Positions 1-33,453 of a stretch of 33,453 nt of DNA are shown one piece after another. Position 1 is the first letter of the stretch; each line of letters opens with the position of its first letter. Source of the stretch: Boseongicola sp. (GTDB lineage Bacteria > Pseudomonadota > Alphaproteobacteria > Rhodobacterales > Rhodobacteraceae). The stretch is from assembly GCA_028818055.1 (NCBI GenBank), contig JAPPOI010000230.1, positions 1 through 33,453 on the forward strand. The letters run 5' to 3'. The position numbers were made by a program, and so were the translations under genes. The notes beneath the pieces were generated by a model. It saw only the letters and a list, made by a program, of their open reading frames with translations. It was not told the origin of the DNA and made no database searches.

Positions 1-36
1 GGCCTGCATCTGTGCCGCGGTGAGGAGTTCAGTCAT
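1..36 (-). CDS. NAD(P)H-hydrate epimerase/dehydratase, N-terminal fragment
   Basis: Only the first twelve codons are inside the window, reading leftward: MTELLTAAQMQA. This opening resembles the N-terminus of the bifunctional NAD(P)H-hydrate epimerase / ADP-dependent dehydratase (NnrE/NnrD, YjeF type), whose family often begins ExLLTxxQMR. The enzyme repairs NADH or NADPH that has become hydrated and inactive. In Rhodobacteraceae this gene is commonly found next to glnB-glnA, which agrees with the neighbourhood here. The identification depends on twelve residues plus context, so it is tentative. The gene is cut by the left edge of the window. Confidence 0.55.
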   Translation of the reverse strand, partial: MTELLTAAQMQA

Positions 37-78
37 GCCCTGACATTGCAATGGCAATGACCTGAAAACAACAAAAGA

Positions 79-104
79 CCGGAGAAATCCTCCGGCCTTT
101 GTTT
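79..104. terminator. Hairpin terminator behind the broken small gene
   Basis: The arms ccggag (79-84) and ctccgg (90-95) enclose a five-base loop. T-rich tracts follow on the plus side, and an A-rich tract on the left gives a T-tract on the minus strand. It lies about 50 bases downstream of the small exported-protein gene on the minus strand and would end that transcript. The stem is short, so moderate strength is assumed. Confidence 0.55.
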
Positions 105-155
105 TGTTTCGACCGGCGCCAACTTGGGACGGCGCCGGTCGTATGTCTCCCACAG

Positions 156-404
156 TTACTGCAGGATAGCGTTGATCTTGTGCTTGACGCGCGCTTCGGC
201 ACGACCGTTGCGCTCGATGTCGCTGTCGACCGACAGGAACGCCAGCGAATTGATCTAAGCGTCGCTCAAGCCAGAAGCGTCTACCGTGAAGCCATATTCG
301 TTCAGGGTTTCCTGAGCGGATTCAACATGAGGCGAGTTCATTGCGGAAGCTACGCCGGCAATGCCCAAAGTTGCGACAAGTACGGTTGGGAAGATCGGTT
401 TCAT
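156..404 (-). pseudogene. Small exported protein interrupted by an in-frame TAG
   Basis: From the ATG at 404 (preceded by tgggaa, a plausible ribosome site) the frame encodes a signal peptide (MKPIFPTVLVATLGIAGVASA, cleavage near residue 21) and a short mature region ending GLSDA at residue 49. Codon 50 is TAG (255-257). The same frame then continues for 32 codons to TAA at 156-158, giving INSLAFLSVDSD followed by a basic helix ending NAILQ. The continuation looks like normal coding sequence, and one C-to-T change from CAG (Gln) would create the stop. I therefore read this as an 82-residue secreted protein gene with a nonsense mutation. A functional 49-residue product or a sequencing error cannot be excluded. 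I do not recognise the function. Confidence 0.65.
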
Positions 405-1257
<853 letters not shown>

Positions 1258-1291
1258 CTCCACTCATTAACTCAATCCAAGAGGGAAACTC

Positions 1292-2698
1292 ATGAGTAAA
1301 GCAGACGTCTTGAAGACGATTAAAGATGAGGACGTCGAATACGTCGACATCCGCTTCACTGACCCGCGTGGCAAGCTGCAGCACGTGACAGTGATGTCGG
1401 ATCAAGTTGACGAGGACTTCCTCGACGAAGGTTTCATGTTCGACGGTTCTTCCATCGCAGGCTGGAAGTCGATCGACCAGTCAGACATGAAACTGATGCC
1501 AGACACCGGCTCGGCCTACATGGACCCGTTCTATGCTGAAAAGACCATGGCAGTTCATTGCTCGATCCTCGAGCCTGACACTGGCGAAGCTTATGAGCGT
1601 GACCCACGCGGAACCGCCGAAAAAGCAGAAGCGTACTTGAAGTCTTCGGGCATCGGCGACGTGGCTTACTTCGGTCCGGAAGCCGAGTTCTTCCTCTTTG
1701 ACGACGTCAAGTACTCGACCGAAATGAACAAAGTGTCCTACGAGGTCGACGCTCTGGACGCATCCTGGAACACAGACACCGACTATGAAATGGGCAACAT
1801 GGGCCACCGCCCTGGTGTCAAAGGCGGTTACTTCCCTGTTCCCCCAATTGATGACGGCCAGGACATCCGTTCAGAAATGCTTTCGACGATGAAGCGCATC
1901 GGCATGAAGGTTGACAAGCATCACCACGAGGTTGCGTCATGTCAGCACGAGCTTGGCTTGATCTTCTCGTCGCTGACCGATCAGGGCGACAACCTTCAGA
2001 AGTACAAGTACGTCATCCATCAGGTTGCGCATGCGTACGGCAAGTCGGCAACGTTCATGCCAAAGCCGATCGCAGGCGACAACGGTACTGGCATGCACGT
2101 CAACATGTCGATCTGGAAGGACAACAAGCCTCTCTTCGCTGGCGACAAATACGCCGACCTGTCTCAGGAAGCTCTCTACTATATCGGCGGCATCTTGAAG
2201 CACGCAAAAGCACTGAACGCTTTCACCAACCCATCGACCAACTCGTACAAGCGTCTGATCCCAGGCTTCGAGGCTCCGGTTCTGCGCGCGTATTCGGCTC
2301 GTAACCGTTCGGGTTGTGTTCGTATTCCTTGGACAGAAAGCCCAAAAGCCAAGCGCGTCGAAGCACGTTTCCCGGATCCATCCGCAAACCCTTACCTCTG
2401 CTTCGCAGCTCTGCTTATGGCTGGCCTCGACGGCATCAAGAACAAGATCGATCCTGGCGAAGCCATGGACAAAGACTTGTACGACCTGCCACCAGAAGAG
2501 CTGGAAGGCATTCCAACTGTTTGTGCAAGCTTGCGTGAAGCCATGGACGAACTAGAAGCCGACATGGACTTCCTGACAGCTGGCGATGTGTTCACCAAAG
2601 ACCAGATCGAAGGCTACATGGACCTGAAGTGGGAAGAGATTTACGCTTACGAGCACACACCTCACCCCATGGAATTCAAAATGTACTACAGCTGCTGA
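1292..2698 (+). CDS. glnA: Type I glutamine synthetase
   Basis: This 468-residue protein condenses glutamate and ammonia to glutamine with ATP and is the main route of ammonium assimilation. The beta-grasp N-terminal domain (to about residue 100) is followed by the catalytic domain with family signatures: FDGSSIAGW near residue 50, GPEAEFFLFD near 130, the ATP-binding GDNGTGMHVN near 265, and the NRSGCVRIP region around 345. The adenylylation tyrosine is present as Tyr397 in KDLYDLPPEE, so activity can be controlled by GlnE under PII control. Length matches dodecameric GSI-beta enzymes. The start ATG at 1292 has a GAGGG element at suitable spacing. It is the second gene of the glnB-glnA unit and ends at a strong terminator. 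Confidence 0.97.
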   Translation: MSKADVLKTIKDEDVEYVDIRFTDPRGKLQHVTVMSDQVDEDFLDEGFMFDGSSIAGWKSIDQSDMKLMPDTGSAYMDPFYAEKTMAVHCSILEPDTGEAYERDPRGTAEKAEAYLKSSGIGDVAYFGPEAEFFLFDDVKYSTEMNKVSYEVDALDASWNTDTDYEMGNMGHRPGVKGGYFPVPPIDDGQDIRSEMLSTMKRIGMKVDKHHHEVASCQHELGLIFSSLTDQGDNLQKYKYVIHQVAHAYGKSATFMPKPIAGDNGTGMHVNMSIWKDNKPLFAGDKYADLSQEALYYIGGILKHAKALNAFTNPSTNSYKRLIPGFEAPVLRAYSARNRSGCVRIPWTESPKAKRVEARFPDPSANPYLCFAALLMAGLDGIKNKIDPGEAMDKDLYDLPPEELEGIPTVCASLREAMDELEADMDFLTAGDVFTKDQIEGYMDLKWEEIYAYEHTPHPMEFKMYYSC

Positions 2699-2720
2699 TC
2701 TCTTCGATCAGTGCAAACAG

Positions 2721-2750
2721 AAAGGCGCCCTTGTTGGGGCGCCTTTTTTT
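2721..2750 (+). terminator. Rho-independent terminator of glnBA
   Basis: A perfect ten-base stem (aaaggcgccc at 2721-2730, gggcgccttt at 2737-2746) has a six-base loop and runs into a T tract to 2750. It starts 22 bases after the glnA stop codon. It also separates glnA from the convergent LysR gene. Confidence 0.93.
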
Positions 2751-2783
2751 CGTTCCGCCTGCCACAACAGATTTCGCTTAAAG

Positions 2784-3725
2784 CTATTCCATCCAGTTTT
2801 CGATCTGCCCCAGAACTGCAACTTCACCATCTTCGTTGAGATCTGCCAGATCTTTCAAAACCTCGTCTTTACCTTTTTCGATTTCGTCGACGATGGCGGA
2901 TAGGGCGTTTTCGATCGCTACGGAAAGTTTGGGATCAAGATCATCGCGCCAAACAGCCCACGCCGGATGCGAGAATGTCGGCGCTTCGGGCACCAAATGA
3001 AGTGAGCCGTCGTCCAGAAATCTGCGCGCATAACGCGCCGGAAGATACGCCGCCATTTTCCTTGAACGTATGAACTCAGCGGTCATCGCCCCAAGCGAAA
3101 ACGTCATTCCCGGGTTGGTGAGATTAGGAAGATGCAACGCGTGCGCCTGAACGAACTCAGCGCCCCAATCCACCATAATGTAGCGCGTGGAAAGCGTATC
3201 TATCGAAGCCCCCGACCAGGAAGCACAGAGTATCAACTCTTCCGAAAGCAATTCCTTTGTTCGCAGTCCCGGACGAAGTTGCGGCGTGTACATGAGTGCA
3301 AACTGTATCACCCCTTCGAGCAGATACCGGGTTAGCCGGTCCGGCAGTCCGATCTCGGCGCGAATGCTTACGTCGGGCATCTCCTTTACAACTGAATCGA
3401 TCAGGCGGAACCCTAGCCGCGGCCAAAGCGAGTATTGTGCGCCGATTGATAACGTCTTTGAGAACCCTTCGGGTACGGCGATTTGCTGGCGAGCCTCTTC
3501 CCAAATCTTGATCAAGCTAAGCGCATAACTTTCAAACTCGCGCCCGGCGGGCGTAAGTGACACGCCCGCTTTGGACCGCGCAAATAGCGGACGGCCCAAC
3601 TGCTCTTCGAGCCGAAGAATGCGCTGGCTAACAGCAGATTGAGTTACGAACAACCGGTCCGCGGCATGCACAAAACTACCGGTAGCAGCAACTTCCAAAA
3701 ACGATCGGATCAGTGTGATGTCCAT
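2784..3725 (-). CDS. LysR-family transcriptional regulator
   Basis: This 313-residue DNA-binding regulator has an N-terminal winged helix-turn-helix (residues 1-60: MDITLIRSFLEV, then FVHAADRLFVTQSAVSQRI with the recognition helix) and a C-terminal periplasmic-binding-like effector domain. The start is placed at the ATG at 3725, because LysR proteins begin a few residues before the L-x-x-F motif. The upstream in-frame codons to 3761 look non-family, and neither start has a strong ribosome site. A C-terminal extension rich in acidic residues (KGKDEVLKDLADLNEDGEV) is longer than usual. The gene is divergent from a small lipoprotein gene and outer-membrane protein gene, which may be targets, although adjacency is the only evidence. 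The effector is unknown. Confidence 0.88.
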   Translation of the reverse strand: MDITLIRSFLEVAATGSFVHAADRLFVTQSAVSQRILRLEEQLGRPLFARSKAGVSLTPAGREFESYALSLIKIWEEARQQIAVPEGFSKTLSIGAQYSLWPRLGFRLIDSVVKEMPDVSIRAEIGLPDRLTRYLLEGVIQFALMYTPQLRPGLRTKELLSEELILCASWSGASIDTLSTRYIMVDWGAEFVQAHALHLPNLTNPGMTFSLGAMTAEFIRSRKMAAYLPARYARRFLDDGSLHLVPEAPTFSHPAWAVWRDDLDPKLSVAIENALSAIVDEIEKGKDEVLKDLADLNEDGEVAVLGQIENWME

Positions 3726-3880
3726 GCGTTCATATATAAGTAAAACTGGTTTGAAATACAATTATTTTGCGTTTTTCTAATTCATCAATCGTAGCTAAAT
3801 CACTCAAACGAAGCCAAAGCGCCGGATCAGCCGGCACCGAGGCGCCGCGCTTGTGCGGCTTAGATACGGAAGAAAAGAGC

Positions 3881-4066
3881 ATGAAACTCTTGGGAATTGT
3901 AATGGCCTTAACCTCAGTTGTGGGCCTTTCAGCCTGCACTTCGGATCAGGTGATCGACAATTCAGTCGGTGTCGCGGCTGGTGCAACAAAAGTGGTCGCT
4001 AAAGGTGTCGTTGGCGCCGGCAAATTGGCTGTCAAAGGCGGTCGGGCGATCGTCTCTGACAAATAA
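3881..4066 (+). CDS. Small lipoprotein
   Basis: This 61-residue protein begins with a lipoprotein signal peptide, MKLLGIVMALTSVVGLSAC. The lipobox LSAC places the lipidated cysteine at residue 19. The mature part is short, rich in Gly, Ala, Val and Lys (VAAGATKVVAKGVVGAGKLA), and probably an amphipathic helix at the envelope. The ATG at 3881 has an AGAAAAGAG stretch just ahead. An outer-membrane protein gene follows 37 bases downstream in the same direction, and the two could be co-transcribed. It somewhat resembles entericidin-like small lipoproteins, but I do not assign a function. Confidence 0.72.
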   Translation: MKLLGIVMALTSVVGLSACTSDQVIDNSVGVAAGATKVVAKGVVGAGKLAVKGGRAIVSDK

Positions 4067-4103
4067 CTTTTCCCTCGCTTTCACTCCCTGAAAGGAAACT
4101 TGA

Positions 4104-4937
4104 ATGAAACTATCACTCACGACTGTAAGCGTGCTTGCCATCTCGGCGATGATCGCCAGCCAAGCCGCTGCTCAGAACCTGGTCGGTGGCGACTCTGTCG
4201 CTGCTGAGCGCAACGAAGACCTTATGGAAGCAATCGACGACGATGCCGTTCGTGAACTCGACCGGTTCGGCAACGAAGGCCGTCCGCAAGGCTTCAATGG
4301 CTCGGTCGCATTCCGCGGCATTGCACAAGATGGCAACACCGAAAGCTTGAGCGTCGGCATTGGCTCAGACATGAACTACGTCTGGGGTCCAAACGGGGTC
4401 GAGCTACAGCTTAACTACTCGTACAGCGACGACGATTCATCTCCGGCGGAAGAAAGTCTTTTCTACGGACTTGAGTACACACGCGACTTCAACCCGACTC
4501 TGTTTGGCTTTGCCAAGCTGCAAGGCTCGGTGAATGACGCAACGGACGCGCAGTTTCGCTCGGACACTTTTGTCAGCTTTGGTGCCGGTTACCGCATCTA
4601 CTCGACACCTACGGTTCAGTGGTCGGTACAAGCAGGTCCTGGTTACCGGTTTGCAGACCTTGCCAACGTAGCCTCGGCTGACATTGATGAAGCGGCATTC
4701 GGTATCGGTTCTGACTACTCGCACATGTTGTCTGACACAGTGTTCCTCACGAACGACACAGACATTATTACGTCGAGTTCAGATACGGCCGTGTTCAACG
4801 ACTTCGCGATCAACGTCGCTATGACGGAGTCGCTTGCCCTTCGTACAAGCCTTTTGACCGAGTACCACACGGACCCAGGCAGCGCGAAAAGCACTGACAA
4901 TACGTTCGGCGTATCTCTGGTATACTCGTTCAACTGA
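4104..4937 (+). CDS. DUF481-like outer membrane beta-barrel protein
   Basis: This 277-residue protein has a Sec signal peptide (cleavage after residue 23, in SQAAAQ) and an acidic linker to about residue 60. A series of amphipathic beta strands follows (FNGSVAFRGIAQDGNTESLSVGI, VELQLNYSYSDDDS, FYGLEYTRDF, FVSFGAGYRIY, VQWSVQAGPGYRFAD), ending in the terminal aromatic SLVYSFN that outer-membrane barrels use for BAM recognition. The pattern GxxxxxGNTES and the ending fit the DUF481/YdiY-like family of outer-membrane proteins. Substrate or pore function is unknown. The start has a clear AAGGAAAC ribosome site. The gene follows the small lipoprotein gene and ends in a strong hairpin. Confidence 0.82.
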   Translation: MKLSLTTVSVLAISAMIASQAAAQNLVGGDSVAAERNEDLMEAIDDDAVRELDRFGNEGRPQGFNGSVAFRGIAQDGNTESLSVGIGSDMNYVWGPNGVELQLNYSYSDDDSSPAEESLFYGLEYTRDFNPTLFGFAKLQGSVNDATDAQFRSDTFVSFGAGYRIYSTPTVQWSVQAGPGYRFADLANVASADIDEAAFGIGSDYSHMLSDTVFLTNDTDIITSSSDTAVFNDFAINVAMTESLALRTSLLTEYHTDPGSAKSTDNTFGVSLVYSFN

Positions 4938-4978
4938 CGCGCGGCGTCCGCGCCCAGGGAGGCGCGTTGGATGAAGAA

Positions 4979-5010
4979 AGGGGCGGCACTGACAAGTGCC
5001 GCCCCTCTTG
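4979..5010. terminator. Strong hairpin terminator between convergent genes
   Basis: A perfect twelve-base stem (aggggcggcact at 4979-4990, agtgccgcccct at 4995-5006) has the four-base loop gaca and is followed by a weak T tract. It lies between the outer-membrane protein gene (plus) and the SDR gene (minus) and can serve both. Part of the stem also pairs with 5029-5040 in an alternative hairpin. Confidence 0.8.
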
Positions 5011-5068
5011 TTCAGTCTAGCCTTCAAAGGCACTTGTCAGAACAAATGCCTGAATGAATGGACTTTGA

Positions 5069-6019
5069 TCAGAACCGCCAAGTGAAACCTGTTGCTTCCT
5101 CGGATACTTCCCACAATTTGACCATGACGGATTTGTCGTAGGCGTGAGGATGCAGCGTTCCTTTCCCAACCGGGCCGACAAACTCCATTCGCCCCGTCGG
5201 GCCATACAATGCCCGCTGTTCAAGCCCGTCTTCTGTGGCACACATGACTTCTGGCCACGATCCCTTCTCGGCTGATTGTGTGATTGGCAACTTAGCCATG
5301 AACCAAAACATGACACGTGTGGCCAGGTTCGCACTGGTTTGGACCAGCGATGTTCGAGACGCACCGGGATGGCAGACATACACTTCCACGTCAGATTTGT
5401 TCGCCACTGCCAAGCGGTCCTGCAATTCGTATGCGAACATCATCTGCGCCAATTTGCTCTGACAATAGGTTCGGTTCTGGTGATAATTCTCGTCCCAGTT
5501 CATATCGTCGAACTGGATGGTTTTGATGCCCATGTTATAGCCAAGACTGCTGACCACGACGATCCTGCCCTTTGAAGCCTCGATGCGCTCGTACAGCAAC
5601 CCGCAAAGCAAAAAGTGTCCGTAGTGGTTTGTACCCAACATGCTTTCGTGACCATCCACGGTCAGTTTCTGTGTCGGTACTTGCGCAATTGCTGCATTGC
5701 AGATTAGTGCATCGATTTGGGGAACGGTCTTTAAAACTTCAGCAGCAGCTGCTCGGACACTGGCTAACGACGCGAGATCCAATACGACAAAACCAACGTC
5801 CGCTTGCGCGCCGAATTCCTGTTTTAGCGCACTGACCGCCGCTTTCGATTTTTCTTCAGATCGATTCATCATGACTACACTCGCGCCCTTCTTCAGGAGC
5901 GTTCGTGTGGCTTGAAATCCAGCGCCGGCATTGGCACCGGTGATAATGTAAGTTCTACCTTCGAGGTCACCGAGGCGTTCCGGGGTCCAACCTTTGGGTC
6001 CGAACTGGGTATCTGGCAT
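5069..6019 (-). CDS. Short-chain dehydrogenase/reductase
   Basis: This 316-residue NAD(P)-dependent oxidoreductase has a Rossmann fold. The cofactor motif TGANAGAGF (TGxxxGxG) lies near residue 28, the NAA motif in ALICNAAIAQ near 108, the catalytic serine in IVVVSSLG, and the active-site YxxxK in TYCQSKLAQ near 185. The tail beyond residue 215 carries an extended substrate region (SAEKGSWPEVMCA), as in retinol-dehydrogenase or protochlorophyllide-reductase-like SDRs. The substrate is unknown. The start ATG at 6019 has an AGAAAGAG ribosome site. It is divergent from an AraC-type regulator gene with 170 bases between, an arrangement in which the regulator commonly controls the oxidoreductase gene. 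Confidence 0.88.
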   Translation of the reverse strand: MPDTQFGPKGWTPERLGDLEGRTYIITGANAGAGFQATRTLLKKGASVVMMNRSEEKSKAAVSALKQEFGAQADVGFVVLDLASLASVRAAAAEVLKTVPQIDALICNAAIAQVPTQKLTVDGHESMLGTNHYGHFLLCGLLYERIEASKGRIVVVSSLGYNMGIKTIQFDDMNWDENYHQNRTYCQSKLAQMMFAYELQDRLAVANKSDVEVYVCHPGASRTSLVQTSANLATRVMFWFMAKLPITQSAEKGSWPEVMCATEDGLEQRALYGPTGRMEFVGPVGKGTLHPHAYDKSVMVKLWEVSEEATGFTWRF

Positions 6020-6189
6020 TGTCTTTCTCTTTCTGACACCGGCGGCAAAGCCGATAAAAACTTTGTTCCTGTCTCTAAATTGTAAATATCTATCTGGGTG
6101 GTATAAAAATAGACGCTATTGTCGCATTTACTTGCCTAATTGTATCATATTGCTTGTAATTGACGCACTGATGATTTTAAATCGACCTC

Positions 6190-7083
6190 ATGAGCAAGGA
6201 CCAGATCAAGCGAATTATCGCAGAACGAACTGATAGAGACGGACTGACGGCTACCAGTGTAGATGGCGTGAGCTTGTTTCGGGCCACGAAAGCCGTTCCG
6301 TGCGTCCCCGCCGTCTATGAGCCCTGCGTGGTGGCAATTGTAAGTGGGGCTAAGGAAGCCGTTCTGGATGGCAAAAAATACATCTACGACAACAACCAAT
6401 ATCTCTGCTGTCCAATGTCGATGCCGGTCAACGCCGGCACACCCACGGCATCACCTGAGACGCCCCTCTATGGTGCCCTCATTTCTTTGAACGCACGCGT
6501 ACTGACAGAAGTTGCGATGGAAATGGAATCCGCCGGAGACACACTTCCTCGAAACAAAAGCGGCTCAAGCGCACAAGGTATCAAACTTTCTCATTGGGAC
6601 GACGCCTTTTCCGATGCGCTTTTAAGGCTTCTGCAACTCGGGCAAAACCCGACCGATACGGCGGTGCTCGGAGCTTCGCGCTTACGAGAGTTGTACTATG
6701 CAATATTGAAGGGGGAAGCTGGCGTCTTTGCCCGCCAGGCTTTTGGCGCCGGAAATGCAATTTCACGCTCTATCGCACACGTTTCGTCAAAATTGGACGA
6801 GCCGATTTCGATTGATGACATGGCAAACCGAGCGGGTATGAGCCGGGCGGTCTTCCACCGTAAATTTAAGCAAGCCACAACGATGTCGCCCATTCAATTC
6901 GTGAAGTCTATGCGATTGAACAATGCGGCAATGAAGATCGCAGGTGGCATGAAAGTAAACGAAGCCGCCACGGACGTTGGATATATCAGCCCGTCACAGT
7001 TTAGCCGCGAATTCAAGAGACTGTATGGTCAGTCACCAAGGCAATGGAGTGACGCTCATCAACTACCGATCGCCGTAGCCTGA
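6190..7083 (+). CDS. AraC-family transcriptional regulator
   Basis: This 297-residue regulator has an AraC_N-type sensor domain (about residues 20-175, including YEPCVVAIVSGAKEAVLDG and the Pro-rich VNAGTPTASPETP) and a C-terminal double helix-turn-helix. The first HTH is ISIDDMANRAGMSRAVFHRKFK. The second is KVNEAATDVGYISPSQFSREFK, followed by the signature GQSPRQW. This domain arrangement matches the YqhC-like group, whose members often activate adjacent oxidoreductase genes. Here the divergent neighbour is an SDR gene, so control of that gene is the simplest inference. The start ATG has no obvious ribosome site. The nitrile hydratase operon lies downstream in the same direction, 169 bases away. 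Confidence 0.88.
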   Translation: MSKDQIKRIIAERTDRDGLTATSVDGVSLFRATKAVPCVPAVYEPCVVAIVSGAKEAVLDGKKYIYDNNQYLCCPMSMPVNAGTPTASPETPLYGALISLNARVLTEVAMEMESAGDTLPRNKSGSSAQGIKLSHWDDAFSDALLRLLQLGQNPTDTAVLGASRLRELYYAILKGEAGVFARQAFGAGNAISRSIAHVSSKLDEPISIDDMANRAGMSRAVFHRKFKQATTMSPIQFVKSMRLNNAAMKIAGGMKVNEAATDVGYISPSQFSREFKRLYGQSPRQWSDAHQLPIAVA

Positions 7084-7252
7084 AGCCGAACGGTTTACAA
7101 AATTCGGTTACGCGAATTCGATCGCGCGGAACGATCGCCAAAAAGTACAGCAAAACACCAAGTTGCTAGATGGCTTTGGCGCCAGAGGACTGGCCTTTCC
7201 TTGAATTTGGGTCTTAACTCTCGTTGGACTTGAACCCTTGGAAAGACCTGCG

Positions 7253-7897
7253 ATGCCTAGTTTCGACGGAAAGAAGGCTGCCGAGCTTCACCGGCATCTT
7301 CATTCACATTTGCCTTCGGACCCTGCCCTTCGCGTAAAGGCGTTAGAAAGTCTGCTGGTCGAGAAAGGCCTGACGACCTCTGAAACCATCGACTCCTGGG
7401 TAGAAGCTTATAGCGATGAAATTGGCCCCAAGCGTGGTGCCAAAATCGTTGCAAGGGCTTGGGTTGATGACGGGTTTCGCGACCGGCTTTTGGCCAATGC
7501 AACCGAAGCGATCACCGAATTCGGGTTTGAAGGACGTGCTACGGCGCATCTGAAGGCTGTCGCCAACACAGTAGACACACACAATTTGATCGTGTGCACG
7601 CTTTGCTCTTGTTACCCATTCTCGATCTTGGGTGTTGCCCCAAACTGGTACAAGACGGCTGCCTACCGTTCTCGCGCGGTCCGTGATCCGCGTGGTGTTC
7701 TGGCAGAGTTCGGTGTCGACATTGCTCCGGATACGAAAGTGAATGTCTGGGACAGTACTGCTGAGCTTCGTTACATGGTTGTGCCTGAGCGGCCCAAAGG
7801 AACTGACGGCTGGACCGAGGAAGAGCTTGCCGCAATCGTCACGCGGAATTCCATGATTGGCACAGAACGTGATCTGGGCACCGGAGGCGATAGCTGA
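7253..7897 (+). CDS. nthA: Nitrile hydratase alpha subunit (cobalt type)
   Basis: This 214-residue subunit belongs to a metalloenzyme that hydrates nitriles to amides. The metal-binding claw is visible as VCTLCSCY, with Cys115, Cys118, Ser119 and Cys120. The threonine at the second position (CTLCSC rather than CSLCSC) is the mark of cobalt-type enzymes. The two later cysteines are normally oxidised to sulfinic and sulfenic acids. The ATG at 7253 is chosen because a GGAAAG ribosome site (7240-7245) stands seven bases ahead; the in-frame TTG at 7238 overlaps that site. The TGA overlaps the ATG of the beta-subunit gene by one base. The accessory-protein gene follows. No amidase gene accompanies the cluster in this window. 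Confidence 0.96.
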   Translation: MPSFDGKKAAELHRHLHSHLPSDPALRVKALESLLVEKGLTTSETIDSWVEAYSDEIGPKRGAKIVARAWVDDGFRDRLLANATEAITEFGFEGRATAHLKAVANTVDTHNLIVCTLCSCYPFSILGVAPNWYKTAAYRSRAVRDPRGVLAEFGVDIAPDTKVNVWDSTAELRYMVVPERPKGTDGWTEEELAAIVTRNSMIGTERDLGTGGDS

Positions 7898-8553
7898 TGG
7901 ATAGCGTACACGATCTGGGCGGCAAACAAGGCTTCGGCCCAATAGACGTGAACGAGCCGGATGAGCCGTTCCACGCTGAATGGGAGGGTCGCGCCTGGGG
8001 CATCACATGCAGCACGCGCGCCCCGAATGTTCCCATCGATTGGTGGCGGTTTGTCCGAGAGAATTCGGTTCCAACTGATTATCTCAGCCGCCCTTACTTC
8101 GACAGCTGGATCGAAACCGACATGATCACGATGATCGAGGCTGGGGTTTGCACAATTGATGAGCTGGCGACCGGGAAATCGGCCACCGAACCACTGGCCT
8201 CGGCAAAGCCGATGACGACTGAGGAATGTGTCAATCTGACTAAATCTGCATTCCGGCGTTTCGACGTGGAAGTCTCCTCTTCTCCAACTTTTTCCGTAGG
8301 TGATGCCGTGGTTGCCAACCTAACCGCCACCTCGGGACACACACGATTGCCTGCCTATGTGCGCGGCAAGCCCGGCATTATTCACAGCCACCACGGTGCA
8401 CATTTTTTTCCGGATGACTGTGCGAAAGGAAAAGAAAGAGCCGAACACCTTTACACCGTAGCATTTGCATCAAAAGACCTGTGGCCCGAAGCCTCAGAAA
8501 GCCCGGACATGGTGTATTTGGACCTTTGGGAAAGTTACCTCGGTGAACGGTGA
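7897..8553 (+). CDS. nthB: Nitrile hydratase beta subunit
   Basis: This 218-residue partner of the alpha subunit begins with the family signature MDSVHDLGGKQGFGPI. It contains the helical N-terminal region and a C-terminal SH3-like barrel with YVRGKPGIIHSHHGAHFFPDD and LYTVAF, then ends with the conserved DLWESYLGE. The beta subunit contributes arginines that hydrogen-bond to the oxidised cysteines of the alpha-subunit metal centre. The start overlaps the alpha stop codon, indicating translational coupling and matched production. The stop overlaps the start of the accessory-protein gene. Length is normal for the family. The sequence gives no reliable hint of substrate preference. Confidence 0.95.
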   Translation: MDSVHDLGGKQGFGPIDVNEPDEPFHAEWEGRAWGITCSTRAPNVPIDWWRFVRENSVPTDYLSRPYFDSWIETDMITMIEAGVCTIDELATGKSATEPLASAKPMTTEECVNLTKSAFRRFDVEVSSSPTFSVGDAVVANLTATSGHTRLPAYVRGKPGIIHSHHGAHFFPDDCAKGKERAEHLYTVAFASKDLWPEASESPDMVYLDLWESYLGER

Positions 8554-8902
8554 CATCGGTCAAACGCATTGGCTTAAGCTTGATGCTGAACCGGCATTTG
8601 ATGAGCCTTGGCAGGCTCAGATCATGGCCATGGTTGATGCGCTCAAACGATCGGGCACAATCGAACCAACCACATGGTCGGAAGCGTTCGGCGATGCCTT
8701 GGAAAACGCAAGACAAGGTGCCCTGCCCGATACGCTAGAGACGTATTACCAGATCGCGCTGGAAACGCTTGAGACATTGCTGGCCGCCGGTGATCTGGTG
8801 ACAAGCGAAGAGGCCCAACAGCGCAAGCAGGCATGGAGTGATGCTTACCTTACCACCCCTCACGGTCAGCCTGTCGAACTGAAAAGCGGCCAGTCCGACT
8901 AG
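8543..8902 (+). CDS. Nitrile hydratase accessory (activator) protein
   Basis: This 119-residue protein is a small helical nitrile hydratase accessory protein of the P14K/NhlE type, needed for cobalt insertion and cysteine oxidation in the alpha subunit. Family features are FDEPWQAQIMAMVDAL near the start and the central TWSEAFGDAL plus TYYQIALETLETLL. The start is placed at GTG 8543 because the GGGAAAG at 8527-8533 has good spacing and the protein then has family length. It overlaps the beta gene by eleven bases. An upstream ATG at 8465 would lie far inside the beta gene. Its stop shares the tetramer CTAG with the stop of the convergent dioxygenase-like gene. Confidence 0.88.
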   Translation: MNGDIGQTHWLKLDAEPAFDEPWQAQIMAMVDALKRSGTIEPTTWSEAFGDALENARQGALPDTLETYYQIALETLETLLAAGDLVTSEEAQQRKQAWSDAYLTTPHGQPVELKSGQSD

Positions 8903-9648
8903 ATCCAATCCTGCCAGGGCCCTTCCGGACGGAAGTAAGCAACGATGCGTGGTGGCCCATCACCTGCATTCCACGGCGCCATGCCATGGAGGCAATGACG
9001 ATGGATAAGCAGCGCTTCACCCGGTTCGGCTGGAAGTTCGACCCGGTCGCATTCGTTGAAACACCGATGCCGCGCTGAATGATATGCATCTGTCAGATCG
9101 ACTTCTGACCAATGCTCGGGCGCGACACCATCGAATGCTTTTGCAAAAGCGTCTCGCATGATCAGGTGGCTTTTCTCCCACACGACAAGCGGGCTTGCGT
9201 TTGACGGGTTGGAGGTCAGTGGAATGCCAAGAATATAGGCGTGCGGTTCTTTGAGCTTGCGTCTTCTATCAGCTCCCTCCGGCAACAGGCCATCGACATG
9301 GGCGGCGTCACGCTTGATGCGATACCGCGCCGCTGCTTCACTTTCGCCCTCAACTGGCTTCGGATAGCCGGGAAAAATCGCCGAAACTTGACCCGCATGT
9401 AACGGGATATCCGGCACGTGCGCCTTCAGGGTTTCCGGGTACTCGGGTCCTCCAGCTAGATGGCCAGTCTCATCATTGGGCAGGCAATCGACTCCGACAA
9501 ACCAAGTATCTTCGCAGCGATACCAATGACGGAGATCCGGCAGCAAGAGTATGTCATCGGCAACCGACTTGGCATGGTTTGCCCACTGAAGAACGTCATC
9601 AGAGCGCGGGATTTTGACCCAACCCAACGTGTCTAGCGAACCCTTCAT
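8899..9648 (-). CDS. Phytanoyl-CoA dioxygenase (PhyH)-like 2-oxoglutarate oxygenase
   Basis: This 249-residue protein has the layout of PhyH-family Fe(II)/2-oxoglutarate dioxygenases: a metal HxD motif in RDAAHVDGLLPEG near residue 117, a distal metal histidine in HRHCLHGMAPW near 220, and the 2-oxoglutarate-binding arginine in PPRIVAYFRPEGPW close to the C-terminus. The substrate is unknown. Its ATG overlaps the dusA stop codon by four bases, so the two are probably translationally coupled. Before integration of the neighbouring element it was likely the last gene of an MFS / NTF2-like / dusA / dioxygenase operon. It converges on the nitrile hydratase operon. Confidence 0.75.
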   Translation of the reverse strand: MKGSLDTLGWVKIPRSDDVLQWANHAKSVADDILLLPDLRHWYRCEDTWFVGVDCLPNDETGHLAGGPEYPETLKAHVPDIPLHAGQVSAIFPGYPKPVEGESEAAARYRIKRDAAHVDGLLPEGADRRRKLKEPHAYILGIPLTSNPSNASPLVVWEKSHLIMRDAFAKAFDGVAPEHWSEVDLTDAYHSARHRCFNECDRVELPAEPGEALLIHRHCLHGMAPWNAGDGPPRIVAYFRPEGPWQDWI

Positions 9649-10667
9649 GCCGCGTCCGCGCGGGGCACCTGAGCCAGAGCTTCTCGTATCAATTGAAAGT
9701 CGGCATCGGGTTGGGCAGCCCCTTCAGACAAGGTGCGCCGCCAAGCGCGCGCGCCGGGGCGTCCAGCAAAAAGGCCAAGCATGTGGCGCGTGATGCTGTG
9801 CAATCGCCCCCCTTCTGAAAGGTGGCGACCCACATAGTCCTCCATCGCTTCAGCGACATTATGAGGAAACTGAAACGGAGGCACAATTCCGAAGATCGCT
9901 GCATCGGCCTTACCGAGAATGTTCCATGGATTGTGATACGCGGCCCGCCCCAACATGGCACCGTCCAGACCTCGGCCCAGCGCATCCTGCGCCTCGGCAA
10001 GTGTTTCCAGCCCGCCGTTCAACGAAATGTGCAGATGCGGGAACATCTCTTTCATCCGATCGACCAATTCGTAGTCCAGCGGCGGAACCTCGCGGTTCTC
10101 TTTCGGGCTGAGACCTTGAAGCCATGCTTTCCGCGCGTGAATTGCAAAGCGCGTTACGCCAACGTCGCTGACCTTGGCCAGAAAGTCAGGCAACACCTCG
10201 CTTGGGTTCTGATCATCCACACCAATTCGGCATTTGACCGTCACCGGAACATCGACGGTCGCGCGCATTGCGGCGCAACACTCCGCCACCAAATCCGGTG
10301 TTTTCATCAAAACTGCGCCGAAAGTTCCCGATTGGACCCGATCGGACGGACACCCAACATTGAGATTGATTTCGTCATATCCTTCGGCCGCTCCCATTCT
10401 TGCCGCTTCGGCCAACTCATCAGGATCAGAGCCACCAAGTTGCAGTGCAACGGGATGTTCGGCCTGATCATAGCGCAGAAGATGACGCGCATTTCCCCGG
10501 ACCAAAGCCGGCGCGGTAACCATCTCTGTATAAAGCAGCGTCTGACGCGACATCAGCCGGTGAAAATACCGGCAATGTCTGTCCGTCCAATCCATCATAG
10601 GAGCTATAGATAGACGCGCAGCACGCGATACGCCTTGTTTTGTTGGCTTTTCTGTTGTTTCCGCCAT
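9645..10667 (-). CDS. dusA: tRNA-dihydrouridine(20/20a) synthase, 5' end replaced by the island
   Basis: This 340-residue flavoenzyme reduces uridine 20/20a in the D-loop of tRNA. Signatures are RLSIAPMMDWTDRHCRYF at the N-terminus (FMN-binding TIM barrel), the catalytic-cysteine motif NLNVGCPSDRVQSGTFGAVLM, and KCRIGVDD, all typical of DusA. The start is ATG 10667; a GTG at 10682 with an upstream acggaa stretch is an alternative. The first residues (MAETTEKPTKQGVSRA) are supplied by the integrated element. The original start, encoding MATLSVNEHARLSCAPMMD, survives at 24825 on the other side of the island. The coding region is therefore intact, but its promoter now belongs to the element. It is coupled to the downstream dioxygenase gene by an ATGA overlap. 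Confidence 0.95.
   Translation of the reverse strand: MAETTEKPTKQGVSRAARLSIAPMMDWTDRHCRYFHRLMSRQTLLYTEMVTAPALVRGNARHLLRYDQAEHPVALQLGGSDPDELAEAARMGAAEGYDEINLNVGCPSDRVQSGTFGAVLMKTPDLVAECCAAMRATVDVPVTVKCRIGVDDQNPSEVLPDFLAKVSDVGVTRFAIHARKAWLQGLSPKENREVPPLDYELVDRMKEMFPHLHISLNGGLETLAEAQDALGRGLDGAMLGRAAYHNPWNILGKADAAIFGIVPPFQFPHNVAEAMEDYVGRHLSEGGRLHSITRHMLGLFAGRPGARAWRRTLSEGAAQPDADFQLIREALAQVPRADAA
10586..10604 (-). other. Left attachment site inside dusA
   Basis: The minus-strand sequence gctcctatgatggattgga encodes APMMDW of DusA. It matches the right-end copy at 17 of 19 positions. Position 6 differs (T here, A at the right) and position 16 differs (T here, G at the right), which places strand exchange in the identical stretch atgatggat between them. 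Confidence 0.88.
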
Positions 10668-10726
10668 ATTTCTAACTGACACGATTCCGTATGATTTTGC
10701 CCTATTTCGGCCTGTTTTGACATATG

Positions 10727-10765
10727 GTATGACTCAGAGTCATACGAGATTATCAGGAGTCATAC
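10727..10765. repeat. Palindrome and repeat, candidate integrase arm sites or operator
   Basis: The nine-base unit gtatgactc occurs at 10727-10735. It occurs inverted as gagtcatac at 10737-10745, making a perfect 19-bp palindrome around one A, and inverted again at 10757-10765. The last copy ends four bases before the integrase ATG and overlaps its ribosome site. The same unit recurs at 24701-24709 near the right end. It could be an arm-type integrase site, an autoregulatory operator, or both. Confidence 0.6.
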
Positions 10766-10769
10766 CAGA

Positions 10770-11882
10770 ATGGCCACTTTCAGAGAACGTACATTGAAGA
10801 GCGGCAAAACCAGCGTGACGGCGCAGATTGTGCGACGAAACCCTGCATATCAGGAATCGAAGACCTTTGACAAACGCAAGACCGCCGAAGCATGGGCGAA
10901 GAAACGCGAGAGTGAGATTGACGCCGAGATTGCTGCCGGACGCACTCCCAAGAAGCGCAGTGAAATGCGTGTCACCCTTGGCGATGCCATAGACAAATAT
11001 GTGGACGAGTCCATGCGTGAGATTGGCGGGACCAAAGCTCAAGTCTTGCGGACCATTCGAAACGAATACCCAATCGCAGAAATGCGCTGCGACAGGATCA
11101 CAGCACCAGACATAGTAGCCTTCGCCCGCGAACTTCACCAGCGCCCCGGTGTTGGCTCACCCGCAACGGTTATGAACTACTTGTCGCACCTTTCCGCCGT
11201 CTTCACACACGCCCCTGCCCTCTGGGGCTTTCAACTGGACCGGCAGGCTATGGAAGACGCCATGATTGCTATCAAGCACGCTGGCATTGCGAAGCGCTCC
11301 GAAGAGCGTGACCGCCGCCCTACCCTCGCCGAACTTGATAAAATCATGGCGCACTTTGTCCGGGCCTCCGAACACGATCCGCGTTGTATTCCCATGCATC
11401 GGATCGTTGCTTTCGCGATTTTCAGCACCCGCCGTCAGGCGGAGATTTGTCGGATCACTTGGGAGGAATACGACCCCGACGCCAAGCGCGTTATGGTGCG
11501 TAAGATGAAGAACCCCGGCGATAAGGGCGGCAGAGATACGGTAGTGGAACTGCCAGACCCCTGCGCTTCGATCATAGCCGCAATGCCCCACAAGAAAGAT
11601 CGCATCTTCCCCTTCAATAGCGACACGGTAAGCCGCCGCTTCACCGAAGCTTGTGCGGTTCTGGGCATCGAAGACCTGCACTTCCATGATCTGCGCCATG
11701 AAGGGGCAAGCCGTTTGGCCGAGATTGGACGGACGGTTCCGCAGCTAATGGCTGTGACGGGGCACCGATCAATGGCAAGTCTGGACCGCTATACGCATGT
11801 TCGGCAAATCGGAGACAAATACGAAGGATGGAAGTGGCTGGATGTGGTCACCATGGCCAGTGACAGGCACGCGGTTTCTTAA
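10770..11882 (+). CDS. int: Tyrosine-type site-specific integrase
   Basis: This 370-residue phage-type integrase has an N-terminal arm-binding region, a SAM-like core-binding domain (about residues 65-165) and a C-terminal catalytic domain. Catalytic residues are visible: Arg222 in STRRQAEI, His306 and Arg309 in FHDLRHEGASRL, His332 in TGHRSMASLDRYTH, and the nucleophile Tyr341 in the same stretch. The position beside the 5' end of dusA and the duplicated dusA core imply that it recombines in dusA. The gene is transcribed away from dusA, inward into the island. The ATG at 10770 lies next to a cluster of gtatgactc repeats that could mediate autoregulation. Confidence 0.95.
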   Translation: MATFRERTLKSGKTSVTAQIVRRNPAYQESKTFDKRKTAEAWAKKRESEIDAEIAAGRTPKKRSEMRVTLGDAIDKYVDESMREIGGTKAQVLRTIRNEYPIAEMRCDRITAPDIVAFARELHQRPGVGSPATVMNYLSHLSAVFTHAPALWGFQLDRQAMEDAMIAIKHAGIAKRSEERDRRPTLAELDKIMAHFVRASEHDPRCIPMHRIVAFAIFSTRRQAEICRITWEEYDPDAKRVMVRKMKNPGDKGGRDTVVELPDPCASIIAAMPHKKDRIFPFNSDTVSRRFTEACAVLGIEDLHFHDLRHEGASRLAEIGRTVPQLMAVTGHRSMASLDRYTHVRQIGDKYEGWKWLDVVTMASDRHAVS

Positions 11883-12136
11883 TGGTGTAGCTTCTCGAAC
11901 TCCCGGCGGGCGTCAGCCCGCCGCCTGTCGATGTATTCGGCAAGGTCCTGCAAATATACGCCCTTGGCGCTCTTTTGGCTTTCTTCCATTCGCATCACCG
12001 GCAGCGCAATGCTCCCGTCATCCACCTTGCGAAGGAATACCCGCCGATCCAATCCGAAATGATCACGCGCGACCACATCTACAGGAATAACCGGCTGGCC
12101 TTCGTACTGGGCCATTAACATCCACAACGTATTCAA
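11879..12136 (-). CDS. PrtN-like pyocin-activator family regulator
   Basis: This 85-residue protein resembles the pyocin activator PrtN family: MNTLWMLMAQYEGQPVIPVDVV at the start and the conserved MRMEESQKSAKGVYLQDLAEYID in the second half. In Pseudomonas, PrtN activates bacteriocin genes after RecA-dependent loss of its repressor. In islands, homologues are probably regulators of element genes or excision. The TTG at 12136 is chosen because the family begins MNT...LMAQY; an ATG at 12121 or 12115 would lose that. The gene converges on the integrase gene with a four-base overlap and is divergent from the long operon of small genes starting at 12394. No bacteriocin or tail genes are present here, so the target set must differ from that of Pseudomonas. 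Confidence 0.82.
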   Translation of the reverse strand: MNTLWMLMAQYEGQPVIPVDVVARDHFGLDRRVFLRKVDDGSIALPVMRMEESQKSAKGVYLQDLAEYIDRRRADARREFEKLHH

Positions 12137-12219
12137 CTGCTACATTCCCAAGCCTACGGTCCTTCCTCCAAGCGTTACGTTTCGGTGGCGATTAGATAGG
12201 ACATCCACGCCGGATCAGT

Positions 12220-12233
12220 CAAGATAAATCTTG
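12220..12233. promoter_or_regulatory. Small palindrome in the divergent promoter region
   Basis: The sequence caagataaatcttg has six-base arms around aa. It sits between the PrtN-like gene and the divergent operon starting at 12394, where an operator would be expected. The assignment depends on symmetry and position only. Confidence 0.35.
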
Positions 12234-12393
12234 TCTAAGTGTATGATTTCGCTTCATTTGTTTAGCATGGCGGGAAATTACACCCACCAACATTCATTGT
12301 AATCAAGCGCGACCGTCACATTTGTTAGTGATTCGTTTTTGTGGTATATGGTGTGTCAAGAAAAAAGTTTTCCCACACATCGGATACACGAAA

Positions 12394-12912
12394 ATGGCAA
12401 TCGACAATCTGTCGTCGTTCAAGAAAATGCTGAGCGACGAAAGCAACGAAGACCTCAAGTTCAAAGCCCAAGAGATCGCGGCACAATACATCGGTGAAGC
12501 GGCGCAGCGCGGTGTGCAAATGACGTTAGATGACGCCTACAGCCTGAGCGCGGTACGGCTGCACGTTCTCACCGGTGAACGCGTCACCGATGATTGGTGG
12601 TCTGAGGCAGAAGGGGCGCTGGATAGCTTCCAGAAGGCCCGTGAAGATCGCGAGATCATGGAAGCGATCAACGATGAAGACGGCGACCTGAAACGCAGGG
12701 CCGATGCCGAGGCGGCGTTGCAGGCGGAACTTGATACGCTCTCGCCGATCGAACGCATGAAGCGTGCCCGCGAACTGGGCCAGCGCCTGCCCGGCCCCGG
12801 CGAAATCAAGCCTCGGCCCCTTAGCCCGGCTGAGAAAGCCGCCGCACTCCAAGAACTGGAACGCCTTCCGGCGGCGATGCGGCTTGTCCGTCTGCGGGAA
12901 TTGGGCCTGTGA
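12394..12912 (+). CDS. Hypothetical protein, first gene of the island operon
   Basis: This 172-residue acidic, mostly helical protein begins MAIDNLSSFKKMLSDESNED. The middle has an Ala/Glu-rich helical stretch (ALDSFQKAREDREIMEAINDE). The C-terminus has a repeated motif: SPIERMKRARELGQ and, about 45 residues later, LPAAMRLVRLRELGL, suggesting two related helical hairpins. I do not recognise the family. The ATG at 12394 is chosen from sequence character; upstream codons to 12322 look non-coding and no good ribosome site is seen for any start. Its stop overlaps the next gene by four bases (GTGA). It heads a run of seven genes with mostly overlapping ends. Confidence 0.65.
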   Translation: MAIDNLSSFKKMLSDESNEDLKFKAQEIAAQYIGEAAQRGVQMTLDDAYSLSAVRLHVLTGERVTDDWWSEAEGALDSFQKAREDREIMEAINDEDGDLKRRADAEAALQAELDTLSPIERMKRARELGQRLPGPGEIKPRPLSPAEKAAALQELERLPAAMRLVRLRELGL

Positions 12913-13172
12913 CTCTGTACGTTTCAAACGGCGACATGGCCGAAGTCATGGGGGTGGACGTGCCCAGCTTCTCCAAATTCCTGCGCGTTGCAGGCAGGCC
13001 GCAAGCACCCACGGAATCTATCCGGTCACGCCGCTCTGCATGGCAGGAGCGCGGCTATCCGGTGGATGCTGCCGTTGCATTCCTCTATCGGCACAGTCGC
13101 CATTTTGGGGCGCTGCAAGAAACGAAGCTGCGGGAACTGGCGCGCCCCACTGCGCGGGCGGTAGCGTCATGA
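12909..13172 (+). CDS. Hypothetical small protein, possibly DNA-binding
   Basis: This 87-residue protein starts at GTG 12909 within the GTGA overlap with the upstream stop, indicating coupled translation. The segment NGDMAEVMGVDVPSFSKFLRVAGR looks like a helix-turn-helix of the kind found in small phage regulators. The remainder is basic (SRRSAWQERGY, TKLRELARPTARAV). No catalytic motif is visible. The stop codon overlaps the ATG of the next gene. A role in replication or regulation of the element is possible, but the function is not identified. Confidence 0.6.
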   Translation: MTLYVSNGDMAEVMGVDVPSFSKFLRVAGRPQAPTESIRSRRSAWQERGYPVDAAVAFLYRHSRHFGALQETKLRELARPTARAVAS

Positions 13173-13351
13173 CTGGCGTCGCAGACCGTATCCTTGCCGA
13201 GTTGCGCCGGTACGGCGCGGACCCGCGCTCTATGTTTGAACCGGCCCCGCGCGGCGGTTGGCTCTGGACCGGGCCGGGTGGCGATTACAGTTTCGTCACA
13301 TCGGAGGAGCGCGGACACATCATTCGGGTGATCGAAGATGAGCGCGATTGA
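13169..13351 (+). CDS. Hypothetical 60-residue protein
   Basis: The ATG at 13169 overlaps the preceding TGA (ATGA). The product is MTGVADRILAELRRYGADP, followed by RGGWLWTGPGGDYSFVTSEER and a helical C-terminus. It has one probable N-terminal helix and a Gly/Trp-rich turn region, with no recognised domain. Start and end are fixed by the overlaps with both neighbours: its last fourteen bases overlap the next gene. Confidence 0.55.
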   Translation: MTGVADRILAELRRYGADPRSMFEPAPRGGWLWTGPGGDYSFVTSEERGHIIRVIEDERD

Positions 13352-13820
13352 CGGATCAATCCCAATGGCGCGGGAAGACGAAGAGGCGTTCAGCCGCTTT
13401 GTTGTCTTCGAGTCGATGACATTCCAAGACGCCTTCATTGAAAGCCGCCCCGGCCCGCGCCCAGAGCGTTCAAACAGCGCCCGCGTTCAGGCCAGCCGTA
13501 TGGCAAAGCGCACTGAGGTGCGGCGGGCCTACTTGGCAAAGCAAAAGGCGCACACTGCGGCACCGGTTGCGGTATCGACGGACCCACAATCCATTCTCCG
13601 TTTGATGGACCAAGTATCCGCCGCTTTGTTGCAGGCATCGAAGACAGCGAAGGCACACGGGGCTGACCGTCTTGCCAATTCGATCAAGCAAAGCCTTGTT
13701 CGGCACGTTGGAAGGCATTCAAGGGTATCGCAACGCGTCGAAAATCCGGGTGCAGTTCGGACGGCCGATGAAGGTGACGTGGAACGGCTGGCCCGCCGCA
13801 TCTTGGACATTGAACCATGA
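13338..13820 (+). CDS. Hypothetical protein, weakly like a small terminase subunit
   Basis: This 160-residue protein has an N-terminal region (FSRFVVFESMTFQDAFIES, then a basic ARVQASRMAKRTEVRRAYLAKQKA) loosely reminiscent of the helix-turn-helix plus 'mate-chain' region of phage small terminase subunits. In those proteins a run of R/K/A residues follows the DNA-binding helices. The C-terminal half is helical and ends VERLARRILDIEP. No large terminase gene is in the window. Some phage satellites carry only a small terminase gene to redirect helper packaging, so the resemblance deserves a check, but by eye it is weak. The gene overlaps both neighbours. Confidence 0.5.
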   Translation: MSAIDGSIPMAREDEEAFSRFVVFESMTFQDAFIESRPGPRPERSNSARVQASRMAKRTEVRRAYLAKQKAHTAAPVAVSTDPQSILRLMDQVSAALLQASKTAKAHGADRLANSIKQSLVRHVGRHSRVSQRVENPGAVRTADEGDVERLARRILDIEP

Positions 13821-14146
13821 GTCAAATCGAGGCTTTGACGTATGTCTGCGTAACCTCACTGGCAGAATTGAAGTCTGGTGTAGCTGCCTTGGAAGACGCA
13901 GACAGCCGCACAATCGACGCGCGTCTGCGAAATTTGGAAGCGACAGCCTCGACGCTCAGTTCAGGTTTGGACAAGCTTTCGAAGTGGCTTGATGAGTTGC
14001 CGCCAGAACACCCTGACAGCGCACAGAAAGGCCCCGTGAAGCCCGTTGACGACGGCGGACTGCTTTTGCGTGCAGCACAGAAGTTGGGGGAACTTCTGGA
14101 TGCTCACAGTTCCTTCGGAGACCATGGGGTTGTCGATGAAAAATAG
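13817..14146 (+). CDS. Hypothetical coiled-coil protein
   Basis: This 109-residue protein starts at the ATG within an ATGA overlap. Residues 15-60 (LAELKSGVAALEDAD through LRNLEATASTLSSGLDKLSKWLDEL) form a leucine-heptad coiled coil. A proline-rich linker and a second helix (LLLRAAQKLGELLDAHS) follow. No recognised domain is present. It lies within the compact small-gene operon and its end overlaps the start of the zinc-ribbon gene. The function is unknown. Confidence 0.58.
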   Translation: MSQIEALTYVCVTSLAELKSGVAALEDADSRTIDARLRNLEATASTLSSGLDKLSKWLDELPPEHPDSAQKGPVKPVDDGGLLLRAAQKLGELLDAHSSFGDHGVVDEK

Positions 14147-14492
14147 CCTTCCCTTCGCCGTGCCTGCATCCATCCTGACGGACGAATGTTCGTCTGCCAG
14201 CTTGCCAATCGGGCCAGTTAGCGCCGCTGACGCGGCCCATCTGTTCACTGAGCACTATGACAGCGCAGCCGACTATTTCAGCGACGGGCGGTTTGTGCGC
14301 CGTATTGTCAGTATTGATGAGGCCCGCGTTAGCGGGCTGCGCTTTGCCTTCACTGGCGAGCGTTGTCCGCAGTGCGGTGCATACTCGGTGCGAAAGATGC
14401 GCGGCGGACGGCGCGGTTCGGAATGCACCCAATGTCTCAAACTACGCGAACAACGCCGCCGGGCACGGCGCGCGAATGAGGGTTTCAAATGA
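14136..14492 (+). CDS. Small zinc-ribbon protein
   Basis: This 118-residue protein has a C-terminal zinc ribbon: CPQCGAYSVRKMRGGRRG followed by CTQC (CxxC...CxxC, spacing about 17), then a highly basic tail (LREQRRRARRANEG), suggesting nucleic-acid contact. The N-terminal part (GPVSAADAAHLFTEHYDSAADYFSDGRFVRRI) is not recognised. The start is taken at ATG 14136 with GGGG six bases ahead; ATG 14124 is an alternative. Both overlap the upstream gene. The end overlaps the next gene by four bases (ATGA). It may be a small DNA-binding or transcription factor of the element. Confidence 0.6.
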   Translation: MKNSLPFAVPASILTDECSSASLPIGPVSAADAAHLFTEHYDSAADYFSDGRFVRRIVSIDEARVSGLRFAFTGERCPQCGAYSVRKMRGGRRGSECTQCLKLREQRRRARRANEGFK

Positions 14493-14836
14493 CTCGTAAA
14501 TCGGTACGCAAGAGCGGCCTCGATAGCGGACACAACCCGCCCACAATTGTTCTCAGCAAAGAGGGCAAACTTTGCACCGGAAACGGATCACCCTTCCGGG
14601 ACCTTGGGGCGTACCCGCTGGACCTGATTTCCTACGAAGCCGGGTCATTTGACGTGGTGAAAAGTGAAGCCGATCTGAGGGCGGCAATCACGCGCATTGG
14701 GCGGATGCTGGGCAAAACCTTCGACGCAGAGACGGCAATCGCCGATGCCATGCGGCCAGCACCCGTTAGGGCACGCAATCAATACAGCGAACTGTGGGCC
14801 AGTCAGGCGCTGGACGTCGGCTTTCTGACATATTGA
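14489..14836 (+). CDS. Hypothetical protein, last gene of the small-gene operon
   Basis: This 115-residue protein has a basic N-terminus (MTRKSVRKSGLDSGHNPP), then a mixed region (LISYEAGSFDVVKSEADLRAAI) and a helical C-terminal part (TRIGRMLGKTFDAETAIADAM). No family is recognised. The start is fixed by the ATGA overlap with the zinc-ribbon gene. It ends about 170 bases before a set of strong secondary structures that precede the large replication-like gene. Confidence 0.58.
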   Translation: MTRKSVRKSGLDSGHNPPTIVLSKEGKLCTGNGSPFRDLGAYPLDLISYEAGSFDVVKSEADLRAAITRIGRMLGKTFDAETAIADAMRPAPVRARNQYSELWASQALDVGFLTY

Positions 14837-15009
14837 GCATGATTTTTCGTGATGTATCTCGGCATATCGGCAATCATCTGTTATATGTTTGCGCTCAATT
14901 CTGCGTCATTGATGCCCATTTCAGGCCAATCGCAGGCTCTAGGCAAGGTTGTGATCATTGTGGAAACTATAGCTTGCGCGAAAAAGCCTTGACAATCTCA
15001 AATCCACAA

Positions 15010-15037
15010 AAGTCACGCGACCGAGAGGTGGTGACTT
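15010..15037. repeat. Hairpin upstream of the three-way-junction element
   Basis: The arms aagtcac (15010-15016) and gtgactt (15031-15037) pair perfectly. An inner helix acc/ggt closes a gaga tetraloop (15020-15029). It stands 25 bases before the larger folded element and may be part of the same structure. Confidence 0.5.
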
Positions 15038-15062
15038 AGTGATTCGCATGTGATAAAAGAAA

Positions 15063-15120
15063 TGGACCTGTCAGCACCCCGGCAAGGGTGGTCTCACGGA
15101 GAAATGAGACGACAGGTCCA
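15063..15120. other. Candidate structured RNA or origin: perfect three-way junction
   Basis: The outer stem is tggacctgtc (15063-15072) with gacaggtcca (15111-15120), ten perfect pairs. It encloses hairpin one, caccc/gggtg with loop cggcaa (15075-15090), and immediately hairpin two, gtctca/tgagac with loop cggagaaa (15091-15110). Only two bases (15073-15074) are unpaired at the junction. So compact a fold is unlikely by chance. It starts 130 bases before the AAA+/replication-like gene, so a regulatory leader, a small RNA, or a recognition structure for that protein are the options. It matches no riboswitch or ribozyme consensus that I recognise. Confidence 0.6.
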
Positions 15121-15192
15121 GTAAATACAACACCCGGAACCTAATCTTTCGCAAAGAAAAAAGCAAGCGAAGTCGGTTCCCAAAATCGGAGA

Positions 15193-17628
15193 ATGACTCC
15201 CTTGAACGCACAAAATGAATCCGCTTTGGCGGACGGATCGGCATATGTCGGACCCAACGTCCTGTTGCTGTTTCCAGAATACCAAGATGACTACGCTGCC
15301 ATGCTGATGGCTGAGGCAAATCAGGAACTGGGGCAGCTTGCCCACAAGAAGAACGAAACCGCGTTCTGCAAGCATCAACGCCGCGCCGTTCCTAAAAGGG
15401 ATGCGCGCCAGAGCACAGTCGAAGACCTCATGTTCGGCGCAGCACTCGCCGAATACGAAGAGCTTCAATCCGAACTCGGAATTTCGGATGCCGAATACAT
15501 GGGTCAAACGTTCCTCGAATGCATCGAAGGCCCGTGCTGCGTCCGTGACAACTTTCTGAGCCGGACAAGCGCCCAGCTTGGCTACAGCGCGGAAAAAACC
15601 CGCAAGGCCTATGAGAAGGCAGCAAAACGCGTCACGGAAGCTCAAGTTGAGTGGGCGGTGCCCATCAAACCGAAGGCGACCAAGCCGAAAGATGACCGGC
15701 CTGCCGTCTTCCGGGCAATCGACAATCTGAAACTGCCTCGCCAAATCGGTCGGGATGACCTGTACCAGAAGGTCTTTGCTTTGGCGTCGAAGTATCCGCT
15801 TGCGGAAGAACCGGGGGCGCAACTCGCCCTCAAAGAGAAAATCGCGGCAGATGCAGGCTGGCCTAAAAAGGATGCTGAAAAGGTCATCAATGAGGCGAGC
15901 AAGAACGCCAAACCCGCGCCGAAGCGCAAGAAGGGCGGACGCCCTGTCTGCAACCTTGGCGACCTCGGTCACCGCGAGCGCGCTGATGGCGCTTACGAAG
16001 TCATGACGAACCAAGGCGACACCCCGCGCCGGTTCCAGAACGGCGGACGCCTGACCGAGGTGCGCGAAGACGAGACTGGCAACATTCGTATCGCCGCAAT
16101 CGACAAACCACGCTTCAAGGGCGCTCACATCGAAGAGGAAATTGATTTCATCACTATCATGCCAAAAGGCGGCGTGAAGAACGTTCCTGCGCCCGACGCG
16201 ATGGTGAATCGCGTATTCAACATGCCTCTGAAAGGCTATCCGCCGCTGTTTCGGATCACCGCCTTTCCGACCTATTCAGTGGAACTGTCGCTGGTAATGG
16301 ACCCCGGCTACCACAGCGGTAGCGGCCTCTATCACCAGCCGAAACGCGGCGTGACCATTCCGCCGGTGCCCGAGGTGCCTACATTCGAAGAAATGCGCGA
16401 AGCCCGCGATGAACTGGTAGACCTGTTTGCAGACCTGCCACTGGACGCGCGTACGCGCGCCGAGATCGAAGCTGCCGTTGAGAAAGGCGAAGAGGTTCCC
16501 AGTTTGGCTCATCTTCTGTCTGTGGCTCTTACGCCAATCATGCGCGATGCAATCGAAGGCCCGACACCTAACCACCTCGCCACCAAAGACAAACCCCGTA
16601 CCGGGGCGACTCTGTGTATGGGTGCTGCAAGTTGTATCGGCACACTGGAACCGGCTGCGCCTCAGTCTCTGCCGGAAAGCCGTTCGGAAGTACAGAAGAC
16701 CCTGACCGCGATCTTCGACTCCGGCGAACCATATGCCTTCTTCGATAACATCCCTGCGGGCGAAACAACGGAGTCTGATGAAATGGCGGGGGCAATCACC
16801 GCATACCCCGAGTACACCGGGCGGCGTCTGGGTGAAACGTCCATGGTCAAAGCGCGGGTGACGCAGACGTGGCTGACTACCGGCATTCGGACTCAGTTGT
16901 CAGAACAGCTTCGCGAACGGACGCTGTTGATCGAACTGGACCCGAAGATGGAACGCCCCGGTGAACGGCCCCCGTCAACGTTCAAGTACGTCCCGCTGAT
17001 CCCACACATTCAGGCCAATGCCGGGCGCTACATGCACGCGCTCTTGACGCTGGTGCAATACTGGAAGGCCAAAGACTGCCCGAAATGGGAAGGCACCGCG
17101 CTTGGAGGTTTCGAAGCTCATGCAAGTGTTATCGGCGGCATTCTCAACTGCTGCGGTATCCGTGGCTTCATGGGCAACCGCGACAAGTTGCGGGCGCGGA
17201 TGGAAGTATCTGACAGCCCGGAAACCGAACTTCTGGATGCAATGATCGAAGAGCACCACCGCAGGCCCACGCTGTTCCGGGTATGGAGTGCTGACGCACC
17301 GCCGGACAAGATCAAAAACGACGTGGGCGAAAAGGTACCCTTTGAATTCGCGAAACAGCGCGTCAAGTCTGTCCATGAGCTTCTGGAGCGCGAGCAAATC
17401 GCCATCAAAAAGTGGGGATACGATTACGAGGACGGCGACGTAATCTACCCGGAGAAGGCCAAGCCAAAAGTGACGTTTCACTTTGGTTCGATGGAGGGCA
17501 CGGTGCGCGAATGGCATGAAACCCAAACAGAAATCGAGCATCAACAAGGGCGGTATGTGCTGACTAAAGTGCATAAGGACAAGCATGGAACTCTGTACCG
17601 GCTGGAACATTTGCCGCTTATTGGGTGA
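15193..17628 (+). CDS. Large AAA+/replication-like protein with degenerate P-loop
   Basis: This is an 811-residue protein. The N-terminal half is charged and helical, with a basic linker KPAPKRKKGGRP near residue 247. The C-terminal half looks like the helicase/ATPase region of phage or plasmid primase-helicases. KDKPRTGATLCMGAA near residue 468 sits where Walker A would be but lacks GK[T/S]. IFDSGEPYAFFDNIP near 510 resembles Walker B. TWLTTGIRTQLSEQLRERTLLIELDP near 560 resembles the sensor/arginine-finger stretch of D5-like helicases. The ATPase may therefore be inactive or divergent. ATG 15193 is only two bases from its GGAG; TTG 15202 would have better spacing. A folded RNA or origin element lies upstream and iterons lie downstream, which supports a replication role. 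Confidence 0.65.
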   Translation: MTPLNAQNESALADGSAYVGPNVLLLFPEYQDDYAAMLMAEANQELGQLAHKKNETAFCKHQRRAVPKRDARQSTVEDLMFGAALAEYEELQSELGISDAEYMGQTFLECIEGPCCVRDNFLSRTSAQLGYSAEKTRKAYEKAAKRVTEAQVEWAVPIKPKATKPKDDRPAVFRAIDNLKLPRQIGRDDLYQKVFALASKYPLAEEPGAQLALKEKIAADAGWPKKDAEKVINEASKNAKPAPKRKKGGRPVCNLGDLGHRERADGAYEVMTNQGDTPRRFQNGGRLTEVREDETGNIRIAAIDKPRFKGAHIEEEIDFITIMPKGGVKNVPAPDAMVNRVFNMPLKGYPPLFRITAFPTYSVELSLVMDPGYHSGSGLYHQPKRGVTIPPVPEVPTFEEMREARDELVDLFADLPLDARTRAEIEAAVEKGEEVPSLAHLLSVALTPIMRDAIEGPTPNHLATKDKPRTGATLCMGAASCIGTLEPAAPQSLPESRSEVQKTLTAIFDSGEPYAFFDNIPAGETTESDEMAGAITAYPEYTGRRLGETSMVKARVTQTWLTTGIRTQLSEQLRERTLLIELDPKMERPGERPPSTFKYVPLIPHIQANAGRYMHALLTLVQYWKAKDCPKWEGTALGGFEAHASVIGGILNCCGIRGFMGNRDKLRARMEVSDSPETELLDAMIEEHHRRPTLFRVWSADAPPDKIKNDVGEKVPFEFAKQRVKSVHELLEREQIAIKKWGYDYEDGDVIYPEKAKPKVTFHFGSMEGTVREWHETQTEIEHQQGRYVLTKVHKDKHGTLYRLEHLPLIG

Positions 17629-17656
17629 CTATGTAACCATGTTGACATGTTGAATG

Positions 17657-17680
17657 AGGCCCGCGTCAGCGGGCCTTTTT
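17657..17680 (+). terminator. Rho-independent terminator of the replication-like gene
   Basis: The stem aggcccgc (17657-17664) / gcgggcct (17669-17676) has a gtca loop and is followed by a T tract to 17680. It starts 28 bases after the stop codon. The stem sequence is nearly identical to a palindrome inside the zinc-ribbon gene at 14317-14337. Confidence 0.88.
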
Positions 17681-17694
17681 CGTGTTTTGGTTGT

Positions 17695-18091
17695 GGTGCT
17701 AGGGTGGTGCCAGCCCGGTGCTAGGGTGGTGCCAGCCTATGACCCTAGCACCGAATTTTTCCATTTGTTCGAACTGTGCGAGCGGGCGCGGTGCCAGCCC
17801 GGTGCTAGGGTCGGACCCTAGCACCACCCTAGCACCGACCCTAGCATCGCAATTTTGTACGTGATTCCAATGCCCTAACCCCTTGCGGTGCTAGGGTAAG
17901 GGCGATGCTAGGGTATTTTCAGGTGAGAGCTTTCGGACTTTTTTTCGGCGGAATGGCTCATTTTCGGCGCATATCATGTTCCCAAGTGGAAGTTGGGAAC
18001 ATGATATGCACCTCTTCGCGGTCGCAAACGGTGAAAAAAAGATTCTCCTGTAGAGGGCCGCAGACCCTAGCACCGCACCGACCCTAGCACC
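17695..18091. repeat. Iteron-like array of eleven 11-bp repeats
   Basis: The unit ggtgctagggt occurs on the plus strand at 17695, 17717, 17801 and 17887, with a variant gatgctagggt at 17904. It occurs inverted at 17742, 17815, 17826, 18064 and 18081, with an inverted variant at 17838. The pair at 17801-17825 forms a perfect palindrome around cgg. The first two copies are part of a 22-base tandem repeat. The array directly follows the replication-like gene. Multiple copies of one short site in both orientations next to a replication gene fit an origin, or an operator cluster bound by an element protein. Spacing is irregular, so this is not a CRISPR array. Confidence 0.8.
17969..18009. repeat. 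17-bp perfect inverted repeat inside the iteron region
   Basis: The left arm is 17969-17985, beginning gcatatcatgttccc. The right arm is 17993-18009, beginning ttgggaacatgatat. All 17 positions pair, and the spacer is seven bases (gtggaag). It has no T tract and lies in AT-richer sequence between iteron clusters. Candidate roles are an origin hairpin, a recombinase or relaxase site, or a strong operator. Confidence 0.75.
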
Positions 18092-18195
18092 GCGCGCCGT
18101 TCTCGGCGACACGCCCCGCCCGCAGATGCAACTTAAAGAAGAGCTTCTTGCAGGCGAACCTGCCGATGGTTCCGAATACTGGCAGGTCGGAGCGC

Positions 18196-18810
18196 CTACT
18201 TGCCTTGGTTGCGCATCGCCTGCTTGGCTTCATACTTTTCCCAAACATGCATTCGCCCCTTCTGGCGCGCGTCCGCCAACCACAACTTCTTTCGCACGCC
18301 TTCCACCTCCAATGAGCGATACTTGCCACCAGAGAATTTTGGCCAGTCAATCGCCAACCCTTGCTTGACCATTTCCGCCGATAGATCACGGCCATCTTGC
18401 AGAAAGCACTTTGCGACTGTCCGACCGTGATCGTCCTTTGCGGTTATCTCTGCCCGGATCGTCTGACCTTTGCACAAGGCAACCAGCGCCCACTTCGCCT
18501 TCTTGCCGTAGGGATGGTTCATTTCCGGGGCATCTACGCCGAACAAGCGAATCTGGGTTTTGCGAATGACTATTGTGTCGCCGTCCACCACATATGCTGA
18601 ACCGCTCAAGACTGGGTGGCTTGGTTGTGGTTTGGCAGTCCCGGCGTCAAACGGAATAGGCTTCGTTATGGGGTGCCGCTGTTGTCTGGTCTGACGCGGC
18701 GGCGGGCTTGAATCCCTTCCTCGCGACACAAAAATCCAAATGGCAACACCCGCAAGCAGAACAAGTACGATTTCCAATACAACAGCGCCTTCAATTTCCT
18801 TCGTGCCCAC
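18196..18810 (-). CDS. Membrane-anchored thermonuclease-like protein (SNase fold)
   Basis: This 204-residue protein has one N-terminal membrane segment (VVLEIVLVLLAGVAIWIFV, about residues 10-28), a proline/glutamine-rich linker and a staphylococcal-nuclease-like OB domain (residues 68-200). Catalytic residues match the family: Arg88 and Glu96 in IRLFGVDAPE, Arg130 in DDHGRTVA, and the calcium-site VDGDTI. The active domain should face the periplasm. The start is GTG 18810. Such nucleases are frequent passengers of integrative elements and may degrade DNA or RNA outside the cytoplasm. It is the only gene of this island segment on the minus strand. Its far end approaches the iteron region. Confidence 0.88.
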   Translation of the reverse strand: MGTKEIEGAVVLEIVLVLLAGVAIWIFVSRGRDSSPPPRQTRQQRHPITKPIPFDAGTAKPQPSHPVLSGSAYVVDGDTIVIRKTQIRLFGVDAPEMNHPYGKKAKWALVALCKGQTIRAEITAKDDHGRTVAKCFLQDGRDLSAEMVKQGLAIDWPKFSGGKYRSLEVEGVRKKLWLADARQKGRMHVWEKYEAKQAMRNQGK

Positions 18811-18969
18811 GCTGCACGGATTGCAGACTCACGCAATGCGGTACAGTCACAGCTACCGCGATACTGATAGCAACGCCGAACAATTTCCACCCCTCATGAC
18901 GGTTCTTGAGTAGGTGCAACGCGTTAATACCGGTGCTGCCTGCAAACACTGCTCTTCGCGTTCAACGCC

Positions 18970-19152
18970 TCAAGGCCGATTTCCGATTGCCCTTAATTGT
19001 TGGCCTTCCGCACCCAATGCACATTGAGGTATATTGATACCGTGAGTCTGCAAAGTGCCAGCGCCGCCAATTTGGCTGAATGGATAGAATTCGCCGAATG
19101 CCGCCCGGACGCCCCCGCAAGATAATTTCTTTTTCGTTTCATTTTTTCGCAT
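18970..19152 (-). CDS. Possible 60-residue protein of unknown function
   Basis: The ATG at 19152 is preceded by a good AGGAAA ribosome site. The frame encodes a lysine-rich start (MRKNETKKKLSCGGVRAAFGEFY) and a Gly/Gln-rich remainder ending AIGNRP. It lies upstream of the nuclease gene on the same strand. No family resemblance is seen and codon use cannot be assessed reliably at this length, so it may not be a gene. Confidence 0.25.
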   Translation of the reverse strand: MRKNETKKKLSCGGVRAAFGEFYPFSQIGGAGTLQTHGINIPQCALGAEGQQLRAIGNRP

Positions 19153-19474
19153 GAAATTTTCCTACGAATTCTCGCGAGACTCATGACGTTTTCCTATTTC
19201 GGCAAGAGCAAACGCCAATTTTGACGAGTCCTTGTTTTGATTTTCTGGTACGAGGCCAGAGCGATTTTCTGGCACGAGCAAGAAACTATTCCCCCTGTAA
19301 AATCGAACGCCCGTCTACCCTTTCAGGGACGCTTCTCGCTGACGCGAGCAAGAGGGCTGCGCCCACCCGCACGCTCCTATGGAAACGGTTTGTCGCCGAA
19401 ATTCATCCTTGTAAAACTGGCGAATCGTCTGTTTTTGCGCTATAAAATGCACAACGAACGTTGAAGGTTTTGAA
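19153..19474. repeat. Upstream region of the serine recombinase with short repeats
   Basis: No gene is seen. A ten-base palindrome tctcgcgaga lies near 19173. Two copies of gattttctggyacgag occur at 19239-19254 and 19263-19278, differing at one base and 24 bases apart. Related T-rich stretches lie just upstream. Resolvase-type recombinases often act on sites directly ahead of their own gene, so these are candidate binding sites. Confidence 0.4.
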
Positions 19475-20152
19475 ATGAGGCCGATCATGCCCGATACTGT
19501 CAAAAGATACGTGGTTTACTACCGCGTCAGCACCAAGAGCCAAGGCGAGTCCGGGTTGGGTCTTGCCGCTCAAGAGCGCGATATTGACCTCTTTTTGCAG
19601 AACTACAGCGACACGCCATATGAGGTGCTGGAAACGTTCACCGAAGTGCAAAGCGGCAAGAATGCGGATCGTCCAGTGTTGAAAGAAGCGCTGGCATTGG
19701 CCCGCAAGACTGGCGCTGAGCTTCTTGTGTCCAAGTTGGACCGCCTTAGCCGTCGCGTAAGCCAAGTCGCTGCATTGATGGAAGACAAGCAGCTTACAAT
19801 CCGAGTTGCATCTATGCCTCACGCTGACGCGTTCCAACTCCACGTTTACGCCGCATTGGCAGAGCAAGAGCGCCGCTTTATATCCCTGCGCACCAAACAG
19901 GCCTTGGCACGCTCTGACAAGCCGAAGGGCGGCCTTCGCCCCGGCACTAAGGCTCGCAATGAGGCCACTAAAGCCGCCGCTGACGCGGCTGCACAGAAGG
20001 TATCCAACATCATCGTTCCGATGCGCGAAAGCGGTTCGACTCTTCAACAGATCGCAGCGGCATTGAATGCCGCCGGGGTGCCCACGCCGCGCGGGCGGGA
20101 ATGGAAGCCAATGAGTGTGAAGAACGCTTTGACCCGGCTGGACGCCGCATGA
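19475..20152 (+). CDS. Serine recombinase (resolvase/invertase family)
   Basis: This 225-residue protein has the catalytic domain of small serine recombinases. The nucleophile is Ser19 in YYRVSTKSQGESGLGL; the arginine-containing LLVSKLDRLSRRVSQVA lies near residue 90, and AALAEQERRFISLRTKQAL near 130. The C-terminal part has a resolvase-associated helix-turn-helix (STLQQIAAALNAAGVPTPRGREWKPMSVKNAL). It probably resolves multimers or inverts/excises DNA within the element. The start is ATG 19475 with GAAGG six to ten bases ahead; ATG 19487 is also possible. A second recombinase besides the integrase suggests a plasmid-like stage or an older mobile unit. A tiny membrane-peptide frame overlaps its stop codon. 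Confidence 0.92.
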   Translation: MRPIMPDTVKRYVVYYRVSTKSQGESGLGLAAQERDIDLFLQNYSDTPYEVLETFTEVQSGKNADRPVLKEALALARKTGAELLVSKLDRLSRRVSQVAALMEDKQLTIRVASMPHADAFQLHVYAALAEQERRFISLRTKQALARSDKPKGGLRPGTKARNEATKAAADAAAQKVSNIIVPMRESGSTLQQIAAALNAAGVPTPRGREWKPMSVKNALTRLDAA

Positions 20153-20214
20153 TCTTCCACGCCGTCAATCTGGCCGTTCTCTTGGCGTGGTTTGTGATCC
20201 TGCAACCGCTCTGA
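20149..20214 (+). CDS. Possible 21-residue membrane micropeptide
   Basis: An ATG overlaps the recombinase stop codon (ATGA). The frame encodes MIFHAVNLAVLLAWFVILQPL, which would be a single membrane helix. Coupled translation from the upstream gene is plausible, as with the other ATGA overlaps of the island. The length is too short to support the call by composition alone. Confidence 0.3.
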   Translation: MIFHAVNLAVLLAWFVILQPL

Positions 20215-20791
20215 CTACGGCGCGCTAACGCGCGTCAGCGCGCATCCATCATGCTACCAACCTACCACCCTACCAGCCCCGTACGCCCCGCTACGCGGGC
20301 GACAGGCAACCTTCAACCCAACAACCGAACCAACCCTCCAAGCCCGCTCAGTGACCGTCTGAGTGGGTCATAGGCTTTTCGGTATTGGCGGGTTGGTGAG
20401 TAGGTGGAGGCCCGCGTAGCGGGCAGATCGTTGGTAGGTTGGCGGTGTTTTGGTGACGCCTGAGCCGTCCCGGCGCGGGCGCGCCTTTAGGGGCGCTGTG
20501 CTGTCCGCTGAGCGCCCGTCCAGTCGCAAGCGGTCAAGGGCCGTGAAGGCGCTGTATGGCCCTCAGAAAGGCTTGGAGGGACCCTTAGCCCCACCGGGCT
20601 AGGGGTGCCCGGCGCGCCCAGTTGCTGTACGGGTGTGCCGAAGCAATTTGTTGCAGCGTTGCAAGGGACCCGGAGCGTATTCGCTGCGATACTTGCACCC
20701 CTTGCTGGGCATTCTGTAGATTCCGATTTTTCGGCCAGTGCTACACCCGTCGCTCACTTCGGCGCAACCGCAGCTTGTGGTATCATTGGGT
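20215..20791. other. GC-rich non-coding region full of inverted repeats
   Basis: No convincing gene lies in these 577 bases. Structures seen: nested gcgc palindromes (20219-20242); ccaacctacca (20257-20267), which pairs with tggtaggttgg (20432-20442); a stem cccgctcag/ctgagtggg with one G-U pair (20343-20367); a palindrome gaggcccgcgtagcgggc (20407-20424); and an eleven-pair stem acccttagccc/gggctaggggt (20581-20606). This density suggests an origin of transfer, a resolution site, or structured RNA, not ordinary spacer. Confidence 0.5.
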
Positions 20792-21004
20792 ATGACTGAA
20801 CAGCACTTCACCAGCCCCGCGCTGGACAAAACCACAAAAGACAAACTGGACGCAATGTACGCCGAGCTTCAGGCACTTCGGCGGGCAATCGCGGACGTTG
20901 CGCGCGACTGTGATGATAAAGTCTTGATGCAAGTAGCAACACGTTCGCTGGACCGGGCCACCGCTGCCCGTATCCGGCGCAAGAATGCGCTTGACGACTC
21001 CTAA
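20792..21004 (+). CDS. Hypothetical 70-residue helical protein
   Basis: The frame from ATG 20792 encodes a mostly helical, charged protein: a short N-terminus (MTEQHFTSPALDKTTKDK), then LDAMYAELQALRRAIADVARDC, a likely coiled coil, and a basic end (SLDRATAARIRRKNALDDS). Only a weak ribosome site is seen, and an in-frame ATG at 20738 is an alternative start. It lies 88 bases before the vWA gene and could be a small regulator or part of the same transcript. No family is recognised. Confidence 0.45.
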   Translation: MTEQHFTSPALDKTTKDKLDAMYAELQALRRAIADVARDCDDKVLMQVATRSLDRATAARIRRKNALDDS

Positions 21005-21092
21005 CCTATGGACCTTTTGGCGCGTATCCTGTGTAGTGTGGTCAGCCAAAGCGTGAACACGCAACGGAAATCCTAAATTTGAGGGGACAGGC

Positions 21093-21773
21093 ATGGACGA
21101 ATTTGAACAAGAACCATTTGTGGACGCCGTATTACAAGAAAACCCTGAGCCAAGATGCCCAGTCTTACTTCTACTGGATACTTCCTATTCGATGAGCGGC
21201 GCGCCGATTTCTGAATTGAATGAAGGATTGGCGACACTACGTGAAGAATTGCTATCAGACTCGCTTGCCTCAAAGCGCGTCGAATTGGCGATGGTAACGT
21301 TTGGCCCTGTCGAAACGCGAAATGAATTTGCGACTGTTGATCATTTCTATCCAGAAACTCTGGAAGTTGGCGGAGCCACGCCAATGGGAGAAGCTATCGT
21401 TACCGGACTGGAAATGCTTCGCGCGAGAAAAGATCACATCCGGTCAAATGGCCTCAAGATATTCCGGCCTTGGGTGTTCCTCATCACTGACGGTGCCCCA
21501 ACTGATAGCTGGGACGAAGCAAAACGCCGCGTCCATGAGGGCGAAGAACGCAAAGAGTTCATGTTCTATGCCGTGGGTGTCGAACAGGCGGACATGGGTG
21601 TACTCGGGCAGATCGCAACACGCCAACCGCTCAAGCTCAAAGGGTTGGCCTTCAAAGAACTGTTCCAGTGGCTTTCCAGTTCGCTGAGCGCTGTTTCGCA
21701 ATCTAACCCCGGCGATCCGGGCGTCGCGCTCGCAAACCCCACCGCCCCAGACGGCTGGGCTGTAGCGGAATAA
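21093..21773 (+). CDS. terY: TerY-like von Willebrand factor A protein
   Basis: This 226-residue cytoplasmic vWA-domain protein has a complete metal-ion-dependent adhesion site: DTSYSMSG (Asp29, Ser31, Ser33), Thr96 in GGATPMG and Asp133 in LITDGAPTD. These features and the overall sequence match the TerY family. In the TerY-P triad the vWA protein is encoded with a PP2C phosphatase and a Ser/Thr kinase and is thought to serve as the scaffold or phosphorylation target. The ribosome site GAGGGG stands ten bases before the ATG. The phosphatase gene begins four bases after the stop. Expression as one operon is strongly implied. No other ter genes (terB, C, D, Z) are in the window. Confidence 0.9.
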
Positions 21774-21777
21774 CCCA

Positions 21778-22524
21778 ATGGATTGGCGGTGGGCGGCTGC
21801 GTCACAAGTCGGCACGTCCCATATTCGGAATGGTGATAGGTTGCAGGACGCCTATGCCGTTTCGGTGATGCGGGGCGATTGTGTTTTTGCCATTGTTTCA
21901 GATGGTGCTGGAAGTGCGGAATTTGGCGCATTCGGGGCATGGCTTGTCTGCCGTACGTTGAAAGTGTTCTTTCGCGATTGGTTCCGTGAAAATTCAGACC
22001 TTCCCAACGACGAATTGCTTGCAGTTTGGATTGATGAAGTTCGGGACAGAATTGCCGCTATCGCAAAAATGCGAGATAGAGCACCCCGCCAATTCGCCTC
22101 CACTTTGGCGGCAGTTGTTTCAACACCAGACGAAACCTTAACTTTGCATATCGGCGACAGTGCTGTTGTTGGACGGCGCAACGAAGATTGGGACGTTCTT
22201 TGCTGGCCTGAAAATGGTGAATACGCGTCCACGACATACTTTGTGACCGATGATCCTGAACCCCGTCTCAATATCGCGCGCTACGCGCGCGAGCATGACG
22301 CCTTCGCCTTGTTTTCTGACGGGATTGGCGACCTAGCACTTTCGCACAAAGACCAAACGGCATCGCCCCAGTTCTTCAACCCCATGCTGCGCCCCGTGGA
22401 CAATGCGTCGGACGCCGGACGGTTGCCTGAGTTGTCGGCGAAGCTGCGCACTTATCTTGCCGGTCCTGCGATTTGTGAACGAACCGATGATGACAAGACG
22501 CTCATCCTTATTTCTGGGGGCTGA
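21778..22524 (+). CDS. PP2C-family Ser/Thr phosphatase of the TerY-P triad
   Basis: This 248-residue phosphatase has the PP2C metal-site motifs: the N-terminal GTSHIRNGDRLQDAYAV, Asp42-Gly43 in VSDGAGSAEFGAFGA, Asp127 in HIGDSAVV, Asp181 in FSDGIGDLAL, and Asp239 in DDDKTLIL. All expected acidic metal ligands appear to be present, so it should be active and remove phosphates placed by the neighbouring kinase. It has no membrane segment. It lies between the vWA gene (four-base gap) and the kinase gene (two-base gap), the standard order vWA, PP2C, kinase. Its substrates in such triads are not established, but the vWA partner is the obvious candidate. Confidence 0.92.
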   Translation: MDWRWAAASQVGTSHIRNGDRLQDAYAVSVMRGDCVFAIVSDGAGSAEFGAFGAWLVCRTLKVFFRDWFRENSDLPNDELLAVWIDEVRDRIAAIAKMRDRAPRQFASTLAAVVSTPDETLTLHIGDSAVVGRRNEDWDVLCWPENGEYASTTYFVTDDPEPRLNIARYAREHDAFALFSDGIGDLALSHKDQTASPQFFNPMLRPVDNASDAGRLPELSAKLRTYLAGPAICERTDDDKTLILISGG

Positions 22525-22526
22525 AC

Positions 22527-24680
22527 GTGCAAGAGATCGTTATCGGGAAAGACCGTGTTTCCGTCGCCAACCTGATTGGCAAGGGCGGCGAAGGTGAAGT
22601 CTATGCGATCAAGGGGCGCTCTGGGCAGGCGGTAAAAATCTACAACGCCAACCTGCGCTCAAAGCGCGAAAGCAAAGTGCGTGCGATGGTGGGCGAAGGT
22701 CTTGCCGTCAAGACAGACCTAATAGCCTACCCCGGTGAAGTGGTCACAGATCAACGCGGCAACTTTCTTGGTTTTGTTATGCGGCTTGTTTCGGGCTATC
22801 GCCCGCTTCACGAGCTATACAGCCCGAAATCACGAATGCGCCATTTTCCAAAGGCGGACTATCGGTTTCTAATACATGCGGCGATAAACGTGGCCCGTGC
22901 CGTTGGTACATTTCACCAAACGGGATGTGTGATTGGTGATTTGAATCATTCCGGCATTCTTGTCGCGCCCGATGCTACTGTTGCGTTGATTGATGCTGAC
23001 AGTTTTCAGTTTCACCTGAATGGCACGTCATACCCCTGTGTTGTTGGTGTGCCTGACTTCACCCCACCAGAACTGCACGGCAAAAACCTAGCGTCGGTTG
23101 AGCGTACGATTGCGCACGATAACTTTGGCTTGGCGGTCGCGATCTTCCATTTGCTCTTTATGGGAAAACACCCATACGCTGGAATCCGTAAAGGTCCCGA
23201 AACGTCAATGGGCGAAGACATTGCCCAAAATCGGTTCGCCTATTCGCAGTTGCGGCAAGCTCAAACTCAGACCAAGCCGCCGCCCGGCGCTTTAACATTG
23301 GACCTGTTTCCGGCCCCGTTTTCCAAGACGTTCGAAGACGCATTCGGACTGTCAGCAGGCGCGCGTCCTAGCGCGCTGGACTGGATACATGCCCTATCGA
23401 AGCTGGAAGGCTCGTTAAGCCGCTGTAGCAAGGTCAAGACACACTATTACCCCAGCGCTGCCAAAGGCTGCGTTTGGTGCAAGTTGACGGCAAAAAGCGG
23501 TCTGGACATGTTCCCGGACCTATCGGCGGTTACCCCAAATATCCCGACCGATGCGAAGGGCACCGAACAAGCCATTCGCGAGATATTGGCGTTCCGTTTC
23601 CCGACCGTTGGTGACTTGCTCCCTGCGGTTTCGGTTCGGAGCACCAGCCCGGCCCTTACCGAAGCCAAGAGTGGGAAACGAGGGCGCGCACTTCTAGGCT
23701 TACTCATGATGGGCGGCGCGGTCGCAGGGTTCATATACGCCGCGCCGGTATTCTACATCTGGATTGGGTTGGCGATTTGGGGTTGGTCTACATTCAATGA
23801 CCGGGAGGTCCCATCCAGCCCATTTGTTCAAACCTACAAAGACGCCGATGAAAAGGTGCAGCGCGAGTTGAACGCATTCGTTCAGCGCAACGGGTTGACT
23901 GAGGTTGTGAAGGTGCGCGGCGATTTGGACGCCGCAATCGCCGCCTACAAGGGCCATGACGATGCGCTTGCCCGTGAGGTGATGATACTCAAATCCAACC
24001 GAGAGTCGCGTCAGAGACAGGCCTATCTTGACCGTTTCTCAGTACGACGCGCGAACATTTCCGGTATCGGCCCGGCGAAGACAGCAACTTTGATTTCCTT
24101 TGGCATAGAAACCGCAGGCGATGTTAACCGCTCAGCCGTCTTGCGAGTTCCCGGCTTTGGCGACGTGATGACCGGCAAGCTGGTGGCATGGCGTCGCAGT
24201 CACGAGTCGCGGTTCAAGTATGATAGAACACCAAACGCTCAGGATGTAGCCGACGAAAGGGCGTTGCGTGGGCGGTTCGCCGCTGAGAAGGCCAAACTGG
24301 AATCAACGATCCGCAACGGGTTGGGGACTCTTCGCAACGCACGCGCAAAGCTCGACTCGTTGCCCGCCCGTGCGAAGAGTGACCGGGCACTCTCTGAGGC
24401 GCTGAACGCAAGGGCACAGGCCGAACGTGATTTGAAAGAACTGGGGGCCTCTGTCCCGGCGTCTACAGTGGCCTTGACGGTGACAGCGCCACCGCGCCCT
24501 GTCCCGCAACCGCCAAAGGCACCACGCGTTGCTGCTCCGCCGCCGAGGCAAAAGGCAGGAGTTTCCGGCAACCCAAGCTGCCCACGTTGCGGGTCCGCTA
24601 TGCGGCGGCGCTCAGGTCGCTACGGGCAATTCTGGGGCTGTTCGCGGTATCCACGCTGTAAGGGTACTCGAAACATCTAA
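22527..24680 (+). CDS. Ser/Thr kinase with HHH and topoisomerase-type zinc finger
   Basis: This 717-residue protein is the third gene of the triad, with GTG start at 22527. Kinase domain: glycine loop GKGGEGEVY (18-26), Lys37 in AVKIY, catalytic Asp138 in VIGDLNHSGILV, and LIDADSFQF (155-162). The residue five after the catalytic Asp is Gly143 where classical kinases have Asn; this may be normal in this subfamily. A Cys/His cluster (about 305-325, with CVWC) and two membrane-like segments (about 388-425) follow. Then come a coiled coil, a helix-hairpin-helix (ISGIGPAKTATL, about 511), a second coiled coil, and a C-terminal zinc finger (Cys685, 688, 705, 711) as in topoisomerase I. The tail implies nucleic-acid sensing coupled to phosphorylation. 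Confidence 0.92.
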   Translation: MQEIVIGKDRVSVANLIGKGGEGEVYAIKGRSGQAVKIYNANLRSKRESKVRAMVGEGLAVKTDLIAYPGEVVTDQRGNFLGFVMRLVSGYRPLHELYSPKSRMRHFPKADYRFLIHAAINVARAVGTFHQTGCVIGDLNHSGILVAPDATVALIDADSFQFHLNGTSYPCVVGVPDFTPPELHGKNLASVERTIAHDNFGLAVAIFHLLFMGKHPYAGIRKGPETSMGEDIAQNRFAYSQLRQAQTQTKPPPGALTLDLFPAPFSKTFEDAFGLSAGARPSALDWIHALSKLEGSLSRCSKVKTHYYPSAAKGCVWCKLTAKSGLDMFPDLSAVTPNIPTDAKGTEQAIREILAFRFPTVGDLLPAVSVRSTSPALTEAKSGKRGRALLGLLMMGGAVAGFIYAAPVFYIWIGLAIWGWSTFNDREVPSSPFVQTYKDADEKVQRELNAFVQRNGLTEVVKVRGDLDAAIAAYKGHDDALAREVMILKSNRESRQRQAYLDRFSVRRANISGIGPAKTATLISFGIETAGDVNRSAVLRVPGFGDVMTGKLVAWRRSHESRFKYDRTPNAQDVADERALRGRFAAEKAKLESTIRNGLGTLRNARAKLDSLPARAKSDRALSEALNARAQAERDLKELGASVPASTVALTVTAPPRPVPQPPKAPRVAAPPPRQKAGVSGNPSCPRCGSAMRRRSGRYGQFWGCSRYPRCKGTRNI

Positions 24681-24700
24681 CGCGCCCTTGCATGACTTGC

Positions 24701-24740
24701 GTATGACTCGTCCGAATCATCCTACAGTAAGTTACTGTAG
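24701..24740. repeat. Right-end repeats: gtatgactc copy and a 19-bp palindrome
   Basis: The unit gtatgactc (24701-24709) is identical to the one repeated before the integrase at the other end of the island. Beside it is a perfect palindrome, ctacagtaa-g-ttactgtag (24722-24740), with the same nine-one-nine layout as the left-end palindrome but a different sequence. The position 25 to 64 bases inside the right attachment site fits arm-type integrase or excisionase binding. Confidence 0.55.
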
Positions 24741-24764
24741 CGGCGTCGTTTTTCTATCTGCAAA

Positions 24765-24783
24765 TCCCATCCATCATTGGAGC
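24765..24783 (-). other. Right attachment site
   Basis: The minus-strand sequence gctccaatgatggatggga matches the left site at 17 of 19 positions. Upstream of it, on the minus strand, lies chromosome-derived native dusA start sequence. Downstream of it lies island sequence that brings a stop codon (TAG) five codons after the shared MMD. Confidence 0.88.
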
Positions 24784-24825
24784 GCAGCTCAAACGAGCAT
24801 GTTCGTTAACTGAAAGTGTCGCCAT
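24765..24825 (-). pseudogene. Displaced native start of dusA
   Basis: From an ATG at 24825 the frame encodes MATLSVNEHARLSCAPMMD and then leaves dusA homology (GICR, stop). ARLSCAPMMD matches ARLSIAPMMD of the intact DusA in the window, but the codons differ upstream of the core, as expected if the intact gene received its 5' end from the island. The ATG lies eight bases after the stop codon of the NTF2-like gene, so before integration dusA was probably the next gene of that operon. Transcription from the operon promoter now ends in this short frame. Confidence 0.88.
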
Positions 24826-24832
24826 TAGTGCC

Positions 24833-25192
24833 CTAAGGTTTTGCCTCATTTAGGCTGCAGTGCGAGATTAGCCAAGTACCGTCGGGTTGGCGCACCAAGA
24901 TGTTTAGTGAAATGCCTTCGCCTGTCGACCCTTCCCTGAATTCAGCGAGGCACCATCCAAGATCGCCATTTTGACCGGCACTTTTGACTACGATTTGTTT
25001 GCCTTCAGCTCCCTCAGCAACCCATTCTGAATGCGTTTCTTCAATCGCTTGCCGACCGATCGCCGGCGGTCCAAACGGGGAATACAACTCAGCATTCAAA
25101 GCAAAAACAGATGCGCACCCTTTCGCGTCACCCTTTACGTAACAAGAAACGTAGTGGTCCAGTAATTGCTGGCATTCGTCTTCAAAAGGCAC
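24833..25192 (-). CDS. NTF2/SnoaL-like fold protein
   Basis: This 119-residue protein has the SnoaL/DUF4440 cone-fold pattern: an N-terminal helix pair (DECQQLLDHYVSCYVKGDAKGCASVFALNAELYSPFGPPAIGRQAI), followed by beta strands ending DGTWLISHCSLNEAKP. Members are small enzymes (isomerases, ketosteroid-like) or binding proteins. The substrate is not predictable. Length is normal. The gene follows the MFS transporter gene (93-base gap, same strand) and ended eight bases before the native dusA start, so it probably was the middle of a longer operon that the island cut. Confidence 0.75.
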   Translation of the reverse strand: MPFEDECQQLLDHYVSCYVKGDAKGCASVFALNAELYSPFGPPAIGRQAIEETHSEWVAEGAEGKQIVVKSAGQNGDLGWCLAEFREGSTGEGISLNILVRQPDGTWLISHCSLNEAKP

Positions 25193-25285
25193 GTTTACCT
25201 CTGTTCTTTGTTACTCAATTATTCGGGTTTGAACTCGTGCTGTCAAAATCACCGCTGTTTTCGGTGTGCCCTATGGGTTTCTGCA

Positions 25286-26422
25286 TCATCGGCGAGAAAG
25301 ACGGATTGCCAGAACCGAAGATGTCGCGGCAAGTACCGCAGCTATCCAAAGCGCAGAACTGTACGATTGCGTTTGATCGAAAAGCGCTCCGGCTAACCAC
25401 GGCGCCGCCAATCCCGCAGCCCCCCAAGCCGTGAACACCAACCCGTAAACGCGCGGCCCAGAGCTTCCCGGGTAGTCTTTGGCAATCACAGCTGGATAAG
25501 CCGAGATCGTGCATCCATAGGCCAAGCCGACCAATCCAAGGGCAAAAAGCGTAATCGCGGGACTGAACGCAAGCATTACGAGACCGAGGACCGAGATCAA
25601 GGGAATGAGCGGAAGAAGCCGCCTGGGCGAGAAGCGGTCGACCAGAAGACCACCAATCAGGCTGCCAACAAGGTTGCAGACGGCCAGAACCGCGGGCGCG
25701 AGCCACGGTGTAATGCCCGCAAGACTGGCGATACCAGCAGCGTGACCAATCGCCATCAGGCCTGCAGCGACTCCCAGTCCGTAGGCCAACCATGTCCGCA
25801 CAACGGTTCGCACTGAAGGCATTGCGCCAGCCTCAGCGTCCGAAGAGGCTTCAAATGGCAGTTCCGCGCGCCAAACGAACCAAGCTGCGACTGCACAGGC
25901 AAGTGCTGTAGCCGTCGCAAGCAAGGCCATCGCTCCAAAAAACTCACCGAATTCCAGCATGGCGACAAACGCTCTGGGAGAAACGGCGGCGCCCAGCGCG
26001 TAGGCGGCCGTCACAATACCCATGGCAACGCCGGAATGGTTTGGATTGGCTCGAGCCGCGTATTGTAGTGAAAACCCATAGCCAAGACCGTTCGCTACAC
26101 CGAACAGGGCGCTGTATCCCAACCAGATTCCGAAAATGCCTTGGGATACACCCGCCAGCATCGCCCCCAATGCACCCAGAACGCCAACACACCCAAAGAT
26201 CGCAGCAGGCTGGAATGCAGAATACAGCTTGGGCCCAAGCAGAACCGTCAGAGTGAGAGCAACCAATGCAAAGGAATACGTCAGGCTGACCGTGGCACGG
26301 CCAAGATTCAATTTCGTTTCCAGCGGATCCAGAAAAACCGAAAACCCGTGAACAGAGCCCAGAACAACGCAGACCAGAGCTGACCCAGCTAAAACCAGTC
26401 GACCTGAAGAGACGCGCGGCAC
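25286..26422 (-). CDS. MFS transporter
   Basis: This 378-residue integral inner-membrane protein has about twelve hydrophobic segments. The first is LVLAGSALVCVVLGSVHGFSVF near residue 10, and the central cytoplasmic loop is around residues 190-205 (LPFEASSDAEAGAMPS). The last is ALWIAAVLAATSSVLAI. The loop LVDRFSPRRLLP after a transmembrane helix is the MFS-type DRxxxRR motif. The pattern GSVHGFSVFLDPLE at the start resembles the oxalate/formate-antiporter-like (OFA) group, but the substrate is unknown. It is the first gene of a minus-strand operon with the NTF2-like gene. The start is ATG 26422 without a clear ribosome site. Confidence 0.87.
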   Translation of the reverse strand: MPRVSSGRLVLAGSALVCVVLGSVHGFSVFLDPLETKLNLGRATVSLTYSFALVALTLTVLLGPKLYSAFQPAAIFGCVGVLGALGAMLAGVSQGIFGIWLGYSALFGVANGLGYGFSLQYAARANPNHSGVAMGIVTAAYALGAAVSPRAFVAMLEFGEFFGAMALLATATALACAVAAWFVWRAELPFEASSDAEAGAMPSVRTVVRTWLAYGLGVAAGLMAIGHAAGIASLAGITPWLAPAVLAVCNLVGSLIGGLLVDRFSPRRLLPLIPLISVLGLVMLAFSPAITLFALGLVGLAYGCTISAYPAVIAKDYPGSSGPRVYGLVFTAWGAAGLAAPWLAGALFDQTQSYSSALWIAAVLAATSSVLAIRLSRR

Positions 26423-26550
26423 CTATTCGATCTCCGTCTTCATTGTCCAACACCAAAACTTGCTACAGTTTTTGCATATGGATACGGGACTGGGTGCCAC
26501 AGGATCATCTGATCTTCAGCGGCATCAACCATTCCCGACAAATGCACAGA

Positions 26551-27531
26551 TCAGTATTCCAGTACCACAGTTCCAAGCTTTTCACCGGCTTCAACATGTT
26601 CATGCGCATGGGCTGTATCAGCCAGCCCTCCGCCTTCAACGACGGCATGTGCCAAAGCGTCATTCTCTAACCAAGAATTCAGCTGCCTTGCCCCTTTGGC
26701 GTGCACGTCGGGAGGAATGAGATATGCAATGAGCATCCGAAGGGTAATGTTGCGAAACATGAACCCATAAAACGCCAGTTTTGGCTCCATCACGGAAGCA
26801 GATGCATAGGCTGACAACGTGCCGCCCGGTTTCAAGATTTTGAGCGCCGCGTCCTGATTGGCCGCGAAATCTACATCAACAATCCGATTGACACCTTCGC
26901 CGTTTGTCATTTCCAGCACGGCTTCAGCAACATCCGCGTCCCGATAGTTTATCCAGTTTTCAACCGTGGAGTGGGTCGCTTTTTCTTCCGACGAGACGGT
27001 TGCAATCACATTGGCCCCAGCCAGTTTTGCCATTTGGCACGCATATCGCCCGACTGATCCTGCCCCCCCAGTGACAAGAACCGACTGTCCCTTCAAATCT
27101 GCCCCATCTCCAAACAATGCATACCAGGCCGTCATGGCCGGGATGCCAAGACATGCGCCTTCCGAAAAACTAGTATTGTCAGGCAAAACGACGGTTTGCG
27201 CTTCGGGAATTGAAATGTACTCGGCAGCAGTTCCCATCGCGCGGTTCCAAGCGGCATTCCACACCCATACGCGCTGCCCAATACGGCCTGAGTCGACATT
27301 TTGCCCAACTGCTTCGATGACGCCGGCACCATCAGAGTGCGGTACGACCTTTGGATATGCCATTGTCGCACCCGGTCGCTGCCCCGCTCTCAGCTTCACG
27401 TCTGAAGGGTTTATTCCTGAAGCATGGAGCCGAACCACGACTTCGCCTACTTTCGGTTCAGGATCAGGAAGGTCGCCATAGACAAGGGCTTCTTTGGCTT
27501 GACCAAACTGCTCATACCAAATGGCTTTCAT
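26551..27531 (-). CDS. MDR-superfamily NADPH:quinone oxidoreductase-like protein
   Basis: This 326-residue protein begins MKAIWYEQFGQAKEALVYGD. The N-terminal GroES-like domain (HASGINPSDVKLRAGQ, PHSDGAGVIEAVG) is followed by a Rossmann domain with the cofactor motif VTGGAGSVGRYACQMAK near residue 150. The zinc-ligand cysteines of alcohol dehydrogenases are absent, which fits zeta-crystallin-like quinone reductases. The start at ATG 27531 is supported by a GAGGAA ribosome site; upstream in-frame codons are not family-like. It is divergent from the sulfatase-like gene across about 250 bases. The substrate is unknown. Confidence 0.88.
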   Translation of the reverse strand: MKAIWYEQFGQAKEALVYGDLPDPEPKVGEVVVRLHASGINPSDVKLRAGQRPGATMAYPKVVPHSDGAGVIEAVGQNVDSGRIGQRVWVWNAAWNRAMGTAAEYISIPEAQTVVLPDNTSFSEGACLGIPAMTAWYALFGDGADLKGQSVLVTGGAGSVGRYACQMAKLAGANVIATVSSEEKATHSTVENWINYRDADVAEAVLEMTNGEGVNRIVDVDFAANQDAALKILKPGGTLSAYASASVMEPKLAFYGFMFRNITLRMLIAYLIPPDVHAKGARQLNSWLENDALAHAVVEGGGLADTAHAHEHVEAGEKLGTVVLEY

Positions 27532-27785
27532 CGAATTCCTCGCTTTCAAATCAGGTTCGCTGTGAAAGTACGTCGCAGACCTTTTGCCTACCCTACAAGA
27601 ACCCAATCTCGCAATCCGACAAGTTCCCATACTGCACCCGGCGATGCGGACGCGAGAGACTGGCTAACAAGTGGTTTGTTGGATTACTGGCCAGCATGCA
27701 CTTTGATAGGGTCTTGGGCACATTAAAAGAATCGCGCGACGGTGGCGTATCGTTCGCCGAAATGGCGGACCGAGGGAGGAACTGA

Positions 27786-29429
27786 GTGAATATCCTGTTC
27801 ATTATGTACGACCAGCTTCGGTTTGATTACCTGAGCTGTGCCGGTCACCCCCACTTGCAGACGCCCAACTTCGATCGCGTGGCAAGCATGGGTGTCAGGT
27901 TCACCAATGCCTATGTGCAGTCTCCCATCTGCGGATCAAGCCGAATGAGCTTCTATACGGGACGCTATGTGTCTTCGCATGGCGCGGCTTGGAACGGCTT
28001 TCCTCTGCGCGTTGGTGAACTCACGATGGGCGATCATCTTCGCAGTTCCGGAATGGATTGCTGGCTGATTGGGAAAACCCACATGAAAGCCGATGCCGAA
28101 GGGATGAAGCGTTTGGGATTAACTCCGGACAGTTTGATCGGCGCTCGGCAATCCGAGTGCGGTTTTGACATCTGGATACGCGATGATGGACTTTGGGCAC
28201 ACGGACCAGACGGTTTTTATGATGAGAAAAGATCACCTTACAACGAATACCTGAAGTCCAAGGGATATGGGTCTGACAACCCTTGGGCTGATTTCGCGAA
28301 CGCAGCCGTCGACGACGACGGCGATATGGCATCCGGCTGGTTCATGGGAAATGTAAACAAGCCCGCCAATATTGCAGAGCCAGACAGCGAGACCCCTTGG
28401 CTCACAAGCCGGACCATAGATTTCATTGACCAGACCAAAGGATCTTGGTGCGCGCACGTCAGTTATATCAAGCCGCATTGGCCCTATATTGTGCCCGCGC
28501 CCTATCACGACATGTTTGGGGTCAATCACGTCCCCGCTCCCATTCGCCACGACAAAGAGCGAGAGGACCCTCACCCAGTATACGGCGCCTATATGGACAA
28601 CAAAGTGTCGTCAGCTTTTCAGAGGGACGAAGTCCGTCAGAAAGTCATTCCGGCCTACATGGGGCTGATCAAACAGTGCGACGACCAGCTTGGACGACTG
28701 CTCGATCATCTGGAAGCAACCGGTCAGATGGATCACACGATGATCGTTCTGACTTCCGATCACGGGGATTACTTGGGCGATCACTGGTTGGGCGAAAAAG
28801 ACCTGTTCCATGAACCGTCGGTCAAAATCCCACTCATCATTTACGACCCACGCTCAGAAGCGAACGGCACCCGTGGCTCCACCTGCGATGCGCTGGTGGA
28901 AGCCATCGATCTGGTGCCGACATTTGTAGAAGCAGCGGGCGGCAAAGTCGCAGACCACATCCTGGAAGGAAGGTCCCTTTTGCCTTGGCTTTGGGGGGAA
29001 TCTCCGAAGTGGCGCGAATACGTGATCTCGGAATACGACTACTCTGCCTCACAACAAGCGGTGAAGCTGGGACTTGAGCCCAGAGACTGCCGGCTCTTCA
29101 TGGTGTTTGATGGCCGGTACAAACTCATGCACGCCGAGGGCGGGTTCCGGCCCATGCTATTCGACCTTCTTACAGACCCAAACGAGTTCGAGGATCTCGC
29201 CAAATCATCTGGCCATGAGGCGGAAATCGAACGGCTGTATGGGTATCTGGCCACGTGGGGACGCCGCATGTCTCAGCGCGTGACCAAATCGGATGACGAT
29301 ATTATTTCGTCGCGCGGACGATCTCTGCGAAAAGGCATCTTGCCGTTTCTTTACGACGGTTCAGAAGTCGATCCGGAGCTGACCAGCAAGTATCGAGGAC
29401 CAGCCCCGCAAAAGCCCACACAAGAGTAA
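27786..29429 (+). CDS. Formylglycine-dependent sulfatase / phosphonate monoester hydrolase-like protein
   Basis: This 547-residue alkaline-phosphatase-superfamily hydrolase carries the formylglycine signature SPICGSSRMSFYTGRY, with Cys49 as the residue to be oxidised (CxSxR class). Metal ligands appear in IMYDQ (Asp9) and in LTSDHGDYLGDH (Asp325, His326), and KTHMK and KPHWPY supply other active-site positions. There is no signal peptide, so it should act in the cytoplasm, as do phosphonate monoester hydrolases and some sulfatases. GTG 27786 has an excellent GGAGG eight bases ahead. The substrate (sulfate ester or phosphonate/phosphodiester) cannot be settled from sequence. A formylglycine-generating enzyme gene is not in the window. 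Confidence 0.88.
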   Translation: MNILFIMYDQLRFDYLSCAGHPHLQTPNFDRVASMGVRFTNAYVQSPICGSSRMSFYTGRYVSSHGAAWNGFPLRVGELTMGDHLRSSGMDCWLIGKTHMKADAEGMKRLGLTPDSLIGARQSECGFDIWIRDDGLWAHGPDGFYDEKRSPYNEYLKSKGYGSDNPWADFANAAVDDDGDMASGWFMGNVNKPANIAEPDSETPWLTSRTIDFIDQTKGSWCAHVSYIKPHWPYIVPAPYHDMFGVNHVPAPIRHDKEREDPHPVYGAYMDNKVSSAFQRDEVRQKVIPAYMGLIKQCDDQLGRLLDHLEATGQMDHTMIVLTSDHGDYLGDHWLGEKDLFHEPSVKIPLIIYDPRSEANGTRGSTCDALVEAIDLVPTFVEAAGGKVADHILEGRSLLPWLWGESPKWREYVISEYDYSASQQAVKLGLEPRDCRLFMVFDGRYKLMHAEGGFRPMLFDLLTDPNEFEDLAKSSGHEAEIERLYGYLATWGRRMSQRVTKSDDDIISSRGRSLRKGILPFLYDGSEVDPELTSKYRGPAPQKPTQE

Positions 29430-29464
29430 CATCCATACCAAATGCGGTCTCAGATGCCGGCAGC

Positions 29465-30355
29465 CTAACTTTCGCAGAAGTTTGTTGATGCGAGATGGTC
29501 GATGAAGCGGCGTGTCAAATGTTTCTGTGGACCAGTCTCGGGCCAGACAGCGTAGATGCCGAGATCAGCCAATGACCACTCTGGCAACACTCGCACCAAT
29601 GAACCGTTGGCCAGTTCTTCTTCGATTTCGCTCACCGGTAATTGGCGCACACAAAGTCCAGCTTTGACCGCGGATTTCGCGATCGTCACGGAATTCACCT
29701 CGATGCTCAGATTTTCGGGGACGAACTCCACCACCTCGCCGTCTTTTTCCAGTTTGAAACTGTCGGCAAGCATCGTCATGGATACGAATTGGCATTGCTG
29801 AAGATCGTCCAATGTTCGGATCGGCGACAATTGGTCTAGGTAGCTTGGGGCAGCAACCAACATGCGTTGAAAGTCTCCAACTCGGCGGGTTTTAAGCGCG
29901 CTGTCTTTCAATCGCCCCAAGCGAATTGCTACGTCGAAGCCTTCTTTGACCAAATCGACCGTGTGGTCGGATCCGTGAAGAGAGATCGAAACCAAAGGAT
30001 GCTTGTTCGCAAACTCCCACACTGCACGATAGATTGAGCTGTTTTCGCCAAACCCCGGCATCGCGACCCTGAGCGTACCGACCGGCTGGTCGCTCAATTC
30101 GGTCAGAGCGTCCAAGGCTTCTTCGCCGGCAGCGACCATGCGTTTGGAGGCACTCAGAACTTTCTGGCCCTCTTGCGTTAAAGACAGCGAACCGGTGGAT
30201 CTAAAAAACAGCGATAACCCGAGTTTTTCTTCAATCTTGTTGACGTGATGGCTCACGACCGACGTTGATAGTTTGAGTTGTCGGCCCGCCTGGCTGAAAC
30301 TTCCCGCTTCGGCGACAGCAACAAAGACTGCTAACCCTTTGTAATCGTCAATCAT
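29465..30355 (-). CDS. LysR-family transcriptional regulator
   Basis: This 296-residue regulator begins MIDDYKGLAVFVAVAEAGSFSQAGRQL and has the winged helix-turn-helix in residues 1-60 (STSVVSHHVNKIEEKLGLSLFFR). The effector domain follows from about residue 90 (GTLRVAMPGFGENSSIY). Its start fits the family's usual position. It resembles the LysR group that regulates adjacent metabolic genes, with motifs DVAIRLGRL and LVAAPSYLD. It converges on the sulfatase-like gene. kynU lies upstream on the same strand, so control of kynU or of the sulfatase gene is possible but not shown. Confidence 0.9.
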   Translation of the reverse strand: MIDDYKGLAVFVAVAEAGSFSQAGRQLKLSTSVVSHHVNKIEEKLGLSLFFRSTGSLSLTQEGQKVLSASKRMVAAGEEALDALTELSDQPVGTLRVAMPGFGENSSIYRAVWEFANKHPLVSISLHGSDHTVDLVKEGFDVAIRLGRLKDSALKTRRVGDFQRMLVAAPSYLDQLSPIRTLDDLQQCQFVSMTMLADSFKLEKDGEVVEFVPENLSIEVNSVTIAKSAVKAGLCVRQLPVSEIEEELANGSLVRVLPEWSLADLGIYAVWPETGPQKHLTRRFIDHLASTNFCES

Positions 30356-30509
30356 CTTTCCAAAATCCGCAATAATCGCAACAGTATCTACCGACTGGAT
30401 GAAAGACTGAATGGGAATCCTGCAAGCGTCAACACGTCATAGAACGCTACACGGTGAGTTGATTGCTTCTTGATGCTTAACCGAGCGTCTCAGGACCGTC
30501 GCAGATGAA

Positions 30510-31703
30510 TTAAGTGACGCGATTTGTCGTTTTGAATTCGTCGCGATCCCAAAGGCGATTGTCCAAAATGTCAGCAAGAATCCCGACAGCCGCTTTCACA
30601 TCTTCGTCGTCCAAGAACAGTGGCGTGAAGCCGAAGCGCATGACGTTTGGTGCGCGGAAGTCGCCAATGACACCGCGCTGAATTAAGGCCTGCATGGCGG
30701 CATAACCGTGCTCGAATGCAAACGATACCTGGCTACCACGCATGTTGGGATCTCTTGGGCTTACCAGTTTCAGGTCGGTACATTTTGACTCGACCTCGGC
30801 GATAAAAAGCTCGCTCAGACGGATGCTCGCCTCGCGCACATCGGCCATCTCAACGTCGTCCCATATTTTCAATGCTTCGTCCAAAACAGCCACTTGAAGC
30901 ACTGGAGGGGTTCCAACGCGCATCCGTTCGATCCCATGCGCCGGGCGATAGTTACGTTCAAACGCAAATGGCGTGTCATGTCCCAACCAACCGCTCAATG
31001 CTGGATCAATGTGATCAACCAAGTCAGGACGTACATAGATAAACGCCGGTGCTCCGGGGCCACCATTCAGATACTTGTAGGTACATCCGATGGCGAACTC
31101 TGCACCGACCGAGGTGACATCGACCGGAATTGCGCCCGCGCTATGTGCCAGATCCCACACCAGAACGGCTCCACAGCCTCGTGCCTTTTCCGCAATTGCG
31201 GCCATGTCATGTAGTCGGCCACTGCGATAGTCGACCTCCGTAATCATCACGACCGCTATGTCTTCAGATATTGCGTCGATGACTTCTTCAGGCGCGACGG
31301 TTTTCAGTTCATGCTCCTGCCCCAATTGCCGGATCAGCCCCTCGGCCATGTACAGGTCAGATGGAAAGTTGCCGGTGTCGGACAAAATCACCTTGCGATC
31401 TGGACGCATGCGCACCGCCGCAGAAAGTGCCTGATACACTTTCACGGATAGTGTATCGCCTAAAACAACCGAATTCTCAGGCGCTCCAATCAAGCGTGCA
31501 ATTCGATTTGCGACGTCCAGCGGCTGCGCCATCCATCCATCAACGTTCCAACCTTTGATCAGATTGGTTCCCCACTGATCGCTCATGACCTTCGCCAGAC
31601 GCTCTTCAGCGCCCTTGGGCAATGGTCCAAGTGAGTTTCCGTCTAGGTAAATGACACCGTCGGGAAGATGGAACCGTTCTTTGAGTGGAAGCGAAGCAGA
31701 CAT
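30510..31703 (-). CDS. kynU: Kynureninase
   Basis: This 397-residue PLP enzyme cleaves kynurenine to anthranilate and alanine in tryptophan degradation. Family features: IYLDGNSLGPLP near the N-terminus, NLIKGWNVDGW, the cofactor-binding VLVWDLAHSAGAIPVDV (Asp184, His187), the Schiff-base Lys210 in GCTYKYLNGGPGAPAF, and the C-terminal RFGFTPLFLDDEDV. The ATG at 31703 has an AGAGGG ribosome site, and the family start supports it over longer options. The usual partner genes (tryptophan 2,3-dioxygenase, kynurenine formamidase) are not in the window. A long hairpin lies in the short divergent region before the glxB-type gene. Confidence 0.95.
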   Translation of the reverse strand: MSASLPLKERFHLPDGVIYLDGNSLGPLPKGAEERLAKVMSDQWGTNLIKGWNVDGWMAQPLDVANRIARLIGAPENSVVLGDTLSVKVYQALSAAVRMRPDRKVILSDTGNFPSDLYMAEGLIRQLGQEHELKTVAPEEVIDAISEDIAVVMITEVDYRSGRLHDMAAIAEKARGCGAVLVWDLAHSAGAIPVDVTSVGAEFAIGCTYKYLNGGPGAPAFIYVRPDLVDHIDPALSGWLGHDTPFAFERNYRPAHGIERMRVGTPPVLQVAVLDEALKIWDDVEMADVREASIRLSELFIAEVESKCTDLKLVSPRDPNMRGSQVSFAFEHGYAAMQALIQRGVIGDFRAPNVMRFGFTPLFLDDEDVKAAVGILADILDNRLWDRDEFKTTNRVT

Positions 31704-31752
31704 GCCCTCTGTTCTTCCAGCGCGGCCTTGAATGCAAGGGGCAGTTAAAGAT

Positions 31753-31785
31753 TTCCTTAAAAGCAATTTTTTTGCCTTTAAGGAA
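31753..31785. promoter_or_regulatory. Long hairpin/palindrome between kynU and the glx-type operon
   Basis: The sequence folds as ttccttaaa(a)gcaa / ttgc(c)tttaaggaa around a T-rich loop: thirteen pairs with one A-C mismatch. The 134-base intergenic region must hold both divergent promoters, so this could be an operator or, toward the plus side, a leader hairpin. Confidence 0.45.
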
Positions 31786-31837
31786 TTTACAAGCCGTGGC
31801 ATGGTTGGCGGAGATTCGATCAATTTGGGTAGCACAG

Positions 31838-32734
31838 ATGTGTGGAATTGTTGGACTGTTCCTCAAAGACGAAAGTTTACGCGATCAGACCGGAGCTATG
31901 CTGACCGATATGCTGGTCACCATGTCGGATCGCGGACCCGACAGCGCCGGAATTGCCGTTTACAGTGGGTCGGATGACGGTATCGCGAAACTTACCGTCC
32001 AAAGCGACAGCGCAAGTGTTGATTTTCCCGCGCTGGCATCGGCCATAAACGACCGATTTGGCGCGGACGCCTCAATGTCCACCCGTGACACTCATGCGGT
32101 CATTTCTCTTCCGTCAGATCACAGCGGCAGCGCCCGCGCCTTGATCAATGAAGATTTTCCGGGCGTTCGCATCATGAGTCGGGGAGATGCGATCGAGATT
32201 TATAAGGAAGTGGGACTTCCACAATCCGTGGCGGATCGTTTCGGAATTGCTGGGATGTCAGCCACGCATGGCATTGGTCACACGCGCATGGCCACTGAAA
32301 GCGCCGTGACCACCGAAGGCGCCCACCCATTTTCGACCGGACCGGATCAGTGTCTCGTCCACAATGGATCGCTATCCAATCACAACTCGCTTCGCCGTAA
32401 GTTGCGTCGCGAAGGTCTTGAAATTGAAAGTGAAAACGACACCGAAGTTGGTGCCGCGTATCTGACATGGCGTATGCAACAAGGCGCAACGCTTGGCGAA
32501 GCATTGGAAGATGCAATCCAGGCGTTGGACGGATTTTACACCTTCGTGGTGGGTACCAAGAATGGCTTCGGTGTTCTTCGCGATCCAATCGCCTGCAAGC
32601 CAGCCGTACTGGCAGAAACCGATCAATACGTAGCATTTGGTTCGGAGTACCGGGCGCTCGTCGATTTGCCGGGTATTGAAAACGCCAAGGTCTGGGAGCC
32701 CGAGCCTGCCACCGTCTATTTCTGGGAGCGTTGA
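31838..32734 (+). CDS. glxB: Class II glutamine amidotransferase, GlxB/MgsA type
   Basis: This 298-residue Ntn-type glutaminase begins MCGIVGLFLKD, so the catalytic nucleophile is Cys2 after Met removal. HTRMATESAVTTEGAHPF and VHNGSLSNHNSLRR carry the substrate-binding and oxyanion residues. It releases ammonia from glutamine for the partner encoded downstream. The stop codon is one base from the next gene's ATG. The three-gene set (this gene, a GXGXG beta-helix protein and an FMN glutamate-synthase-like protein) matches glxBCD of rhizobia and the N-methylglutamate synthase mgsABC of methylamine users. The two sets are homologous, so the symbol is provisional. The start at 31838 is required for Cys2; the ribosome site is weak. 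Confidence 0.88.
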   Translation: MCGIVGLFLKDESLRDQTGAMLTDMLVTMSDRGPDSAGIAVYSGSDDGIAKLTVQSDSASVDFPALASAINDRFGADASMSTRDTHAVISLPSDHSGSARALINEDFPGVRIMSRGDAIEIYKEVGLPQSVADRFGIAGMSATHGIGHTRMATESAVTTEGAHPFSTGPDQCLVHNGSLSNHNSLRRKLRREGLEIESENDTEVGAAYLTWRMQQGATLGEALEDAIQALDGFYTFVVGTKNGFGVLRDPIACKPAVLAETDQYVAFGSEYRALVDLPGIENAKVWEPEPATVYFWER

Positions 32735-32735
32735 A

Positions 32736-33419
32736 ATGCCAACCATCGATCTTTCTTCCAGTGAACTCCGCGATTTGAATGCCACTCTTCAAGCGGTTTC
32801 GGATAGTGCCAACGACACTGAATTTGATGTGCTGAACCCACGGGGAAGCCATGCGCTTGCGGTTGGAATGACTGCTCCGGTGGCGGTCACGATACATGGA
32901 TCAACCGGTTACTATTGTGCCGGAATGAACCAGAACGCGACAATTCAAGTCAAAGGGAACGCCGGCCCTGGTGTGGCTGAAAATATGATGTCGGGCACGG
33001 TCGTGATCGAAGGCGACGCAAGCCAGTACGCAGGAGCCACCGCTCACGGTGGGCTTTTGGTCATTAAAGGCAATGCCTCGTCTCGCTGCGGCATCTCGCT
33101 GAAGGGCGCGGACATCGTTGTCCACGGGAACGTTGGGCATATGTCGGCATTCATGGCGCAGGCTGGCCGCATGGTTGTGTGCGGGGACGCCGGTGATGCG
33201 TTGGGCGACAGCATTTACGAGGCCCGGTTGTACGTGCGCGGCAATGTCAAAAGCCTCGGCGCTGACTGCGTTGAGAAAGAGATGCGACCTGAACATTTGG
33301 AAGAGTTGACCGAATTGCTGGCGTCAGCTGGGTCAGACGCAAAGCCTGAAGAGTTCAAACGTTATGGATCGGCACGAAGCCTCTACAACTTCGATATAGA
33401 CAACGCGGGAGCGTACTAA
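32736..33419 (+). CDS. glxC: GXGXG-motif glutamate synthase-like subunit, GlxC/MgsB type
   Basis: This 227-residue protein corresponds to the C-terminal beta-helix (GXGXG) domain of the large glutamate synthase subunit. Successive turns show the repeated pattern, for example IQVKGNAGPGVAENM, VVIEGDASQYAGA, LVIKGNASSRCG, IVVHGNVGHMSAFMAQAG and LYVRGNVKSLGADC. It is made as a separate subunit between the glutaminase and the FMN subunit. The ATG at 32736 follows a GGGAG ribosome site, and the next gene begins one base after its stop, so the operon is tightly coupled. The complex probably makes either glutamate or N-methylglutamate; this sequence cannot decide. Confidence 0.88.
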   Translation: MPTIDLSSSELRDLNATLQAVSDSANDTEFDVLNPRGSHALAVGMTAPVAVTIHGSTGYYCAGMNQNATIQVKGNAGPGVAENMMSGTVVIEGDASQYAGATAHGGLLVIKGNASSRCGISLKGADIVVHGNVGHMSAFMAQAGRMVVCGDAGDALGDSIYEARLYVRGNVKSLGADCVEKEMRPEHLEELTELLASAGSDAKPEEFKRYGSARSLYNFDIDNAGAY

Positions 33420-33420
33420 G

Positions 33421-33453
33421 ATGGCCAACGACATTCCCCGCACCAAGCCGATA
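33421..33453 (+). CDS. glxD: FMN-binding glutamate synthase-like protein, N-terminal fragment
   Basis: The ATG at 33421 begins MANDIPRTKPI and runs off the right edge. Both the opening residues and the position directly after glxC fit the GlxD/MgsC FMN-binding synthase subunit. The identification rests mostly on operon context. Confidence 0.65.
   Translation, partial: MANDIPRTKPI

Follow-up and report, generated by a model that had tools for sequence, protein, structure and literature searches.

The Island and Its Replication Gene

The window (the whole 33,453-nt stretch of Boseongicola sp. DNA analyzed here) carries an integrated island next to dusA, arranged as an integrase, small genes, a replication gene (rep), and a repeat array beside it (Table 1); an excisionase/PrtN-like gene is also present. 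Both the integrase beside dusA and this gene are as in published dusA-associated islands (PMC4482086). A search for att repeats returned solely one 11-bp exact match, CCTATTTCGGC at 10701 and 19193, which is weak as an att site.

Table 1. Coordinates of features at the rep locus and its surroundings
Feature	Coordinates	Strand	Remarks
dusA	9645-10682	-	neighbor of island integrase
Tyrosine integrase of island	10770-11882	+	adjoins 5' end of dusA
Upstream hairpin	15010-15037	.	-12.4 kcal/mol, z -4.0; outside predicted antisense RNA
Candidate rep promoter GTGACT-17-TAAAAG (weak)	15031-15059	+	score 7.1
Predicted antisense (counter-transcribed) RNA, ~75-77 nt; 5' tail of 11 nt, then the three-way junction and the U-tract	15055-15131	-	inferred from terminator and promoter
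U-tract UUUCUUUU, directly after closing stem	15055-15062 (read 15062-15055)	-	sequence
Three-way junction, including 3' part of terminator	15063-15120	-	folding and pairing check
Apical loop UUCUCC, complementary to rep Shine-Dalgarno	15098-15103	-
Candidate antisense promoter TTGCTT-17-TAGGTT (weak)	15138-15166	-	score 8.5; 20% of shuffles reach it
CGGAGAA, rep Shine-Dalgarno region, candidate antisense-loop target	15187-15193	+	in-frame starts ATG 15193, TTG 15202
Replication protein (rep), 811 aa	15193-17628	+	no Pfam family; core fold like D5-type helicases and SaPI PriRep1
Origin-like array of GGTGCTAGGGT, 11 copies facing both ways (9 perfect, 2 carrying a single mismatch)	17695-18091	.	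directly downstream of rep
Long inverted repeat within iteron region	17966-18012	.

The 811-aa Rep protein matched no Pfam family. Among its relatives are proteins from large alphaproteobacterial phages and a small number from plasmids, along with PHROG families that include one annotated as DNA polymerase/primase. We built an AlphaFold model with 10 relatives that is confident over about residues 250-670. The model matches AsfvPrimPol, D5-type helicases, and PriRep1 (7pds), a staphylococcal island protein, at E values of about 1e-4 to 1e-7 and with modest TM-scores (0.2-0.5). By its modeled fold, rep encodes a D5/PriRep1-like replicative helicase. The array behind it has the appearance of an iteron-type origin, and GGTGCTAGGGT was found nowhere else in the window at up to one mismatch. 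Many Rep relatives also carry repeat arrays directly downstream of rep, and in many of them the repeats at that place are different ones.

Several other features of the window were recorded. Right after the array, 18196-18810 (minus strand) encodes a protein like staphylococcal nuclease whose N-terminal segment is hydrophobic, and toward the right side of the island, 19475-20152 encodes a serine recombinase (resolvase) that possibly belongs to a separate element. A VWA protein, a PP2C phosphatase, and a protein kinase follow one another at 21093-24680; the kinase is a weak match to PADLOC PD-T4-6 and the phosphatase to PDC-M21C, and the row is possibly cargo or a defense/stress system. The palindrome GGCCCGCGT(T/C)AGCGGGC occurs twice in the window (14320-14337 and 17657-17674) and also upstream of rep in the related locus L161. 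Strong folds occur at 4946-4980 and at 20560-20620, the latter a very stable hairpin around 20581-20612 whose 60-nt fold reaches about -41 kcal/mol.

A Folded Element with a Leftward Terminator

Between the small-gene operon and rep lies a gap from 14837 to 15192, the same 356 bases given in an earlier note on this DNA. That note had read a three-way junction here: a ten-pair closing stem around two adjacent hairpins with only two unpaired junction bases. Pairing and folding bear it out. The closing stem consists of ten perfect pairs (15063-15072 with 15111-15120) and encloses the hairpins CACCC/GGGTG and GTCTCA/TGAGAC (8-nt loop). On the plus strand, the junction has a minimum free energy of -31.8 kcal/mol (z -4.85), and none of 200 shuffles was equally stable. 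When 60-nt stretches across the window were ranked, 30 of 13358 were at least as stable, which places the junction among the top folds of the window and not at the very top. The hairpin upstream of the junction, another of the note's proposals, likewise stands out from its shuffles; it overlaps the -35 element of the candidate rep promoter.

The note had recognized no riboswitch or ribozyme class in the fold, and the Rfam check it proposed agrees. Rfam 15 gave no gathering-score match over the window and no family even at E values up to 10 over 14837-15230; no riboswitch, ribozyme, C4, or plasmid ctRNA family matched the element. A nucleotide search with the gap against plasmids, phages, and 395 genomes of the family found no homologue; one 22-nt match came up in genome G238. 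Three other leads were discarded. The exact closing-stem pattern returned scattered palindromes that lack the same inner hairpins from genomes and viral contigs; a 16-nt loop pattern matched unrelated sequence in viral contigs; and a 20-codon sense ORF across the structure (ATG 15062 to TAA 15122-15124) is a stop-free run of a length that is common, and no matching ORF was seen in the leader of L157, the closest relative.

What the note missed is the opposite strand. The minus-strand junction folds at least as well as the plus (-33.9 kcal/mol, z -5.8 to -6.8), and its G+C-rich stem runs at once into the U-rich tract, as in an intrinsic terminator, whereas no T-run follows the stem on the plus strand. 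We first took the stem to begin the sense mRNA and gave this up in view of the T-runs on the opposite strand. To the right of the structure, there is no evident minus-strand gene to account for a leftward terminator, and rep itself reads rightward. A short leftward RNA starting between the structure and rep is the simplest reading, and the fold would most likely form its end, just ahead of rep. The candidate antisense promoter would place the start near 15131 and give an RNA of about 75 nt.

A sense-strand account draws on the same stability. A structured leader of the rep mRNA, starting at the foot of the stem, could protect the 5' end or gate translation with no antisense RNA involved, and the candidate rep promoter does put the window's start at the stem. 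However, this leaves both the minus-strand U-tract and the enrichment of leftward terminators in relatives (see below) unexplained, and plus-strand promoters at this place score weakly in the window, while in relatives another site is mostly better. We consider a leader of this kind unlikely as the sole explanation. The two could nonetheless both hold, since the leader would be the antisense RNA's partner. Of what the earlier note had offered, a small RNA and control of rep both find support, though on the other strand and through another mechanism; a sense-strand leader switch is the poorer reading of the structure.

Recurrence in Iteron-Bearing Relatives

We collected relatives from 395 genomes of the family, 391 genomes of the order, and IMG/VR using the Rep protein or its alignment as the query; the protein alone found nothing in genome or viral contigs, but the alignment did. 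We applied a fixed criterion, a strong hairpin with at least five T in eight within 330 nt upstream of rep, taking the first ATG/GTG as the start codon, which is surely wrong for some loci. Of 20 loci with at least five downstream repeats (the window included), 14 have a strong leftward terminator. The same feature precedes 100 of 906 other ORFs in these loci (11%; Fisher p 1.8e-9) and rep in 7 of 50 relatives with two or fewer copies of any downstream 9-mer (p 1e-5), both p values being somewhat optimistic because the window is among the 20 and the idea was formed beforehand on five loci (the window, L157, L160, L162, and L163), four of them within the set. Rightward terminators upstream of rep showed no enrichment (3 of 20 iteron-bearing loci). 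Two of the 14 positives, L166 and L167, are poor multibranched folds, and the iteron-bearing relatives L168, L215, L218, and L269 have no such terminator. A short palindrome (GGCTTGAAGCC / CAGCTTGAAGCTG) that could be an operator or a terminator is common to L162, L166, and L168, where it lies upstream of rep near the end of the upstream gene.

Candidate leftward promoters recur with the terminators. In 10 of the 19 candidates scored, the -10 element of a site of the form TTGnnn-17-TAnnnT stops 18-25 nt short of the hairpin, as in L274 (TTGAAA-17-TATAAT), L160 (TTGCGC-17-TATACT), and L157 (TTGAAT-17-TATCAA). The promoter sites score far better than shuffles in L274, L160, L185, L280, and L273 and do not in L161, L163, and L275. 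The RNAs predicted in relatives would be 51-117 nt long. The hairpin lies 59-85 nt from rep in 8 of the 16 loci measured; in the others, it is further off or the start codon is uncertain. L273 and L274 are a related pair with a homologous RNA in which the base of the stem is conserved and, by eye, the changes are one-sided or pair-breaking, with no clear compensatory change. A search for more copies of this RNA returned those two loci and unrelated sequence.

The earlier note had also suggested a DNA structure used in replication, which would make the element a single-strand initiation site or a second origin element. A strong palindrome adjoining a replication gene is what such a structure would look like. 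However, no iterons occur upstream, the repeat array sitting downstream of rep instead, and a U-tract with recurring leftward promoters is what characterizes an RNA gene. We give this proposal hardly any credence.

Predicted Pairing with the rep Start

The apical loop of the minus-strand junction and its flank can form 7 bp with the Shine-Dalgarno region of rep. The GGAG there lies one base from the listed ATG, normally too close, and suits the in-frame TTG. About 1% of control windows or shuffles pair as well with the start region as the loop does (p about 0.01), and in a more conservative test of the whole RNA, the window's pairing is not significant (p 0.12). In L157, whose Rep is 52% identical, the loop forms 12 bp (including one G-U) with GGACUAAAUAGU at the Shine-Dalgarno and start of rep, a pairing matched by none of 478 control windows and none of 400 shuffles. 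The loop of L163 pairs over 9 bp at -14 to -6 of rep, and in the related pair L273 and L274, it is the 5' tail of the RNA, and not the loop, that forms 9-11 bp, directly ahead of the rep start. Whole-RNA tests gave p values of 0.002 (L157), 0.02 (L163), 0.015 (L273), and 0.004 (L274); the other five loci gave nothing significant. L160, L162, L182, L185, and L275 showed no convincing pairing with the rep start. Combined, the tests yield p 9e-5, or 1.4e-3 when L274 (one of the two related loci) is left out, values that support pairing without proving it, since it was seen first in some of the tested loci. Of all kinds of pairing, moreover, that with a Shine-Dalgarno is the least specific; a loop carrying an anti-Shine-Dalgarno sequence would match many genes.

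These results bear on whether the terminator makes a functional RNA at all. It might simply stop stray antisense transcription, as the weakness of the window's antisense promoter and the lack of significance of its rep-start pairing, taken alone, would allow. Such a plain terminator would not explain why the RNAs of L157, L163, L273, and L274 are complementary to the rep start, or why several relatives have good promoters at a constant spacing, and we regard it as improbable.

A Model for Control of rep

We propose that the junction probably serves a leftward antisense RNA of ~75 nt as its structured body and intrinsic terminator, and that this RNA represses rep translation in a copy-number-type control. 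Its promoter would lie between the structure and the start codon of rep, and its sequence would be complementary to the leader of the rep mRNA. Its exposed UUCUCC loop could in addition pair with the Shine-Dalgarno of rep, some 90 nt beyond, the most likely effect being less translation of rep. A leader-complementary antisense RNA that in several members also matches the rep ribosome-binding site has the layout of plasmid counter-transcribed RNAs. Repression of this kind would amount to copy-number-type control of an island that may excise and replicate from the iteron array downstream of rep.

More tentatively, the family may harbor widespread integrated satellite-like islands carrying a plasmid-style replicon (a D5-like Rep and an iteron origin), with Rep held down by fast-diverging antisense RNAs that bear an anti-Shine-Dalgarno loop or tail; the RNAs would set copy number and govern island coexistence and superinfection. 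We see this as possible and somewhat doubtful. If the proposed control is real, antisense copy control would reach beyond plasmids, to integrative islands whose replication uses a D5-like helicase. A single short RNA for each island would offer a simple genetic handle on replication timing and on exclusion between related islands, and an unannotated RNA would be named in islands so far examined for proteins only.

Comparison with Known Systems

The CI RNA of P4 and the C4 RNAs of P1/P7 are short structured RNAs that hold down a downstream operon, which in P4 includes the replication gene alpha, by antisense pairing, and they arise by processing of RNA from their target's own strand. The window's element likewise lies ahead of a satellite-type replication gene, forms a three-way junction as C4 RNAs do, and is predicted to act by antisense pairing. 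A true counterpart would be a stable RNA processed from rep's own transcript that pairs with the nearby leader and ends transcription early. However, Rfam gave no match, C4 included, and the terminator with its U-tract and the anti-ribosome-binding-site sequence are on the opposite strand, the plus strand carrying a copy of the site and not its complement. A C4-like RNA is very improbable here.

The island as a whole resembles satellite islands such as SaPIs (rep/PriRep1 and iterons) and P4 (alpha and iterons) in having an integrase, small genes, a D5/PriRep1-like helicase, and adjacent repeats; it differs in that its Rep belongs to no Pfam sequence family. To our knowledge, antisense control of rep of the plasmid kind has not been described for satellite islands, and a literature search for such control on islands of this type returned nothing specific.

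There is also a close likeness to the repABC/repC plasmids of alphaproteobacteria, where expression of repC is reduced, and incompatibility caused, by a 55-59-nt RNA transcribed from the opposite strand immediately ahead of the gene (PMC10194956). As in p42d and pRmeGR4a, the RNA predicted here would be antisense and lie just upstream of the initiator gene. The plasmid RNAs end in a terminator hairpin; the RNA predicted here would be 75-77 nt long and form a three-way junction, and the element has no Rfam match. In p42d, the leader folds into a terminator upon antisense pairing (PMC3155836), whereas no sense-strand terminator is visible here and the loop could pair with the Shine-Dalgarno directly. 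RepC plasmids have their origin inside repC and no iterons (PMC3155836); the window's initiator is instead D5-like by fold, is followed by an iteron array, and belongs to an island integrated at dusA. By analogy, the predicted RNA would work like the plasmid counter-transcribed RNAs without being a member of their group, as the Rfam result, the different initiator, the iterons, and the island setting indicate.
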